A stretch of DNA of 64,000 nt, taken from the NCBI GenBank assembly GCA_004211785.1, contig SHBX01000001.1, positions 310,001 to 374,000 of the forward strand, written 5' to 3'. The translations under genes and the position numbers were made by a program. Position 1 is the stretch's first letter, and each line of letters begins with the position of its first letter. Positions 1 to 64,000 of the stretch are shown one piece after another. Source of the DNA: Winogradskyella sp. Lineage in GTDB: Bacteria > Bacteroidota > Bacteroidia > Flavobacteriales > Flavobacteriaceae. The notes beneath the pieces were generated by a model. It ran no database searches. It was not told the DNA's origin and saw only the letters and a list, made by a program, of their open reading frames with translations.

Positions 1-2358
1 AATTTTGGCATTGTCTTCAGAGGTGTTTAAAACCACTTCGGTAGAACCTCTAAACGTGATATCTCCTTTTTCAATGTAAGGCGAAGGCAGAATGATATGT
101 TCTGTAATTTCGGTTTTTGGCTCATTACCTTCTACTGTTCCCCAAGATGAAGGCTTATTAGTCATGTTAAACTCCAGAGCTCCACCTTCATTAATATCAG
201 AATGGTTGATAAATGTTTTATTTAGTGGTTTTCCATTAAGGTTAGCACTTTCGATGTAGATATTAGTTTCACTTCTGTGATTTGCAACAACAGTAAATTG
301 TTTTCCATTTTCAAGATTAATAGTCGCTTTATCAAAAAGTGGTGTACCAATAACATACTCATTACTTCCAGGCGTCACTGAATAAAAGCCCATAGAACTT
401 AACACATACCAGGCACTCATTTGACCACAATCTTCATTTCCAGAAACACCATCTGGGTCATTGTTATAAAGTTCAGTCAAGATCTGGTAAACACGCTCTT
501 GGGTTTTATGCGGTTTATTTACAAAATTGTACAGATATGCCATGTGATGACTTGGCTCGTTACCATGAGCATATTGCCCAATTAAGCCTGTAATGTCCGA
601 TTGATTACGACCAGACGTTTCTGTTTTTGCAGTGAATAATTCGTCAAGTTGCCCTTCTAATTTATCTTTACCGCCCAATAAACCAATAAACCCAGAAATA
701 TCTTGAGGTACATAAAAACTGTATTGCCACGAGTTGGCTTCGGTATAATTAAAATTGACTTCGTATGGATCAAAAGGCGCAAACCATGTGTTTCTAAATC
801 GTCCACGCATAAACTTGGTTTCTGGATCAAAAACATTCTTGTAATATTGCGCACGTTCAATGTAAGTTTTGTAATCTTCGGATTTGCCCATGTCTTTTGC
901 CATCTGAGCAATTGTCCAATCGTCATAGGCATATTCTAGGGTTTTAGATACCGATTCGCTTTCTTCATCAACAGGAATAAATCCAAACTTTTTATAAGCT
1001 TCAAGCCCAAATTTATCTCTTGTAGAAGAGTGCTTCATGGCTTCAAACGCTTTTTCAGTATCATAACCACGAATGCCTTTTAAGTAGGCATCAGCAACAA
1101 CAGGAACAGCATGATAACCAATCATACAATCTGTATAATTCCCCGCTAAATCCCACATAGGCATAATGCCACCTTCATCATATTTAGCCAAAAATGTATT
1201 TATAAAGTCGTTGGTTTTTTCTTGTTCAATAATGGTGTAGAGTGGATGTGCAGCACGATAGGTATCCCAAAGAGAAAACACGGAGTAGTAATCAAAATCA
1301 GCATTATGAATTTTTAAATCCATGCCTCTGTAACGTCCATCAACATCTTGGTAGCGATTTGGTGCTAACATGGTATGGTATAATGCTGAGTAGAAATTAA
1401 TTTTATTTTCCAAATCTTGGTCACTGAGCTTAGTCGAAGTGTCTTCAATGACTATTTTCTCGAGTTGTTGTTCCCAGTAATTCTGTACTTCGCTTTTAAT
1501 TGTTTTAAAATCTTTGTTTGAAATCTCCGCATTTAAATTTTCGCGAGCACCATCAATATCTACTGAAGAAATTCCAACTTTTATATATACAAGTTCATTA
1601 CTAGGATTAATGAATTTTATAGCTGCCTTTTTGCTAAGAAATTTATAATTTTTAGATATCGCATTGCCTTCATTGTCATCATAAGAAATGCTTTCAATCT
1701 CATGTGAAAACGTTATGTAATAAAACAAACGTTGATCTTTTGCCCAAGCTTCAGAATGACGTGCACCTTGTATGGTTTTATCGTCGATTTTTTCGATTTT
1801 ATAATCTAATAATTTATCACGATGCGCTAAATCTAAAATTACATACTGATTTTCAGATGAAGGGAATTTGTATTTATGGATTCCACTTCGTTTAGAGACG
1901 GTTAATTCTACATCAATATCTGTAGAATCTAAATGCACTTTATAATATCCAGGTTCGGCAGATTCATTCTCGTGAGAAAAATGAGCACGGTAACCAGCTT
2001 TACCATCAGCGCCATTATTAAAAATTTGTTTGTTAGTAGGCATTAAAAGTACATCGCCATAATCGCTAATACCTGTACCACTTAAATGCGTATGTGAGAA
2101 ACCATAAATATATTCGTCTGTGTAATGATAGCCTGAGCAGCCATCCCAACCTTCGAGGCGTGTGTCTGGACCCAATTGCATCATGCCAAACGGTGCAGAA
2201 GCACCGGGATATGTATGTCCATGCCCACCAGTACCAATAAAGGTATTAACGTAACTTATTAAGGGTTTGTCTTTTTTTGCTGGAGCGAGAGAGTTATCAT
2301 TTTGGCAGCCAAATAATAAAAGAATGCTAGCCAAAGCCGAAATAAATTTAGGATTCAT
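1..2358 (-). CDS. GH92 alpha-mannosidase-like lipoprotein (3' end beyond window)
   Basis: I translated 786 codons with no stop from the ATG at 2358 to the window edge, so the C-terminus is missing. The protein begins with a lipoprotein signal (LLLFGC, Cys18), then a GH92 start with GTGGHGHTYPGASAPFG at about residues 43-58 and a late GNEDCGQMSAWYVLSSMGFY block near residues 636-656. GH92 enzymes are calcium-dependent exo-acting alpha-mannosidases of the Bacteroidota that trim N-glycans or yeast mannan. A GH92 catalytic domain should be nearly finished at residue 750. The last visible residues (EVVLNTSEDNAKI) look like the start of a small beta-sandwich of the chitobiase C-terminal type. It is transcribed away from the GH20 gene across a 38 bp gap. 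The mannose linkage cleaved cannot be told from sequence. Confidence 0.93.
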   Translation of the reverse strand, partial: MNPKFISALASILLLFGCQNDNSLAPAKKDKPLISYVNTFIGTGGHGHTYPGASAPFGMMQLGPDTRLEGWDGCSGYHYTDEYIYGFSHTHLSGTGISDYGDVLLMPTNKQIFNNGADGKAGYRAHFSHENESAEPGYYKVHLDSTDIDVELTVSKRSGIHKYKFPSSENQYVILDLAHRDKLLDYKIEKIDDKTIQGARHSEAWAKDQRLFYYITFSHEIESISYDDNEGNAISKNYKFLSKKAAIKFINPSNELVYIKVGISSVDIDGARENLNAEISNKDFKTIKSEVQNYWEQQLEKIVIEDTSTKLSDQDLENKINFYSALYHTMLAPNRYQDVDGRYRGMDLKIHNADFDYYSVFSLWDTYRAAHPLYTIIEQEKTNDFINTFLAKYDEGGIMPMWDLAGNYTDCMIGYHAVPVVADAYLKGIRGYDTEKAFEAMKHSSTRDKFGLEAYKKFGFIPVDEESESVSKTLEYAYDDWTIAQMAKDMGKSEDYKTYIERAQYYKNVFDPETKFMRGRFRNTWFAPFDPYEVNFNYTEANSWQYSFYVPQDISGFIGLLGGKDKLEGQLDELFTAKTETSGRNQSDITGLIGQYAHGNEPSHHMAYLYNFVNKPHKTQERVYQILTELYNNDPDGVSGNEDCGQMSAWYVLSSMGFYSVTPGSNEYVIGTPLFDKATINLENGKQFTVVANHRSETNIYIESANLNGKPLNKTFINHSDINEGGALEFNMTNKPSSWGTVEGNEPKTEITEHIILPSPYIEKGDITFRGSTEVVLNTSEDNAKI

Positions 2359-2396
2359 CAAAAGAATGTTAATTTTAATGCACCTAAGATACTAAA

Positions 2397-4685
2397 ATGC
2401 ATTTCAAGAAAAACGTACTTATTCTATTTTTACTCATTACTTTTTTTAGCTGCAAAAAAGAAGAATTACAAGTTGTAAATCCTCAAATTATTCCAGCGCC
2501 TCAAAATCAAGAGATTACAGAAGGTGAGTTTCTTTTAAGTTCAGGTACTGAGTTGATTTATGATGTAGAACTAAAATCGGCAGTAGATTTTTGGAAATCT
2601 ATAGTGACTCCTGTTTTTGGACAGAATACAAGAAAGTCTAATAAAATCAGATTTGTTTATGATAAGTCTATAGAGAACTCTGAAGGTTATGCTTTGAGCA
2701 TTTCACCTGAAATCATAAAGATAAATGCCAATTCATCCAAAGGTGCGTTTTATGGGTTGCAAACATTAATACAATTATTGCCACCAGAATTTGTACAAAA
2801 AGATTTTAAATCAGAAGGTTTAAAGATTAGATGCCAAAATATAAAAGACAAACCACAATTTGCCTACCGCGGCATGCACCTTGATGTGTCACGACATATG
2901 TTTTCGGTAGATTTTATTAAAAAGTACATTGATGCTATGGCGATGCTTAAAATGAATACGTTCCATTGGCATTTAACAGATGATCAAGGTTGGCGAGTTG
3001 AGATTAAAAAATACCCTGAACTGAATACAATTTCTGCTTTTAGAAACGAAACTTTGATTGGGCATTACAGTGATCAACCACACCAATTCGATGGTAAAAA
3101 ATATGGTGGTGTATATACACAAGCCGAAATAAAAGAGGTGGTCACTTTTGCTGAGAGTAGAATGATTACTGTAATTCCTGAAATTGAAATGCCTGGACAT
3201 AGTCAAGCTGTAATTGCGGCTTACCCTGAATTAGGATGCTCAGGAGAACAAGTTGACGTTGCTACAAAATGGGGTGTTTTTGAAGATATCTACTGTACAA
3301 AAGATGAAACTTTTGATTTCCTTGAAGATGTTTTGGATGAGGTTTTAGAACTATTTCCAAGTCAATACATTCATATCGGTGGCGATGAAGCACCAAAAAC
3401 AAGATGGAAAACATGTAAGGATTGTCAAGTTAGAATTAATGCTGAAGGCCTAAAAAATGAACACGAATTGCAGAATTATTTCATTACGAGGATGGAAAAA
3501 TATCTCAATTCCAAAGGACGACAAATCATCGGTTGGGATGAGATTTTAGAAGGTGGTTTGGCTCCAAATGCAACTGTCATGTCATGGCGAGGCACAAATG
3601 GCGCCGTTGAAGCGGCCAAGTCAGGACACTATGTAGTCATGACACCAACATCTCACTGCTATTTTGACTATTACCAATCCGATAATGAAGACGAACCAAC
3701 TGCAATTGGGGGTTATTTGCCTTTAGAAAAAGTATATGGTTTTAATCCAATTCCTGAAGAATTAAATGCCGAAGAAGCAAAATATGTTATGGGTGCTCAA
3801 GGTAATGTTTGGACAGAATACATGCCAACAGAAGACCATGTAGAGTATATGGCATTCCCAAGAATGTTGGCCATGAGCGAAGTAGTTTGGTCAACATCAG
3901 AAAATAAAAACTACAAAGGCTTTGTATCCCGATTAGAAAACTTTCATAAGCGTTTAGGTGTACTTGATATCAATTATGCCAATCATTTATATGAGATTAA
4001 TGACGAAATGATTTCTGAAGATGGAGAATCATTCTATAAGCTTGAAACTTTAACCGAAGGCAAAGACATTCGTTATACTTTAGATGGTAATGAGCCAACC
4101 TTAAATTCTGAAATATATACATCTCAAATTCCAGTGTCCGAAAGTGTAGAACTAAAAGCAGCTGTTTTTAATGTTGAAGAGCAACTCGGAAAAACATTTG
4201 TCCAAAACATCAATTACCATAAAGCCGTTGCTGCAAAAATCACAATTGATAAAACACCACACAAAGCTTACTCAGGAAGTGGCGCTGAAGGCTTAATTAA
4301 TGGCATTAGTGGTAGTGATAGTCGTTATGGTGATAAAGAATGGTTGGGCTTTTGGGGTGAGGATATTATTATTACTATAAATTTTGAAACACCTAAGGAA
4401 GTAAGCTCAATTTCAACTCGATTTCATAATGGGAAAGGACAGTGGATTTATGCGCCTGAGCAAATTGGATTTAGTTTTAAGCTCAAAGAAGATGGAAGAA
4501 CAATTAATGATATTAATCTCATAAAAAATAATAATGATTTAATTGTAAATCATTATTATAACATGGAAGCAACGTTTGTTAGTGAGATAGAAATAGTTGT
4601 GAAAAACTACGGCACCATCCCAGACGGTAAACAAGGCGCAGGAAACAAAGCATGGACCTTTATTGATGAAATTATAATTAATTAA
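2397..4685 (+). CDS. GH20 beta-N-acetylhexosaminidase, lipoprotein
   Basis: This 762-residue enzyme removes terminal beta-linked GlcNAc or GalNAc from glycans. A lipobox (ITFFSC, Cys19) anchors it to a membrane, most likely the outer membrane. A GH20b N-terminal domain covers about residues 30-150, and the TIM barrel follows with HWHLTDDQGWRVEIKKYPEL and the catalytic Asp330-Glu331 pair in HIGGDEAPKTRW. These residues fit substrate-assisted catalysis through the N-acetyl group. After about residue 535 comes a chitobiase C-terminal type segment (YTLDGNEPTLNS), then a final beta-rich domain of F5/8 or galactose-binding type. It lies 1 nt before cutC and is probably cotranscribed with cutC and the beta-mannosidase gene. 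Confidence 0.95.
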   Translation: MHFKKNVLILFLLITFFSCKKEELQVVNPQIIPAPQNQEITEGEFLLSSGTELIYDVELKSAVDFWKSIVTPVFGQNTRKSNKIRFVYDKSIENSEGYALSISPEIIKINANSSKGAFYGLQTLIQLLPPEFVQKDFKSEGLKIRCQNIKDKPQFAYRGMHLDVSRHMFSVDFIKKYIDAMAMLKMNTFHWHLTDDQGWRVEIKKYPELNTISAFRNETLIGHYSDQPHQFDGKKYGGVYTQAEIKEVVTFAESRMITVIPEIEMPGHSQAVIAAYPELGCSGEQVDVATKWGVFEDIYCTKDETFDFLEDVLDEVLELFPSQYIHIGGDEAPKTRWKTCKDCQVRINAEGLKNEHELQNYFITRMEKYLNSKGRQIIGWDEILEGGLAPNATVMSWRGTNGAVEAAKSGHYVVMTPTSHCYFDYYQSDNEDEPTAIGGYLPLEKVYGFNPIPEELNAEEAKYVMGAQGNVWTEYMPTEDHVEYMAFPRMLAMSEVVWSTSENKNYKGFVSRLENFHKRLGVLDINYANHLYEINDEMISEDGESFYKLETLTEGKDIRYTLDGNEPTLNSEIYTSQIPVSESVELKAAVFNVEEQLGKTFVQNINYHKAVAAKITIDKTPHKAYSGSGAEGLINGISGSDSRYGDKEWLGFWGEDIIITINFETPKEVSSISTRFHNGKGQWIYAPEQIGFSFKLKEDGRTINDINLIKNNNDLIVNHYYNMEATFVSEIEIVVKNYGTIPDGKQGAGNKAWTFIDEIIIN

Positions 4686-4686
4686 T

Positions 4687-5376
4687 ATGATTTTAGAAAT
4701 CTGCACCAATTCTTATCAATCTGCAAAAAATGCACAAGATGCTAATGCAACTCGTATAGAATTATGTCAAGAATTATGCGTTGGAGGTATTACGCCATCT
4801 TACGGCTTATTAAAGCAAGTTTCAGAAGATTTATCAATCTCAGTTTTTGTGCTAATTAGACCAAGAAGTGGGGATTTTGTGTACTCAGATGTAGAGTTTG
4901 AAATTATGAAGAAAGATATTCAACTTTGTAAAGAACTGGGTTGTCACGGTATTGTTTCAGGTGTTTTAAATTCAGATAATACCATTGATATTGAGCGAAC
5001 ACAAGAATTAGTGGAGTTGTCAAAACCATTATCGTTTACGTTTCATCGTGCCTTTGATGAGGTTGTAAATCCTAAAGAAGCCATAGAACAATTGATTGAT
5101 TTAGATGTTAAGCGTGTTTTAACTTCAGGTCAGCAAAAAACCGCTGAATCAGGTTTAGATTTACTCAAAGAGTTAAACGAAATTGCGAATGGTAGAACTA
5201 CCATTTTAGCTGGCGGCGGAATTTCATCTGAAAATGCATCGAAGTTTAAAGAAGCTGGATTGAAAGAAGTTCATGCTTCGGCTTCTGTCACAATCGAGCA
5301 AAAAGAGTCTTTGTTTTCAATGCCACAAACTGTTTCAGATATAAATACAATCAAAGCTATTTTAGATGCGATATAG
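4687..5376 (+). CDS. cutC: CutC family TIM-barrel protein
   Basis: The 229-residue product matches CutC over its full length: MILEICTNSYQSAKNAQDAN at the start, ARI/RIELC, the FVLIRPRSGDFVYSD segment, FTFHRAFDEV, KRVLTSGQQ and AGGGISSENA. CutC was named for copper homeostasis in E. coli, but that role has been disputed and the biochemical activity of the family is not settled. No signal peptide is visible, so it should be cytoplasmic. It starts 1 nt after the GH20 stop and overlaps the GH2 gene by 11 nt. That tight packing between two glycosidase genes points to a role in sugar handling more than copper, but this is inference. Confidence 0.93.
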   Translation: MILEICTNSYQSAKNAQDANATRIELCQELCVGGITPSYGLLKQVSEDLSISVFVLIRPRSGDFVYSDVEFEIMKKDIQLCKELGCHGIVSGVLNSDNTIDIERTQELVELSKPLSFTFHRAFDEVVNPKEAIEQLIDLDVKRVLTSGQQKTAESGLDLLKELNEIANGRTTILAGGGISSENASKFKEAGLKEVHASASVTIEQKESLFSMPQTVSDINTIKAILDAI

Positions 5377-7894
5377 AAAATATGTAAACGTCAGTTCGAG
5401 TGATTTCGAGGTACGAAAAATAGTATCGAGAACGCTTTTTCTAGTTACTATTTTATTTTTTGCAAGTTGCCAACCCAAACACGATGTGCCAGCAACTATT
5501 GAGCTTCATAATAATTGGCAATTCAAAAAAGTAACAGATGCCGTTTGGAAATCGGCAACGGTTCCTGGAAATATATTTTCAGATTTGCTAGACCACCAAT
5601 TAATTGAAGACCCATTTGTTGGTGATAATGAAAAAAGCGTACAATGGGTTTCCAAAACGGATTGGGAATACAAAACCACATTTTTTATTGACGAAAAAAC
5701 ATTAAAAAAAAAGAATTTAGAACTCAATTTTGAAGGCTTAGACACTTACGCAAGCGTTTATCTGAACGATAGTCTAATTTTAAAAACAAACAACGCATTT
5801 AGACAATGGAACAAAAGCGTAAAATTACTGTTAAAGCCTGAAAATGAACTGCGAATTGTGTTTGAATCTACTTCAAAACAAGAAGCTATAGAAAAGACAA
5901 AATTAGGCTACGAATTACCCGAAGGCGAACGCATTTTTACTCGCAAAGCACAATTTCAATACGGTTGGGATTGGGGACCAAAATTAAATACGAGTGGTAT
6001 TTGGCGACCGATAAAGTTAGTAGCTTGGAATGATTTTAAGATTGAAAATTCTAATATAAAACATTTCGAATTAAATGATTCAATATCAAAATTAGTAACT
6101 GAAATAGAATACGACTCAAACTTGAACAAAGATATCGTTTATGAAGTTTTTGTGAATGATAGTCTTTACAGAGGAATTAAATTTAATCCTTCAAATTATA
6201 ATCCTGGAATTCCATTCGAAATCAAAAACCCAAAACTCTGGTGGCCGCATAATATAGGAGAACCGTATTTATATGACATCAAAATTGTCGTAAAAGAGGG
6301 TAAAAGAATTTTAGATAGTATATCCACAAAATATGGGGTTCGTGATATTGAATTAGTAACCGAAAAAGATAGTGTCGGTGAGAGTTTTTATTTTAAAGTT
6401 AATGGTAAGCCAGTTTATGCAAAAGGCGCAAATTATATTCCTCAAAATAGTTTTCAGAATAAAGTCACTGACGCACATTACGAAAAATTGTTGAGTGATG
6501 TGGCTGATGCCAATATGAATATGCTTCGTGTTTGGGGCGGCGGCATTTATGAAAATGATGGTTTCTATGACTTATGTGATGAAAAGGGTATCCTCGTTTG
6601 GCAAGATTTTATGTTTGCCTGCGCCATGTATCCTGGTGATGATGCTTTTCTTGAAAACGTAAAGCAAGAAGCTATTGATAATGTAAAACGACTCCGTAAT
6701 CATGCCTCAATTGCATTATGGTGCGGTAATAACGAAAACTCTGAAGGATGGCATCGTTGGGGTTGGCAAGCTGGAAGAAGCGAAACCGAGAAACGCGACA
6801 TTTGGAATAATTATCTCAAAGTTTTCGATTCTATTTTACCAAATACAGTTTCAAAATATTCGGATACGGATTATTGGGAATCGTCTCCAAAATATGGACG
6901 AGGAAATCCCAAATATAAATACGAAGGCGATGCTCATGATTGGTGGATTTGGCACGATGCCTATCCGTTTGAGCATCTTGAAGAAAACGTACCACGATTC
7001 ATGAGTGAGTTTGGCTTTCAGTCATTACCGAGTTACGAAACGATTCGATATATAAATCAAAAAGATAGTATTGATATTTCTGTAGAAGGTTTTAAAAATC
7101 ATCAAAAGCATTCAAGAGGATTTCAGTTAATAGATGAATATATGAATCGTGATTTTCCTGTTCCAGATAATGCCGAAGATTATGTATACATGAGTCAATT
7201 ACTTCAAGCTTATGGTATCACAAAAGGTATAGAAGCCCAGAGACGCGCCAAACCATATAATATGGGAACGCTGTATTGGCAGCTTAACGACTGCTGGCCT
7301 TCAGTATCGTGGTCAAGTATCGATTATTTTGGCAATTGGAAAGCATTGCATTACAAAGCCAAGCATAGTTTTGAAGATGTATTAATCTCGTCAAAAGTAG
7401 AAAGTGACACTTTAAAAACTTGGGTTGTCAATGATAAATTTGATAACGTCAGTGGTCGAATACATATGATGTTAATGGACTTTGATGGTCACATTATCTG
7501 GGAAAATACGCAAACAAGAATAATTGAGACAAATGTTAGTCAGCTTATAATTCAGCAAGATTTAAAGGCTATAAACTTCAAAAAACAGAAAGCTGTTTTG
7601 GTTTATACTTTTAAAGGCAAAACCTCATTCTACTATTTTGTAAAACCGAAAGACTTGCAATTAAATCAAGGCGAGATTAATACAGAAATTACAAAAATTG
7701 AAGATGGTTTTACTATTGAGTTGTCCAGTAAAACGTTTCAAAAAGATGTATTTCTTTTCACGGATGAGAAAGGCCATTTCTCTGATAACTTCTTTGATAT
7801 GCTTCCTGACAAAATATATTCAATTCATTTTAAAACAAAAGCAGATAAACTTGAAGATTTAAATCTAAAAAGCTTTAACAATTTCATAAGATAA
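5366..7894 (+). CDS. GH2 beta-mannosidase, lipoprotein
   Basis: This 842-residue enzyme is predicted to remove terminal beta-mannose, for example from the Man-beta-1,4-GlcNAc core of N-glycans or from mannan oligosaccharides. The GH2 sugar-binding and immunoglobulin-like domains span about residues 45-330. The catalytic barrel shows WCGNNEN with acid/base Glu457, and MSEFGFQS with nucleophile Glu548, the mannosidase version of the GH2 motifs. The lipobox is ILFFASC (Cys35). The N-terminal region before it is unusually long (23 residues) and is largely encoded by a short interspersed repeat at 5390-5434. No ATG, GTG or TTG lies closer to the lipobox in this frame, so the ATG at 5366 is kept. 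It overlaps cutC by 11 nt. Confidence 0.93.
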   Translation: MRYRKYVNVSSSDFEVRKIVSRTLFLVTILFFASCQPKHDVPATIELHNNWQFKKVTDAVWKSATVPGNIFSDLLDHQLIEDPFVGDNEKSVQWVSKTDWEYKTTFFIDEKTLKKKNLELNFEGLDTYASVYLNDSLILKTNNAFRQWNKSVKLLLKPENELRIVFESTSKQEAIEKTKLGYELPEGERIFTRKAQFQYGWDWGPKLNTSGIWRPIKLVAWNDFKIENSNIKHFELNDSISKLVTEIEYDSNLNKDIVYEVFVNDSLYRGIKFNPSNYNPGIPFEIKNPKLWWPHNIGEPYLYDIKIVVKEGKRILDSISTKYGVRDIELVTEKDSVGESFYFKVNGKPVYAKGANYIPQNSFQNKVTDAHYEKLLSDVADANMNMLRVWGGGIYENDGFYDLCDEKGILVWQDFMFACAMYPGDDAFLENVKQEAIDNVKRLRNHASIALWCGNNENSEGWHRWGWQAGRSETEKRDIWNNYLKVFDSILPNTVSKYSDTDYWESSPKYGRGNPKYKYEGDAHDWWIWHDAYPFEHLEENVPRFMSEFGFQSLPSYETIRYINQKDSIDISVEGFKNHQKHSRGFQLIDEYMNRDFPVPDNAEDYVYMSQLLQAYGITKGIEAQRRAKPYNMGTLYWQLNDCWPSVSWSSIDYFGNWKALHYKAKHSFEDVLISSKVESDTLKTWVVNDKFDNVSGRIHMMLMDFDGHIIWENTQTRIIETNVSQLIIQQDLKAINFKKQKAVLVYTFKGKTSFYYFVKPKDLQLNQGEINTEITKIEDGFTIELSSKTFQKDVFLFTDEKGHFSDNFFDMLPDKIYSIHFKTKADKLEDLNLKSFNNFIR
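5390..5434 (+). repeat. Short interspersed repeat (GTCAGTTCGAGTG...TATCGAGAAC type)
   Basis: The stretch opens with GTCAGTTCGAGTGATTTCGA and closes with TAGTATCGAGAACG. From memory this matches an intergenic repeat scattered through many Flavobacteriaceae genomes; I could not search for it. The two ends are an imperfect inverted repeat (GTTCGAG and TCGAGAAC). Here it lies inside the 5' end of the beta-mannosidase gene. Confidence 0.6.
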
Positions 7895-7911
7895 CTCAGA
7901 TAAGGTCTTCG

Positions 7912-7919
7912 TAAATTTG
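7912..7919 (+). promoter_or_regulatory. Possible -7 element for the metallophosphoesterase gene
   Basis: TAAATTTG matches the Bacteroidota -7 consensus TAnnTTTG and ends 17 nt before the ATG at 7937. No TTG is visible at the usual -33 distance, so support is partial. Confidence 0.4.
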
Positions 7920-7936
7920 GCTTTTAAAATTCAGAT

Positions 7937-9178
7937 ATGATTCGTTGGTTTATATTTTTACTAATTATTGGAGTTGCGGATTATTATGCGTTTCAATCTC
8001 TAAGAACCATTACTAAAAGTAATTGGTGGTATGCGTTGTATTGGATTTTTACAATTGCTGTTTTAGGGAATTTTGTATTTCAGTTTTATAATTTTAGCCG
8101 AAGTGATGGATTCTCTCATAGTAATTCTTATGCGGTAGGACTTTTAATAGCTATGATTGTTCCAAAAATTGTGCTGTTACTTTTCATGTTTGGCGAAGAT
8201 ATTTTTAGAGTACCACAAGCAGTTTATAGTTATTTTACTCAAGATAGTGGTGATGTGACAAAACATTTTCCAGCACGAAGAAAATTTATAAGTCAGATTG
8301 CCCTAGGATTAGCTGCAATACCATTTGCTTCAATTTTATACGGAATTTATAAAGGTAAATACAACTTCAAAGTTTTAAAATACGTATTACATTTTGAAGA
8401 TTTGCCGGAAGCTTTTGATGGTTACAAATTGACACAAATCAGTGATATCCATTCTGGGAGTTTCGATAATATCGATAAGGTAAAATATGCTGTAGATTTA
8501 ATAAACGAACAGCAAAGTGATGTGATATTATTTACAGGTGATATGGTAAATAACAAAGCCACAGAATTAGAGCCTTATGTGCCTGTTTTTAATAAATTGA
8601 AAGCTAAAGACGGCATGTATTCGGTTTTAGGAAATCATGATTATGGTGATTATGTCCGATGGAGTTCTGATGAAGCTAAAAAACAAAACCTTGAAGATTT
8701 AAAAGGGCTTCAAAAAGACATAGGTTTTGATTTGTTATTAAATGAAAACCGATTCATTGAAAAAGATGGCCAACGTATAGTTATAGTTGGCGTCGAGAAT
8801 TGGGGAAAAGGTGGTTTTAAAAAAGCTGGAGATTTGCAAAAAGCAAAATCTACAATAGATAAAGATGATTTTAAAATCTTACTAAGTCACGACCCAAGCC
8901 ATTGGGATGCCGAGGTTGTTAATGACGACTATCATTATCATATAACGCTAAGCGGTCATACACACGGCATGCAATTTGGGATTGAGATTCCGGGTTGGTT
9001 TAAATGGAGTCCTGTAAAATGGCGTTATAAGCGTTGGGCAGGTATTTATGAAGAGCTTGGTCAGTACATAAATGTCAATAGAGGATTTGGTTACTTAGCC
9101 TTTCCAGGACGTGTTGGTATTTGGCCAGAAATTACAGTTATAGAGCTCAAAAAAGGTAGCAAAAAAGCTAATGCATAG
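7937..9178 (+). CDS. Membrane-anchored metallophosphoesterase
   Basis: The 413-residue protein has several hydrophobic segments in the first 140 residues (about 1-20, 30-50, 68-90, 115-135) followed by a calcineurin-like phosphoesterase domain. Metal-binding motifs appear in order: SDIHSGSFDN with Asp170 and His172, TGDMVNN, LGNHDYGDY, LLSHDPSHWD and SGHTHGMQFG. This is the YkuE/YaeI-like type of bimetal phosphoesterase, members of which act on phospholipid-related substrates such as UDP-diacylglucosamine. The real substrate here is unknown. The domain is probably outside the cytoplasmic membrane, following the helices. It has a possible -7 element of its own just upstream. Confidence 0.9.
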   Translation: MIRWFIFLLIIGVADYYAFQSLRTITKSNWWYALYWIFTIAVLGNFVFQFYNFSRSDGFSHSNSYAVGLLIAMIVPKIVLLLFMFGEDIFRVPQAVYSYFTQDSGDVTKHFPARRKFISQIALGLAAIPFASILYGIYKGKYNFKVLKYVLHFEDLPEAFDGYKLTQISDIHSGSFDNIDKVKYAVDLINEQQSDVILFTGDMVNNKATELEPYVPVFNKLKAKDGMYSVLGNHDYGDYVRWSSDEAKKQNLEDLKGLQKDIGFDLLLNENRFIEKDGQRIVIVGVENWGKGGFKKAGDLQKAKSTIDKDDFKILLSHDPSHWDAEVVNDDYHYHITLSGHTHGMQFGIEIPGWFKWSPVKWRYKRWAGIYEELGQYINVNRGFGYLAFPGRVGIWPEITVIELKKGSKKANA

Positions 9179-9314
9179 CATTTAATTCGTTTATAAACTA
9201 AATTGTATATTTATAATAGCGTCAAACTGAAAGTAATACGTGGGCTTATTTAAAGTATAGTATAAAAAAAATGCTTAAGTTTGAGGTGTTGATTTGACTA
9301 AAACCTTAACTATT

Positions 9315-9611
9315 ATGTCAAAATTTGGAGAACTTATAGATGTAGACAAACCTGTGCTACTTGATTTCTTCACAGAATGGAATGAGCAATCTACCGCAAT
9401 GCATCCTGTACTAAGAGATGTAGCTGCTGCACTAGGTGATAAAGCTAAGGTCATAAAAATTGATGTCGATAAAAACCAAGAACTTGCCGAAGCTTTACGC
9501 GTCAAAGGCTTACCTACACTTATTATCTACAAAAATGGCGAAATGAAATGGCGCCACAGCGGTGAGCAAGATGCCAATACTTTGATTGGGATTATTCAGG
9601 AATATGTATAA
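9315..9611 (+). CDS. Thioredoxin-fold protein lacking the CxxC active site
   Basis: The 98-residue product has the thioredoxin layout: PVLLDFFTEW strand and helix, KVIKIDVDKNQELAEALRVKGLPTLIIYKNGE with the cis-proline loop, and a C-terminal helix. The expected WCGPC is replaced by W22-N-E-Q-S26, so both redox cysteines are gone and it cannot act as a normal disulfide reductase. It more likely binds a partner or acts as a chaperone-like factor. The ATG at 9315 is preferred over an upstream in-frame TTG at 9294 because MSKFGELI fits the usual family start. A small membrane protein gene follows after 6 nt, suggesting a two-gene unit. Confidence 0.85.
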   Translation: MSKFGELIDVDKPVLLDFFTEWNEQSTAMHPVLRDVAAALGDKAKVIKIDVDKNQELAEALRVKGLPTLIIYKNGEMKWRHSGEQDANTLIGIIQEYV

Positions 9612-9617
9612 TAACTA

Positions 9618-10007
9618 ATGCAACAGATATTTGATTCTGTTTATAGGTTTCTTAAATGGATTTCTGAGACAACAGGATATACATATCGAGAAGTGAATGT
9701 TATTATCTATTTCATAATCATTCCAGCATTTTTATTTTTTCTTATTAGTAAGATTTACAAGAAAAAGTATATTATAATAGGCTTTTCAATTCTAGTGATA
9801 TTGGCACTATTCATTATCCCTGATTTTGAAGTTTTTTCAGAAAAACTATTTGAAATGTCTGTAGCGTTTTTAAATTGGTTTAAAGTTTTTGGATTAAACT
9901 ACGAACAGGCTTCAGTATTGATTTGTGTTATTATTCCAGTTTTAATAATTGTATTGCTTTTCTATTTATATAGAAAAACAAAAATAATAACTAATGAATT
10001 GCTTTAA
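9618..10007 (+). CDS. Small membrane protein of unknown function
   Basis: I do not recognise a family for this 129-residue protein. It has an amphipathic start and three clear hydrophobic segments at about residues 28-46, 51-67 and 99-121, with a short basic C-terminus. It sits 6 nt downstream of the cysteine-less thioredoxin-like gene and is probably cotranscribed with it. Its end overlaps the convergent deacetylase gene by 17 nt. No catalytic motif is visible. Confidence 0.75.
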   Translation: MQQIFDSVYRFLKWISETTGYTYREVNVIIYFIIIPAFLFFLISKIYKKKYIIIGFSILVILALFIIPDFEVFSEKLFEMSVAFLNWFKVFGLNYEQASVLICVIIPVLIIVLLFYLYRKTKIITNELL

Positions 10008-10629
10008 ACCCAAACCCTCTTTCACTATAATATTTTAAAACCTTAGGTAATACCGCTTTTAAATTTCGCTCAGCTTTTATACTATCGTGTAATACAATAA
10101 TACTGCCCTCTTTTGCAGAATTAAAGATGTTGTTAAAGCATTGCTCTTCAGAAATTTTTGCATCCCAATCAAAAGACAAGACATCCCACATGACAATGTT
10201 GTAACCTAACTTTTGAAGTTGTTTCGCTTGTTTGGTTTTAAACTTACCATATGGTGGACGGAACAATTTTCTGTCTGATGATGATATTTTATCAATAGCT
10301 TTTTGAGCTAATTCAACATCTTCTAAATAATCTTTCGTTTTGCGTTTCCAACCTTTTAGATGATTATAAGTATGGTTCCCAATAGAATGTCCATCAGCTA
10401 AAATGGCTTTTAGAATTTCAGGATGTTTTGCAACATTACTCCCAATGCAAAAGAACGTTGCTTTGGCATTATAAGTTTTAAGTTGTTCTAAAACCCAAGG
10501 TGTAATTTCGGGTGTTGGGCCATCATCAAAAGTGAGGTATAATTCCTGCTTGTTGGTGTCTATATTCCAAATAAAATTTGGAAATAAAGACTTTACAAAA
10601 CCTGGCGTTTTTGCAGGAATAAGTTTCAT
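9991..10629 (-). CDS. NodB-type polysaccharide deacetylase
   Basis: The 212-residue protein carries the carbohydrate esterase 4 (NodB) motifs in order: LTFDDGPTPE (catalytic base Asp and metal Asp), SIGNHTYNH (metal histidines), RPPYGK, and SIIVLHDSIKAERN near the end. The family removes N- or O-acetyl groups from peptidoglycan, chitin-like or other surface polysaccharides with a divalent metal. There is no clear signal peptide. The stop of the DUF2723 gene abuts its start (10630/10629), so the two are probably one transcript on the minus strand. Confidence 0.92.
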   Translation of the reverse strand: MKLIPAKTPGFVKSLFPNFIWNIDTNKQELYLTFDDGPTPEITPWVLEQLKTYNAKATFFCIGSNVAKHPEILKAILADGHSIGNHTYNHLKGWKRKTKDYLEDVELAQKAIDKISSSDRKLFRPPYGKFKTKQAKQLQKLGYNIVMWDVLSFDWDAKISEEQCFNNIFNSAKEGSIIVLHDSIKAERNLKAVLPKVLKYYSERGFGFKAIH

Positions 10630-13600
10630 CTAATTTGTACTATCTACTTCAGTAGGAATTGTTTTATCTACATTGTCGTCATTGCCATCTCTAAAAAGTT
10701 CCTCTAAGTCTGCTTCTGGCTCTTCCGAAGGCGCATCTTCACCCATTAATGGATTAAACAATTCTAAATAGTCATTAAACTTTTTAGTTTGCTCTAATGC
10801 AAAATCTCTATCGCCATAGGCAACAAGCGCATCAACTAAAGAACGGTATTTTTGAATATCGGTAAAAATTTCATCTATAATATCTGCTTGAACTTTTATG
10901 CCTTGACCACTATAATAGACAAGGTTTTCTTGATATTTGGCTGCAACTTCTAGATACAATTTTTTTGCTTTTTCATCAGCACCTACTTCAAAATAAGTCG
11001 AAATATAAGGTTCTAATAAAGTATAGAAACCAAAGGTGTCAACAGGCATTTTTTCCATGGCTAAGTCCGCCATTTCTTCTGCTTTATCCAATTTTTTCTC
11101 ATCTAATAGAGCTTCAATTAGTCGCGCCATATTACCACGATAGGTTATCCCATTTTTACGTGTTTCTACATCATGGTAGATGTCTTCGCCACTTCCGCCC
11201 CAATCCCAAGACTTCACAAGGTCGTACATTAAGTCTGGATCGACACGTCCCATATCAAAAGGATTAGCCTTGTCAACTGCTGTTTTTATAGGTACAAGTT
11301 TGTAGCATAGACCGTCGAGTTGTAAGTAGTCTTTCATCCAGATGTAATCTTCATCTGCAAATGCACCACCACTAAAATAGATAGGTCGTTCCCAATTGTT
11401 GTTAGCAATGATGTCTAACATTAATAATCGGTTTTTGTAAATGGCACTTCCAGAGATTTTTACGTCTAAGTAAGGCTCTATTTTATCGGCATCTTTTGGT
11501 TTTACAATACCGTTCTTAAGTACAGTTTCTTTGTTTACTGGAATTCTAATATTTTTAGTAGGATAGTAATTAGAATTTATAAAATAACTAGGATAACCAT
11601 CTGGGTCTTCACCTTCAGCGGTAACACGATGTTTTAGTTTTGTTGTTTTCTTGTCACTAGAAATAAAATCCATAAAGTCCTTAATATTTAAAGTGTCTTT
11701 GGCAATCTTGTCATTTATCTCTCTGTAAAATGTGTAGTCTCTTGTGCCATCTCTATATTGTCTATGAGTCAATTGAGAAGGTATTGGGTCACTTGAATAT
11801 GCCTTGCGTTTCATTTGGTCAATGTACCACGCAGTTTGGAATAAACTTGTATTCACAACACGCACATCTGTACGTACACCTTCAATTTCTTGCAAATACC
11901 AAAGCGGGAAAGAATCATTATCACCTATGGTAAATAGTATGGCATTTGGTGCACAAGATTCTAGGTATTTTCGCGCCATTGAGTTTGCTGTATATTTACC
12001 AGAACGGTCATGGTCATCCCAGTTATTGGCAGCTAAAACACCTGGCACAACTATTAAGCAAGCTAATGTTACAGCAGCAACAGGTACCAAACTCTTTTTG
12101 GCTTTTTTGGTGAGTAAATCGTAAAGCGCATAAACGCCAAAGCCAATCCAGATAGCAAATACATAAAATGAACCTACTACGGAATAATCTCTTTCACGTG
12201 GCTCAAAAGGTCTAATGTTTGTATAAAACTGAATGGCTAAACCTGTGAGTAAAAAGAAGACTAAAAGCACCCAAAAACGTTTTTTATCAACATTTAATAA
12301 AAAGAAAAACCCTATTAAGCCTAGTATTAATGGCAGAAAGTAATAGGTGTTTCTAGCTTTGTTGTTTTCTGCATCACTTGGTAAGTTTTCTTGAGACATA
12401 CCAATATGTAGTTTATCAATAAAATCAATACCAGAAATCCAATTACCATTAAAGTCGTCATACTTTCCTTGAATATCATTTTGACGTCCAGTGAAATTCC
12501 ACATAAAGTAACGCCAATACATATAGCCAAATTGGTATTGAAACATGTAAAGTGTATTGTCTATAAATGAAGGCTTTTCAACTTCAAAATACGATTGTGC
12601 GTTTTCTTTTAGAAAGTTATGGTAATCTTCATAATCAACTTTACCTTCAGCTACAGATTTTCTAAACTGACTCACCATTTGGTTAATCCGTTGCATCTGA
12701 AAACTAGCACGTGCACTAGCTTCTTCTTCAGGGAAACCACCATTGAGATAGCTCTCATAAATATCGGAACCTAGTGTAGGCTTAACTTTAAAATCAATTA
12801 AGCCTGTAAACATCATATAGTTTTCGGCATGCTCTGTACTCCACATTCGAGGTAGTAACATGGCATGTTCAGAGTTATAATTTTGCTTGGCATCTTTCCA
12901 GTCGTTAATAATTTCGTACTCACCTTTTTCTTCATTTTTTTCGTAGTTCTTTTTATCATCTACAAAAGGCTCATCAGCATCTTGGCCAGAATATAATTCA
13001 GTAAACTGCGGGCCATAAAACAAATGTGTTTCGGGATATTGTTCTAAGTTATAGTAGGCTAATAATTCTCTTGCATCCGATGGGTCATTCTCGTTAATGA
13101 TAACATGGGCATTAGCACGAATTGGAAGCATCATCCAAGACGAAAATCCTACGAATATAAATAGCAAACACAGTACTAAAGTATTGGCATGAATAAATCC
13201 TTTTTGGCGCGTATACTTAAGTCCAAAATAAAATGCAGCAATTACAATTAAACCTGCGATTATAGTTCCTGAGTGAAATGGTAATCCAAAAGTGTTTACT
13301 GTAAATACTTCCATCCAACCAAAAAAGCGCAATGCATTTGGTAGTAAAAGTTTAAATATGAAAAGTAATATCGCAGCAGATATGACATTTGCTAGAATGA
13401 AATTCTGAATAGTAATAGTTTTATAATTCTTAAAGTAATATATAAGCCCAATCGCAGGGATAGTTAGTAATCCCATAAAGTGCACACCAAAGGATAATCC
13501 AATAACAAAGGCAATTAAAATTAGCCATCGATTACCACGAGGCTTATGCATATCTTCTTCCCAACGTAAAGCCAGATAAAACATGATTGCCATTATCAAT

Positions 13601-14058
13601 GTTGCCATGGCATATACTTCAGTCTCTACAGCATTAAACCAAAAAGAATCTGTGAAGGTAAAAGCAAGGCTACCAACTAATGCACTTCCTAGTATGGCCA
13701 TGCCTTTGCTTGCCACGTCTTTTTCTGAATCATATTTTACGAGTTTACGCAATAAAATCGTTACCGTCCAAAACATAAAAAGTATAGTAAAAGCACTCGA
13801 TACAGCACTCATCATGTTTAATAAAGCGCCAATTTGAGAAGGTTCTAAAGCAAACATGGAGAAAAAAGCACCTAGCATTTGAAACAATGGTGCTCCTGGT
13901 GGATGACCTACTTGTAATTTAGAAGAGGTTAAAATGTATTCTCCTGCATCCCAAAAACTCACAGTTGGTTCAATAGTTAAGGCATAAGTGATTGCAGCTA
14001 CAGCAAACACAAACCATCCTAAAATTGTGTTCCACTTTTTAAAGTTGAAATTGGTCAT
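10630..14058 (-). CDS. DUF2723 family multi-pass membrane protein
   Basis: This 1142-residue protein belongs to the Bacteroidota DUF2723 family, which resembles protein O-mannosyltransferase-like GT-C enzymes. The opening TLEPTVSFWDAGEYILTSSK and GHPPGAPLFQMLGAFFS contain the Asp/Glu-rich first loop typical of GT-C transferases. About a dozen membrane segments follow, and the large soluble C-terminal part from about residue 690 has TPR-like helices. A role in lipid-linked sugar transfer, perhaps protein O-glycosylation, is inferred from fold only. An extended ORF reaches 14106, but MTNFNFKKWNTILGW at 14058 is the natural start just before the first membrane helix. The deacetylase gene follows directly. 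Confidence 0.88.
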   Translation of the reverse strand: MTNFNFKKWNTILGWFVFAVAAITYALTIEPTVSFWDAGEYILTSSKLQVGHPPGAPLFQMLGAFFSMFALEPSQIGALLNMMSAVSSAFTILFMFWTVTILLRKLVKYDSEKDVASKGMAILGSALVGSLAFTFTDSFWFNAVETEVYAMATLIMAIMFYLALRWEEDMHKPRGNRWLILIAFVIGLSFGVHFMGLLTIPAIGLIYYFKNYKTITIQNFILANVISAAILLFIFKLLLPNALRFFGWMEVFTVNTFGLPFHSGTIIAGLIVIAAFYFGLKYTRQKGFIHANTLVLCLLFIFVGFSSWMMLPIRANAHVIINENDPSDARELLAYYNLEQYPETHLFYGPQFTELYSGQDADEPFVDDKKNYEKNEEKGEYEIINDWKDAKQNYNSEHAMLLPRMWSTEHAENYMMFTGLIDFKVKPTLGSDIYESYLNGGFPEEEASARASFQMQRINQMVSQFRKSVAEGKVDYEDYHNFLKENAQSYFEVEKPSFIDNTLYMFQYQFGYMYWRYFMWNFTGRQNDIQGKYDDFNGNWISGIDFIDKLHIGMSQENLPSDAENNKARNTYYFLPLILGLIGFFFLLNVDKKRFWVLLVFFLLTGLAIQFYTNIRPFEPRERDYSVVGSFYVFAIWIGFGVYALYDLLTKKAKKSLVPVAAVTLACLIVVPGVLAANNWDDHDRSGKYTANSMARKYLESCAPNAILFTIGDNDSFPLWYLQEIEGVRTDVRVVNTSLFQTAWYIDQMKRKAYSSDPIPSQLTHRQYRDGTRDYTFYREINDKIAKDTLNIKDFMDFISSDKKTTKLKHRVTAEGEDPDGYPSYFINSNYYPTKNIRIPVNKETVLKNGIVKPKDADKIEPYLDVKISGSAIYKNRLLMLDIIANNNWERPIYFSGGAFADEDYIWMKDYLQLDGLCYKLVPIKTAVDKANPFDMGRVDPDLMYDLVKSWDWGGSGEDIYHDVETRKNGITYRGNMARLIEALLDEKKLDKAEEMADLAMEKMPVDTFGFYTLLEPYISTYFEVGADEKAKKLYLEVAAKYQENLVYYSGQGIKVQADIIDEIFTDIQKYRSLVDALVAYGDRDFALEQTKKFNDYLELFNPLMGEDAPSEEPEADLEELFRDGNDDNVDKTIPTEVDSTN

Positions 14059-14161
14059 AAAAATTAATGCTTTTGATGCTGGCGAATTTACTAATAAATA
14101 CAACATAGCATGTTACTTTTAAGCAAACGTTAAGTATTTTCAATTATTTTTCTATTTTTTT

Positions 14162-14191
14162 TTGTTCAAGTAAAACTTTGTTATAAATTTG
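14162..14191 (+). promoter_or_regulatory. Promoter of tRNA-Gln
   Basis: TTG (14162-14164), 19 nt, then TAAATTTG (14184-14191) match the flavobacterial -33/-7 consensus. The -7 box ends 19 nt before the tRNA. Confidence 0.75.
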
Positions 14192-14210
14192 CACCCTCAT
14201 TTTGAGATGA

Positions 14211-14284
14211 TGGCCCATGGTGTAACTGGCTAACACATCGGTTTTTGGTACCGAAGAGTCTAGGTTCGAAACCTAGTGGGCCAA
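14211..14284 (+). tRNA. tRNA-Gln (anticodon TTG)
   Basis: A 74 nt cloverleaf can be folded by eye. The acceptor stem is TGGCCCA with TGGGCCA, the anticodon stem TCGGT/ACCGA encloses loop TTTTGGT with anticodon TTG, and the T arm is CTAGG-TTCGAAA-CCTAG. The discriminator base is A. CCA is not fully encoded (the next bases are CATAA). It is followed by a terminator and preceded by its own promoter, so it is transcribed alone. Confidence 0.97.
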
Positions 14285-14294
14285 CATAATTTTA

Positions 14295-14327
14295 AAATCC
14301 TAATTCAATTTGAGTTAGGATTTTTTG
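14295..14327 (+). terminator. Terminator after tRNA-Gln
   Basis: AAATCCTAA pairs with TTAGGATTT around a short loop and a run of T follows. Confidence 0.8.
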
Positions 14328-14396
14328 TTTTCATCTTTTACTGAATAAAATGGCTTTGTAACCTTGATAAATTCAGAATTTTAGATATTAAACATC

Positions 14397-14426
14397 TTGC
14401 AAAACTCGATATATATTGTATATTTG
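14397..14426 (+). promoter_or_regulatory. Promoter of rimP-nusA-infB
   Basis: TTG (14397-14399), 19 nt, then TATATTTG (14419-14426) match the flavobacterial consensus. Transcription should begin near 14432, giving a leader of roughly 57 nt before the rimP ATG at 14489. Confidence 0.78.
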
Positions 14427-14454
14427 CACCACTGTTTAAGGACAAGAAGATTAT

Positions 14455-14480
14455 GAGGGGACGAAAAGTCCCCTCTTTTT
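14455..14480 (+). promoter_or_regulatory. Terminator-like hairpin in the rimP leader (possible attenuator)
   Basis: GAGGGGAC (14455-14462) pairs perfectly with GTCCCCTC (14468-14475) around GAAAA, and TTTTT follows at 14476-14480. It lies between the promoter and the rimP start, so it would stop transcription before the operon unless overridden. This is the layout of an attenuator. Control by NusA is an inference. Confidence 0.65.
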
Positions 14481-14488
14481 ATAGCTGT

Positions 14489-14953
14489 ATGTTAAAAAAT
14501 AAAGTAGAAGAATTATTACAAAATGCCCTCGACGAGCGTCAAGATTTATTCTTGATAAGCATGACGATGGGCACGGACAATGCTATTAAAGTGGTTATTG
14601 ATGGCGATAATGGTGTGTTGGTTGAAGACTGTATGTTTATCAGTCGTGCTATAGAACATAATTTGGATAGAGAAGAAGAAGATTTTTCTTTAGAAGTCCT
14701 TTCAGCGGGTGCAACGTCACCATTAACGATACCAAGACAATACAAGAAAAATATTGGTCGTAATCTAGAAGTTAAGACTAATGATAATAAGAATATAGAA
14801 GGTCAATTGGTAGAAGCCGATGAGAATACCATTCAACTAACATGGAAAGCTCGTGAGCCAAAACCAATAGGAAAAGGAAAAGTAACCGTAACCAAAGAGG
14901 CTACGATTGCTTTAGAAGATATAAAAGAAGCAAAAGTTAAAATAAAATTTTAA
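14489..14953 (+). CDS. rimP: Ribosome maturation factor RimP
   Basis: RimP assists assembly of the 30S subunit. The 154-residue product shows the family pattern: an N-terminal helix (KVEELLQNALDERQDLFLI), VVIDGDNGVLVEDCMFISRAIE, EDFSLEVLSAGATSPL and a C-terminal SH3-like domain (NIGRNLEVKTNDNKNIEGQL). The start at 14489 is chosen because the longer reading frame back to 14453 only translates the leader hairpin. It is the first gene of a rimP-nusA-infB operon, with nusA 11 nt downstream. Confidence 0.93.
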   Translation: MLKNKVEELLQNALDERQDLFLISMTMGTDNAIKVVIDGDNGVLVEDCMFISRAIEHNLDREEEDFSLEVLSAGATSPLTIPRQYKKNIGRNLEVKTNDNKNIEGQLVEADENTIQLTWKAREPKPIGKGKVTVTKEATIALEDIKEAKVKIKF

Positions 14954-14964
14954 GTCCTGTTAAT

Positions 14965-16197
14965 ATGGAAAATTTAGCGTTAATTGAATCATTTTCAGAT
15001 TTTAAAGATGATAAATTAATAGATAGAGTTACGCTAATGGCGATTCTAGAAGATGTATTACGTAATGCATTGAAAAAGAAATATGGAGATGATGATAACT
15101 TTGATATTATCATAAATCCAGATAAGGGAGATTTGGAGATTTGGAGAAACAGAATTGTTGTTGCAGATGGCGAGGTAGAAGATGAGAATCAAGAAATCGA
15201 ATTGACTGAAGCTCAAAAGATTGAACCAGATTTTGAAGTTGGAGAGGATGTAGCTGAAGAGGTTAAGCTTTTCGAATTAGGAAGACGCTCAATTTTAGCA
15301 TTAAAGCAGAACTTAATTTCTAAAATTCATGAGCACGACAATACAAATATCTATAAGCAGTTTAAAGAACTTGAAGGAGAGATTTATTCAGCTGAGGTTC
15401 ATCATATTCGTCACAGAGCTATCATTTTATTAGATGATGACGGAAACGAAATTATTTTACCAAAAGATAAACAAATACCTTCAGACTTTTTCCGTAAAGG
15501 CGAAAACGTAAGAGGTGTAATCGAAAGCGTAGAACTTAAAGGAAGTAAGCCAGCAATAATTATGTCAAGAACATCACCATTGTTCCTAGAAAAATTATTC
15601 GAATCGGAAATTCCTGAAGTTTTTGACGGCCTTATTACGGTTAAGAATGTAGTGCGTATTCCTGGTGAAAAAGCAAAAGTAGCCGTTGATTCTTATGATG
15701 ATAGAATTGACCCTGTTGGTGCTTGTGTTGGTATGAAAGGTTCACGTATTCATGGTATAGTTCGTGAGTTAGGAAACGAAAATATCGATGTTATCAATTA
15801 TACAAATAATATTCAATTATTCATTACACGTGCTTTAAGCCCAGCAAGGGTAACATCTCTTAAGTTAGATGAAGAAAACATGCGCGCTGAAGTATTGTTA
15901 AAACCAGAGGAAGTATCTAAAGCGATTGGTCGTGGCGGACATAACATTAGATTAGCTGGTAAATTAACAGGTTATGAGATTGATGTATTTAGAGAAGGTG
16001 CAGAAGAAGATGTAGAATTAAGTGAGTTCTCTGATGAAATCGAAGAATGGATTATTCAAGAGTTTAGCAAGGCTGGTTTAGATACTGCAAAAAGTATCTT
16101 AGAGCAGGATGTAAATGACCTTGTAAAGCGAACAGATTTAGAAGAAGAAACAATTACAGAAGTCCTTAGAATTCTAAAAGAAGAATTCGAAGACTAA
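14965..16197 (+). CDS. nusA: Transcription termination/antitermination factor NusA
   Basis: NusA binds RNA polymerase and affects pausing, termination and antitermination. The 410-residue protein has the N-terminal polymerase-binding domain (about 1-125), an S1 domain (about 130-200, starting IYSAEVHHIRHRAIILL), and tandem KH domains with RIPGEKAKVAV, DPVGACVGMKGSRI and KAIGRGGHNIRLAGKL. A short acidic tail ends it. It lacks the long C-terminal repeats of the enterobacterial protein, as usual in the Bacteroidota. It lies between rimP and infB in one operon. Confidence 0.97.
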   Translation: MENLALIESFSDFKDDKLIDRVTLMAILEDVLRNALKKKYGDDDNFDIIINPDKGDLEIWRNRIVVADGEVEDENQEIELTEAQKIEPDFEVGEDVAEEVKLFELGRRSILALKQNLISKIHEHDNTNIYKQFKELEGEIYSAEVHHIRHRAIILLDDDGNEIILPKDKQIPSDFFRKGENVRGVIESVELKGSKPAIIMSRTSPLFLEKLFESEIPEVFDGLITVKNVVRIPGEKAKVAVDSYDDRIDPVGACVGMKGSRIHGIVRELGNENIDVINYTNNIQLFITRALSPARVTSLKLDEENMRAEVLLKPEEVSKAIGRGGHNIRLAGKLTGYEIDVFREGAEEDVELSEFSDEIEEWIIQEFSKAGLDTAKSILEQDVNDLVKRTDLEEETITEVLRILKEEFED

Positions 16198-16257
16198 AAA
16201 TCCAATTTTTGCAAATCAATTGGTAAACTATATATTTAGGATTATATAAAAGCATTT

Positions 16258-18996
16258 ATGGCTCAAATTAGAATAAATAAAGTACTTAGGGAATTAAATA
16301 TCTCTCTTGACCGTGCTGTAGATTTCTTGGAATCTAAAGGCATAGAGATAGAGAAAAGCCCTAATACAAAAATCTCTCAAGATGTTTACGACACATTGGC
16401 TGATGAATTTCAGACTGATGCAACTAAACGTGAAAAAGCGCAGGAAGTAAGTGAAGCAAAGCTGAAAGAAAAAGAAGCGCTTAGAGAAAAACGCGAGCGT
16501 GAGCTCGAAGAAAAGGCGAAAGAAGAAGCTGAGAAAGAAACTGTTCTTAAAGCAAAAGCTGAGCTTTCTGGACCTAAGCAAGTTGGTAAAATAGATTTGG
16601 ATGGCGATAAGCCAAAAGCTGAAGAAGCTCCGAAGAAAGAAGAGCCAAAAGCCAAAGCTCCAAAAAAGGAAACGCCAAAAGCTGAAACACCTAAAAAAGA
16701 AACGCCTGTAAAAAAAGGAAAACCTACAGCAACTAAAAAAGCTGAAGAAGCGCCAAAGAAAGAAGCGCCTAAAGCAGTTGAAACTAAAGGAGAAGATACT
16801 AAAGAAGAATCTACATCTACATCTGAGCCAGTAGATGAAAAGATTAAGACACAGTATAAGAAGCTTAGTGGCCCTAATATTACAGGTAAGAAAATTGATT
16901 TAGCTCAATTTAATAAACCTAAAAAGAAAAAAGAAGATAAGCCAAAAACGGGTGGAGATGCTAACAAACGTAAAAGACGTAGAATAAGTAAGCCAGGCGA
17001 CCCAGGTAAGTCAAATAATAATAACGATAACAGAAGAGGGAACTTTAAGGGTAGAGGTAATAACCGACCAAAAGTTGTTAAAGAAGAGCCTAGTGAAGAG
17101 GATGTGAAAAAACAAATTCGCGAAACTCTTGAAAAACTTCAAGGAAAGAGCAATAAAGGAAAAGGCGCTAAATATCGTAGAGATAAAAGAGATCAACATA
17201 GAGAACAGACTGAGATTGATCAGGAATTAGCAGCAGCAGAAAGTAAAATTCTTAAAGTAACAGAATTTGTTACCGTAAGTGAAGTTGCTACGATGATGGA
17301 TGTAGGTGTAACTCAAGTGATTTCAGCATGTATGTCTTTAGGAATGATGGTAACCATGAATCAGCGTTTAGACGCTGAGACATTATCTATCGTTGCAGAA
17401 GAGTTTGGTTATTCAGTAGAATTTATAACTGCTGATATCGAAGAGTCTTTCGAAGAAGTTGAAGATAAGCCAGAAGATTTAGTAGACCGCGCACCAATTG
17501 TAACGGTAATGGGTCACGTAGATCACGGTAAAACATCCTTATTAGATTACATACGTAAAGAAAATGTAATTGCGGGCGAGTCAGGTGGAATTACGCAACA
17601 TATTGGTGCTTATGGTGTTCAGTTAGAAAACGGACAGAAAATAGCATTCTTAGACACGCCAGGTCACGAGGCCTTTACAGCCATGCGTGCTCGTGGTGCT
17701 CAAGTTACCGATATCGCAATTATTGTTGCAGCAGCTGATGATGACATTATGCCGCAAACAAAAGAAGCAATTTCTCACGCTCAAGCGGCTGGAGTACCAA
17801 TTGTTTTTGCGATTAATAAAATAGATAAGCCAGATGCAAATCCTGAAAAAGTAAAAGAAGGATTAGCACAAATGAATCTTTTAGTTGAAGATTGGGGTGG
17901 AAAAATTCAATCTCATGATATCTCGGCTAAAGTGGGTACTGGTGTCAAAGAATTATTAGAAAAGGTATTACTTGAAGCTGAGTTATTAGAGCTTAAAGCA
18001 AATCCAGATAGAGCAGCTCAAGGTACAGTAGTTGAAGCGTTCTTAGATAAAGGACGTGGATATGTGTCTACAATATTAGTACAAGCAGGAACATTAAAAA
18101 TTGGTGATTACGTTTTAGCTGGAAAAAATTCAGGTAAAGTAAAAGCTATGCAAGATGAGCGCGGAAATGATGTTGTCGAAGCAGGGCCGTCAACACCTGT
18201 TTCAATTTTAGGATTAGATGGTGCACCTCAAGCTGGTGACAAATTCAATGTATTTGAAGACGAACGTGAAGCAAAGCAAATTGCAACAAAACGTACACAA
18301 TTACAACGTGAGCAATCTGTTAGAACACAACGTCATATTACACTTGATGAAATTGGTAGACGTATTGCGCTTGGAGATTTCCAAGAGTTGAATATTATCC
18401 TTAAAGGTGATGTGGATGGTTCTGTTGAAGCTTTAACAGATTCTTTCCAGAAGTTATCTACTGAAGAAATTCAAGTAAATATCATTCATAAAGGTGTTGG
18501 AGCCATTACAGAAAGTGATGTGTTATTAGCAACAGCTTCTGATGCAATTATTATTGGATTTAATGTAAGGCCAGTTGGTAATGCTCGTACGATTGCAGAT
18601 AAAGAAGAAATAGATATCCGTACATACTCAATTATTTATGCAGCAATTAATGACCTTAAAGATGCCATGGAAGGTATGTTATCGCCAGAAGTTAAAGAAG
18701 AAGTTACTGGTACTGCAGAGATTAGAGAGATTTTCAAAGTTTCTAAGATTGGAAACATTGCAGGTTGTATGGTAATGAATGGTAAAATCCTTAGAAATTC
18801 TGGTGTAAGAATTATTAGAGACGGTGTTGTTGTTCATACAGGAGAACTAGAGGCCTTAAGACGTTTCAAAGATGATGTTAAGGAAGTGGCAAAAGGTTAC
18901 GATTGTGGTATGCAAATCAAAGGATTTAACGATATAGCTATTGGAGATGTTATTGAATCTTTCCAAGAAGTAGAAGTTAAAAAGACTTTGAAATAA
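16258..18996 (+). CDS. infB: Translation initiation factor IF-2
   Basis: IF-2 places initiator tRNA on the 30S subunit and promotes subunit joining, using GTP. The 912-residue protein has a small N-terminal fold (residues 1-50), a long charged Lys/Glu/Ala/Pro-rich linker with PKKE-type repeats (about 55-320), then a second N-terminal domain. The GTPase shows [27 protein letters not shown] and [10 protein letters not shown] near residues 420-530. Domains II-IV follow to the end ([22 protein letters not shown]). It closes the rimP-nusA-infB operon and is followed by a terminator. Confidence 0.98.
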
Positions 18997-19028
18997 CAAA
19001 ACTTTAATATCTTTTAAAGATTATTTAT

Positions 19029-19061
19029 AAAGCACTCCTCGAAAAAGGAGTGCTTTTTTTG
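19029..19061 (+). terminator. Terminator after infB
   Basis: AAGCACTCCT pairs with AGGAGTGCTT around CGAAAA, followed by a run of T. Confidence 0.92.
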
Positions 19062-19100
19062 TTTAACTTTATAGTCAGCTATTAATCAAATCAATTAATC

Positions 19101-19685
19101 ATGAAAAAAATCATTACTCTTTTAATATTGACTTTTGCTTTATGCTCAGTCAATTTATCTAATGCTCAAGAAGGTACTTTACTTGGAGAGGTAAAAATGT
19201 TTGCTGGTAATTTTGCACCAGCTGGATGGGCTTTTTGTGATGGGCAATTACTTCCTATTGCCCAATATCAAGCTTTATTTTCGTTATTAGGAACAACTTA
19301 TGGTGGAGATGGACAAACCACATTTGCTTTGCCAGATTTAAGAGGGCGAGGACCGGTACATGCCGGTAATGGTCCAGGACTTCCGAATGTAAGTCTTGGA
19401 GAAAAAGGAGGTGCTACCAGTTTTACGTTAGGCATAAATAATATGCCATCGCATTCCCATGCAGTTAATGCAGCACCTGCTGATGGAACCAGTTCTATGC
19501 CAGCAAACAACTATCCTGCTCAGACAAAAACTTTAGACCCAGAATATGCGACTAGTGGAGCAACCACAACTATGAATTCTGGTATGATAGGTAATACTGG
19601 TGGAGGTCAATTGTTAAATCATAGAAGCCCTTATACTTCGGTGAATTTTATTATAGCTTTAATCGGTGTGTTTCCATCAAATTAA
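19101..19685 (+). CDS. Secreted phage tail-collar domain protein (MdpB-like)
   Basis: The 194-residue protein has a Sec signal peptide ending near NAQ (residues 1-22) and a tail-collar domain: LLGEVKMFAGNFAPAGWAFC, GQLLPIAQYQALFSLLGTTY, GDGQTTFALPDLRGRGPVHAG and MPSHSHAVN. Proteins of this type are often annotated as microcystin-dependent protein. The domain comes from phage tail fibres, but there are no other phage genes here, so this is a domesticated secreted form, not a prophage remnant. The next gene, a T9SS cargo protein, starts 7 nt downstream, so the two are probably coexpressed. Function is unknown. Confidence 0.87.
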   Translation: MKKIITLLILTFALCSVNLSNAQEGTLLGEVKMFAGNFAPAGWAFCDGQLLPIAQYQALFSLLGTTYGGDGQTTFALPDLRGRGPVHAGNGPGLPNVSLGEKGGATSFTLGINNMPSHSHAVNAAPADGTSSMPANNYPAQTKTLDPEYATSGATTTMNSGMIGNTGGGQLLNHRSPYTSVNFIIALIGVFPSN

Positions 19686-19692
19686 TTTAGCT

Positions 19693-20367
19693 ATGAAACT
19701 CTTTAATCAAATTTTTGCTGTGCTTTTTTTTATGTGTAGTGTTTCCGTGTTTTCACAACAGATTATGATGAATGCATGTAATACTCTATTAGACAGTAAT
19801 GACTATATTTTTGAGCAAGTTAATACTGTAAATGGGCGCAATAGTTTTGAGACGGTTACAGACCCAATGATGGGTTCAAGAGATTGCAGCGGTATAGGTT
19901 TTTGTAAGCTGAAAATTGAGTGGAGTTCAGCCAATACACGATGGGAAATTTTAGCAGATGACGGGAATGATAATTTTACAAACACTTATTTACTGTATTA
20001 TAATGACGAAGCTTCAATGCCTGATCCACCGGGATTAACTTTAGGTACTTGGGAAGAAGCAACTACGGTTACACTGTCTCAATGCGGAGTAATTAATAGT
20101 TTATCTGGAAGTGTTTTAGATATAGATGATAACAATATAGAAGCACAATTCAGAGTGTATCCAAACCCTGTAAAAGATAAATTGTATCTTAGTGGAAGCG
20201 CTCTAGAACAAGAGTATACTGTCTCATTCTTTGATGTTTTAGGTAAGCGTGTTGTTACTCAAAAAGATGCAGATTTTATTGATGTTTCTCAATTAAGACG
20301 AGGTGTCTATTTCTTGAAAATTGAAATAGATGATACAACATTAAAAAAGAAAATAATTATTCAATAA
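19693..20367 (+). CDS. Secreted protein with T9SS type A sorting domain
   Basis: This 224-residue protein has a signal peptide (MKLFNQIFAVLFFMCSVSVF) and a C-terminal type A sorting domain over about residues 150-224. It is recognised by FRVYPNPVKDKLYLSG, YTVSFFDVLGKRV, DVSQLRRGVYFLKI and the KKIIIQ end. That domain sends proteins across the outer membrane by the type IX system, whose translocon SprA is encoded at 48.9-56.1 kb. The middle part (NACNTLLDSNDYIFEQ, CSGIGFCKLKIEWSSANTRWEI) is a short beta-rich domain I do not recognise. An in-frame extension to 19666 overlaps the previous gene and is rejected, since the signal peptide begins at 19693. Confidence 0.87.
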   Translation: MKLFNQIFAVLFFMCSVSVFSQQIMMNACNTLLDSNDYIFEQVNTVNGRNSFETVTDPMMGSRDCSGIGFCKLKIEWSSANTRWEILADDGNDNFTNTYLLYYNDEASMPDPPGLTLGTWEEATTVTLSQCGVINSLSGSVLDIDDNNIEAQFRVYPNPVKDKLYLSGSALEQEYTVSFFDVLGKRVVTQKDADFIDVSQLRRGVYFLKIEIDDTTLKKKIIIQ

Positions 20368-20408
20368 AAAAAGAGCTAAACCGGTATTTAGGTTTCGCTC
20401 TTTTTATT
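20366..20408. terminator. Bidirectional terminator
   Basis: AAAAAGAGC pairs with GCTCTTTTT, with an inner AAACC/GGTTT stem. A-rich and T-rich flanks allow it to serve both the T9SS cargo gene and the convergent SPOR gene. Confidence 0.85.
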
Positions 20409-20422
20409 TTAGATATTAAGTT

Positions 20423-20800
20423 TTAATCTTTCTTTGGCTGAAAAATAAAAGCATTCATGTAATTTTTCTTGATGCGAAGCAAAGCGCGGTCAGCTTCTAA
20501 TCGGTCTCTAAAATTACCCACCCAAATTTTATAATTTGGGGTATTAAATACCATTTCTGTTGGCCACTGACCATATTTTTCTCTAAACTCAGACCTTACT
20601 TTTTCAGCTCTAAAAGAGCTGTCGCCGCTGTAAACTTGGATTTTATAAGTTTCAACAGTTTTTACATCTTTTTTAAACTCTAAGAGCTTATTGATAGCAT
20701 CTGGTTGATTAACAGTAACTGTTCCTTCTTGTGCAGATAGTGATACAGATATTACCGCAAGTGTTAAAAAGCAAAGGGTTTTTATATTCAAATTATTCAT
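20423..20800 (-). CDS. SPOR-domain periplasmic protein
   Basis: The 125-residue product has a signal peptide (MNNLNIKTLCFLTLAVISVS) and a C-terminal SPOR fold with VETYKIQVYSGDSSFRAEKV, YKIWVGNFRDRLEADRALLRI and KKNYMNAFIFQPKK. SPOR domains bind peptidoglycan strands stripped of stem peptides, usually at division sites. The start at 20800 is chosen over 20821 because the signal peptide begins there. It converges on the T9SS cargo gene across a shared terminator. Confidence 0.88.
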   Translation of the reverse strand: MNNLNIKTLCFLTLAVISVSLSAQEGTVTVNQPDAINKLLEFKKDVKTVETYKIQVYSGDSSFRAEKVRSEFREKYGQWPTEMVFNTPNYKIWVGNFRDRLEADRALLRIKKNYMNAFIFQPKKD

Positions 20801-20924
20801 AATCTTTTGTTTGTATTGCAAAGTTATATTTTCTTAACGTATTCAACGATTATATTGTTATTTAGAATGCTTATAAATTAAATATTATGACTTCTCTAAC
20901 ATTTCTAAAATCGACTTTATGCCT

Positions 20925-20932
20925 TATTTTTG
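20925..20932 (+). promoter_or_regulatory. Possible -7 element for the act-cox operon
   Basis: TATTTTTG matches TAnnTTTG. The expected -33 region only has TTTC, so the match is partial. A start near 20938 would leave a leader of about 75 nt. Confidence 0.45.
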
Positions 20933-21013
20933 CATGAGTTTTTAGAAACATGATTTTTATCATAATTACTGAAAAAATCGTACCAAACTTTAGAAGATAA
21001 TTCAACTATACAT

Positions 21014-22324
21014 ATGAAACACGTTATCTACCGTAATTTAACCTCAAATATTCTTCGTTTAGGTTTTATATTATTACTTACGTTTTCAACTACCGTTTTG
21101 GCCCAAGAGGGTGATCCAGCAAAAGGAAAAACTTTATTTAACACCAACTGTGCAGCTTGTCATAAACTAGATAAGAAGATGACTGGTCCTGCTTTACGTA
21201 ATGTAGAAGCAAGATTAGCTGAAGATGAAGGTTTAGATAGAGAGTGGTTAAACAAGTGGATAAGAAACAGTTCAGCTTTAATTAAATCTGGTGACACTTA
21301 TGCCAATAAAATCTGGAACGAGTACAACCAAACGGCGATGAATGCATTTCCGCAGTTGAGTGATCAAGATATTTCTGATATTTTGGCATATACTGCTGCT
21401 ACGCCACCGCCACCGCCTGAAGACCCTTGTATTGCAAATCCTAATGGTCCGAATTGTGGAGGTGGAGAACCTGTTGATACATTATCAAATTCAATAATCC
21501 TTGGGGCTTTAGCATTGTTATTCGGATTATTAGCAATGGCACTTGTCTTGGTTAATAGAACATTAAAGCGTTTCGCAGATGCAAAAGGTATTGCCGTTGC
21601 TGAAAGCGATAAAGGAACACCAATCTGGAAAGCATTTATTCAGAACCAATTCTTAGTGTTAGTAACATCTATAGCCTTATTATTAGCTAGTGGTTATTTT
21701 GTTTACGGCTACTTTATGCAAGTGGGTGTGGATCAAGGTTATGAGCCAGTTCAGCCAATACATTACTCGCACAGAATCCACGCAGGTGATAACAAAATAG
21801 ATTGTAAATACTGTCACTCTTCAGCTAGAGTAAGTAAAACTTCAGGAATTCCTTCGCTTAATGTGTGTATGAACTGTCATAAGAGTATTGGAGAAGTTGC
21901 TGCAGAAACTCAGTTAGAAGGACAAGAGTACGGTGTGGATTACAATGCAGAAATTCAAAAATTATACAAAGCAGTTGGTTGGGATGAAACTAACCAAAAA
22001 TATACAGGAGAAACGAGTCCAGTAAAATGGATACGTATTCACAACTTACCAGACTTTGCTTACTTTAATCACTCGCAGCACGTTTCTGTTGCAGGTATTG
22101 AGTGCCAGACATGTCATGGTCCTGTTGAGGAAATGGAAATTGTGAGCCAATACGCGCCATTAACAATGGGTTGGTGTATCAATTGCCACAGAGAAACAAA
22201 CGTAAAAATTAAAGACAACGCATACTACACAAAAATTCACGAACAATTATCTAAGAAATATGGAGTGGAGCAGTTAACTGCAGCGCAAATGGGTGGATTA
22301 GAATGTGGTAAGTGTCATTATTAA
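21014..22324 (+). CDS. actA: Alternative complex III subunit ActA, hexahaem cytochrome c
   Basis: ActA carries c-type haems in alternative complex III, which oxidises menaquinol and reduces cytochrome c or an oxidase. This 436-residue form has a signal peptide (to about residue 30) and an N-terminal monohaem cytochrome c domain with CAACH at 46-50. A Pro-rich linker and two membrane segments (about 160-180 and 215-235) follow. The pentahaem region has CxxCH at 264 (CKYCH), 285 (CMNCH), 364 (CQTCH), 388 (CINCH) and 431 (CGKCH). The added N-terminal cytochrome makes six haem sites. It is the first gene of actABCDEF-coxBA. Confidence 0.95.
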   Translation: MKHVIYRNLTSNILRLGFILLLTFSTTVLAQEGDPAKGKTLFNTNCAACHKLDKKMTGPALRNVEARLAEDEGLDREWLNKWIRNSSALIKSGDTYANKIWNEYNQTAMNAFPQLSDQDISDILAYTAATPPPPPEDPCIANPNGPNCGGGEPVDTLSNSIILGALALLFGLLAMALVLVNRTLKRFADAKGIAVAESDKGTPIWKAFIQNQFLVLVTSIALLLASGYFVYGYFMQVGVDQGYEPVQPIHYSHRIHAGDNKIDCKYCHSSARVSKTSGIPSLNVCMNCHKSIGEVAAETQLEGQEYGVDYNAEIQKLYKAVGWDETNQKYTGETSPVKWIRIHNLPDFAYFNHSQHVSVAGIECQTCHGPVEEMEIVSQYAPLTMGWCINCHRETNVKIKDNAYYTKIHEQLSKKYGVEQLTAAQMGGLECGKCHY

Positions 22325-22349
22325 TAATTAAGAAGTAACTCACAATTAT

Positions 22350-25300
22350 ATGTCATCAAACAAGAAATACTGGAAAAGTGTTGAGGAGCTAAACGAAAAT
22401 AGCCCTATTGTTGAGACGCTACAACAAAACGAATTTGTAGAAGCAATTCCTACAGATGAATTTTTAGGAGATAAAGAAACATTAGAATCTTCATCTACAA
22501 CGCGTCGTGATTTCTTAAAATATGTTGGTTTTAGTACAGCTGCAGCATCTTTAGCTGCTTGTGAAGGACCAGTAACAAAATCGATACCTTACGTAGTGCA
22601 ACCAAAGGAGATTGTTCCTGGTGTGGCAAACTACTATGCAACGACGATTGCAGATGGTTATGATTTTGCTAGTGTTTTAGTAAAAACAAGAGAAGGCCGA
22701 CCAATAAAAATTGAGAATAACGATTTGGCAAAAACCAACGGTCATGCCAATGCAAGAGTTAACGCTTCAATTTTAGGCTTATACGATAGTTTACGTGTTC
22801 AAGGACCAATGAAAGGTGGCGACACTATTTCATGGGATACTTTCAACACAGACACAAAAAAGATATTAAGTGAAGTTGGTGATAAAGAGATTGTGTTTTT
22901 AACACAGACTTTTGCAAGTCCTTCGACTTCAAAATTAGTTGGTGAGTTTACAGAAAAATATGGTAATGTACGTCACGTATCTTACGATGCAGTTTCAGAA
23001 TCAGCAGCATTAGATGCTTTTCAAGCAAAATACGGAAAGCGTGCTTTAGCCAATTACGATTTTTCTAAAGCGATGACTATTGTTTCTGTTGGTGCAGATT
23101 TCTTAGGAGACTGGCAAGGCGGCGGATTCGATACCGCTTATGCAAACAAGCGTATTCCAGACCATGGAAAAATGTCTCGTCACATTCAGTTTGAATCTAA
23201 CATGTCTCTAACTGGTGCTAACGCAGATAAGCGTGTGCCAATGAAGCCAAGTGAACAACGTTTAGCATTAGCTAAATTATATAGCTACGTCACAGGAAAT
23301 GGTGTAAGTGGTAATCTTTCTGAAAATTTAGATAAAGCCGTTAGAGCTGCTGCTTCAGAATTAAAGAAAGCAGGTAGTAATGGTGTTGTAGTTACTGGCA
23401 TACAAGATGTAAATGCACAAACTGTTGCATTAGAGCTTAACGAAGCATTATCTAGTAAAGCTTTTGATACAACAACTACAATTAATACAAAGAAAGGTAA
23501 CGATAAAGGAGTCATGCAATTGGTTGCCGATATGAAAGCTGGTAAAGTAGGTGCTTTGGTACTAGTTGGTGTTAATCCAATGTATACATTACCAAATGCA
23601 GCTGATTTTGCGGAAGGTTTAAAGAAAACCAAGTCTATTGCTTTTAGCATGAAACAAGACGAAACAGCTATAAACTGTGATTATATCGCTGCAGCGCCTC
23701 ATTATTTAGAATCTTGGGGAGATGTTGAAATGAAAACAGGTCACTACGCATTAATGCAACCAACAATTCGTCCTTTATTTGATACAAAACAATTTCAGGA
23801 TGTGTTATTGACTTGGACAGACAATGCAACAGCATATAACGATTATATAAAGGCGACTTGGAAAGAAAGTGTTCTTAATGGTGCGTCTTATAATCAGGCA
23901 TTACACGATGGGGTATTTGTTACTGGGTCTACAACTGTTGAAGAAACTACAACAACTTCAGATACTGAAGATGTTGAAACACCAAACGGAAATGCAGCAA
24001 GGGCTTTAGCAGCTTCTGCTAAGTCAAGCGGAATGGAATTGTCAATCTATACCAAAACTGGTTTAGGAGATGGGCAACAAGCAAATAACCCTTGGTTACA
24101 AGAATTCCCTGACCCAATAACAAGAACATCTTGGGATAATTATTTAACCATTTCTAAAGCAGATGCAGACGCTGCAGGTTTAGTAAATGAAAACGTTGCA
24201 AATGGTGGTCTTAATGGTAGCAAAGTAGATGTTACTGTAAATGGTGTTACTGTAAAAGATGTACCGGTATTAATTCAGCCAGGTCAAGCAAAAGGGTCAG
24301 TAGGTTTAGCATTAGGTTATGGTAGAACCTCTGGTCTTAAAACAGAAATGCAAACAGGTGTAAACGCCTATCCATTATATCAAAACTTTAATGCAGTTCA
24401 AGAAGTGTCTATTTCTAAAACTTCTGGAGAGCATGAATTTGCTTGTGTACAATTACACAATACCTTAATGGGACGTGGAGATATCATTAAGGAAACCACT
24501 TTAGAGGTATTTAACACAAAAGATAAAAAATACTGGAACGCTATTCCAGAAGTATCATTAAATCATATCGAAACACCTGTAACATCTCCAGATGTAGATT
24601 TATGGGATGAGTTTGATCGTTCAGTTGGACATCACTTTAATTTATCGATAGATTTAAATGCCTGTACAGGTTGTGGTGCATGTGTTATTGCATGTCATGC
24701 AGAAAATAATGTTCCTGTTGTTGGTAAGTCTGAAGTACGTCGTAGTAGAGATATGCACTGGTTGCGTATTGATAGATATTACTCGTCTCAAGATACGTTT
24801 AGCGATGATTTAGAAAAGAAAGAAAATATTTCTGGTTTAGGAAGCTCATTAAGTGAGTTTGGAGAAATGGAAAACCCTAATGAGAATCCTCAAGTAGTTT
24901 TTCAACCAGTAATGTGTCAGCACTGTAATCACGCACCTTGTGAAACGGTTTGTCCTGTTGCAGCAACAGTTCATGGTCGTCAAGGTCAAAACCATATGGC
25001 ATATAACCGTTGTGTAGGTACACGTTATTGCGCTAACAACTGCCCTTACAAAGTGCGTCGTTTCAATTGGTTCTTATACAACGAGAATGATGAGTTCGAT
25101 TACTTTATGAATGACGATTTAGGACGTATGGTATTAAATCCAGACGTTACTGTTAGATCTCGTGGTGTGATGGAAAAATGTTCATTCTGTATCCAAAAGA
25201 CACAGAAAACAATTTTGGATGCTAAGCGTGATGGACGTGAAGTTAAAGATGGCGAATTCCAAACGGCATGTTCAGCAGCTTGTGGAAGTGGCGCTATGAT

Positions 25301-25439
25301 ATTTGGTGATGTAAATGATAAAGAGAGTGAGGTTGCCAAATTAAAAGAAGATGACCGTATGTATCATTTATTAGAGTACGTTGGTACAAAACCTAATGTA
25401 TTCTATCATACGAAAGTTAGAAATACGAAAGAAGCTTAA
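22350..25439 (+). CDS. actB: Alternative complex III subunit ActB, molybdopterin-like plus iron-sulfur
   Basis: ActB is a fusion of a molybdopterin oxidoreductase-like domain that no longer binds cofactor with a ferredoxin-like domain, facing the periplasm in ACIII. The 1029-residue product starts with a segment containing a twin-arginine motif (RRDFLK, residues 52-57) and a lipobox-like AAC. The C-terminal part has four cysteine clusters for iron-sulfur centres: CTGCGACVIACHAENN, CQHCNHAPCETVCPVAA, CVGTRYCANNCPYKVRRFNW, and CSFC with CSAACGSGAMIFGD. Its length fits Bacteroidota ActB. It lies 25 nt after actA. Confidence 0.96.
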   Translation: MSSNKKYWKSVEELNENSPIVETLQQNEFVEAIPTDEFLGDKETLESSSTTRRDFLKYVGFSTAAASLAACEGPVTKSIPYVVQPKEIVPGVANYYATTIADGYDFASVLVKTREGRPIKIENNDLAKTNGHANARVNASILGLYDSLRVQGPMKGGDTISWDTFNTDTKKILSEVGDKEIVFLTQTFASPSTSKLVGEFTEKYGNVRHVSYDAVSESAALDAFQAKYGKRALANYDFSKAMTIVSVGADFLGDWQGGGFDTAYANKRIPDHGKMSRHIQFESNMSLTGANADKRVPMKPSEQRLALAKLYSYVTGNGVSGNLSENLDKAVRAAASELKKAGSNGVVVTGIQDVNAQTVALELNEALSSKAFDTTTTINTKKGNDKGVMQLVADMKAGKVGALVLVGVNPMYTLPNAADFAEGLKKTKSIAFSMKQDETAINCDYIAAAPHYLESWGDVEMKTGHYALMQPTIRPLFDTKQFQDVLLTWTDNATAYNDYIKATWKESVLNGASYNQALHDGVFVTGSTTVEETTTTSDTEDVETPNGNAARALAASAKSSGMELSIYTKTGLGDGQQANNPWLQEFPDPITRTSWDNYLTISKADADAAGLVNENVANGGLNGSKVDVTVNGVTVKDVPVLIQPGQAKGSVGLALGYGRTSGLKTEMQTGVNAYPLYQNFNAVQEVSISKTSGEHEFACVQLHNTLMGRGDIIKETTLEVFNTKDKKYWNAIPEVSLNHIETPVTSPDVDLWDEFDRSVGHHFNLSIDLNACTGCGACVIACHAENNVPVVGKSEVRRSRDMHWLRIDRYYSSQDTFSDDLEKKENISGLGSSLSEFGEMENPNENPQVVFQPVMCQHCNHAPCETVCPVAATVHGRQGQNHMAYNRCVGTRYCANNCPYKVRRFNWFLYNENDEFDYFMNDDLGRMVLNPDVTVRSRGVMEKCSFCIQKTQKTILDAKRDGREVKDGEFQTACSAACGSGAMIFGDVNDKESEVAKLKEDDRMYHLLEYVGTKPNVFYHTKVRNTKEA

Positions 25440-25465
25440 ATTAATAAAGAAATCAATATATAATT

Positions 25466-27202
25466 ATGGCGTCTCATTACGAAGCACCTATTAGAAGACC
25501 TTTAGTAACAGGAGAAAAATCCTATCACGACGTAACAGTCGAAGTTGCTAGACCTGTCGAAGGAAAAGCAAACCGCGCTTGGTGGATTGTTTTTAGTATT
25601 GCTCTTGTAGCATTTCTTTGGGGAATAGGTTGTATTATTTATACCATATCTACAGGAATCGGCGTTTGGGGTCTTAATAAGACTGTAAACTGGGCTTGGG
25701 ATATTACAAACTTTGTTTGGTGGGTAGGTATTGGTCACGCAGGAACACTTATTTCTGCAGTACTTTTATTATTCCGTCAAAAATGGCGTATGGCTATTAA
25801 CCGTTCTGCGGAAGCCATGACCATTTTCTCAGTTGTACAAGCAGGTTTATTCCCAATTATTCACATGGGTCGTCCATGGCTAGCATATTGGGTATTACCA
25901 ATTCCTAACCAATTTGGGTCGTTATGGGTAAACTTTAACTCGCCTTTACTTTGGGATGTATTTGCAATTTCTACATACTTATCTGTATCATTGGTATTTT
26001 GGTGGACAGGATTATTACCGGATTTTGCAATGATTAGAGATAGAGCAGTAAAACCTTTCCAAAAGAAAATATATTCATTATTAAGTTTTGGTTGGTCTGG
26101 TCGTGCTAAAGATTGGCAGCGTTTTGAAGAAGTATCATTGGTACTTGCTGGTTTAGCAACACCATTAGTACTTTCTGTACATACTATTGTATCGTTTGAC
26201 TTCGCAACTTCTGTAATTCCTGGGTGGCATACGACGATTTTCCCACCATACTTTGTTGCTGGTGCGATTTTCTCTGGATTTGCTATGGTAAACACATTAC
26301 TAATTATCATGCGTAAAGTATGTAGCCTTGAGGATTATATCACTGTACAACACATCGAGTTAATGAACATCGTAATCATGATTACAGGTTCTATCGTTGG
26401 TGTGGCATATATTACGGAGTTATTTATCGCATGGTATTCTGGTGTTGAGTATGAACAATATGCGTTCTTAAACAGAGCAACTGGACCTTATTGGTGGGCT
26501 TACTGGGCAATGATGTCTTGTAATGTATTCTCACCTCAGTTTATGTGGTTCAAAAAATTACGTACAAGCATTATGTTCTCTTTCTTTATTTCGATTGTAG
26601 TAAACATAGGAATGTGGTTTGAGCGTTTTGTAATTATCGTAACATCATTACACAGAGATTACTTGCCATCTTCATGGTCTATGTTCTCTCCAACATTTGT
26701 AGATATTGGAATCTTTATCGGAACAATAGGTTTCTTCTTTGTATTATTCTTATTGTACTCACGTACATTCCCAGTAATAGCACAAGCAGAAGTAAAAACT
26801 ATTTTGAAGTCTTCTGGAGAACGTTACAAAAAAATTAGAGAGCGTGGTGATAGTTTAGTTGGTACTGGAGCAGATGATAGAACATCTTCAGTAACTCCTC
26901 AAATAACAGAAACATCGAGTTCTGATGCTTCATCAGTTAATGATGATGCAAAAGTTAATGACCTCTTAGGAAGTATAGGAGCCTTTGACTCAGCTACAGG
27001 AACTGCTGATGATTTAAAGAAAGTAAATGGTATTGGACCTAAAATGGAAGAAGTGTTAAATAGTATTGGTATATACACATTCCTTCAAGTGAGTAAGATG
27101 ACCAAAAAAGAATACGACTTGTTAGATTCAATCACAGGTTCTTTCCCAGGAAGAGCAGAACGTGATGATTGGGCAGGACAAGCTAAAAACTTATTAAACT
27201 AA
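25466..27202 (+). CDS. actC: Alternative complex III subunit ActC (NrfD-like) with C-terminal HhH domain
   Basis: ActC is the NrfD/PsrC-like membrane subunit that binds menaquinol. About ten membrane helices fill residues 38-440, with NrfD-type stretches such as WWVGIGHAGTLISAVLLLFR and WTGLLPDFAMIRDR. The protein is 578 residues, about 110 longer than a plain ActC. The extra part is a Ser/Thr/Asp-rich linker (about 455-510) and a helix-hairpin-helix unit (DDLKKVNGIGPKMEEVLNSI, GRAERDDWAGQAKNLL). From memory, a similar unit is found at the C-terminus of some alphaproteobacterial NuoE proteins. Its role here is unknown. Confidence 0.94.
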   Translation: MASHYEAPIRRPLVTGEKSYHDVTVEVARPVEGKANRAWWIVFSIALVAFLWGIGCIIYTISTGIGVWGLNKTVNWAWDITNFVWWVGIGHAGTLISAVLLLFRQKWRMAINRSAEAMTIFSVVQAGLFPIIHMGRPWLAYWVLPIPNQFGSLWVNFNSPLLWDVFAISTYLSVSLVFWWTGLLPDFAMIRDRAVKPFQKKIYSLLSFGWSGRAKDWQRFEEVSLVLAGLATPLVLSVHTIVSFDFATSVIPGWHTTIFPPYFVAGAIFSGFAMVNTLLIIMRKVCSLEDYITVQHIELMNIVIMITGSIVGVAYITELFIAWYSGVEYEQYAFLNRATGPYWWAYWAMMSCNVFSPQFMWFKKLRTSIMFSFFISIVVNIGMWFERFVIIVTSLHRDYLPSSWSMFSPTFVDIGIFIGTIGFFFVLFLLYSRTFPVIAQAEVKTILKSSGERYKKIRERGDSLVGTGADDRTSSVTPQITETSSSDASSVNDDAKVNDLLGSIGAFDSATGTADDLKKVNGIGPKMEEVLNSIGIYTFLQVSKMTKKEYDLLDSITGSFPGRAERDDWAGQAKNLLN

Positions 27203-27210
27203 TAATAGAT

Positions 27211-27753
27211 ATGGAAGCAGCTTCAAAAGTAATTCATGCTATTTATAACGATGATGATATCTTAATGTCTGCCGTTAAAAAGGTTAAGGCAGAAAAGCAT
27301 CATATCGAAGAAATATATACACCTTTTCCTGTACATGGACTAGACAAAGCTATGGGATTAGCACCTACACGAATTGCAATTGCTGCATTTATGTATGGTT
27401 GTGTTGGTTTAACTGTTGCAATTGTGATGATGAATTTTATCATGATTAAAGACTGGCCTCAAGATATTGGTGGCAAGCCAAGTTTTAGCTACTTACAGAA
27501 TATGCCAGCATTTGTGCCAATCATGTTTGAGCTTACGGTGTTTTTTGCAGCCCACTTAATGGTGATTACATTTTACTTACGTAGTAGAATGTGGCCTTTT
27601 AAGAAAGCTGAAAATCCAGACCCAAGAACAACTGATGACCATTTCCTTATGGAAATAGCTATCCATAATAACGAAGCCGACCTAACAAACTTGTTAAAAG
27701 AAACAGGTGCTGTTGAGATTAATATTATTGATAAAGACGAAGACGCACATTAA
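27211..27753 (+). CDS. actD: Alternative complex III subunit ActD (DUF3341)
   Basis: The 180-residue protein matches ActD. A soluble N-terminal ferredoxin-like part contains VIHAIYNDDDILMSAVKKVK, EEIYTPFPVHGLDKAMGL and TRIAIAAFMYGCVG. Two membrane helices at about 60-82 and 105-128 follow, then a short soluble tail. ActD is a small membrane subunit of ACIII, thought to help structure and perhaps proton movement. The actE start codon lies 2 nt after the actD stop. Confidence 0.94.
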   Translation: MEAASKVIHAIYNDDDILMSAVKKVKAEKHHIEEIYTPFPVHGLDKAMGLAPTRIAIAAFMYGCVGLTVAIVMMNFIMIKDWPQDIGGKPSFSYLQNMPAFVPIMFELTVFFAAHLMVITFYLRSRMWPFKKAENPDPRTTDDHFLMEIAIHNNEADLTNLLKETGAVEINIIDKDEDAH

Positions 27754-27754
27754 T

Positions 27755-28306
27755 ATGAAGACTACACTAAAAATAACAGTAGTATTAGTAATGCTATTTA
27801 CTATAGTGTCTTGTAACAAAAAAACAAGACGTAACTATCAATATATGCCAAATATGTATCAGCCTGTAGGTTATGAACCTTATCAAGAATCTGATGCGTT
27901 TAAAGGAGATATGGAAGCGCAATTACCAGTTGATGGAACAATTCCAAGAGGCTATTCTTTATACGAGATTGAAGATACAACAGAAGGGTATGAAGAAGCA
28001 AAAGCCGGATTAGAAAGTCCTTTAGATTCTTCAGCGGTTGATTATGCCAGAGGAAAAGAACTATATGATATTTACTGTGGTATTTGTCATGGTAACAAAG
28101 GTGACGGTCAAGGTACTTTAATGAAGCGTGAAAAAATCCTAGGTGTGCCAAGTTATGATACTAGAGAGTTAACAGCAGGAAGTATTTACCACGTAATTTA
28201 TTACGGATTAAATTCTATGGGTTCTTACGCAAACTTTATGAGCGAAGAAGAGCGTTGGCAAGTCGTAGCTTATGTTGAGAAACTGAAAGCTGATTTAGAA
28301 AAATAA
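27755..28306 (+). CDS. actE: Alternative complex III subunit ActE, monohaem cytochrome c lipoprotein
   Basis: The 183-residue product is a periplasmic c-type cytochrome with a lipobox (TIVSC, about Cys18). The single haem motif CGICHG is at residues 108-113 and a distal methionine lies in the GLNSMGSYANFM region. The N-terminal part (YMPNMYQPVGYEPYQESDAF) is typical of ActE. The start at 27755 begins the signal sequence MKTTLKITVVLVMLF. A longer frame back to 27707 overlaps actD and is not used. It should pass electrons from ActA toward the oxidase. Confidence 0.94.
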   Translation: MKTTLKITVVLVMLFTIVSCNKKTRRNYQYMPNMYQPVGYEPYQESDAFKGDMEAQLPVDGTIPRGYSLYEIEDTTEGYEEAKAGLESPLDSSAVDYARGKELYDIYCGICHGNKGDGQGTLMKREKILGVPSYDTRELTAGSIYHVIYYGLNSMGSYANFMSEEERWQVVAYVEKLKADLEK

Positions 28307-28328
28307 GATTTAGATAAAGATTATATAA

Positions 28329-29690
28329 ATGGAATATAAAATTTCAAATCGATTAAAGATAGCGTCAATCATTTTAATGGTCGTTGGAGCATTGGGATGG
28401 ACATATGGCTTTTTAGATTCTCATCATTATGAAACTGTTGATGATGTAAAAGAGCTTTTAGCTAGTGAATCTCATCATGGTGGCGAACATGCAGAAGAAG
28501 GGCATGGAGAGTCTCATGGAGAAACTACTGCACATGCAGAAGAAGGGCATGGAGAGTCTCATGCTGATACAGACCATGCTGAAGAACACAAGATGAGTCA
28601 TGAAGAGCATGTATTACATCAAATACATAATAGGCCATATGCAGCATTATATGTTGCGGCATTTTTCTTCTTTATGATTGCTTTAGGTGTGTTAGCCTTT
28701 TACGCCATACAATATGCTTCACAAGCGGGATGGTCTCCAGTACTCTTTAGAGTTATGGAAGGGATTACATCTTATGTATTACCAGGAGGTATTTTAGTAT
28801 TATTAGTAGCTGCTCTTGGAGGTTCACATATCTTTATTTGGATGGATCCAGACGTAGTTGCACATGACGAAATTATTCAAGCTAAAGAGAGTTGGTTAAA
28901 CAAAGGTTGGTTCTTTGCAAGAGGAATTATATTCTTAGCAGGTTGGTCTGCATACCGTTATTTTTCTCGTAAATTTTCATTAGCTCAAGATACAGCTGAA
29001 GGTAATAGTAACTTTAAAAAGAATTTCAGAATATCTGCAGCATTCCTTGTATTTTATATCTATACAGAATCAATAATGTCTTGGGATTGGATTATGAGTG
29101 TTGATCCTCACTGGTTCTCTACATTATTTGGTTGGTATGTATTTGCAAGTATGTTTGTAAGTGGTATCACAGTAATTGCATTAATTACTATCTACTTAAA
29201 ATCTAAAGGATTATTAGAATTTGTTAATGATAGCCATTTACATGATTTAGCTAAATTCATGTTTGGTATTAGTATTTTCTGGACGTACCTATGGTTCTCT
29301 CAGTTTATGTTAATCTGGTATTCTAACATTCCTGAAGAGGTTACATATTTTGTTTCAAGAATAGAAGATTACAAATTACCATTCTTTGGTATGGTAGCCA
29401 TGAACTTTGTATTCCCATTATTACTATTAATGAATAGTGATTATAAGCGTATACCTTGGTTTGTTGTTATGGCAGGTATCGTTATATTATGTGGTCACTA
29501 TTTAGACATATTCAATATGATTATGCCAGCGACTGTAAGTGATAGATGGTTTATTGGAGCGCCAGAATTAGGAGCAGTATGTTTCTTTGCTGGGGTCTTT
29601 TTACTCATTGTATTTACAGCGTTAAGTAAAGCACCATTATTGGCAAAAGGAAATCCATTTGTTAAAGAAAGCGAACACTTTCATTATTAA
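28329..29690 (+). CDS. actF: Alternative complex III subunit ActF (quinone-binding subunit 2)
   Basis: ActF is the second NrfD-like membrane subunit of ACIII. The 453-residue protein has one helix at residues 10-28, then a His/Glu-rich periplasmic loop (about 45-95, HGGEHAEEGHGESHG type). Nine or so further helices follow, starting at about residue 105. The His-rich loop contains a 15-residue tandem duplication that is also clear in the DNA (28487-28563). Such loops can bind metals such as Cu or Zn, but that is untested here. It is the last act gene, and coxB follows after 25 nt. Confidence 0.93.
   Translation: MEYKISNRLKIASIILMVVGALGWTYGFLDSHHYETVDDVKELLASESHHGGEHAEEGHGESHGETTAHAEEGHGESHADTDHAEEHKMSHEEHVLHQIHNRPYAALYVAAFFFFMIALGVLAFYAIQYASQAGWSPVLFRVMEGITSYVLPGGILVLLVAALGGSHIFIWMDPDVVAHDEIIQAKESWLNKGWFFARGIIFLAGWSAYRYFSRKFSLAQDTAEGNSNFKKNFRISAAFLVFYIYTESIMSWDWIMSVDPHWFSTLFGWYVFASMFVSGITVIALITIYLKSKGLLEFVNDSHLHDLAKFMFGISIFWTYLWFSQFMLIWYSNIPEEVTYFVSRIEDYKLPFFGMVAMNFVFPLLLLMNSDYKRIPWFVVMAGIVILCGHYLDIFNMIMPATVSDRWFIGAPELGAVCFFAGVFLLIVFTALSKAPLLAKGNPFVKESEHFHY
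28487..28563 (+). repeat. 45 bp-period tandem repeat in actF
   Basis: A 32 bp unit (28487-28518) recurs exactly at 28532-28563, with 13 bp between. It doubles the coding of a His/Glu-rich HAEEGHGESH segment in frame. Confidence 0.9.
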
Positions 29691-29715
29691 TTAAAAATTT
29701 AGAACTGAAACGATA

Positions 29716-30777
29716 ATGACAACTTTGTTAATATTTATAATAGTACTATTTGTAGCCGTTGCGATGTGGCAAATGGTTAAGATTTTTGATTTAGCACAAG
29801 TAGGTGCATCAAATAATCAAGTAGCAACAGACAAGGATAATACATTTAATGGCTACATGATGATAGGTTTCTTAATCTTCATTTACGCCATTACTATTGC
29901 TAGTTTCGTGTATTTAGGTGATTTGCCTTTAATGTCTAACTCAGCTTCAGAGCATGGGCCAGAACTAGATAACCTTATGATTATATCTATGGTTATCATT
30001 TTTATAGTGCAAACCATCACTCAATTTTTGTTACACTACTTTGCATATAAGTACAAAGGTGAAAAAGGGCGTAAAGCATTATTTTATGCAGATAATAACT
30101 TTTTAGAAGCAGTTTGGACTGTTATTCCTGTAATTGTTTTAGCAGGTCTTATTATCTACGGATTATTTACATGGAATGACATTATGAATGTTGATGAGAG
30201 TGAAGATCCTATGATTGTTGAATTATACGCCCAACAATTTAACTGGAAAGCCAGATATGGAGGAGACGATAATGTATTAGGTAAAGCAAACGTTAGATTA
30301 ATAGATTTAGACCGCGCTAATATTTTAGGTATAGATGAAGAAGACCCAAATGCTAAGGATGATGTTATTGTAACAGAATTACACTTACCAGTTGGTAGAC
30401 CTGTATTATTTAAGATGCGTTCTCAAGATGTTTTGCACTCGGCATATATGCCACACTTTAGAGCACAGATGAACTGTGTTCCTGGTATGGTAACTCAATT
30501 TGGATTTACACCAACTGTAACTACTGAAGAGATGCGTCAAAATCCAGACATACAAGATAAAGTAGCCAATATTAATGCACTTCGTTTAGAGCGTAAAGCT
30601 GAAATTGAAGAGGCAGGTCAAGATTTAAATTACCAATTTGACTATTTACTTTTATGTAATAAAATATGTGGTAAATCTCACTACAACATGCAAATGAAAA
30701 TTGTAGTAGAAACACAAGAAGAATTTGATGCATGGATTGCAGAGCAAAAGACGTTCCCAAATTCATTAAATAAATAA
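29716..30777 (+). CDS. coxB: Cytochrome c oxidase subunit II
   Basis: This 353-residue subunit carries the CuA centre that accepts electrons. Membrane segments lie at about residues 1-17, 45-68, 90-112 and 140-160, with the conserved AVWTVIPVIVLAGLIIYGLF. The cupredoxin domain has LHSAYMPHFRAQMNCVPGM and CNKICGKSHYNMQM, which supply the Cys, His and Met ligands of CuA. One or two extra N-terminal helices and an insertion before the first His ligand are usual for the Bacteroidota form. It sits between actF and coxA. Confidence 0.96.
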   Translation: MTTLLIFIIVLFVAVAMWQMVKIFDLAQVGASNNQVATDKDNTFNGYMMIGFLIFIYAITIASFVYLGDLPLMSNSASEHGPELDNLMIISMVIIFIVQTITQFLLHYFAYKYKGEKGRKALFYADNNFLEAVWTVIPVIVLAGLIIYGLFTWNDIMNVDESEDPMIVELYAQQFNWKARYGGDDNVLGKANVRLIDLDRANILGIDEEDPNAKDDVIVTELHLPVGRPVLFKMRSQDVLHSAYMPHFRAQMNCVPGMVTQFGFTPTVTTEEMRQNPDIQDKVANINALRLERKAEIEEAGQDLNYQFDYLLLCNKICGKSHYNMQMKIVVETQEEFDAWIAEQKTFPNSLNK

Positions 30778-30802
30778 AACTGATTAAGAAAATATAAAGA
30801 TT

Positions 30803-32596
30803 ATGTCAGCAACAGCAGATACACACGCTCACGACGACCACGACGTACATCATCACAAGGAAACGTTTGTAACTAAATATATCTTTAGCCAAGATCATAA
30901 AATGATTGCTAAACAGTATTTAATTACGGGTACAATAATGGGAGTTATTGGCGTATTAATGTCTATAATGTTCCGTATGCAAATTGCATGGCCAGAACAA
31001 CCTAATGTCCTTTTTGAAGCATTATTAGGTAAATGGGCACCTGAAGGTGTAATGGATGCAGATATATACTTAGCTCTTGTAACAATCCACGGTACCATAA
31101 TGGTATTCTTTGTATTAACAGCTGGCTTAAGTGGTACCTTTAGTAATCTTTTAATTCCGTTACAGATTGGAGCTAGAGATATGGCATCAGGGTTTCTTAA
31201 CATGATTTCATATTGGTTATTCTTTGTTTCAAGTGTAGTAATGGTAATTTCATTATTTGTAGAAGCAGGACCAGCAGCAGCAGGTTGGACAATATATCCA
31301 CCTCTATCTGCATTGCCTATGGCGCAAGGAGGTTCGGGAATGGGTATGACCTTATGGTTAGTATCTATGGCAATATTTATTGCATCATCATTACTAGGGT
31401 CACTAAACTATATTGTAACCGTAATAAACTTACGTACAAAAGGAATGTCTATGACACGCTTACCATTAACAATATGGGCATTCTTTGTAACGGCTGTTAT
31501 TGGTGTTATTTCATTCCCTGTATTATTATCTGCGGCATTATTATTAATAATGGATAGAAGTTTTGGTACATCATTCTTCTTATCAGATATATTTATTCAA
31601 GGTGAAGTATTACATTACCAAGGAGGTTCTCCAGTATTGTTCGAGCACTTATTCTGGTTCTTAGGTCACCCTGAAGTATACATTGTATTATTACCAGCAT
31701 TAGGTATCACTTCTGAGATTATTGCAACCAATTCTCGTAAACCAATTTTCGGTTATCGTGCCATGGTAGCTTCAATTCTAGCAATTGCATTCTTATCTAC
31801 AATTGTTTGGGGTCACCATATGTTTATCTCAGGAATGAATCCATTCTTAGGCTCCGTATTTACATTTACAACATTATTAATTGCAATTCCGTCAGCGGTA
31901 AAAGCATTTAATTATATCACCACACTATGGAAAGGTAACTTGCAAATGAATCCAGCCATGCTGTTTTCAATCGGATTAGTTTCTACATTCATTACTGGTG
32001 GTTTAACAGGTATTATTCTTGGAGATAGTGCATTAGATATTAATGTTCATGATACATACTTTGTGGTAGCTCACTTCCACTTAGTAATGGGTATCTCTGC
32101 ACTATACGGAATGTTTGCTGGTATCTATCATTGGTTTCCTAAAATGTATGGTAGAATGCTCAACAAAAATTTAGGATATCTACATTTCTGGGTAACTGCA
32201 ATATGTGCTTATGGTGTATTCTTCCCAATGCACTTTATTGGTATGGCAGGTTTGCCACGTAGATATTATACAAATTCAAATTTCCCGTTATTTGATGATA
32301 CGGCTAACGCTAATGTTGTCATTACAATGTTTGCTATTGTTGGTGGTATTTTCCAGTTGGTATTCTTATACAACTTCTTTGTTAGCATATTCTACGGAAA
32401 GAAAGCTGAACAAAACCCATGGAAATCTAACACATTAGAATGGACAGCACCAGTAAAACATATGCATGGAAACTGGCCAGGAGAAATTCCTCATGTTTAC
32501 AGATGGTCTTATGATTATAGTAAGCCAGGACACGATGAGGATTTTGTGCCTCAAAATGTACCTATGAAAGATGGAGAAGAAGAATTACATCATTAA
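30803..32596 (+). CDS. coxA: Cytochrome c oxidase subunit I
   Basis: The 597-residue catalytic subunit holds the low-spin haem and the haem-copper oxygen site. Family motifs include WGHHMFISGMNP, GHPEVYIVLLPALGI (copper His and the His-Tyr crosslink region), and HDTYFVVAHFHLVMG (haem ligand histidines). Twelve membrane helices can be placed. The N-terminus is His/Asp-rich (HAHDDHDVHHH). It ends the respiratory operon and a strong terminator follows. Confidence 0.98.
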   Translation: MSATADTHAHDDHDVHHHKETFVTKYIFSQDHKMIAKQYLITGTIMGVIGVLMSIMFRMQIAWPEQPNVLFEALLGKWAPEGVMDADIYLALVTIHGTIMVFFVLTAGLSGTFSNLLIPLQIGARDMASGFLNMISYWLFFVSSVVMVISLFVEAGPAAAGWTIYPPLSALPMAQGGSGMGMTLWLVSMAIFIASSLLGSLNYIVTVINLRTKGMSMTRLPLTIWAFFVTAVIGVISFPVLLSAALLLIMDRSFGTSFFLSDIFIQGEVLHYQGGSPVLFEHLFWFLGHPEVYIVLLPALGITSEIIATNSRKPIFGYRAMVASILAIAFLSTIVWGHHMFISGMNPFLGSVFTFTTLLIAIPSAVKAFNYITTLWKGNLQMNPAMLFSIGLVSTFITGGLTGIILGDSALDINVHDTYFVVAHFHLVMGISALYGMFAGIYHWFPKMYGRMLNKNLGYLHFWVTAICAYGVFFPMHFIGMAGLPRRYYTNSNFPLFDDTANANVVITMFAIVGGIFQLVFLYNFFVSIFYGKKAEQNPWKSNTLEWTAPVKHMHGNWPGEIPHVYRWSYDYSKPGHDEDFVPQNVPMKDGEEELHH

Positions 32597-32597
32597 A

Positions 32598-32615
32598 TTT
32601 CCACGAAAGTGGAAA
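32598..32615 (+). repeat. Small perfect hairpin, copy A
   Basis: TTTCCAC-GAAA-GTGGAAA lies just after the coxA stop. The same 18 bp recurs in reverse orientation at 32790-32807 before ruvB. Confidence 0.75.
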
Positions 32616-32629
32616 TCTCATAAGAAATT

Positions 32630-32670
32630 AAAAAGACCTTTGGATAGTAAGATAATCCAAAGGTCTTTTT
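32630..32670 (+). terminator. Terminator of the act-cox operon
   Basis: A perfect 16 bp stem, AAAAAGACCTTTGGAT with ATCCAAAGGTCTTTTT, encloses a 9 nt loop and ends in T residues. Confidence 0.95.
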
Positions 32671-32673
32671 AAT

Positions 32674-32681
32674 TATATTTG
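32674..32681 (+). promoter_or_regulatory. Possible -7 element for ruvB
   Basis: TATATTTG fits TAnnTTTG immediately after the terminator, without a clear -33 TTG. If used, the ruvB leader is about 125 nt and includes the interspersed repeat at 32706-32755. Confidence 0.4.
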
Positions 32682-32705
32682 TTTATACTATTATAGCATT
32701 CTGAA

Positions 32706-32755
32706 GTGTCACACTGAGCTTCGCTTGTGCTGAGCAAAGGCGAAGTATCGAAGTG
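32706..32755 (+). repeat. Short interspersed palindromic repeat upstream of ruvB
   Basis: The sequence runs from GTGTCACACTGAGCTTCGC to GCGAAGTATCGAAGTG. CTTCGC/GCGAAG and CACT/AGTG pair as an imperfect inverted repeat. It resembles the ACACTGAGC...TCGAAGTGT repeats that I recall as common between genes of Flavobacteriaceae. Confidence 0.65.
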
Positions 32756-32789
32756 TTATTTCAAAATAATATTATAAAAATTAATAAGA

Positions 32790-32807
32790 TTTCCACTTTC
32801 GTGGAAA
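32790..32807 (+). repeat. Small perfect hairpin, copy B, next to the ruvB start
   Basis: TTTCCAC-TTTC-GTGGAAA is the exact reverse complement of the hairpin at 32598-32615. It ends 5 nt before the ruvB ATG, where it could affect ribosome access. Confidence 0.75.
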
Positions 32808-32812
32808 ATAAT

Positions 32813-33835
32813 ATGAACGAAAACTTAGACCCAACAAACGAAAACTATTCACCTGAAGAACTAGATGTCGAAAAGAAATTGCGACCACTCTCGTTTGATG
32901 ACTTTACAGGTCAAGATCAAGTGTTGGAAAATCTTCAGATTTTTGTTCAAGCGGCTAACTTAAGAGATGAAGCTTTAGATCACACCTTATTTCATGGGCC
33001 TCCAGGATTAGGTAAGACAACATTAGCTCACATTCTAGCAAATGAGCTTAGTGTTGGTATTAAAGTCACTTCAGGACCAGTTTTGGACAAGCCAGGAGAT
33101 TTGGCAGGTCTGTTGACCAATTTGGACGAGCGAGACGTTTTATTTATTGACGAGATTCATCGTTTGAGCCCAATAGTAGAAGAATATCTGTACTCTGCAA
33201 TGGAAGACTATAAGATTGATATTATGATTGAGTCCGGCCCAAATGCCAGAACAGTTCAAATCAATTTAGCACCATTTACTCTAGTTGGCGCAACAACGCG
33301 TTCAGGATTATTAACAGCACCGATGCGAGCACGTTTTGGGATTAGTAGTCGTCTTCAATATTACAATACAGAATTGCTTACTACAATCGTTCAGCGTAGT
33401 GCAGCTATATTAAATATGCCAATAACTATGGAAGCTGCTATTGAAATAGCTGGTCGTAGTAGAGGTACACCGCGTATTGCAAATGCATTATTACGACGTG
33501 TACGAGATTTTGCTCAAATAAAAGGGGATGGTAATATTGATATTAAAATCTCAAAATTTGCATTAGAAGCATTACATGTAGATGCACATGGTTTGGATGA
33601 AATGGATAATAAAATCCTAACGACCATCATTGAAAAATTTAAAGGTGGACCAGTAGGTATTACAACATTAGCAACAGCTGTGAGTGAAAGCTCGGAAACT
33701 ATTGAAGAAGTATATGAACCATTTCTTATTCAGCAAGGTTTTATAATGCGTACGCCTCGCGGTCGTGAAGTTACTGAGCAAGCTTATAAGCACTTAGGAA
33801 AAATTAAGGGGTCAACCCAAGGCGGTTTATTTTAA
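32813..33835 (+). CDS. ruvB: Holliday junction branch migration ATPase RuvB
   Basis: RuvB is the ring-forming motor of RuvAB that moves Holliday junctions during recombination and repair. The 340-residue protein has Walker [18 protein letters not shown], Walker [10 protein letters not shown], the sensor [16 protein letters not shown] and a C-terminal winged helix with [16 protein letters not shown]. The start at 32813 ([17 protein letters not shown]) gives the usual length. The open frame extends up to 32753, but that part only translates repeat sequence. ruvA is at 48.3 kb, not adjacent. Confidence 0.97.
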
Positions 33836-33854
33836 ACATTTTAATTTTTTAATA

Positions 33855-34718
33855 ATGCTCTTTTTTAAAAAAGTCTTTAATCATTTTTTTAATAGTAATA
33901 CCTTTCAAAAAGGAGCAGCTTTAGCTTATTATGCTGTATTTTCTATAATTCCAATATTAATTATAGTAATAGCTATCCTAGGAATTTTATTCGGAAAGCA
34001 AGCAGTTACTGGGGAGGTTTTTACTCAGTTAAAGGATGTATTAGGAGCAGATGCCGCTACACAGATTCAGAATATCATCAAAACCCATCATATAAATCAT
34101 AATTCAATTATAACTACTATTATAGGTTTTCTTACTTTGTTGTTAAGTGCTTCAGGTATGTTTAGTCAAATTCATAACGCATTTAATAGTCTATGGAGTA
34201 TTAAAGCAAAACCACGAAACAGTATTTTAAGATATTTCACAAAGCACTTGTCATCTTTTGCATTATTGATGTTAATTTTCTTTGTACTCATAGTCAGTAC
34301 TTCTGCTAGTACATTCTTGTTGCATCATTCAAAAGATTTACAGAAAAGTTATCAGATTTCATTTTTATATGAACATATATCCTCTTTGTTAGTTATTACG
34401 TTGTTATTCGCTTTGATGTTTAAATTTTTGGGAGATGCAAAAGTCCATTGGAAACCAGCTTTAATTAGCGGAGCATTTACAGGTTTATTATTTATGTTAG
34501 GTAAAGTTGGGATAGCAGTGGTTATTGGTAAGAGTCATCTTTCAACAACATTTGGTTCTGCTAGTATTTTGGCATTGGTAATGCTATGGGTGTATTATAC
34601 ATCACAAATTATTTTTTTAGGTGCGTCATTTTTAAAAATATTAAGTGATAGAATATGTTTGGAAATTATTCCTAATGATAATGCGGTTAAAATATTGCAA
34701 AAAGAAATTAATATTTAG
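33855..34718 (+). CDS. YihY/BrkB family membrane protein
   Basis: The 287-residue protein matches the YihY/BrkB family, once thought to be ribonuclease BN and now regarded as an inner membrane protein of unknown role. It shows [20 protein letters not shown], the [24 protein letters not shown] segment, and [20 protein letters not shown]. About six helices are present. Its stop codon overlaps the GTG start of queG by one base, so the two are translationally linked. Confidence 0.93.
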
Positions 34719-35644
34719 TGATTAACAACAAAACGAAATACACTGAACTTATCAAAGCCGAAGCCAAACGCCTCGGGTTTTTGTCTTGTGGTATAAGTAA
34801 AGCAGAATTTCTTGAAGAAGAAGCGCCAAGGTTGGAAGCTTGGTTAAACAAAAATATGCACGGCGAAATGCGTTATATGGAAAACCATTTTGATAAGCGA
34901 TTAGACCCTACAAAGCTGGTTGAAGATTCTAAAAGTGTAGTGTCATTGTTACTTAACTATTATCCAGAAAAAGAGCAAACCTCAGAGAGTTATAAATTAT
35001 CCAAGTATGCATATGGGACTGATTATCATTTTGTGATTAAAGACAAGCTAAAAGAATTACTGTATGTTATTCAAAATGAAATAGGAGAAGTCAGTGGTCG
35101 AGCTTTTGTAGACTCAGCACCTGTTTTAGATAAAGCTTGGGCCGCTAAATCTGGTTTGGGCTGGATAGGAAAGCATAGTAATCTATTAAGTCAAAAAACG
35201 GGCTCATTTTATTTTATTGCTGAATTGATTATAGATTTAGAACTGGAATACGATACTCCAACAACTGACCATTGCGGCACATGTACAGCCTGTATTGATG
35301 CCTGTCCAACAGAAGCAATAACAGAACCATATGTTGTAGATGGGAGCAAATGTATATCGTATTTTACTATAGAACTAAAAGAGAATATTCCATCAGAATT
35401 TAAAGGTAAATTTGATGATTGGATGTTTGGTTGTGATGTTTGTCAAGACGTTTGCCCTTGGAATCGTTTTAGCAAACCGCATAGTGAACCTTTATTCAAT
35501 CCACATCCTGATTTGTTAGCAATGACTAAAAAAGATTGGGGAGACATCACGGAAGATACCTTCAGAAAAGTCTTTAAGAAATCAGCGGTTAAGCGAACTA
35601 AATTTTCAGGGTTACAGCGAAATATTAAGTTTTTAAAACCGTAA
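34718..35644 (+). CDS. queG: Epoxyqueuosine reductase QueG
   Basis: QueG reduces epoxyqueuosine to queuosine in the wobble position of certain tRNAs, using cobalamin and two 4Fe-4S clusters. The 308-residue protein shows [31 protein letters not shown], and the cluster motifs [16 protein letters not shown] and [13 protein letters not shown]. The start is a GTG that overlaps the previous stop (TAGTG). The length is slightly shorter than the E. coli protein, as usual here. Confidence 0.96.
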
Positions 35645-35688
35645 TTAAATAACTTTACTTGTATAATTAAAACCTAAATATCTAATTC

Positions 35689-37518
35689 ATGCGTAATTTT
35701 ATTCTTTTTATTATACCTCTTTTATTCTTTTGTTGTGATAAGAATAGTTTGCAAGATGATATTTCAAAAATAGCTAGATTACATGATAAAGCATACAATA
35801 CAGTAAGTGATTCTGCATTAATTTATATAAAAGACGCCAAAATTCTTATTGAAAATAACAGTAAATTACCTGATACGCTTAGAATAGAAAACATTTTTAA
35901 AAAAGGGTATTATTACTTGCAAACAAATAAACTAGATTCTGCATCTTACTACTTCCACAGAACTATTGACCTAATAAAAGGAGCAAACAATAGAGAAAGA
36001 AATCGTGTTTATTTTCAGAATACTTGGGAAACAGATGAAAAGCTAGATAATTATAAGAATGCTATAAGTGCAGCTCAAAAATTAATTGATATATCTAACC
36101 CTATAGATAATAATAGTGACCTTTTATATGCTTTTAATTATTTAGAACGTGTATACCTAGAACTAGGGGACTTCGAAAAGTCTTTAAATTATAATACTTT
36201 GGTAAGTAATGCTGCGATAGATACAAAAAATATAGACATGTATGTTATTACAGCTAGCTCTAAAGCTATTACTAAATATTATTACAGTAAAAAAGTAGAA
36301 GCCTTTAAATTACTAGATAGTTTAAAATTAATTGAGTGTGGGTTAGATGCTAAGAGACAATTATTAAGAGCTTATGGAATTTTAAATTATCGTGAAGAAG
36401 AATATATTAAAGCTATTAAATATTATAAATTAGTTATTAATTTATCTAAAGAAATAGAATTAGAGGACTATAATTATAATATGTTAGAGTCTTATAATAA
36501 TATTTCTGAGGCTTATATTGAAGCTGAGAATTACCCAATTGCTAAAAAATATTTAGATTCAACTAAGTCCATAATAAAACCAGATTCTGATTCAGAATAT
36601 GTCCTTTTTTATAATGAGTTACGTTTTAGGTATAATTATAGGACAAAGAATAATGAAGATGAACTTTTGGACGAATACTTAGATTTATTAGATGAAAATA
36701 ATAAACAACACCAACAAAAAATTAATGAAGAGCTTATAGCTTTGACATTATCTAATGAAAAAGAGCAATTAGCAATTTTACAGAAAAATAAAGCAGAAAT
36801 TGATAAGCTTAAACTTTTAGTACTTACAAGTGTTTTAGGGTTATTAATATTTATAGGATATCTACTTTATAGACAAAGACGCTTTAAGTTTGAAAGGGAA
36901 GGTTTGAGAATGCAGCAACGTTTATTACGCTCTCAGATGAATCCGCATTTTATGTTCAATACCTTATCGGTAATTCAAAATCAAATTAAAGAAAGTAAAG
37001 AGCATGCATCAAATTATTTATTAAAATTTTCAAGGTTGTTGAGGCTCATTTTAGAAAATTCTCTGAATGACTATGTGCAAATTGAAAATGAATTAGAGTC
37101 TGTAAGAAAATATCTAGATTTACAATTAGTTCGCTTTCCAGATAAATTCAGTTATAACATTATTTTAGAAAATTTTGAAGAGGAAGATTTGTTATTTATT
37201 CCACCAATGCTTATTCAGCCCTTTGTAGAAAATAGTATTGAACATGGCTTTATAGGAATCAATTATAAAGGAGTAATCAATATAAAATTATCATTACAAG
37301 ATAAATGGATATCTTGCGTAATCGAAGACAATGGAATAGGTCTGAAAGCACCCGATTCTAAACTAAAAGGTTCTGTGTCCGTAGACCTAATTTCAAAGTT
37401 TATTCTTAAAACAACAAAACAAAAAATTAGTATTACAGATAGAGAAACTGAGAGCCATAACACATCAGGTGTATTAGTAAATTTTTTAATTCCATATAAA
37501 TTTTCAGAACATGATTAA
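35689..37518 (+). CDS. TPR-containing LytS-type sensor histidine kinase
   Basis: This 609-residue sensor has an N-terminal signal or lipoprotein-like stretch (IIPLLFFCC), a TPR-rich helical region up to about residue 340, and a coiled coil. One membrane helix (about 373-392, VLTSVLGLLIFIGYLLYRQR) precedes a cytoplasmic His_kinase domain. His420 is in RSQMNPHFMFNTL, the N box is PPMLIQPFVENSIEHGF and the G box IEDNGIGLKAP. The gene overlaps the response regulator by 8 nt. The ligand is unknown. The gene is visibly more AT-rich than the housekeeping block before it. It sits just upstream of the peptide-export cassette, which suggests but does not prove control of that cassette. Confidence 0.93.
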   Translation: MRNFILFIIPLLFFCCDKNSLQDDISKIARLHDKAYNTVSDSALIYIKDAKILIENNSKLPDTLRIENIFKKGYYYLQTNKLDSASYYFHRTIDLIKGANNRERNRVYFQNTWETDEKLDNYKNAISAAQKLIDISNPIDNNSDLLYAFNYLERVYLELGDFEKSLNYNTLVSNAAIDTKNIDMYVITASSKAITKYYYSKKVEAFKLLDSLKLIECGLDAKRQLLRAYGILNYREEEYIKAIKYYKLVINLSKEIELEDYNYNMLESYNNISEAYIEAENYPIAKKYLDSTKSIIKPDSDSEYVLFYNELRFRYNYRTKNNEDELLDEYLDLLDENNKQHQQKINEELIALTLSNEKEQLAILQKNKAEIDKLKLLVLTSVLGLLIFIGYLLYRQRRFKFEREGLRMQQRLLRSQMNPHFMFNTLSVIQNQIKESKEHASNYLLKFSRLLRLILENSLNDYVQIENELESVRKYLDLQLVRFPDKFSYNIILENFEEEDLLFIPPMLIQPFVENSIEHGFIGINYKGVINIKLSLQDKWISCVIEDNGIGLKAPDSKLKGSVSVDLISKFILKTTKQKISITDRETESHNTSGVLVNFLIPYKFSEHD

Positions 37519-38248
37519 GGCAATATTGGTAGATGACGAAGCTTATATCAGAGATGATATAAAGTCTAAGTTAGCTAATTATTTTATAGAAGATATAGAA
37601 ATTGTTGGTGAAGCAGAAAGTGTAGAAATAGCAGTTAAATTAATACAAGAAGAAAAACCAGATTTACTTTTTTTAGACATTCACCTCCAAGATGGTACTA
37701 GCTTTGATATCTTAAATAGAATTAATAATAAAAATTTTGATGTCATCTTCATTACAGGTTTTGACAATCACGCTATTAAAGCAATAAAAATAGGCGCATT
37801 AGATTATATTCTTAAGCCAATTGATGATAATGAATTTAAGCAAGCAGTTACTAAAGCAATTGATAGTTCAAAGCAAGAGTTAGACATTGAAAAACTAGTA
37901 GAAATCTCAAGTGAATATTTTCAAGGTGTTCAAAAAAAACGAATTGTTTTAAAGACACTTGAAAATGTATATGTCGTATATGAAGATGACATTTTGTATT
38001 GTAAGTCAGAAGGGAATTACACAACCTTTTATACTCAGAAATCCGAAAAAATATTAGTTTCAAAATCCATTAAAAAAGCATTAGAGCTTCTCTCTGACGA
38101 TATATTTATTCGCTGCCATCAATCATATCTAGTAAATAAAAAACATGTGGTTCGATATAATAAGCAAGGTGTGCTTATTATGAACTCTGAAGTAAAGGTA
38201 CCGGTTTCTAGTAGAAGAAAAGAATATGTAATTGACAAAATATTTTAA
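37511..38248 (+). CDS. LytTR-family response regulator
   Basis: The 245-residue regulator has a receiver domain with phosphoacceptor Asp56 (DLLFLDIHLQDG), a conserved FITGFDNHAIKAIKIGALDYILKP segment, and a C-terminal LytTR DNA-binding domain (about 145-240, YCKSEGNYTTFY, IRCHQSYLVNKKHV, VPVSSRRKEYV). LytTR regulators bind pairs of short direct repeats. It overlaps the sensor kinase gene by 8 nt and forms its partner. Its targets could be the lipoprotein gene downstream or the peptide cassette; I found no convincing pair of LytTR sites by eye. Confidence 0.95.
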   Translation: MIKAILVDDEAYIRDDIKSKLANYFIEDIEIVGEAESVEIAVKLIQEEKPDLLFLDIHLQDGTSFDILNRINNKNFDVIFITGFDNHAIKAIKIGALDYILKPIDDNEFKQAVTKAIDSSKQELDIEKLVEISSEYFQGVQKKRIVLKTLENVYVVYEDDILYCKSEGNYTTFYTQKSEKILVSKSIKKALELLSDDIFIRCHQSYLVNKKHVVRYNKQGVLIMNSEVKVPVSSRRKEYVIDKIF

Positions 38249-38358
38249 AAAAATCGAATATGAAATCAGTGCTTGCACTTATGAATTAAGAATCTTCAAA
38301 TTTGAATCTAAATTATTTAAGCTGGTTTTTTTTTTAACTTTAATAAAAAAATTAAATC

Positions 38359-39150
38359 ATGAAAGTTATATTAAAATTATCCCTCATTCTTTTATTGTTT
38401 TCCTGTTTTTATTCTTGTGAAACAGAAGAAATACAAGAAGATAATATTGAAACTAAATTATTAAGTAATAAAAGCCCTATTAGAGAAGAACTAGAGGTAC
38501 CGCAAGGGCTAGAAGAACCAATAGATTTAGAAAACAGAATGCAATGGATATCTTTTATGACTGTTCAAGTACTTTTAAGGAATAATGATGCAAGAGACCA
38601 ATTTCGAGATGAAGTATTGATTTCTGGCACTTCTAATGCTTTTCATATAAAAGCCTTACTTAATCCCGATGTGAGAAATGAAACATTCAAAGATGAGTTT
38701 AGAGTAGTGTTTTATCTTTACTACAACGAAAATGATGTCTGTGATGGTATTGGTAGACCAAGAGGTGGCCCAAAGCCACCAGGAAATATAGGCGGTGACC
38801 CATATGATCCAAATGCGCCCCCATCACCTTCACCTTTCGATTTATATCTTAGCTCAATCTTATATGATGACTGTCTAGAATTTTATTTACCAAATGGTTT
38901 TAACCCCTTAATAGGTATAGGTGGAACTGGCGGAATGGCTTTTGCTAAATCAACAGCACATCCACTAACTAACGCAACAACAAATATTGGATATCATCAT
39001 GTAAATTCCTGCCTTGTATCAGAAATAACTATTGATAATAGTACATTAGGCCCTATAATAGTAGTAAGACCATTAGCATTAGTAGCTGCAACTTTAAGTT
39101 GCTCCTACAATAACTATCCAGTTGATGACTTTGAAGATTTTTTAGAATAA
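38359..39150 (+). CDS. Lipoprotein of unknown function
   Basis: I do not recognise a family for this 263-residue protein. It has a lipoprotein signal (LILLLFSCFYSC, modified Cys at 16 or 20), an acidic stretch, and a helical segment (residues 55-100). A Gly/Pro-rich linker (GRPRGGPKPPGNIGGDPYDP) then leads into a C-terminal domain with several cysteines (DDCLEF, NSCLVSE, LSCSYNN). It lies 110 bp after the LytTR regulator and is closed off by its own terminator. Roles as a regulated target, a surface protein, or protection against the neighbouring peptides are all open. Confidence 0.75.
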   Translation: MKVILKLSLILLLFSCFYSCETEEIQEDNIETKLLSNKSPIREELEVPQGLEEPIDLENRMQWISFMTVQVLLRNNDARDQFRDEVLISGTSNAFHIKALLNPDVRNETFKDEFRVVFYLYYNENDVCDGIGRPRGGPKPPGNIGGDPYDPNAPPSPSPFDLYLSSILYDDCLEFYLPNGFNPLIGIGGTGGMAFAKSTAHPLTNATTNIGYHHVNSCLVSEITIDNSTLGPIIVVRPLALVAATLSCSYNNYPVDDFEDFLE

Positions 39151-39172
39151 TAAAACTAATTTCTAATTATAT

Positions 39173-39209
39173 AAAAGGCCTCTTGACTAATATCAAGAGG
39201 CCTTTTTTC
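39173..39209 (+). terminator. Terminator after the lipoprotein gene
   Basis: AAAAGGCCTCTTGA pairs perfectly with TCAAGAGGCCTTTT around a 6 nt loop and T residues follow. It separates the two-component region from the peptide cassette. Confidence 0.94.
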
Positions 39210-39321
39210 TTTTTACAATAATTAACGAATTTGAAATAACCTATCACGCTTTTGAATCGGGCCTAGTATAGCATTTCTTTTTTCTTCAACTTTAATAAAT
39301 AATTATTTAAAGTATTTGGCT

Positions 39322-40941
39322 ATGAAAAGCGGTTTAGGGTATTTAGTACAGAAATTATTAAGTTATAATACTATTGCAATTGATAAGAACGAGCTTGAAT
39401 TTCAAATAGAAAGTCACCCATCTTATCCAAGTTTACATGCCATTACAGGTGTGTTAGACCATTTTAATGTAGACAACCTAGCATTAGACATACCAAAGAA
39501 TGAAGAAACTCTAGCTCAATTACCAAAAGCGTTTTTAACTCAGATAGAGACAATTAAAGGGAAGGAATTTGTTGTGGCAGTAAATAAGGGCCTTAATTAC
39601 CAACTTATCAATTCATCAAAAAAAGACAGATTAGTTACTATTAAAGAATTTTTAAAGCAATTTACAGGAATCATAGTTGGCGTCGAAAAAACTGAGTTTA
39701 CAGATGAGTCTAAAAAAACAAATCAGGTATATAGCCAGAGTTTAATAGGTTTATCAATTATAATTGTAATAGGTTTGGTTTATATGTTAAAACCGACTTT
39801 GCAATCAGTTTTATTTTTAACGACAAGTTTTCTGGGTCTAGTTATAAGTTTAGCTATTAAAAAACAAGAACAAGGAGAAGTAACAATGTTAGGGGACACG
39901 TTTTGTTCTGGTGAATCAGAAAAAAAAGATTGTAATGCTGTATTAGAGTCTAAAGGTGCAAGGGTATTTAATGACTACAAATTAAGTGATTTGAGTATTG
40001 TTTATTTCTTAGGACTCATTTCTACTACACTTATGCTTTCAGTAGCAAATCAAAGCATAACAATTACTCATATTATAAGTTTTTTGGCTATTCCTATAAC
40101 ATTTTATTCTATTTATTATCAGGGTGTTATTATAAAGAAATGGTGTTTATTATGTTTAAGTATAGTCGGAATTCTTTGGGCTCAAGCAGGTTTGTTTTTA
40201 ATAGATACTGATGTGCTAAATTCATTGGAGATATTATGGACTCCTGCGGCATTAGTACTTTCATGTTTCATTCTAACATTTACTGTATATCATCAGTTAT
40301 CATTAAAACTAAACGAATTAAATAGTCTTAAAAAGCTTAAAGTAGACTTCTATAAATTCAAAAGAAATTTTAAGCTTTTTGAAACTTTATTACAGAAATC
40401 GAAAGCATATAATACCATAGATAACCAAGATTTTCAAGGAATCCTTATAGGTAATCGAGAAGCTAAACTAAAAATAACAATTATTACTAATCCCTTTTGC
40501 GGGCATTGTAAACCAGTACATGCTTTAGTTGAGGATATTTATAAAAAATATGCCAAAGAAGTAACTATACAAATTTACTTTAATATCAATCCAAAGGATA
40601 AAGAGAGTAAGAGTACAAAAGTTGTTACTAGACTACTAGAGTTGTACAAAACTAAAGGGTTAGGTTTTTGTATGGACGCTATGCACAGTGTATATGAAAA
40701 TCAAGACACAAAACTATGGTTAGAAGAATTTGGCTCTTGTAATGATACAGAATATTTTAGTGAAATCTTAGAACAACAATACAATTGGTGTATAGAAAAC
40801 AGTATCAATTTCACACCAGAAATTTTAGTTAACGGTAAATCATATCCGAAGGAATATGACAGAGGTGATTTACTTTTATTTATTGAAGACTTATATGAAA
40901 ACTGTTGTGCAAATATAACAGAATTACAATTAACAATATAA
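39322..40941 (+). CDS. C39-like / VKOR / thioredoxin fusion protein of the peptide cassette
   Basis: This 539-residue protein joins three parts. Residues 1-125 look like a C39 peptidase domain without its catalytic cysteine (ESHPSYPSLHAITGVLDHF, FVVAVNKGLNYQLI). Residues 140-330 are a membrane VKOR domain with loop cysteines Cys195 and Cys204 and the CxxC at 275-278 (KKWCLLC). Residues 375-539 form a thioredoxin domain with CGHC at 393-396, placed outside the cytoplasmic membrane. VKOR passes electrons from thiols to quinone, so the protein should catalyse disulfide formation in exported peptides. The dead C39 part could bind double-glycine leaders. The ATG at 39322 is used instead of an in-frame TTG at 39316. 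The cysteine-rich peptides follow at once. Confidence 0.9.
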   Translation: MKSGLGYLVQKLLSYNTIAIDKNELEFQIESHPSYPSLHAITGVLDHFNVDNLALDIPKNEETLAQLPKAFLTQIETIKGKEFVVAVNKGLNYQLINSSKKDRLVTIKEFLKQFTGIIVGVEKTEFTDESKKTNQVYSQSLIGLSIIIVIGLVYMLKPTLQSVLFLTTSFLGLVISLAIKKQEQGEVTMLGDTFCSGESEKKDCNAVLESKGARVFNDYKLSDLSIVYFLGLISTTLMLSVANQSITITHIISFLAIPITFYSIYYQGVIIKKWCLLCLSIVGILWAQAGLFLIDTDVLNSLEILWTPAALVLSCFILTFTVYHQLSLKLNELNSLKKLKVDFYKFKRNFKLFETLLQKSKAYNTIDNQDFQGILIGNREAKLKITIITNPFCGHCKPVHALVEDIYKKYAKEVTIQIYFNINPKDKESKSTKVVTRLLELYKTKGLGFCMDAMHSVYENQDTKLWLEEFGSCNDTEYFSEILEQQYNWCIENSINFTPEILVNGKSYPKEYDRGDLLLFIEDLYENCCANITELQLTI

Positions 40942-40943
40942 TA

Positions 40944-40971
40944 GTAGAGCCCTTGATATCAAGGGCTCTAC
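40944..40971. repeat. 28 bp perfect palindrome after the VKOR gene
   Basis: GTAGAGCCCTTGAT is followed directly by its reverse complement ATCAAGGGCTCTAC. No T-run follows on either strand, so it is not a classical intrinsic terminator. It could stabilise the 3' end of the mRNA or bind a protein. Confidence 0.8.
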
Positions 40972-40981
40972 GCGTTGAACA

Positions 40982-41049
40982 ATATTCTCTCGCGAAGAAT
41001 AGACACAAACTGCGAGTGTCTCTAAATGTTCACAGCAAATATAATTTAT
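40982..41049 (+). promoter_or_regulatory. Repeated structured element, copy 1 (upstream of peptide 1)
   Basis: This 68 bp copy matches copy 2 at 65 of 68 positions. It contains the hairpins ATTCT-CTCGCGA-AGAAT and AGACAC-AAACTGCGA-GTGTCT, then TAAATGTTCACAGCAAATAT. It ends 13 nt before the peptide 1 ATG. On the minus strand GCAAATATA reads TATATTTGC, a good -7 box. The direction in which it acts is unsettled. Confidence 0.75.
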
Positions 41050-41062
41050 AAATAATTTAATT

Positions 41063-41281
41063 ATGAAGAATTTAAAAGAAATGGGAAAAGTTCTCAGTAG
41101 AGAAATTCAACAAAATATTTTTGGAGGTATTAGTGTAGGTAGTAGTAATTGTTATAGTTCTTGTCTTTCCGATGATCATTGTGGAGACCCAAATCATAGT
41201 TGTGTAGGATCTCCGTGTTTAATTATTGGAGAAGGATATTATGAACAATATCTATGTCGATGTACAAGTGGAAACGCATAG
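41063..41281 (+). CDS. Double-glycine leader peptide 1, seven cysteines
   Basis: The 72-residue precursor has a leader MKNLKEMGKVLSREIQQNIF ending in GG at residues 21-22, where a C39 exporter would cut. The 50-residue core has seven cysteines in the order C-x3-C-x5-C-x6-C-x4-C-x12-C-x-C and includes CGDPNHSC. Such leaders are known for bacteriocin-like and other exported peptides of the Bacteroidota. The spacing resembles a small disulfide-knotted peptide, though one cysteine must stay unpaired or bridge two chains. No modifying enzyme for lanthionines, lasso folds or radical SAM linkages is encoded nearby. Activity is unknown. The structured repeat element lies upstream. Confidence 0.85.
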   Translation: MKNLKEMGKVLSREIQQNIFGGISVGSSNCYSSCLSDDHCGDPNHSCVGSPCLIIGEGYYEQYLCRCTSGNA

Positions 41282-41340
41282 ACAATGTCAATATTCATTG
41301 ACTTGTAAAAAATAATATAAAGTCATTAAAGTTTTTAATT

Positions 41341-41550
41341 ATGAAAAATTTAAAAAGCATAGGAAAAGAGCTAGGTAGAAAAGCTCAACAAAATATTTTT
41401 GGTGGTATAATCAGTAGTTCGGGATGTTATAGTAATTGTACTAGTGGATCTTGTGGTGACCCGAATCATTATTGTAAAGAAAGTATATGCATTTACGATA
41501 ATATTGTACATATACAAAGTACATGTCAGTGTATAAGTGGCGTAATGTAA
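41341..41550 (+). CDS. Double-glycine leader peptide 2, paralogue of peptide 1
   Basis: The 69-residue precursor has leader MKNLKSIGKELGRKAQQNIF plus GG and a core with the same seven-cysteine order as peptide 1 (C-x3-C-x4-C-x6-C-x4-C-x11-C-x-C), sharing CYSxC and CGDPNH. Most other core residues differ, which is the pattern of a duplicated and diversifying peptide. It lies 59 nt after peptide 1, with only a weak GTCAAT/ATTGAC hairpin between and no copy of the structured element. The two are therefore probably cotranscribed. Confidence 0.83.
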   Translation: MKNLKSIGKELGRKAQQNIFGGIISSSGCYSNCTSGSCGDPNHYCKESICIYDNIVHIQSTCQCISGVM

Positions 41551-41598
41551 GGTTGATTGTTTTAAAAATAAAAATAGTACAAGAATGTATTTAAAAAG

Positions 41599-41672
41599 AT
41601 ATTCTCTCGCGAAGAATAGACACAAACTGTGAGTGTCTTTAAATGTTCACGGCAAATATAATTTATTAAAAT
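41599..41672 (+). promoter_or_regulatory. Repeated structured element, copy 2 (upstream of peptide 3)
   Basis: Copy 2 matches copy 1 over 68 bp with three changes, and copy 3 over 41626-41672 with 46 of 47 identical. It ends 7 nt before the peptide 3 ATG. The hairpin AGACAC-AAACTGTGA-GTGTCT is kept. Read on the minus strand, the TCGCGA hairpin is followed by ATCTTTTT, like a terminator. Confidence 0.75.
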
Positions 41673-41679
41673 TTTTAGT

Positions 41680-41871
41680 ATGAAAAATTTACAAAATTTA
41701 AAAGGTGCTAAGTCACTTAACAAAGAACAACAACAAGCTATCAACGGTGGTCAACCTGTGGGGTCAAGTGGTGCTTGTCATTCAGGTTGTCAATACTGTT
41801 TACCAACTCCTATAGGGAATGGTGTAACAATTTGGACATGCATTCCATGGGGAGATGGTCCAAAGCACTAA
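41680..41871 (+). CDS. Double-glycine leader peptide 3, four cysteines
   Basis: The 63-residue precursor has a 24-residue leader that starts MKNLQNLKGAKSLNKEQQQ and ends AINGG. The 39-residue core has four cysteines (C-x3-C-x2-C-x13-C) and is rich in Gly, Pro and aromatic residues (IWTCIPWGDGPKH). The leader clearly belongs to the same family as its neighbours, but the core is unrelated to peptides 1 and 2. A terminator at 41952-41981 ends its transcript. Confidence 0.82.
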   Translation: MKNLQNLKGAKSLNKEQQQAINGGQPVGSSGACHSGCQYCLPTPIGNGVTIWTCIPWGDGPKH

Positions 41872-41951
41872 TGCAAAATATAATAACCTGTAATACAATA
41901 GTATTAAGATTTACATACAAATTAATTAGTAAGTAAGACACAGGTTATTTG

Positions 41952-41981
41952 CCAAGCCATCTGTAAAGATGGTTTGGTTTT
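41952..41981 (+). terminator. Terminator after peptide 3
   Basis: CCAAGCCATC pairs with GATGGTTTGG (one G-T pair) around TGTAAA and TTTT follows. A longer-range pairing of ATAACCTGT with ACAGGTTAT lies outside it. Confidence 0.75.
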
Positions 41982-41995
41982 AAAATTAGTGTAAA

Positions 41996-42080
41996 ATATT
42001 CTCGTAAAATTTTATTGATATACACAGACTCACACTGTGAGTGTCTTTAAATGTTCACGGCAAATATGATTTATTAAAAT
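41996..42080 (+). promoter_or_regulatory. Repeated structured element, copy 3 (upstream of peptide 4)
   Basis: The right-hand 47 bp (42034-42080) match copy 2 at 46 positions. The left part has changed, but a stem is kept in another form: ACTCACA-C-TGTGAGT is a perfect inverted repeat. It ends 7 nt before the peptide 4 ATG. Because a terminator lies just upstream, this region must contain or follow the promoter of peptide 4. Confidence 0.72.
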
Positions 42081-42087
42081 ATTAATT

Positions 42088-42294
42088 ATGAAAAATTTAA
42101 AAAATATAGGAAAAAGTCTAAATATAAAGGAACAAAAAAAAATCAACGGAGGTATAACTTCAGGATGCACTACTAACGCAGAACAATTATCTTGTGAGGC
42201 TGATTCTGGTAATTGGATTTCTACAGCCCACCGGCCTGGTAACAGGTTTTGTGATGGGTATTGTCAATGTGATTATTGGATTGATATTTTATAG
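42088..42294 (+). CDS. Double-glycine leader peptide 4, five cysteines
   Basis: The 68-residue precursor has leader MKNLKNIGKSLNIKEQKKIN plus GG. The 46-residue core has five cysteines (C-x8-C-x18-C-x3-C-x-C), the last three in CDGYCQCDYW. The C-x-C end recalls the CxC of peptides 1 and 2, while the rest of the core differs. It is the last peptide gene before the exporter, and a long hairpin without a T-run (42312-42341) lies between. Confidence 0.82.
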   Translation: MKNLKNIGKSLNIKEQKKINGGITSGCTTNAEQLSCEADSGNWISTAHRPGNRFCDGYCQCDYWIDIL

Positions 42295-42311
42295 TATTTA
42301 ATCCAAATTTT

Positions 42312-42341
42312 AGTAGTCGATTCATAATAGAATCGACTACT
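42312..42341. repeat. Inverted repeat between peptide 4 and the exporter
   Basis: AGTAGTCGATTC pairs perfectly with GAATCGACTACT around ATAATA. No T-run follows on the plus strand, so a processing or partial-termination role fits better than a full stop. Confidence 0.75.
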
Positions 42342-42380
42342 CATCAAAAAGACTTTATTATCCTTTTTACAAATTAAGCA

Positions 42381-44570
42381 TTGAAAAAATTCCCTTTTTA
42401 CAAACAAATAGAATCTAAAGATTGTGGCCCAACCTGCATCAAGATTATTGCCAAATATTATGGTAAAATTATTAATGCAGAACAGTTACGAAAACTTAGC
42501 GAAACTACAAGAGAAGGTAGTAGTTTACTGGGACTTAGTGATGCTGTAGAAAAAATTGGCTTTCATTCTGTTGGGGTTAAAATCTCTTATAACAAACTTA
42601 AAGATGTTCCATTACCATGCATTATTCATTGGAACAAAAACCACTATGTAGTTCTATACAAAATCAAAAAGGATATTATCTATATCTCAGATCCAGCACA
42701 TGGTTTAATCACGTACACAAAAGAAGAATTTATAAAACAATGGATAGGTAACAACGCAAATGAAAATATCGAAGAAGGCATTGCCTTACTATTAGAACCT
42801 ACGCCACTCTTTTATGATGAGGAATTTGATGAAGATGAAAAACAATTTGGGTTTAGATTTATTTCAAAATACCTCTTTAAGTACAAGAAATTTATAGTCC
42901 AGCTCATCATTGGATTGTTAGCCGGTAGTTTATTACAGCTTATATTACCATTTTTAACACAAAGTGTTGTAGATGTGGGTATTAAAAATCAAGATCTCAA
43001 CTTTATTTATCTCATATTAATTGCGCAACTATTTCTGTTTATAGGTAAAGCCGCTTTAGAAATTATAAGAAGTTGGATTCTCTTACATCTTAGTACAAGA
43101 ATTAACATCTCATTAATTTCAGATTTCTTTATCAAACTAATGAAGTTACCTATTTCATTTTTTGATGTTAAAATGACAGGTGATTTATTACAACGCATTA
43201 ATGATCATAGCAGAATAGAGCGTGTCTTAACAACATCGTCTTTATCAATGTTATTCTCATTCTTCAACCTCATTGTATTCAGTTTTGTTTTAGCATATTA
43301 TAGTCTTCAAATTTTTGGTGTTTTTCTTTTAGGAAGTATGCTTTATATAGTATGGGTGTTGTTCTTTTTCAAAAAACGAAAAAAATTAGATTATAAGCGT
43401 TTCTCCCAACTAGGCAAAGAACAAAGTAAGGTGATAGAACTTATTAATGGCATGCAAGAAATAAAATTGCATAACGCTGAAAAACGCATGCGTTGGAATT
43501 GGGAATTCACACAAGTTCGTTTATTTAAAATTGCTACTAAAAATCTTGCTTTAGAGCAAACTCAAAGTGTTGGCTCCAATTTTATTAACGAGCTTAAAAA
43601 TATGTTCATTACTATTCTCTCTGCTAAATTGGTTATTGATGGTGATATTACTTTAGGGATGATGCTAGCCATTACATATATTGTTGGTCAGCTTAATGCG
43701 CCTATTATACAATTAATAAACTTTATGAGAGATATACAAGACGCTAAAATATCTCTTGAGCGTTTAGGCGAAATACATAACAAGGAAGATGAAGAAAAAA
43801 TAGGAGATGATAAAATTACCGATATTCCTGAGAATGCATCCATCTCACTAAACAATATAACTTTTAGATATACTGGTGGATTAGAGCCAGTAATTAAAGA
43901 TTTGTCACTTCATATTCCAGCAAATAAGACTACTGCAATAGTTGGTGTAAGTGGTAGCGGTAAAACAACGTTAATGAAACTATTACTTCGCTTTTATCAT
44001 GTAGACAAGGGAGAAATTCAAGTCAATAACTTTAATCTTAATAATATTTCACAAAAAGTATGGAGAGAGCATTGTGGTGTAGTTATGCAAGAAGGTTATG
44101 TCTTTAATGATACTATAACAAACAATATAGCGGTTGGTCAAGATTTTATTGACAAAGAAAAATTGGCTCACGCCATTGATGTTGCCAATATTTCAGATTA
44201 TATAGATGGATTACCATTGGGTCTTAATACAAAAATTGGAACTGAAGGTTCGGGTTTGAGCACAGGGCAAAAACAACGCCTTTTAATAGCGCGATCTGTT
44301 TATAAAAATCCAAAATTCTTATTTTTTGATGAAGCGACATCTGCTTTAGATGCTAATAATGAGAAAGTTATTATGGAAAAGCTGAATACATTTTTCTCAA
44401 ATAAAACAGCAGTAGTAATTGCACATCGTTTAAGTACAGTTAAAAATGCACATCAAATTGTAGTATTAGACAAAGGGAAGATTGTCGAAGTTGGAAATCA
44501 TGAAACTTTAATTAAACAAAAAGGTAATTATTATAACCTTGTGAAAAATCAATTAAATCTAGGTAAATAA
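42381..44570 (+). CDS. C39-peptidase ABC exporter (bacteriocin-type)
   Basis: This 729-residue transporter cuts double-glycine leaders and exports the core using ATP. The N-terminal C39 peptidase is complete: Gln9, catalytic Cys15 (KDCGPTC), His88 (NKNHYVVLY) and Asp104 (SDPAHG). Six membrane helices follow at about residues 165-450. The nucleotide-binding domain has Walker A GVSGSGKTT (522-530), signature LSTGQKQRL (from 626), Walker B FLFFDEATSALD and IAHRLS. It starts with TTG at 42381; the C39 domain begins right there and no ATG fits. The HlyD-type gene follows after 2 nt. Confidence 0.96.
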   Translation: MKKFPFYKQIESKDCGPTCIKIIAKYYGKIINAEQLRKLSETTREGSSLLGLSDAVEKIGFHSVGVKISYNKLKDVPLPCIIHWNKNHYVVLYKIKKDIIYISDPAHGLITYTKEEFIKQWIGNNANENIEEGIALLLEPTPLFYDEEFDEDEKQFGFRFISKYLFKYKKFIVQLIIGLLAGSLLQLILPFLTQSVVDVGIKNQDLNFIYLILIAQLFLFIGKAALEIIRSWILLHLSTRINISLISDFFIKLMKLPISFFDVKMTGDLLQRINDHSRIERVLTTSSLSMLFSFFNLIVFSFVLAYYSLQIFGVFLLGSMLYIVWVLFFFKKRKKLDYKRFSQLGKEQSKVIELINGMQEIKLHNAEKRMRWNWEFTQVRLFKIATKNLALEQTQSVGSNFINELKNMFITILSAKLVIDGDITLGMMLAITYIVGQLNAPIIQLINFMRDIQDAKISLERLGEIHNKEDEEKIGDDKITDIPENASISLNNITFRYTGGLEPVIKDLSLHIPANKTTAIVGVSGSGKTTLMKLLLRFYHVDKGEIQVNNFNLNNISQKVWREHCGVVMQEGYVFNDTITNNIAVGQDFIDKEKLAHAIDVANISDYIDGLPLGLNTKIGTEGSGLSTGQKQRLLIARSVYKNPKFLFFDEATSALDANNEKVIMEKLNTFFSNKTAVVIAHRLSTVKNAHQIVVLDKGKIVEVGNHETLIKQKGNYYNLVKNQLNLGK

Positions 44571-44572
44571 TT

Positions 44573-45865
44573 ATGACAAATAATGATGTTGATATAGAAA
44601 TAAGAAGCGAAGACGTACAAGATATTCTTGAAACTGTACCTAATTGGATGATTAGATATGGCAATATGTTAGTTCTAGGGCTAATCATTATGCTACTATC
44701 TATATCATGGTTTGTGAAATACCCAGATGTACTATCTACACAAGCTGTAATAACTTCAGAATTGCCTCCTCAAAAAACATTTGCACAGATTACAGGTAAA
44801 ATAGATACTATTTTAACGAAAGATAGTCAGTCAATAAAAAAAGGAGATGTGCTTTCTGTATTAGAAAATACAGCCAATTTTCAACATGTGCAATTACTAA
44901 AGTCAATAGTAGATACTATAAAACTTAACAACAAGAGTTTTACATTTCCATTAGAAGAACTTCCTTTATTATTTTTAGGTGAAATTGATACAGAATTTGC
45001 ACTTTTTGAAAATAGTTATATACAATACCAATTAAATAAAAAACTCAAACCTTTTTCTAATGAACAAAGTGGGAATAGCTTTTCAAAAGCTCAATTATAT
45101 GCACGATTAAAAACACTGGAAACTCAAAAGAAAATCAATCAATCAGAACTAACTTTTCAGAAAAAAGAATTGGAAAGGCAGCAGCATTTATTTGATAAAG
45201 GCGTTATTGCCAAACAAACATTAGAATCTAAAGAGATAAATTATCTACAGGCAAAACGAAACTTCGCAAATATGGATGCTTCAATATCTCAAACAAGAGA
45301 AGCTATTAGCAATACTAAAACAAACGAAATTAGCACATCAATAAATCAGACTAAAGAAGAGATAAGCTTACTTAAAAATGTTTTTCAATCGTATAATCAG
45401 CTTAAAAGAGCTATAATAAATTGGGAAAGGACATATGCTATAGTTTCAGATATTAATGGTAAAGTTGCTTTTTCAAAACTATGGACAGAAAATCAGATTG
45501 TAAATCAAGGAGATTTACTGTTTACAATTATTCCAGAAAAGAATTCTAAATTTATTGCAAAGCTAAAAACACCTGCGCAAAACTCAGGTAAAATTAGCGA
45601 AGGGCAAACTGTTAATATAAAACTTGAGAATTATCCAGAAACAGAGTTTGGTTCTTTAAAAGGTAGAATTAAATCCATATCGCTTCTACCAGATGAAGAT
45701 GGATTTTATCTTGTTACAGTCTTATTACCAAAAACACTAATAACGTCATATAAAAAAGAAATTCCATTTAGATACGAAATGCGAGGTTCAGCAGAAATAA
45801 TAACTGAAGATTTGAGATTAATTGAACGTTTTTTTTATCAATTTAAACAGATAATAAAACGATAA
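44573..45865 (+). CDS. HlyD-family periplasmic adaptor
   Basis: The 430-residue adaptor links the ABC exporter to the outer membrane. It has a short cytoplasmic start, one membrane helix (about 33-52, MLVLGLIIMLLSISWFVKYP), a first lipoyl/barrel segment (AQITGKIDTILTKDSQSIKK), and a long coiled-coil hairpin (about 165-290). The second half contains INGKVAFSKLWTENQIVNQGDLLFTIIPE and a C-terminal beta-barrel. It lies 2 nt after the exporter gene and is the last gene of the cassette. No outer-membrane TolC gene is present in this window. Confidence 0.93.
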   Translation: MTNNDVDIEIRSEDVQDILETVPNWMIRYGNMLVLGLIIMLLSISWFVKYPDVLSTQAVITSELPPQKTFAQITGKIDTILTKDSQSIKKGDVLSVLENTANFQHVQLLKSIVDTIKLNNKSFTFPLEELPLLFLGEIDTEFALFENSYIQYQLNKKLKPFSNEQSGNSFSKAQLYARLKTLETQKKINQSELTFQKKELERQQHLFDKGVIAKQTLESKEINYLQAKRNFANMDASISQTREAISNTKTNEISTSINQTKEEISLLKNVFQSYNQLKRAIINWERTYAIVSDINGKVAFSKLWTENQIVNQGDLLFTIIPEKNSKFIAKLKTPAQNSGKISEGQTVNIKLENYPETEFGSLKGRIKSISLLPDEDGFYLVTVLLPKTLITSYKKEIPFRYEMRGSAEIITEDLRLIERFFYQFKQIIKR

Positions 45866-45885
45866 AATTATTAAGCACCAATCCT

Positions 45886-45893
45886 TATCTTTG
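45886..45893 (+). promoter_or_regulatory. Possible -7 element for maeB
   Basis: TATCTTTG matches TAnnTTTG and ends 23 nt before the maeB ATG. The -33 region has no clear TTG. Confidence 0.45.
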
Positions 45894-45916
45894 TCGCTTA
45901 ATTTAGTTTATAAATT

Positions 45917-48202
45917 ATGAGCAAGGAAAGTAAAAGACGCGAAGCATTAGTATATCATGCCAAGCCAACTCCAGGTAAAATAAAAGTTGTACCAACAAAA
46001 AAATACGCCTCACAGCGTGACTTATCTTTAGCATACTCTCCAGGTGTTGCTGAGCCCTGTTTAGAAATAGATAGAGACAAAGAAAACGTCTATAAGTATA
46101 CCACCAAAGGGAACTTAGTAGCCGTAATCTCTAATGGAACAGCGGTTTTAGGTTTAGGAAATATTGGACCTGAAGCCTCTAAGCCTGTTATGGAAGGTAA
46201 AGGTTTACTTTTTAAAATATTTGCTGATATTGATGTTTTTGACATTGAAGTTGATACTGAAAATGTAGATGAGTTTATAGAAACAGTAAAGAATATTGCA
46301 CCAACATTTGGGGGCATTAATCTTGAAGATATAAAAGCACCAGAGGCTTTTGAAATTGAACGTCGCCTAAAGGAAGAGTTAGATATTCCTGTAATGCATG
46401 ATGATCAGCACGGAACTGCAATAATTTCTGCTGCCGCATTATTGAACGCTCTAGAACTTGCAGAAAAAGACATAAAAGAAGTTAAAATTGTAGTCAGTGG
46501 CGCAGGTGCTGCAGCCATCTCATGTACAAGGTTATACCAAGCATTTGGTGCTAAACGTGATAATATTGTCATGTTAGATAGCAAAGGCGTTATCCGAAAT
46601 GATAGAGATAATCTGACCAGTCAAAAAGCCGAGTTTGCTACTGATAGAAAGATTGATACTTTAGATGAGGCTATGGTAGATGCAGATGTGTTTGTTGGGC
46701 TTTCTATGGCAGATATTGTAACGCCAGATATGCTTAAGGTAATGGCAGCAAATCCAATTGTGTTTGCAATGGCAAATCCAAATCCAGAGATTGGTTATCA
46801 ATTGGCATTAGACACAAGAGATGATATCATTATGGCTACAGGTCGTAGTGATCATCCTAACCAGGTAAATAATGTTCTTGGGTTTCCGTTTATTTTTAGA
46901 GGTGCATTAGATGTAAGGGCGACAAAAATTAATGAAGCCATGAAAATGGCAGCAGTTAAAGCCTTGTCTAGATTAGCTAAAGAACCTGTTCCTGAACAGG
47001 TAAATATTGCTTATGGAGAAACACGTCTGACATTTGGAAAAGACTATATTATTCCTAAGCCGTTTGACCCAAGATTAATAGCAGAAGTTCCGCCAGCTGT
47101 TGCAAAAGCAGCTATGGAAAGCGGCGTAGCCAAAGAACCAATTGAAGATTGGGAAAAATATCAGAATAGTTTATTAGAACGTTTAGGCTCAGATAATAAG
47201 TTAGTTCGTTTGTTACTAAATCGTGCCAGAACAAACCCCAAGCGAGTTGTATTTGCAGAAGCAGACCAATTAGATGTTTTAAAAGCTGCTCAAATTGTTT
47301 ATGAAGAAGGTGTGGCAATTCCTATTTTATTAGGTCGAAGTGATGCTATTGCAGAACTAATGGAAGAGATTGAATTCGATGCTGATGTGCTTATCATTGA
47401 CCCAAAATCTGATGAAGAGTTAAAGCGCAAGAATACTTATGCAGAAGCCTATTGGAAACAACATCAACGTAACGGAGTTACTAAGTATTCAGCAGAAAAG
47501 GTGATGCGAGAACGTAATTATTTTGCGGCAATGATGGTTAATGAAGGTGATGCAGACGCATTAATTTCTGGTTATTCTCGAAGTTATCCTAGTGTTGTAA
47601 AACCAATGTTAGAGCTTATAGGGATGTCTAAAGGTGTATCTCGTATAGCAACAACAAATGTTATGATGACACAAAGAGGGCCAATGTTTTTGAGTGATAC
47701 TGCGATTAATATAAATCCTTCTTCTAAGGATTTAGCTAAAATTACTCAAATGACATCTAATGCAGCCAAAATGTTTGGCATAGAGCCAGTTATGGCAATG
47801 ATATCGTATTCAAACTTTGGTTCTTCAGAGAATCAAACAGCAGAAAAAGTAAGAGATGCTGTAGAGTATCTTCACAGAACTTACCCAGACATGATTGTAG
47901 ATGGAGAGCTACAAGCAGATTTTGCTTTAAATTCTGAAATGCTTCAGGCTACTTTTCCATTTTCAAAATTAGCTGGTCGTAAAGTCAACACGCTTATTTT
48001 TCCAAATTTAGAATCTGCGAATATTACATATAAGATGCTAAAAGAGCTTAATAAGGCAGAGTCGATTGGACCAATAATGATGGGACTAAGAAAGCCAGCT
48101 CACATCCTTCAACTAGACGCAAGTGTAGATGAAATTGTAAATATGACTGCAATTGCAGTTATAGATGCACAAGAACGTGAAAAACGTAAGCTTAAAAAGT
48201 AA
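45917..48202 (+). CDS. maeB: NADP-dependent malic enzyme with phosphotransacetylase-like domain
   Basis: The enzyme converts malate to pyruvate, CO2 and NADPH, feeding gluconeogenesis and lipid synthesis. The 761-residue product has the malic enzyme N-terminal domain (SPGVAEPCLEI, GTAVLGLGNIGPEASKPVMEGK) and the dinucleotide-binding domain (VVSGAGAAAIS). A C-terminal phosphate acetyltransferase-like domain spans about residues 430-761; in MaeB proteins it senses acetyl-CoA. Length is typical. It restarts the conserved flavobacterial block after the peptide cassette and lies upstream of ruvA. Confidence 0.97.
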   Translation: MSKESKRREALVYHAKPTPGKIKVVPTKKYASQRDLSLAYSPGVAEPCLEIDRDKENVYKYTTKGNLVAVISNGTAVLGLGNIGPEASKPVMEGKGLLFKIFADIDVFDIEVDTENVDEFIETVKNIAPTFGGINLEDIKAPEAFEIERRLKEELDIPVMHDDQHGTAIISAAALLNALELAEKDIKEVKIVVSGAGAAAISCTRLYQAFGAKRDNIVMLDSKGVIRNDRDNLTSQKAEFATDRKIDTLDEAMVDADVFVGLSMADIVTPDMLKVMAANPIVFAMANPNPEIGYQLALDTRDDIIMATGRSDHPNQVNNVLGFPFIFRGALDVRATKINEAMKMAAVKALSRLAKEPVPEQVNIAYGETRLTFGKDYIIPKPFDPRLIAEVPPAVAKAAMESGVAKEPIEDWEKYQNSLLERLGSDNKLVRLLLNRARTNPKRVVFAEADQLDVLKAAQIVYEEGVAIPILLGRSDAIAELMEEIEFDADVLIIDPKSDEELKRKNTYAEAYWKQHQRNGVTKYSAEKVMRERNYFAAMMVNEGDADALISGYSRSYPSVVKPMLELIGMSKGVSRIATTNVMMTQRGPMFLSDTAININPSSKDLAKITQMTSNAAKMFGIEPVMAMISYSNFGSSENQTAEKVRDAVEYLHRTYPDMIVDGELQADFALNSEMLQATFPFSKLAGRKVNTLIFPNLESANITYKMLKELNKAESIGPIMMGLRKPAHILQLDASVDEIVNMTAIAVIDAQEREKRKLKK

Positions 48203-48246
48203 GTGTATTCCTCTTTTTTAAGGCTTTTTAGTCTCAATAATTTTAT

Positions 48247-48254
48247 TACATTTG
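48247..48254 (+). promoter_or_regulatory. Possible -7 element for ruvA
   Basis: TACATTTG matches TAnnTTTG and ends 24 nt before the ruvA ATG. The -33 region is weak. Confidence 0.45.
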
Positions 48255-48278
48255 AGGCATTAACCTTTTTTTAACTAC

Positions 48279-48860
48279 ATGATTACACACATAGAGGGAA
48301 AGCTTGTTGAGAAGAATCCAACAGATGTAGTTATTGACTGTAATGGTGTTGGCTATTTGCTTAACATTTCATTACATACTTTTGGACAAATTCCTGACAA
48401 AGAACATCTAAGACTATACGCATATCTTCAGGTTAAAGAAGACGCACATACGCTGTATGGTTTCTCATCAAAGACAGAGCGAGAAATCTTTAAATTATTG
48501 ATTTCTGTAAGTGGCGTAGGTGCAAGTACTGCTCGCACCATGTTATCGTCTCTAAACCCAGAGCAAGTTAAGGATGCCATTGCTTCTGCTGATGTAGGTT
48601 TAATTCAGTCTGTAAAAGGAATTGGAGCTAAAACTGCTCAACGTGTAATCTTAGATTTAAAAGATAAAGTGTTAAAGGTATACGGAATTGATGAAGTTTC
48701 CGTAACGCAAAGCAATACTAACAAAAGTGAAGCGTTATCTGCTTTAGAGGTTTTAGGATTCAATAAAAAACAATCCGAAAAAGTTATTGATAAACTTATA
48801 TCTCAGCAACCAGATGCCAATGTTGAAACATTAATCAAAGACGCTTTAAAAAACTTATAA
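48279..48860 (+). CDS. ruvA: Holliday junction DNA-binding protein RuvA
   Basis: RuvA holds the four-way junction and guides the RuvB motors. The 193-residue protein has the N-terminal OB fold (MITHIEGKLVEKNPTDVVID), two helix-hairpin-helix motifs (LISVSGVGASTARTML and SVKGIGAKTAQRVILDLKDK) and a C-terminal three-helix domain that contacts RuvB (SEALSALEVLGFNKKQSEKV). Length is typical. The sprA gene starts 5 nt after its stop. Confidence 0.97.
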   Translation: MITHIEGKLVEKNPTDVVIDCNGVGYLLNISLHTFGQIPDKEHLRLYAYLQVKEDAHTLYGFSSKTEREIFKLLISVSGVGASTARTMLSSLNPEQVKDAIASADVGLIQSVKGIGAKTAQRVILDLKDKVLKVYGIDEVSVTQSNTNKSEALSALEVLGFNKKQSEKVIDKLISQQPDANVETLIKDALKNL

Positions 48861-48865
48861 TTCTT

Positions 48866-51800
48866 TTGAATACAACCAATACTAATAATCCCTTCTTTTT
48901 AGTCAAATTAAAATGGTGCCTATCTATAATAGGCATGTTATGTTTTACTGTGGTTTTTGCTCAGACGACTCCAACGCCTCAAGATTCGACTAAGACAACA
49001 TTTGCATACGGAGATATTAAGTTGCCAAAAGTTGGAAGTATACAAGCATTATATACTTACGACCCAATTTTAGATAGATACATCTACAATGAAAAAATTG
49101 GAAAATTCAATATCAATTACCCATTAATTTTGACACCTGCTCAATTTCAAAAGTTAGTGCAGAGAGAAAAACTTAATGCGTATTACAAAGAAAAAATAGA
49201 CGCAACCTCTGGGCAGAAAGAAGGTGCTGAAGATGCTCAGAAAAATTTGCTACCAGACTTTTATGTAAATTCAGAATTTTTTGAAAGCATTTTTGGAGGA
49301 GATAAAATCTCTGTAATACCTCAAGGTTCTGTTGATGTAGATTTAGGAATTTTATTCTCACAACAAGATAATCCGACGTTTACGCCTCGAAATAGAAGTA
49401 ATTTCACTTTCGATTTTGACCAGCGTATTAGTATGAGTTTAACAGGTACCGTAGGTACTCGTCTTCAAGTAAATGCTCAATACGATACAGAACGTACGTT
49501 TGATTTTCAGAACTTAGTAAAATTAGAATACACACCTACAGAAGATGATATTATTCAAAAGATTGAAGTAGGTAATGTAAATATGCCACTTAACAGTTCC
49601 TTAATTACTGGTGCTCAAAGTTTATTTGGTGTAAAAACACAATTACAGTTTGGTAAAACTAGAGTAACAGCTGTGTTTTCTGAGCAACAGTCAGAATCCC
49701 GTTCAGTAACATCCCAAGGAGGAGGAACCCTTGAAGAATTCGAATTTTTTGCACGTGATTATGATGAAAATCGTCACTTTTTCTTAGCACAATATTTTGA
49801 GCAGGATTATGATAGGGCAATGAATACCTATCCGTATATAAACAATAATATTCAGATTACCAGAATTGAAGTTTGGGTAACAAATAGAAATAATCAAACC
49901 CAAAATGTGCGTAATGTTGTCGCTTTTCAAGATTTAGGAGAAGCAGAACGTATAGGTCTTGATACAACACCTCCTGGTTTTGTAAATGTACCAACAACGA
50001 GCTTCCCAGATAACGGTAATAATGACTTTGACCCTACTAATATTGGTGGTCCAGGTTCTCAGCTTAATGATAATGTGCGAGACATTACTAATGTGCAAAG
50101 TGGTATTGGGGTTCAGGTAAACGAAGGTTTTGATTATGGAATTTTAGAGAGTGCTCGTAAACTTAATCAAGGGCAGGATTATCAATTAAATACACAGTTA
50201 GGATATATATCCTTGAATCAACGTTTATTAAATGATGAAGTCTTAGCAGTAGCATTTCAGTATACCGTTGGAGGCGAAGTGTTCCAAGTTGGTGAATTTG
50301 CCAATGACGGCGTAGATGCTACCGATGTTACGGTTAACCCTGGTAATAATAACCAGATTGTAAACAACCAGAGCTTAGTACTTAAGATGTTAAAGAGTGC
50401 TGTGACTGCTGTTGAAGAACCAATTTGGGATTTAATGATGAAAAACATCTATGATACTGGTGCTTTTCAATTATCACAAGAAGATTTTAGGTTGAATGTC
50501 TTTTACACAGAAGCTTCACCATTAAACTATATTACGCCAGCTGAAGTTAATGGCGTACCTGTACCATTTCCTCAGTTATATGACAATAATACATCAACAC
50601 CTACTGATGATACAGAAATTGAAGAAACACCTTTAATACGATTGTTTCATGTAGATCGCTTGAATTTTAATAACGATCCGCAAGAAGGTGGTGATGGTTT
50701 CTTTGATTTTGTGCCAGGGCAAACAGTATTGGTTCAAAATGGAAAAATCATATTTACCAAGGTACAACCCTTTGGTAATTATCTTTTTAATGTATTAGAT
50801 GACCCATTAAATCCTGGTGATTATGATGATGATATCTATCCTAATGCCAATCAGGAGAAATATGTATACGATTTACTATATAAGACTACAAAAACACAAG
50901 CTTTAGATGAATCTGAAAAGAATAAATTTCAGATAAAAGGACGTTTCAAAAGTAGCGGCGGCGGCGGAATACCTATCCCGTTTAATGCAGCTAGAGGTTC
51001 TGTTAGAGTTACTGCTAATGGACAATTATTAGTTGAAGGTGTAGATTATGTTGTAAACTATGCTGCCGGACGTGTGGAGATTTTAGACGAAGCCTTAAAA
51101 GCATCTAATACACCAATAAACGTAGATGTAGAAAACAATGCACTATTTGGTCAGCAAACAAGGCGTTTTACAGGTGTTAATGTTGAGCATCAGTTTAATG
51201 AAAACTTTTTATTAGGTGCTACACTTTTAAATTTAAATGAGCGTCCAATTACCCAGAAAGCTAATTTTGACTCAGAGCCAATAAATAACACTATTTTTGG
51301 TATCAACGGAAACTTTGCCACTGAGGTGCCTTTCTTCACAAGATTGGTAAACAAATTACCTAATATAGATACAGATGTGCCTTCTAACTTTTCGGTTAGA
51401 GGAGAGTTTGCTTATCTCGCTCCAGGTGCTCCAAAAGGTACAGATTTTGGCGGAGAAGCAACTGCATATATTGATGATTTTGAAGGCACACAAGGTAATA
51501 TAGACTTACTATCACCATTGTCTTGGACCCTATCTAGTAGACCTAGAGAATTAGGACGAATTTATGCTCAAGGTGGTGAGGATGATCCTGGTATACAAAA
51601 TGGTTTTGATCGCGCATTCTTAAACTGGTATACCATTGACCCTATATTTTATGGACCACAACGTCCAAGTGAAATTACAGATGATGATGTTTCTGATTTG
51701 TATACCAGACGCGTTTTTATTAGAGAAATTTTCCCAGAAATTGATTTAGTACAAGGACAGCAAGCTGTTATAAATACATTAGATTTAGTTTACTATCCTA

Positions 51801-54800
51801 CAGAACGTGGGCCATATAATTTTGACCCATCAGCAGCCAACGGGCAAGCGCTAAATCCAAATGATAGTTGGGCGGGAATTACCAGACAGATAACATCTAC
51901 TGATTTTGAACAAGCCAATGTTGAGTATATTCAGTTTTGGGTTCAAGACCCATTCTTAGACAATCCAACTAATGCAGGTGGTAAACTAACTATTAATTTA
52001 GGTAATATTTCTGAAGATGTTTTAAAAGATGGAAAAAAGCAATTTGAAAATGGTCTCCCTGAAGATGGAAATATAGATTTTTTACAAAACATAAACTTGC
52101 AGACACCATATGCGGTGCCTCAAAATCAATCTTTAATTTATACGTTTGGGACAACAGGTCAAGAACGTATTAACCAAGATGTCGGTTATGATGGTTACGA
52201 CGATATCGAGGAGCAAGATGTTGTAGATTTCTTAGAACAGCAAACAGGACTGTCACTTGATTTTGGTACAGATCCATCTTTGGATAACTATGCTTACTTC
52301 CTAAATACTGATGGTAATATCTTTCAACGCTATAGACAATATAATGGATTTGAAGGAAATACACCGGATACATTTTCACAAACCAATAGAGGTAATACAA
52401 CACAGCCAGATGTGGAGGATGTCAATAGGGATAACACAATGAATACTATTGATAGTTATTTTGAATATGAAGTTGATATCACACCTGCATCTTTAAATGC
52501 TAATAACCCACAGATAAACGATATTAAAGTAGCACCAGTAACTTTACCAAATGGTAATACTAGAGATGTCACTTGGTATCAATTTAGAATGCCAATATCA
52601 GAGCCAACTAGAGCAGTTGGAGGTATCACAGATATTAGATCAGTGCGTTTTGCACGTTTGTATATGACAGATTTTGCAGAAAGTACAGTTATGCGTTTTG
52701 CAACTCTAGATTTAGTGCGTAGTGACTGGAGGCGTTTTACTCAGGATTTAGATAACAATCCTAATAACAACAGTGCTAATGCTGAGTTTAATGTAGCTAT
52801 TATTGGTATCCAAGAAAATGATGGGAATTATGTTATTCCTCCAGGTGTAAGACGTGAAGAGTTAAACAACAACAATAATGTTATCCGACAAAATGAGCAA
52901 TCCTTGGTTTTAGAAGCCTGTGATTTAGAGTTAAATGATTCAAGAGGTGTATTTAAAAATATCAGTTTAGATATGCGTCAGTACAAAAAAATGAGAATGT
53001 TTTTGCATGCTCAGTCTCAAGAAGCTCAACCATTAGATGATGGAGAATTGGTGGCATTTATAAGAATGGGGAATGATTTTACAGATAATTTTTATCAAGT
53101 GGAAATTCCATTAATTAATAGTGATTTAATACAAACTGGTAGTACATCTGTAGAGCGTCGTATTTGGCCAGAAGAAAATGAGATTAATATTCCTTTAGAG
53201 TTTTTACAAGAAATAAAATCTAGAGGTATATCGGACCAAACTCTTGCTAACGAAAACCCTACATATTATGATGTTATTGATGGTGTTTTAGGTGAAAATC
53301 CAGTACCAGAATTTCCTGGCACAGGTATAGATGATGGGATTAAAAATCAACGTGTAGCCATAAAAGGAAATCCTAATTTTGGTAATATTAGAGTGCTCAT
53401 GGTAGGTCTTAAGCATTCAGGTAAATTTAGAACACCAGCTTGTGGAGAAGTTTGGTTTAATGAGTTAAGAATGTCTGACCTAGAAAATGAAGGTGGTTGG
53501 GCAGCAGTAATGTCTATGGACACTAATTTTGCAGATTTTGCAACTATTAGTGCATCCGGGCAACGGAGTACAATTGGTTTTGGAGGTTTAGAGCAAAGCC
53601 CTAATGAGAGAAGTAGAGAAGACGTTATTGGTTACGATGTTGTTACTAATGTGCAGTTAGGACAATTATTACCAAAAAAATGGGGTATTAATTTGCCTTT
53701 AAATTATTCGCAAGGAGAAGAATTAATAACACCTCAGTTTGATGCATTTTATAACGATTTAACTTTAGAGTCTCGTGTTAATGCTGCGCAATCTGCTGAA
53801 GAAGCTCAGCAAATAGAACGCCAATCTGAAAACTATACCAAGCGTAGAAGTATAAACTTTATTGGTGTTAAAAAACAGAGAACTACAGATAAGCCGCAAC
53901 GATTCTATGATGTAGAAAACTTAACTTTTAATTATTCTAACAATAAAGTTGAGCATAGAGATTTTGAAATAGAACAATCGCTTCAGCAGAACATAAGAGC
54001 TGGAGTTAATTATGCTTATAGTTTTCAACCAAAGAAAATTGAGCCGTTTAAAAAGAACGATTCATTATTTACAGGTAGATATTGGAAAATTCTAAAAGAT
54101 TTTAATGTTAATCTATTACCAACAAGCTTTTCGATTAATACAGATATTAATAGAGATTTTAATAGTCAGAAATTTAGAGAAGTTGCACTTGTAGGTAACA
54201 ATATTGGTATTGAAGAAGTCTTTAGACGTAACTACACGTTCGATATGCAGTATGCCATCAACTATAATTTAACTGATGCATTAAGCTTAAATTTCACGGC
54301 CAGTAATAACAATATTGTCCGTAATTATTTTATAGATGACCGTCTAAACGGACGCCAAGATCCAGAGTTAGATGTTTGGGATGGTTTCTTTGATGTTGGT
54401 GACCCTAATATTCAAAATCAACAGCTTTTGGTTAATTACGAGTTGCCTCTAAATAAGATACCTATCTTAAGTTTCTTGCAATCTACGTATACTTATAATA
54501 GTGATTTTAGATGGCAAAAAGGGTCGGATTTAAATCTTAATTTCGAGCAGACAGATGCTAATAACAATGTTATCGGAACCTTTAATTTGGGTAATACGAT
54601 TCAAAATTCTAATACTCATACTTTAAATACAACGCTTAACATGGAGTCGTTGTACAAAGAATTAGGAATTAAAAAAGCAACAAACTCAAGACGTAATACT
54701 TCTGGTAGAACATCTGGAGGTAATAGAAATAATTCAACAAATAATACCCAAGCAAAAAAGAAAAGTGTAGGTAAACAAATAGGTAATACGTTTTTAAATT

Positions 54801-56146
54801 TAGTTACCATGGTTAAGCGTGTTAACATTAACTATGTAGAAAATAACGGAACATTTTTACCAGGATACCTCGACACACCAGGTTTTATAGGTACGTTACA
54901 ACCTACAGTAGGATTTACATTTGGTAGTCAAAGAGATATAAGAGAGACAGTTGCCAGAAACGGGTTATTAACGGTTTTCCCAGAGTTTAATCAGCAATAC
55001 ACGGAAAACACAGATAGACGTTTGGATTTCACTGCTAATCTAGAGCCAATGCGTGATCTAAAAATTGACTTAATAGGTAGTAGAAATTACCAAGAAAATA
55101 CTGCACAAAACTTTAGAGGTTTAGATAGCGATAATGATGGATTTAGTGATGCATACCAAGAATTAATTAATAACTCTTTTGGTAACTTTAATATCTCTAC
55201 ATCCCTAATTGGTACAGCATTTAGTAAAAGTAATGCAGATCAGTCAACTGCTTTCGATGATTTTAGAGCTAATAGATTAATCGTTGCAGATAGGTTAGCA
55301 ACTAATTTCTATGGTAATACAACATTCCCTAGGGATGCCGAAGGTTTTCCTGTAGGTTTTGGTAAAAATAACCAAAGCGTATTGTTGCCAGCATTCTTAT
55401 CTGCTTATCATGGTTCTAATCCAAATAAGGTGAATTTAGGAGCATTTAGAGATGTACCAATCCCAAACTGGCAAATTAAGTATACTGGCTTAATGAAGCT
55501 GCCATGGTTTAGAAAAAACTTTAAGCGTTTTTCTTTACAACACGGTTATCGTTCTACATATAGTATCAATCAATTTAGAACCAACCTAGATTTTGACCCA
55601 TTAAATCCTACAGAGTTAGATCAAGGAAGTAACTTTAAAAACGAAACACTCTTTAGTAGTATTAATTTAGAAGAATCGTTTAGTCCTTTAATCCGCATTG
55701 AGGCGACTATGAAAAACTCACTACAAGTTACGGCAGAGGTTAGAACAAGTCGTTTATTATTATTAAGCTTTGATAATAACTTAATGACTGAAGAGCAAAG
55801 TAAAGAATATACTTTAGGGCTGGGTTATAGAATTAAGAATGTTAGATTATTTAAAAAACTAGGCGGCAACAGAGGCGGTAATGTTAATAGCGACCTTAAT
55901 TTAACTTTAGACGCTAATGTTAGAGATAACCTGACTATAATTAGATATTTAGATTTAGAAAATAATCAGATTACAGCAGGACAGACTATTTGGGGTGTTA
56001 AGTTTAATGCGCAGTATGATTTGAATAGAAATCTTACAGGAATCTTTTTCTTTGATTACTCGTTCTCAGATTTTGCAATTTCGACATCATTTCCACAAAC
56101 CTCAATTAGATCTGGGTTTACGCTACGATATAATTTCGGAAATTAA
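48866..56146 (+). CDS. sprA: Type IX secretion outer-membrane translocon SprA (Sov)
   Basis: SprA is the giant outer-membrane beta-barrel through which T9SS substrates leave the cell, and it is required for gliding in flavobacteria. The 2426-residue product has a signal peptide (KLKWCLSIIGMLCFTVVFAQ), the SprA-N region (PQGSVDVDLGILFSQQDNPT, FDFDQRISMSLTGTVGTRLQ), a long middle part, and a C-terminal barrel ending RSGFTLRYNFGN with the aromatic/Asn end of barrel proteins. It begins with TTG at 48866, 5 nt after ruvA; no ATG gives a full signal peptide. The order sprA, gcvH, vanZ-like, tonB, remB is, as I recall, that of Flavobacterium johnsoniae. Confidence 0.97.
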   Translation: MNTTNTNNPFFLVKLKWCLSIIGMLCFTVVFAQTTPTPQDSTKTTFAYGDIKLPKVGSIQALYTYDPILDRYIYNEKIGKFNINYPLILTPAQFQKLVQREKLNAYYKEKIDATSGQKEGAEDAQKNLLPDFYVNSEFFESIFGGDKISVIPQGSVDVDLGILFSQQDNPTFTPRNRSNFTFDFDQRISMSLTGTVGTRLQVNAQYDTERTFDFQNLVKLEYTPTEDDIIQKIEVGNVNMPLNSSLITGAQSLFGVKTQLQFGKTRVTAVFSEQQSESRSVTSQGGGTLEEFEFFARDYDENRHFFLAQYFEQDYDRAMNTYPYINNNIQITRIEVWVTNRNNQTQNVRNVVAFQDLGEAERIGLDTTPPGFVNVPTTSFPDNGNNDFDPTNIGGPGSQLNDNVRDITNVQSGIGVQVNEGFDYGILESARKLNQGQDYQLNTQLGYISLNQRLLNDEVLAVAFQYTVGGEVFQVGEFANDGVDATDVTVNPGNNNQIVNNQSLVLKMLKSAVTAVEEPIWDLMMKNIYDTGAFQLSQEDFRLNVFYTEASPLNYITPAEVNGVPVPFPQLYDNNTSTPTDDTEIEETPLIRLFHVDRLNFNNDPQEGGDGFFDFVPGQTVLVQNGKIIFTKVQPFGNYLFNVLDDPLNPGDYDDDIYPNANQEKYVYDLLYKTTKTQALDESEKNKFQIKGRFKSSGGGGIPIPFNAARGSVRVTANGQLLVEGVDYVVNYAAGRVEILDEALKASNTPINVDVENNALFGQQTRRFTGVNVEHQFNENFLLGATLLNLNERPITQKANFDSEPINNTIFGINGNFATEVPFFTRLVNKLPNIDTDVPSNFSVRGEFAYLAPGAPKGTDFGGEATAYIDDFEGTQGNIDLLSPLSWTLSSRPRELGRIYAQGGEDDPGIQNGFDRAFLNWYTIDPIFYGPQRPSEITDDDVSDLYTRRVFIREIFPEIDLVQGQQAVINTLDLVYYPTERGPYNFDPSAANGQALNPNDSWAGITRQITSTDFEQANVEYIQFWVQDPFLDNPTNAGGKLTINLGNISEDVLKDGKKQFENGLPEDGNIDFLQNINLQTPYAVPQNQSLIYTFGTTGQERINQDVGYDGYDDIEEQDVVDFLEQQTGLSLDFGTDPSLDNYAYFLNTDGNIFQRYRQYNGFEGNTPDTFSQTNRGNTTQPDVEDVNRDNTMNTIDSYFEYEVDITPASLNANNPQINDIKVAPVTLPNGNTRDVTWYQFRMPISEPTRAVGGITDIRSVRFARLYMTDFAESTVMRFATLDLVRSDWRRFTQDLDNNPNNNSANAEFNVAIIGIQENDGNYVIPPGVRREELNNNNNVIRQNEQSLVLEACDLELNDSRGVFKNISLDMRQYKKMRMFLHAQSQEAQPLDDGELVAFIRMGNDFTDNFYQVEIPLINSDLIQTGSTSVERRIWPEENEINIPLEFLQEIKSRGISDQTLANENPTYYDVIDGVLGENPVPEFPGTGIDDGIKNQRVAIKGNPNFGNIRVLMVGLKHSGKFRTPACGEVWFNELRMSDLENEGGWAAVMSMDTNFADFATISASGQRSTIGFGGLEQSPNERSREDVIGYDVVTNVQLGQLLPKKWGINLPLNYSQGEELITPQFDAFYNDLTLESRVNAAQSAEEAQQIERQSENYTKRRSINFIGVKKQRTTDKPQRFYDVENLTFNYSNNKVEHRDFEIEQSLQQNIRAGVNYAYSFQPKKIEPFKKNDSLFTGRYWKILKDFNVNLLPTSFSINTDINRDFNSQKFREVALVGNNIGIEEVFRRNYTFDMQYAINYNLTDALSLNFTASNNNIVRNYFIDDRLNGRQDPELDVWDGFFDVGDPNIQNQQLLVNYELPLNKIPILSFLQSTYTYNSDFRWQKGSDLNLNFEQTDANNNVIGTFNLGNTIQNSNTHTLNTTLNMESLYKELGIKKATNSRRNTSGRTSGGNRNNSTNNTQAKKKSVGKQIGNTFLNLVTMVKRVNINYVENNGTFLPGYLDTPGFIGTLQPTVGFTFGSQRDIRETVARNGLLTVFPEFNQQYTENTDRRLDFTANLEPMRDLKIDLIGSRNYQENTAQNFRGLDSDNDGFSDAYQELINNSFGNFNISTSLIGTAFSKSNADQSTAFDDFRANRLIVADRLATNFYGNTTFPRDAEGFPVGFGKNNQSVLLPAFLSAYHGSNPNKVNLGAFRDVPIPNWQIKYTGLMKLPWFRKNFKRFSLQHGYRSTYSINQFRTNLDFDPLNPTELDQGSNFKNETLFSSINLEESFSPLIRIEATMKNSLQVTAEVRTSRLLLLSFDNNLMTEEQSKEYTLGLGYRIKNVRLFKKLGGNRGGNVNSDLNLTLDANVRDNLTIIRYLDLENNQITAGQTIWGVKFNAQYDLNRNLTGIFFFDYSFSDFAISTSFPQTSIRSGFTLRYNFGN

Positions 56147-56148
56147 TT

Positions 56149-56179
56149 TTGAAAATCGTCTTTTAAAAAATTACATTTG
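56149..56179 (+). promoter_or_regulatory. Promoter of gcvH
   Basis: TTG (56149-56151), 20 nt, then TACATTTG (56172-56179) match the flavobacterial consensus. The box ends 24 nt before the gcvH ATG. Confidence 0.72.
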
Positions 56180-56203
56180 TTGAGCTAACAAAACAAAATT
56201 ATT

Positions 56204-56584
56204 ATGAATATTCCAGCGGATTTAAAATATACAAAAGACCACGAGTGGGTAAAAATAGAAGGTGATACAGCAACAATAGGTATTACTGATTTTGCTCAAG
56301 GAGAACTTGGAGATATCGTTTATGTTGAAGTAGAAACTTTAGACGAAACCCTAGATATCGAAGAGGTTTTTGGAACAGTTGAAGCTGTTAAAACGGTCTC
56401 AGATTTATTTTTGCCTTTAAGTGGAGAAATTGTTGAATTTAACGAAACACTTGAAGATGAGCCGGAATTAGTAAACACAGATCCGTATGGCGCTGGTTGG
56501 ATGATTAAGCTTAAGTATTCTGACGATAGTCAGTTAGAAGACTTAATGTCTGCAGATGATTACAAAGCACTTGTAGGTGCTTAA
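56204..56584 (+). CDS. gcvH: Glycine cleavage system H protein
   Basis: GcvH shuttles the aminomethyl group of glycine on a lipoyl arm between the P, T and L proteins. The 126-residue protein has the complete fold, with lipoylated Lys63 in [13 protein letters not shown] and the [15 protein letters not shown] segment near the end. No other gcv genes are present here, as expected where the H gene stands apart. Its last 8 nt overlap the start of the VanZ-like gene. Confidence 0.97.
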
Positions 56585-56948
56585 AAATTCTAAATTCTAT
56601 CTTGCAGTTTCAGTAGTTTACACTATTGTTCTATTATATTTTAGTTTAGGGAATCCAGATGGTGTTTTACCAGAAACGAATATTAAATTTCAAGATAAAA
56701 TCTTTCATTTTATTGCTTATGTTATTTTGGCGATACTTTGGGGTTTGTATTTTTTTAAAGGCAAACGCAAAAAAAGGTTAGTAATTAGTTTTATCTCAAC
56801 ACTAATTTTTGGTGTAGTATTAGAACTTGTACAAGAAGTTATTAATCCACTTCGTAATTACGATAATCTAGATTTAGTTGCCAACTGTATTGGTGTGGTA
56901 GTTGGTACGATTGTTGTGCTCTATTATAGAAAGCTAAAGTTAAAATAG
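56577..56948 (+). CDS. VanZ-like small membrane protein
   Basis: The 123-residue protein has four membrane helices and the VanZ-like motifs [20 protein letters not shown] and [19 protein letters not shown] with NCIGVVVGT. The family is named for teicoplanin resistance, but most members, including this one, have no known function. It starts with a GTG that overlaps the gcvH stop by 8 nt, so it is translated as part of the gcvH transcript. Confidence 0.9.
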
Positions 56949-57010
56949 CAATAACCTTTGCTTTTTTAATGATTAATTAATTAAATTAGCAATCTTATAA
57001 CAATATAATT

Positions 57011-57736
57011 ATGGAACCTAAAAAGAATCCAAAATCAGACGTAAGTCGTAACAGCTCACTTTTCTTTGCTGTTGGTTTAGTATTAATGTTGCTTGTAACT
57101 AATCTAGCGATTAACTACAAGACATACGACAAGAGTGATATTGCACTAGATGGTTTAAATCTAGATGACGAGTTAGAAGAAGAAGTGCCAATCACAGAAC
57201 AGATTGTTACGCCGCCACCGCCACCGCCACCGCCACCAGTTGCGCCGGTAGAGATTGAGGTAGTGGAAGATGAAGAAGAAGTTGAAGAAACCGTAATTGA
57301 ATCTACAGAGACTGAGCAAGATGCTGAGATAGTTGAAGTAGAAGAGGTAGAAGTAGAAGAAGTAGAAGAAGACTTGGAAGTACCGTTTGCAGTAATTGAA
57401 AACGTACCAATTTTTCCAGGTTGTGAGAGGAAAAAAGGAAATGCAGCTAAGAAAAAATGCATGTCTGATAAAGTAGCAAAGTTTGTAAACAAGAAGTTTA
57501 ATACAGACTTGGCAGGTGATTTAGGTTTATCAGGAAGACAACGTATTAGTGTATTCTTTAAAATTGATAAGACTGGACGAATTGTAAATGTTGGCGCAAG
57601 AGCGCCGCATCCAGGATTAGAAAAAGAGGCAAAGCGTGTTATTGGTTTATTACCAAAAATGCAGCCAGGTAAACAAAGAGGTAAAGCTGTAACAGTACCT
57701 TATTCATTACCAATACTTTTCCAAGTACAGGACTAA
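57011..57736 (+). CDS. TonB-like energy transducer, copy 1
   Basis: The 241-residue protein has one N-terminal membrane helix (about 18-36), a stretch of nine prolines, a Glu/Val-rich linker (EVEEVEVEEVEEDLEVPF) and a C-terminal TonB domain (about 130-240) with VPIFPGCERKKG, KKKCMSDKV and FFKIDKTGRIVNVGARAPHP. TonB proteins pass proton-motive energy to outer-membrane receptors. No exbB or exbD is adjacent. The next gene is a paralogue, and its own terminator lies between. Confidence 0.93.
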   Translation: MEPKKNPKSDVSRNSSLFFAVGLVLMLLVTNLAINYKTYDKSDIALDGLNLDDELEEEVPITEQIVTPPPPPPPPPVAPVEIEVVEDEEEVEETVIESTETEQDAEIVEVEEVEVEEVEEDLEVPFAVIENVPIFPGCERKKGNAAKKKCMSDKVAKFVNKKFNTDLAGDLGLSGRQRISVFFKIDKTGRIVNVGARAPHPGLEKEAKRVIGLLPKMQPGKQRGKAVTVPYSLPILFQVQD

Positions 57737-57758
57737 GCAAAACAACATTCCATATATT

Positions 57759-57797
57759 AAAAATCCCGTTCAAAATTAATTGGACGGGATTTTTGTT
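57759..57797 (+). terminator. Terminator after TonB copy 1
   Basis: AAATCCCGTTCAA pairs with TTGGACGGGATTT (one G-T pair) and T residues follow. Confidence 0.9.
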
Positions 57798-57852
57798 TTG
57801 GTATGCTTATTGTGACTTTGACATAATATTAACATTTTAATAATCATATATT

Positions 57853-58647
57853 ATGAAAAAACAAAGTCAAAACAACAATACTGCTGGTCAGAGCGGTATT
57901 GAAGTGAGAAAATCTCAAAAGCATGAGGTTAATTTACAAAAAAACTCCACACTGTATTTTCAAATTGGGTTAATCTTATGCCTATTGGGTACATTTGCTC
58001 TCTTTGAAATGCAGTTTGAGAGTAAAGCAATTGTGGTTCAGCAACAAAGTCCCGATGATGAAACAATAGATATTGCGATGACTGATATTAAAGTCTATGA
58101 GCCTGAAGTAAAGCAAGAACCAAAAAAAGTTGCGAGTACTAAACTTATAGATACTTATATTCCTAAAGAGGATGATTTTGTTGACCCAGAGCCTAAAGAC
58201 TTAATCACTCCGGATAATAATGTTACGGATAAAAAGCCAGTTGATGTTGGATCTATTGTAGACCCAATTGAACCTCCTGTAGAAATAGATGTTCCTTTTG
58301 TTGCAGTTGAATTTGTACCAGTTTATCCAGGATGTGAGAAGTATAAATCAAATGCTAAAAAGAAGAAGTGCATGTCAGATAAGATTACAAAACTGGTTAA
58401 GAAGAAATTCAATACTGAAATAGCTTCGGAATATGGTCTTTACGGAGTTCAAAAAATATATGCACACTTTAAGATTGATAAGAATGGTAGAGTTGTAGAG
58501 ATAAATTCTAGAGCGCCGCACCCAAAGTTAGAAGCAGAAGCTGCTAGAGTTTTAAATATTATTCCTAAAATGAAACCTGGAATGCAGCAAGACAAACCTG
58601 TTAATGTAATGTATAGCCTACCAATCACTTTTAGAGTAGAAAATTAA
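57853..58647 (+). CDS. TonB-like energy transducer, copy 2
   Basis: The 264-residue paralogue keeps the plan of copy 1: an N-terminal cytoplasmic stretch, one membrane helix (about 37-55), an acidic/Pro linker and a TonB domain. The domain shows VPVYPGCEKYKSNAKKKKCM, HFKIDKNGRVVEINSRAPHP and IIPKMKPGMQ. The linker lacks the polyproline run of copy 1, so its reach may differ. The two genes arose by tandem duplication and diverged. It precedes remB, separated by a terminator. Confidence 0.92.
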   Translation: MKKQSQNNNTAGQSGIEVRKSQKHEVNLQKNSTLYFQIGLILCLLGTFALFEMQFESKAIVVQQQSPDDETIDIAMTDIKVYEPEVKQEPKKVASTKLIDTYIPKEDDFVDPEPKDLITPDNNVTDKKPVDVGSIVDPIEPPVEIDVPFVAVEFVPVYPGCEKYKSNAKKKKCMSDKITKLVKKKFNTEIASEYGLYGVQKIYAHFKIDKNGRVVEINSRAPHPKLEAEAARVLNIIPKMKPGMQQDKPVNVMYSLPITFRVEN

Positions 58648-58671
58648 TTTCATCCATCATAAATCGAGCAG

Positions 58672-58707
58672 TAAACCGTTATTGAAAAATAGCGGTTTTT
58701 GTTTTTT
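58672..58707 (+). terminator. Terminator after TonB copy 2
   Basis: AAACCGTTATT pairs with AATAGCGGTTT around GAAA (one G-T pair), and a T-rich run follows. Confidence 0.85.
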
Positions 58708-58760
58708 ATAGCCCATCAAAAAAATAGTATCTTTCGATTGTAAATTACGACATCACACCT

Positions 58761-60878
58761 ATGAAGCATATATTCGTTTTAGTTGTTTTTTTATTCAGTT
58801 TTATTGGATTTTCTCAAACAGAAATCAATTACCAAAAACCACCAGTTTTTAAAGAATGTGCAGACCAGCCTTTTGATGGTCTAAAAGAGTGCTTTAGATA
58901 TCAATTACACAGCTTTATTTTTAACAATTTCCAAATTCCAGATAATGTTACAAGTGAAAATTATAAAGGTGAGGTTAAACTACTTTTCGAAGTAGACAAA
59001 GACGGGGAGTTTCAAATCATATTTGTTGATGCTGCTTATGAGGAATTAAAGACCGAAACTCAACGCATATTTGATGCATTACCAAAGATTACTCCAGCGA
59101 TGTATGATGGTAAACCAACTTATGTTCAGTATTCGACTAAGATTAATATTCCGTTATTAAGCCCTAAAGAGATGGACTTAAAAGATGAAGAATCAGAAAA
59201 GAAAGCGAAAACCAAAGATGAAGATTTAAATGCTGTAGTCTCTAATGAAATTGACAGCATCAACAACTCATTAAAACCTTATGATAAGTTAGAATACAGT
59301 AGCCAATTAAATATACCTTTTACACATACATACTATGCGCGTTTTGATGCCAACATGAATGCCATTGGGACCAATGCACATACAGCAGCAAAGCCATTTT
59401 TGTATGATGACGTTGCACCATATTATGACTTCAAAGCAGAAAAAGAAGGTTTAGCCAAAAATGCACAGACTTGGCTTGGACGTAAACTATGGGACGAGCA
59501 TTTAGTGCAAGTACAAAGTAAAGATTATTGGTTTACTATAGATCCTATTTTAGACTTGCAAGTTGGTAAAGATTCAGAAGCGGAGTTTAGTTCTACTTTT
59601 AATAATACTCGAGGTGTTTTTATCCAAGCTGGAATAGGAAAGAAATTCAATTTTATAACGTCTTTTTATGAAAGTCAAGGGCGTTTTGCACAATACTTTA
59701 ATGAGTATGCAGAAAGTTTAAAAGCCTTTGGTCCTGACCCAGCAATTATTCCTGGACGTGGCATCGGAAAACGTTTTAAAGATGATGCCTACGATTATCC
59801 AGTTGCAGAAGCGTATTTGTCCTATACACCAGCTAAGTTTTTAAATGTTCAATTTGGACATGGTAAAAACTTTATTGGCGATGGTTATCGTTCCTTGTTT
59901 CAAAGTGATGTCGCGAGCCCGTCAACATTTTTAAAAACGAATCTAAAATTTTGGAAAATAAAATATACGAGTACTTGGATGTGGAACAAAGATGTGCGCG
60001 ACCAAGTAGTGCTTCCAGATGGGTCTTTTTTAACTAAATATGTTGCTAATCACTATTTAAGTTGGAATGTCTCTAAACGTTTAAATTTAGGCTTTTTTGA
60101 ATCTGTAGTTTGGTCCAATCAAAACGACCGTGGTTTTGATGCAAGTTATCTCAATCCAATTATTTTCTTAAGAGCTGCTGAGTTTAATTCAGGTCAGGAT
60201 GCAGGTAATGCTATTTTAGGTTTGTCTGCAAAATACAAATGGAATAATAAGGTGAATATTTATGGTCAATTTTTGATAGATGAATTTTCAATTTCTGATG
60301 TCACTGGAGGAAACAAAAGCTGGAAAAATAAATTTGGCTTTCAGTTAGGTGCTAAATATTTTAATGCTTTTGGAGCTGATGGTTTATTGCTTCAGGCAGA
60401 ATATAACCAAGTGCGTCCATATACTTATTCGCATAATACTATAGTTTTAAATTATGCGCATAACAATCAGCCGTTAGCACATTTGTGGGGAAATAACTTT
60501 AGAGAATTAGTATTGATAGGACGCTACAATTACAAGCGTTGGTTTGCGGATGCAAAGCTTATTTTTGGAGAGCGCGGTTTTGATTTTAGAGACGGAACAG
60601 ATGATTTCTATTATGGCGGCTCTATATTTGGAAACGAAAATGACAGACCTTCTGATACAGGTATAGAAATTGGCCAAGGAAATAATACTTCAGTATTTCA
60701 TGGCGAACTCATGGCTGGTTATGTGATTAATCCAGTAAGTAACTTAAAAGTGTTTGCAAATATCAACTACCGGAACTTTGATCCAACCGTTGAAACTAAT
60801 ATTACCAACCGCACCAATACCACTTGGATAAATTTTGGTATCCGTACTGATTTGTTTAATTGGTATAATGATTTTTAA
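58761..60878 (+). CDS. remB: Gliding motility outer-membrane protein RemB
   Basis: RemB is an outer-membrane protein needed for full gliding in Flavobacterium johnsoniae. The 705-residue product has a signal peptide (MKHIFVLVVFLFSFIGFSQ) and a TonB C-terminal-like domain at about residues 25-135 (PVFKECADQPFDGLKECFRY, VKLLFEVDKDGEFQIIFVDA). A charged linker then leads to a Wzi-like beta-barrel from about residue 180 to the end. The assignment rests on domain plan, length and the sprA-gcvH-vanZ-tonB-remB gene order. The start is the ATG that opens the signal peptide. Confidence 0.85.
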   Translation: MKHIFVLVVFLFSFIGFSQTEINYQKPPVFKECADQPFDGLKECFRYQLHSFIFNNFQIPDNVTSENYKGEVKLLFEVDKDGEFQIIFVDAAYEELKTETQRIFDALPKITPAMYDGKPTYVQYSTKINIPLLSPKEMDLKDEESEKKAKTKDEDLNAVVSNEIDSINNSLKPYDKLEYSSQLNIPFTHTYYARFDANMNAIGTNAHTAAKPFLYDDVAPYYDFKAEKEGLAKNAQTWLGRKLWDEHLVQVQSKDYWFTIDPILDLQVGKDSEAEFSSTFNNTRGVFIQAGIGKKFNFITSFYESQGRFAQYFNEYAESLKAFGPDPAIIPGRGIGKRFKDDAYDYPVAEAYLSYTPAKFLNVQFGHGKNFIGDGYRSLFQSDVASPSTFLKTNLKFWKIKYTSTWMWNKDVRDQVVLPDGSFLTKYVANHYLSWNVSKRLNLGFFESVVWSNQNDRGFDASYLNPIIFLRAAEFNSGQDAGNAILGLSAKYKWNNKVNIYGQFLIDEFSISDVTGGNKSWKNKFGFQLGAKYFNAFGADGLLLQAEYNQVRPYTYSHNTIVLNYAHNNQPLAHLWGNNFRELVLIGRYNYKRWFADAKLIFGERGFDFRDGTDDFYYGGSIFGNENDRPSDTGIEIGQGNNTSVFHGELMAGYVINPVSNLKVFANINYRNFDPTVETNITNRTNTTWINFGIRTDLFNWYNDF

Positions 60879-60961
60879 AATAAATCATTATTAATTAAGT
60901 AAATTTTAATTTAAAGGAATTAGACTATATAATCTAGTTGCCACACATTTAACAAAGCACA

Positions 60962-61558
60962 ATGGATTTAAATGATATAAGAGATAATTATAGAAATTTC
61001 CCTGACTGGAAAATTGAAAAAATTGCATCAGAAGAAGCTAATTCATTAAGACCTGAGGTTCTTGATATTTTGAAAGCCGAAATAAAAAGAAGAAATCTAA
61101 AATCGAATTTGATTAACAGTGTCGATTCCCAAACAAGAGAACTAACTGAATCTGAGTTTAATGAATATTGCCATATTTTAAGAAATCGCCCTTGTCCAAA
61201 ATGCAACTCAAGAACTCAAAAGATTAATGCAACTATGGTTGGTAGAGTTATTAGCATGTTAATAATGACTAATTATGAAAAGTCTTTAAAAGTAGCTTGC
61301 CCAAATTGCCTTGACGAAATGCACAATAATGCAAACCTAAAATCTGCACTATTAGGTTGGTGGGGATTCCCTTGGGGCCCAATTCAAACAATTAGGTCAT
61401 TTATATATAACTCTGGAATGAAAGAATTTAATCGTACAGAAAAACCTAATGAAGTTTTTACAAGTTTTGTAGTGAGTAATGTAGGAATTTTAGAAAAAGC
61501 TAAAACTGAACCTGAAAAGCTTACTGAATTTATTAATAGAACTAACAACGCAATATAA
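60962..61558 (+). CDS. Unknown protein with two CPxC zinc-ribbon-like pairs
   Basis: I do not recognise this 198-residue protein. It begins with a helical, charged segment (NYRNFPDWKIEKIASEEANS). CPKC at 78-81 and CPNC at 113-116 probably hold a zinc ion, with a hydrophobic stretch between them (GRVISMLIMT). A hydrophobic segment at about 128-150 (ALLGWWGFPWGPIQTIRSFI) may touch or cross a membrane. Codon use looks plain and AT-rich. It stands between remB and the convergent hydrolase gene, without sign of an operon. Confidence 0.72.
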   Translation: MDLNDIRDNYRNFPDWKIEKIASEEANSLRPEVLDILKAEIKRRNLKSNLINSVDSQTRELTESEFNEYCHILRNRPCPKCNSRTQKINATMVGRVISMLIMTNYEKSLKVACPNCLDEMHNNANLKSALLGWWGFPWGPIQTIRSFIYNSGMKEFNRTEKPNEVFTSFVVSNVGILEKAKTEPEKLTEFINRTNNAI

Positions 61559-61602
61559 AACGTCTGGCAGCAACAGATTTAACTCATAGTGACTGAAAAT
61601 TA

Positions 61603-62484
61603 CTAATGCTTTTTCTTCAAACTCTTATAAAACGTTAATCTAATACGCTCACTATTAATAAAGCCACTGCCGTAACCTAAATCGTCATATTTTTTAGTTA
61701 GTGATGCATCTGCTTTAACCTCGTCTTCAGTTTTACCATCGGTAATTGCTTTACTCACATTAGCTTCAATGGTCTCTAGCATTTTTAAGAATGTTTGGTA
61801 TTCTTCTTTATTAGAGACACTACCATGACCTGGTATAATTTTGGTGCTTTCATCAATAACCATTAAGCCACGTCTAGCAGCTTGGATATAACCTTTGACA
61901 CTTCCTCCAGAGTTTAAATCTATAAACGGGTAACGTCCTTTAAAATAGGTGTCACCTGTGTGCAGCACATTACTTTCTGTAAAGTATAATAAAGCATCAC
62001 CATCAGTGTGTGCATTTGCCACATGAAAAACCGCAACAGGTTCGTTATTAATAGTTATGCTTAGCTTATCGTTAAATGTAATAACTGGTAAGGCTTCTTT
62101 TGGGTTATTACTACCATCACGTCTTGGGTTAAGTAATCTTGCTTTTACATTATCATGCGCAATGATTGTTGCGCCAGCTTTTGCCATATTTACATTGCCG
62201 CCAGTATGGTCACCGTGCCAATGGGTATTGACTAAAAACTTCAATGGTTTGTCACTAAGTGTTTTTATTTCAGCCAAAATCTTTTCAGACAAGGGTGCAA
62301 ATTGGTCATCAATTACAAAAACACCATCATCACCAACCGAAACACCAATATTTCCTCCAGCACCAAAAAGCACGTAAACATTATCCGATAGTTTTTCAGA
62401 TTTTATTTCAACGGTATCAAATCTTGACTGCGCAAGGCTAATAGTAGTTGTAAGTATTAAGTAGAATGATAATAATTTTTTCAT
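61603..62484 (-). CDS. Secreted MBL-fold metallo-hydrolase
   Basis: The 293-residue protein has a signal peptide (MKKLLSFYLILTTTISLAQ) and a metallo-beta-lactamase fold with the metal motif NTHWHGDHTGG (His88, His90, Asp92, His93), VANAHTDGDALLYF and IIPGHGSV. The fold covers beta-lactamases, lactonases and many other hydrolases. The residues seen do not settle which one this is, and calling it a beta-lactamase would be premature. It is divergent from ctaB. Confidence 0.9.
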   Translation of the reverse strand: MKKLLSFYLILTTTISLAQSRFDTVEIKSEKLSDNVYVLFGAGGNIGVSVGDDGVFVIDDQFAPLSEKILAEIKTLSDKPLKFLVNTHWHGDHTGGNVNMAKAGATIIAHDNVKARLLNPRRDGSNNPKEALPVITFNDKLSITINNEPVAVFHVANAHTDGDALLYFTESNVLHTGDTYFKGRYPFIDLNSGGSVKGYIQAARRGLMVIDESTKIIPGHGSVSNKEEYQTFLKMLETIEANVSKAITDGKTEDEVKADASLTKKYDDLGYGSGFINSERIRLTFYKSLKKKH

Positions 62485-62576
62485 TGTCGATGGGAGTTTT
62501 TAAAGCCTATGTGTCGTATAAAATTACACATTCTTACATAAAACGATTTCAAATAAAGAATAACTCCTGTTTTACG

Positions 62577-62607
62577 TTGTTCAAAACTAATTTTCAAGCT
62601 ATCTTTG
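62577..62607 (+). promoter_or_regulatory. Promoter of ctaB
   Basis: TTG (62577-62579), 20 nt, then TATCTTTG (62600-62607) match the flavobacterial consensus. The predicted start near 62613 lies downstream of the longest open frame's ATG (62466), which supports the internal start at 62628. Confidence 0.72.
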
Positions 62608-62627
62608 CAGTCGCAAATAATCTAGTA

Positions 62628-63521
62628 TTGAGCACTATAAAATCTACAGTTTCTGTTGCGTCTATTTGGACGGATTTTAAGGAAATTACCAAAATGGGAT
62701 TGTCCATAAGTGTTGTGTTCTCTTCAATTGCTGGATATTTCTTAGGTGCCGAAACAGTAGATGTTACGACCTTGTTACTATTATGTTTTGGTGGCTATTT
62801 TATGGTTGGTGCTTCTAACGCCTATAACCAAATTATCGAGAAAGACTTAGATGCCTTAATGGATCGTACAAAAAACAGACCTATTCCTGCGGGACGTATG
62901 TCTGTAAATTCAGCGTTTACTATTGCTATATTATTTACGTTGGCAGGTGTGGCAACACTATACATTATTAACCCAAGAACGGCAATGTATGGTGCAATTT
63001 CTATATTTATTTATACCTGCATGTATACGCCATTAAAAACCAAAACACCGATTGCAGTTTTTGTAGGCGCCATTCCAGGTGCTATTCCGTTTATGTTAGG
63101 TTGGGTTGCAGCAAGAAACGATTTTGGTATTGAGCCAGGCACCTTGTTTGCCATTCAGTTTTTTTGGCAATTCCCGCACTTTTGGGCAATAGGTTGGTTT
63201 TTGCATGAAGATTATAAAAAAGGAGGTTTTTTTATGTTGCCTACAGGTAAGCCAGATAAAGGTACTGCTGTACAAATAATTATGTATACAGTTTGGACAG
63301 TTTTAGCCTCAATAATTCCTGTCTTTGGTTTTACGGGAGATTTAAAATTGTCTATTGTAGGCGCAATTATCGTTTTCTTTTTAGGAATGGTCATGGTCTA
63401 TTATGCCTTGCAGTTATTTAAACAAAGAACACCAAAAGCAGCGAAACAACTGATGTTGTCGAGTGTTGCATATATTACATTATTGCAAATTGTATTTGTA
63501 GCTGATAAATTTTTAAGCTAA
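62628..63521 (+). CDS. ctaB: Protohaem IX farnesyltransferase (haem O synthase)
   Basis: CtaB adds a farnesyl group to haem B to make haem O, the precursor of haem A for cytochrome oxidase. The product is a membrane prenyltransferase with about eight to nine helices and the motifs NAYNQIIEKDLDALMDRTKN (first Asp-rich motif) and HEDYKKGGFFMLP. The open frame begins at 62466, but that overlaps the divergent hydrolase and lies upstream of the promoter. The TTG at 62628 (LSTIKSTVSVASIW) gives 297 residues, the usual family length. The start codon is therefore an inference. The subunit III gene follows after 1 nt. Confidence 0.9.
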   Translation: MSTIKSTVSVASIWTDFKEITKMGLSISVVFSSIAGYFLGAETVDVTTLLLLCFGGYFMVGASNAYNQIIEKDLDALMDRTKNRPIPAGRMSVNSAFTIAILFTLAGVATLYIINPRTAMYGAISIFIYTCMYTPLKTKTPIAVFVGAIPGAIPFMLGWVAARNDFGIEPGTLFAIQFFWQFPHFWAIGWFLHEDYKKGGFFMLPTGKPDKGTAVQIIMYTVWTVLASIIPVFGFTGDLKLSIVGAIIVFFLGMVMVYYALQLFKQRTPKAAKQLMLSSVAYITLLQIVFVADKFLS

Positions 63522-63522
63522 T

Positions 63523-64000
63523 ATGGATTTAACAGAAGGAACTCAAAAAGAAAAAGAAGTACGCTCTAAAAAGATGATGCTTTGGTTTGGTATTGGCTCA
63601 TTAATTATGACGTTTGCCGGACTCACAAGTGCATTTATTGTGAGTAGAAAGCGCGAAGATTGGCTCAATAACTTTGAATTGCCTCAAGCCTTTATGATTT
63701 CTGTTTTGGTTATCATAATGAGTAGTTTTACGATGATTATGGCAAAACGCGCTATGAAACAAAACAACATTAGCCAGACTACAATTTGGTTGTTAGTAAC
63801 CTTTGCATTGGGTGTATTTTTTATATCCAATCAGTTTCAAGGGTTTTCACAATTTGTAGCAGACGGTTATTATTTTACTGGGGCAACAAGTAACGTTACG
63901 GTTTCATTTATTTATGTCATAGCAGTTGTTCATATTTTGCATGTTATTGCTGGGCTAATTAGTATAGTGGTAGTAATTATAAATAATCTAAATAAGAAAT
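63523..64000 (+). CDS. ctaE: Cytochrome c oxidase subunit III (5' part)
   Basis: I translated 159 codons from the ATG at 63523 to the window edge without a stop. The product has membrane helices at about residues 20-40, 55-72, 85-101 and 125-155, with LTSAFIVSRKREDW, QGFSQFVADGYYFTGATSNV and HILHVIAGLISI as in Bacteroidota subunit III. It is cut by the window. It lies 1 nt after ctaB and is in the same transcript, 31 kb from coxA/coxB. Confidence 0.9.
   Translation, partial: MDLTEGTQKEKEVRSKKMMLWFGIGSLIMTFAGLTSAFIVSRKREDWLNNFELPQAFMISVLVIIMSSFTMIMAKRAMKQNNISQTTIWLLVTFALGVFFISNQFQGFSQFVADGYYFTGATSNVTVSFIYVIAVVHILHVIAGLISIVVVIINNLNKK

Follow-up and report, generated by a model that had tools for sequence, protein, structure and literature searches.

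The bacteroidetocins of the Bacteroidota are among the closest described comparisons for the locus studied here, being peptides with a double-glycine leader whose genes stand with a C39-type exporter and, in most regions, with a thiol oxidoreductase (PMC6671954). Bacteroidetocins A and B have four cysteines, a 15-residue leader, a 42-residue core and a migration shift consistent with disulfides, and are accompanied by a gene for a five-transmembrane (TM) protein; an RNA element is absent from the portions of that text covered (PMC6671954). In contrast, the cassette of Winogradskyella sp. carries several unlike cores, leaders of 22-24 amino acids, an oxidase combining C39-like, VKOR and DsbA domains, and an RNA element, and it has no five-TM gene, as no additional open reading frame (ORF) of more than 90 amino acids appears in the ORF listing of 39150-45917. 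In the portions covered, PMC10352776 names C39 exporters once, with no VKOR or thioredoxin, and PMC5306230 has nothing on point. More generally, the open-licence literature yielded no work on point that joins a pseudoknot or structured RNA with flavobacterial peptide genes, or VKOR with C39 bacteriocins.

Reducing conditions are the norm in the cytoplasm, and it is usual for DsbA-like and VKOR domains to face outward. An inverted archaeal VKOR, that of Aeropyrum pernix, reportedly makes disulfides both in the cytoplasm and in a second compartment, and is not known to have a C39-like or peptide-export context. On balance, we favor reading the Winogradskyella cassette as a system for small peptides, rich in disulfides, whose diverse cores change fast and whose messages would carry their own structured leader RNA; the peptides would be oxidised in the cytoplasm and then exported.

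Organization of the Cassette

All the parts of the cassette proposed in a first-pass annotation were located on the plus strand by ORF listing and profile search of the window, that is, the whole stretch of 64,000 nucleotides analysed. Precursors, oxidase, exporter and adaptor are all genuine and lie at the positions first described. The features are as follows.

35689..37518, plus strand: TPR histidine kinase (LytS-like), a loosely linked neighbour (His_kinase 74 bits, TPR_12 42 bits)
37511..38248, plus strand: LytTR response regulator (LytTR 65 bits, Response_reg 69 bits)
38359..39150, plus strand: conserved lipoprotein, 3′ of the kinase/regulator pair (alignment of 16)
39322..40941, plus strand: putative peptide oxidase, C39-like/VKOR/thioredoxin (ORF; domains by profile and fold)
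40944..40971, plus strand: stem-loop of 12 bp, perfectly paired, separating the oxidase gene from RNA element 1
40978..41045, plus strand: RNA element 1, upstream of P1 (CM R1 87.2 bits)
41063..41281, plus strand: precursor P1, 72 amino acids, 7 Cys in the core, leader ending ..QNIFGG (ORF)
41341..41550, plus strand: precursor P2, 69 amino acids, 7 Cys, a P1 paralogue (ORF; 57% identity to P1)
41595..41662, plus strand: RNA element 2, upstream of P3 (CM R1 89.1 bits)
41680..41871, plus strand: precursor P3, 63 amino acids, 4 Cys in the core (ORF)
42003..42070, plus strand: RNA element 3, upstream of P4, with hairpin A degenerate and one mismatch in S1 (CM R1 57.3 bits)
42088..42294, plus strand: precursor P4, 68 amino acids, 5 Cys in the core (ORF)
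42381..44570, plus strand: C39 peptidase ABC exporter, TTG start (Pfam C39 125, ABC membrane 112, ABC_tran 100 bits)
44573..45865, plus strand: HlyD-type periplasmic adaptor (HlyD_3 52 bits)

The annotation was right that the exporter has a complete catalytic triad (C15/H88/D104), in a protein where C39, ABC membrane and ATPase domains are all present, and that the adaptor gene starts two bases past its end. Equally correct were the cysteine counts of 7, 7, 4 and 5 and the common MKNL-type double-glycine leader, whose pattern is MKNL...(E/Q)Q..I.GG, with P1 and P2 ending in IFGG and P3 and P4 in INGG. This gene arrangement is not due to chance, because many genera have the same leader, with a hypervariable core behind it, next to the same genes. 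Oxidase relatives are present in 29 of 199 family genomes. In the genome contigs, a query with one oxidase protein gave no relative and alignment A4 was too diverse for patterns; the closer alignment A5 was effective.

As already proposed, no clear immunity gene is seen, none recurring in the cassettes: no further family, whether a dedicated immunity or an RNA-binding gene, extends to more than 8 of the 39 cassette loci, where the most frequent extra families are a regulator (8), a kinase (5), a lipoprotein (4) and a few flanking families (4-6). Lipoprotein-like genes found 3′ of the element in three loci (L120, L180, L059) are candidates only.

Precursor Peptides and Disulfides

The pool comprises 312 distinct precursors in 188 core clusters, selected by rules that made no use of cysteine. 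Their cysteine number is even in 264 cases and odd in 46, two having none, and the ratio of even to odd is 159:27 when one precursor per core cluster is counted. Disulfides in the peptides are supported by this parity (even in 264 of the 310 precursors that have any cysteine), which also backs the earlier proposal that disulfides are the only visible chemistry; the odd counts of P1, P2 and P4 are an exception within the family. As to the proposed knot, the classic CC spacing occurs in 23 of 129 six-cysteine cores, and the structure model of P1, of low confidence (pLDDT 66), has its best PDB match at E 1.5. Of the exported, oxidised and knotted products envisaged at first, the double-glycine precursors, the exporter and the disulfides are supported, while the knotted fold is unproven.

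Existing family models capture few of these peptides. None of P1-P4 reaches the cut-offs of TIGR04149 or PF14406; P3 scores 17.2 bits for PF14406 against a cut-off of 25, and P1, P2 and P4 have no match to either. Among 57 aligned precursors, the two models match 5 and 6, respectively (E ≤ 0.01).

Domains and Orientation of the Oxidase

The oxidase consists of an inactive C39-like fold of the leader-binding type (about residues 1-129), an extra TM helix (133-155), a VKOR domain (157-303), a long TM5 and a DsbA/ScsC-like thioredoxin domain (359-538), the three folds being supported by profile or structure matches. The degenerate C39-like domain at its N-terminus had been missed at first reading. 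This domain has the C39 fold with no catalytic cysteine: residues 1-130 of the window protein contain no cysteine at all, unlike PCAT exporters with C39 domains such as PCAT1, and the DCG motif is absent from 33 of 33 relatives. A cysteine near residue 4-5 is kept in five distant relatives (L062, L063, L064 and two in L065). The VKOR domain has the loop cysteine pair, the CxxC motif and the four-helix bundle; its region as a single sequence found no match in the PDB, and a profile query did. Six redox cysteines are invariant across the 33 aligned proteins of the family, in keeping with the VKOR/thioredoxin oxidase originally annotated. The Synechococcus VKOR-thioredoxin protein (PDB 4nv5/4nv6) shares the VKOR fold, the cysteines and the fused thioredoxin domain; the alignment starts at its residue 21, with the second helix of the oxidase, so that it lacks both the C39-like domain and the additional first helix.

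Helix count and charge distribution bear on the orientation of the enzyme. A hydrophobic segment, with a hydropathy of 1.92 on average and at least 1.29, precedes VKOR TM1 in all 33 relatives, giving six helices. Lys and Arg are denser on the side that bears the domains in 32 of 33 oxidases (the exception is L039), a bias reversed in 9 of 12 VKORs lacking the extra helix; the positive-inside rule is a tendency and not a measurement. One oxidase of the 33, one of a set of 10, and three of the 12 ordinary VKORs depart from the trend of their group. Because of the helix count and this bias, the soluble domains and the redox site of the oxidase probably face the cytoplasm, inverted with respect to ordinary bacterial VKOR. 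It would follow from a cytoplasmic redox site that the peptides are probably oxidised before export, and the same two features argue against the earlier view that oxidation comes after it.

The main alternative is a canonical topology, with the oxidase facing the periplasm, the peptides oxidised after export and leader removal, and the C39-like domain periplasmic and put to another use. Ordinary VKORs and DsbA/ScsC relatives are generally known to be periplasmic, 4gxz being so titled, the final place of the peptides is outside, and the three ordinary VKORs mentioned share the charge bias of the oxidase. Set against this are the sixth helix conferred by the segment found in every relative, a bias opposite to that of most VKORs without it, and an N-terminal domain of about 130 amino acids with no signal-like stretch by eye. 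Moreover, the leader, expected ligand of a C39-like domain, is present only in the cytoplasm. We consider the canonical topology rather unlikely, yet deserving of serious attention. If the oxidase is instead inverted, as we prefer, these bacteria would break the usual rule by folding disulfide peptides in the cytoplasm ahead of export, and the enzyme might find use in the intracellular production of such peptides.

The Neighbouring Kinase, Regulator and Lipoprotein

The histidine kinase, the LytTR regulator and the lipoprotein just upstream of the cassette had escaped the first reading. The three genes adjoin a cassette in 4 of 39 loci (the present one included) and in 1 of 68 named loci. They were rejected, as a rule, as core members of the cassette, because the set is also found by itself and adjoins few loci. 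The lipoprotein occurs in 7 of 199 genomes, has no Pfam, NCBIfam or PADLOC match, and in an alignment of 16 shows an invariant lipobox-type cysteine and two further cysteines.

Peptides of this kind usually act against competing bacteria or as signals. In analogy with ComC/Blp of Gram-positive bacteria, they could be quorum signals sensed by the adjoining TPR kinase, given that the set lies directly upstream here and in three other loci of the 39, and that 1-2 of 57 precursors have a leader weakly resembling the ComC/BlpC models. However, the set also stands alone, including in two genomes where the oxidase search had no match (G096 and G156), and its single occurrence among the named loci further argues against such a role, which we regard as improbable.

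A Conserved Pseudoknot Upstream of Precursor Genes

An RNA element of about 68 nt, overlooked in the first-pass annotation, lies upstream of P1, P3 and P4, each of which begins 17 nt 3′ of a copy; upstream of P2 there is no CM R1 match above chance, and no element was found for it. On comparative grounds, the element folds as a hairpin (A) and an H-type pseudoknot of two helices, which in element 1 are S1 (41001-41006/41016-41021) and S2 (41010-41015/41030-41035), with one C·A among the six S2 pairs. S1 and the loops L1 and L3 are conserved in sequence, S2 mainly in pairing, and S2 was left out of the search model.

In alignment A1 (53 elements, 51 distinct, aligned with MAFFT and not fitted to structure), S1 is paired in 98.0% and S2 in 88.4%, with 121 double-change cells against 38.8 ± 7.5 after shuffling, a value reached by none of 500 shuffles. 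Out of sample, at least five of the six S2 pairs form in 49 of 52 distinct new elements; 2000 shuffles gave 28.7 on average and never more than 37. In alignment A7, made of the best 150 of 201 hits in named genomes (144 distinct), S2 is 96.9% paired, all six pairs show double changes and 166 double-change cells are counted against 48.2 ± 4.9. All these counts are of sequences and not of events; many rows are related, and some named loci come from A1 genomes. Hairpin A pairs less well (70.4% in A1, 78.1% in A7). In S1 and S2 together, G-U outnumbers A-C by 81:12 in A7 and 40:9 in A1, an excess that points to a sense-strand RNA; with hairpin A counted in, the A7 ratio is balanced at 139:138, because its innermost pair is C·A in 106 of 144. 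The element scores 89 bits on the plus strand against 13 on the minus strand (CM). Minimum free energy alone gives no support for an RNA fold (z -0.35, -0.38 and -1.65). Taken together, the alignments show P1, P3 and P4 each with an element predicted to fold as hairpin plus pseudoknot on the sense strand.

With respect to the neighbouring genes, an ATG lies 15-19 nt past the model end in 104 of the 125 matches that precede a precursor. Furthermore, 80 of 308 elements begin at most 12 nt from the stop codon that ends a gene for the oxidase, the exporter or the adaptor, and 44 of these 80 overlap it by 2-3 bases, which leaves no room for a promoter in between. This overlap speaks against a function at the DNA level, as an operator or promoter on which, for instance, the LytTR regulator might act, a reading that the interleaved inverted repeats, the fixed distance to the start codon and the adjoining kinase and regulator in the window might otherwise recommend. 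The G-U excess in S1 and S2 and the low minus-strand score likewise favor RNA, S2 varies in sequence among copies of one genome with its pairing kept (L034, L035), and the kinase, regulator and lipoprotein seldom adjoin a cassette; a DNA operator is thus very improbable. Hardest of all to credit is a recombination site, with precursor genes mobile as cassettes bearing a folded site as in integrons. In its favor, the precursors are hypervariable and several per locus, elements begin at exporter or adaptor stop codons, and three copies in one genome (L035-L037) are ordered differently; against it, the site is 5′ of the gene at a conserved distance from the ATG, pseudoknot and G-U tolerance fit RNA, and most cassettes share no additional gene family.

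Working Model

Read as an RNA, the element would act in cis on precursor messages, either on translation start or on message processing and stability, and the precursor cistrons would thereby be controlled apart from the adjoining enzyme genes. The dead C39-like domain of the oxidase may hold the precursor leader while the core is oxidised in the cytoplasm, where helix count and charge would place the VKOR cysteines, the thioredoxin domain and the C39-like domain. Electrons would pass to quinone in the membrane, as is known of VKOR chemistry. C39 exporters as a family cut double-glycine leaders; the active exporter would cut after GG, and the HlyD adaptor, with an outer-membrane channel from elsewhere, would release the peptide. 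In its most ambitious form, which we hold only tentatively, the model would feature a pseudoknot riboregulator of a new class, which might sense a ligand, placed on the messages that encode a vast pool of hypervariable disulfide peptides. An inverted VKOR-DsbA oxidase would recruit these peptides via a dead protease domain and fold them in the cytoplasm before cutting and export. A testable question is what the pseudoknot before most precursor genes senses or does.

Distribution of the RNA Element

preQ1 riboswitches are short H-type pseudoknots with conserved A-rich loops upstream of the start codon, and the element resembles them in all these respects. It differs from them, and from other H-type pseudoknots, in being tied to one class of peptide genes and in having no match in Rfam 15, where no family reaches its gathering score and the only matches fall far below. 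Judged from Rfam and the open-licence literature only, this peptide-linked conserved RNA leader is undescribed. No trans-acting factor for it was found.

Of 140 and 199 matches, 125 and 182, respectively, precede a double-glycine precursor by rule, and 15 and 17 lack one; conversely, 22 of 76 cassette precursors, P2 included, have no element by a loose pattern. In 199 genomes, oxidase and element occur together in 25, the oxidase alone in 4, the element alone in 8 and neither in 162 (Fisher 7e-21), and among the named loci the oxidase lacks an element in 8 of 80. The element finds precursors both inside cassettes and away from them, and is a strong handle, from sequence only, on a peptide class mostly missed by family models.

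In the window, the perfect stem-loop that precedes element 1 is not followed by a T run. Perfect stems of at least 7 bp occur in 44 of 70 distinct gaps between oxidase and element, against a shuffled mean of 1.0 and a maximum of 4 (50 shuffles).

The cassette and its oxidase

The cassette in the Winogradskyella sp. window is real and belongs to a widespread system, whose general type, C39-exported disulfide peptides, is already known. The gene boundaries proposed by the first-pass annotation were all borne out, together with the exporter catalytic triad C15/H88/D104 and the core cysteine counts of 7, 7, 4 and 5 in the double-glycine precursors P1 to P4. The features are as follows:

39322-40941, oxidase (C39-like/VKOR/DsbA-like protein)
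40944-40971, 12-bp stem-loop, no T run after it
between 41063 and 42294, precursors P1-P4
42381-44570, C39 ABC exporter
44573-45865, HlyD adaptor

In the own genome (2.9 Mb, 89.7% complete), C39 matches are restricted to the exporter and to one weak match within the oxidase itself. By its sequence, the latter carries redox cysteines and a dead N-terminal C39-like domain. Five distant relatives (L062-L065) retain a cysteine near residue 4-5, close to the position expected for the catalytic cysteine of a C39 peptidase, which suggests that this domain decayed from an active protease.

Of 199 genomes sampled from the Flavobacteriaceae, 29 have a relative of the oxidase (E <= 1e-20). Among the 39 stretches fetched around these relatives, including the own locus, the exporter lies inside 26 and the adaptor inside 25; no other gene family exceeds 8. 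Named genomes, when scanned, yielded 140 relatives, of which the best 80 were retained; these belong mostly to Tenacibaculum, Psychroserpens, Winogradskyella, Lacinutrix, Bizionia, Aquimarina and unnamed Flavobacteriaceae, and include a few MAGs labelled Roseivirga, Saprospiraceae, Cyclobacteriaceae and Bacteroidales. The one other same-genus genome in the family draw had no match to the oxidase or to the RNA element described below. G+C content is 26-32% in the cassette region and its preceding 5 kb (34000-46000), versus 37-38% in the next genes (46000-48000).

Precursors and cysteine parity

A regular expression yielded 79 precursor candidates in the 39 stretches, of which 76 were kept after the removal of three judged spurious. 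Together with those found behind the RNA element, the set comprises 312 distinct precursors no longer than 130 aa. The leader ends in GG in 286 of them, and the cores form 188 clusters, of which 141 are singletons. Of the 312, 264 have an even number of cysteines, 46 an odd number and 2 none (159 even versus 27 odd with one precursor per core cluster); even counts are what disulfide pairing predicts. The window is atypical in this respect, since P1, P2 and P4 have odd counts. The paralogues P1 and P2 look, by eye, like a six-cysteine frame, known from a few relatives, with one extra C-terminal cysteine.

A pseudoknot leader RNA

An RNA element of about 68 nt, which looks new, precedes most precursor genes. 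A loose pattern located it ahead of 54 of the 76 cassette precursors, with its GAC 59-65 nt from the start codon in 52 copies and at 57 and 75 nt in the other two. The proposed fold consists of hairpin A, the 5′ strand of stem S1 (6 bp), a 3-nt loop, the S2 5′ strand, directly and with no linker the S1 3′ strand, an 8-nt A-rich loop and the S2 3′ strand; in the case of P1, the end of this strand lies 27 nt upstream of the ATG.

In an alignment of 53 of the 54 elements (A1; L045:7628 excluded), S1 is 98.0% paired, S2 88.4% and hairpin A 70.4%. These pairing measures exceed those of shuffles and slid partners, the number of double-change pairs being matched by 5 of 500 shuffles and the other measures by none of 500. 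With a covariance model built without S2 (R1), at least 5 of 6 S2 pairs form in 49 of 52 distinct elements outside the model-building set, against a mean of 28.7 and a maximum of 37 in 2000 shuffles. In the best 150 of 201 named-locus matches (144 distinct), a set not fully independent of A1 because some loci come from genomes already in it, S2 pairing reaches 96.9% and each of the six pairs shows double changes; one pair is split between 66 U-A and 59 G-C. The RNA structure is thus shown by covariation. G-U pairs outnumber A-C mismatches in S1 and S2 together (81 vs 12 there; 40 vs 9 in A1), an asymmetry that a sense-strand RNA should show and a DNA site should not. When hairpin A is counted as well, the former figures become even (139 vs 138), because 106 of the 144 have C.A as the innermost pair of this hairpin. 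Free-energy folding gives the element no support, scans of the window region and of stretches from six relatives gave no match in Rfam 15, and no description was found in the open-licence literature searched.

Of 70 distinct gaps separating the oxidase stop codon from the first element, 44 contain a perfect stem of 7 bp or more, compared with a mean of 1.0 and a maximum of 4 in 50 shuffles. This strong stem-loop, often CAAAGCCC...GGGCTTTG and directly ahead of the element, is perhaps a processing or 3′-end stabilising site. Of 308 elements, 80 begin no more than 12 nt from the stop codon of a gene for the oxidase, the exporter or the adaptor, and 44 of these overlap that codon by 2-3 bases.

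Distribution of the element

In the own genome, R1 gives three strong matches, ahead of P1, P3 and P4, all others being at or below 30 bits. The element occurs in 33 of the 199 family genomes (25 with the oxidase, 8 without; 4 have the oxidase alone and 162 neither) and in 13 of 395 drawn from the phylum (E <= 0.001), 12 within the family and one from another family, where it likewise precedes a precursor.

By rule, 125 of 140 distinct matches in fetched stretches precede a precursor. Of the other 15, five lie before precursors that are short, atypical or broken, three before lipoprotein-like genes, and one each before the oxidase itself, a large membrane-protein gene and a 775-aa frame (a weak own-genome match); four have nothing clear behind them. 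At least one match is present in 72 of the 80 named loci, and 182 of the 199 matches carried into the rule (of 201) precede a precursor; the remainder comprise two precursors with a different cleavage pair, about seven leader-like short or broken frames and eight with nothing clear. As 24 of 35 outlying stretches (L107-L141, about 7-14 kb) lack relatives of oxidase, exporter and adaptor, many precursors led by an element are located outside cassettes. One genome (G059) has three cassettes (L035, L036, L037) differing in order and in their sets of precursors, and 20 matches genome-wide, several ahead of lone precursors.

The lipoprotein-like genes, recognised by eye (L120:4074-4601, L180:4665-5471 and L059 before 4054, minus strand), could encode proteins that partner the peptides or give immunity to them. 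Well-formed elements also stand ahead of frameshifted or truncated leaders (L038:4017, L040:7454, L137:4047 and others), which suggests turnover of precursor genes.

Proposed mechanism and neighbouring genes

Probably, the element controls precursor expression and the oxidase N-domain captures the leader; the peptide would then be oxidised in the cytoplasm, its leader cut and the product exported. The oxidase, probably inverted and leader-guided, looks new in this respect. An inverted VKOR has reportedly been found in an archaeon. That the enzyme would work in the cytoplasm is an unusual idea and counts among the main weaknesses of the scheme. The exporter, GG leader and oxidoreductase are common to bacteroidetocins, which also have a five-TM gene; the window cassette has none. 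By analogy with them (PMC6671954), the peptides may have an antibacterial use.

A TPR histidine kinase, a LytTR regulator and one to three paralogous lipoproteins (35689-39150 in the window; also L036, L043, L045 and L171-L178) form a set conserved by itself in the family, which sometimes adjoins the peptide cassette.
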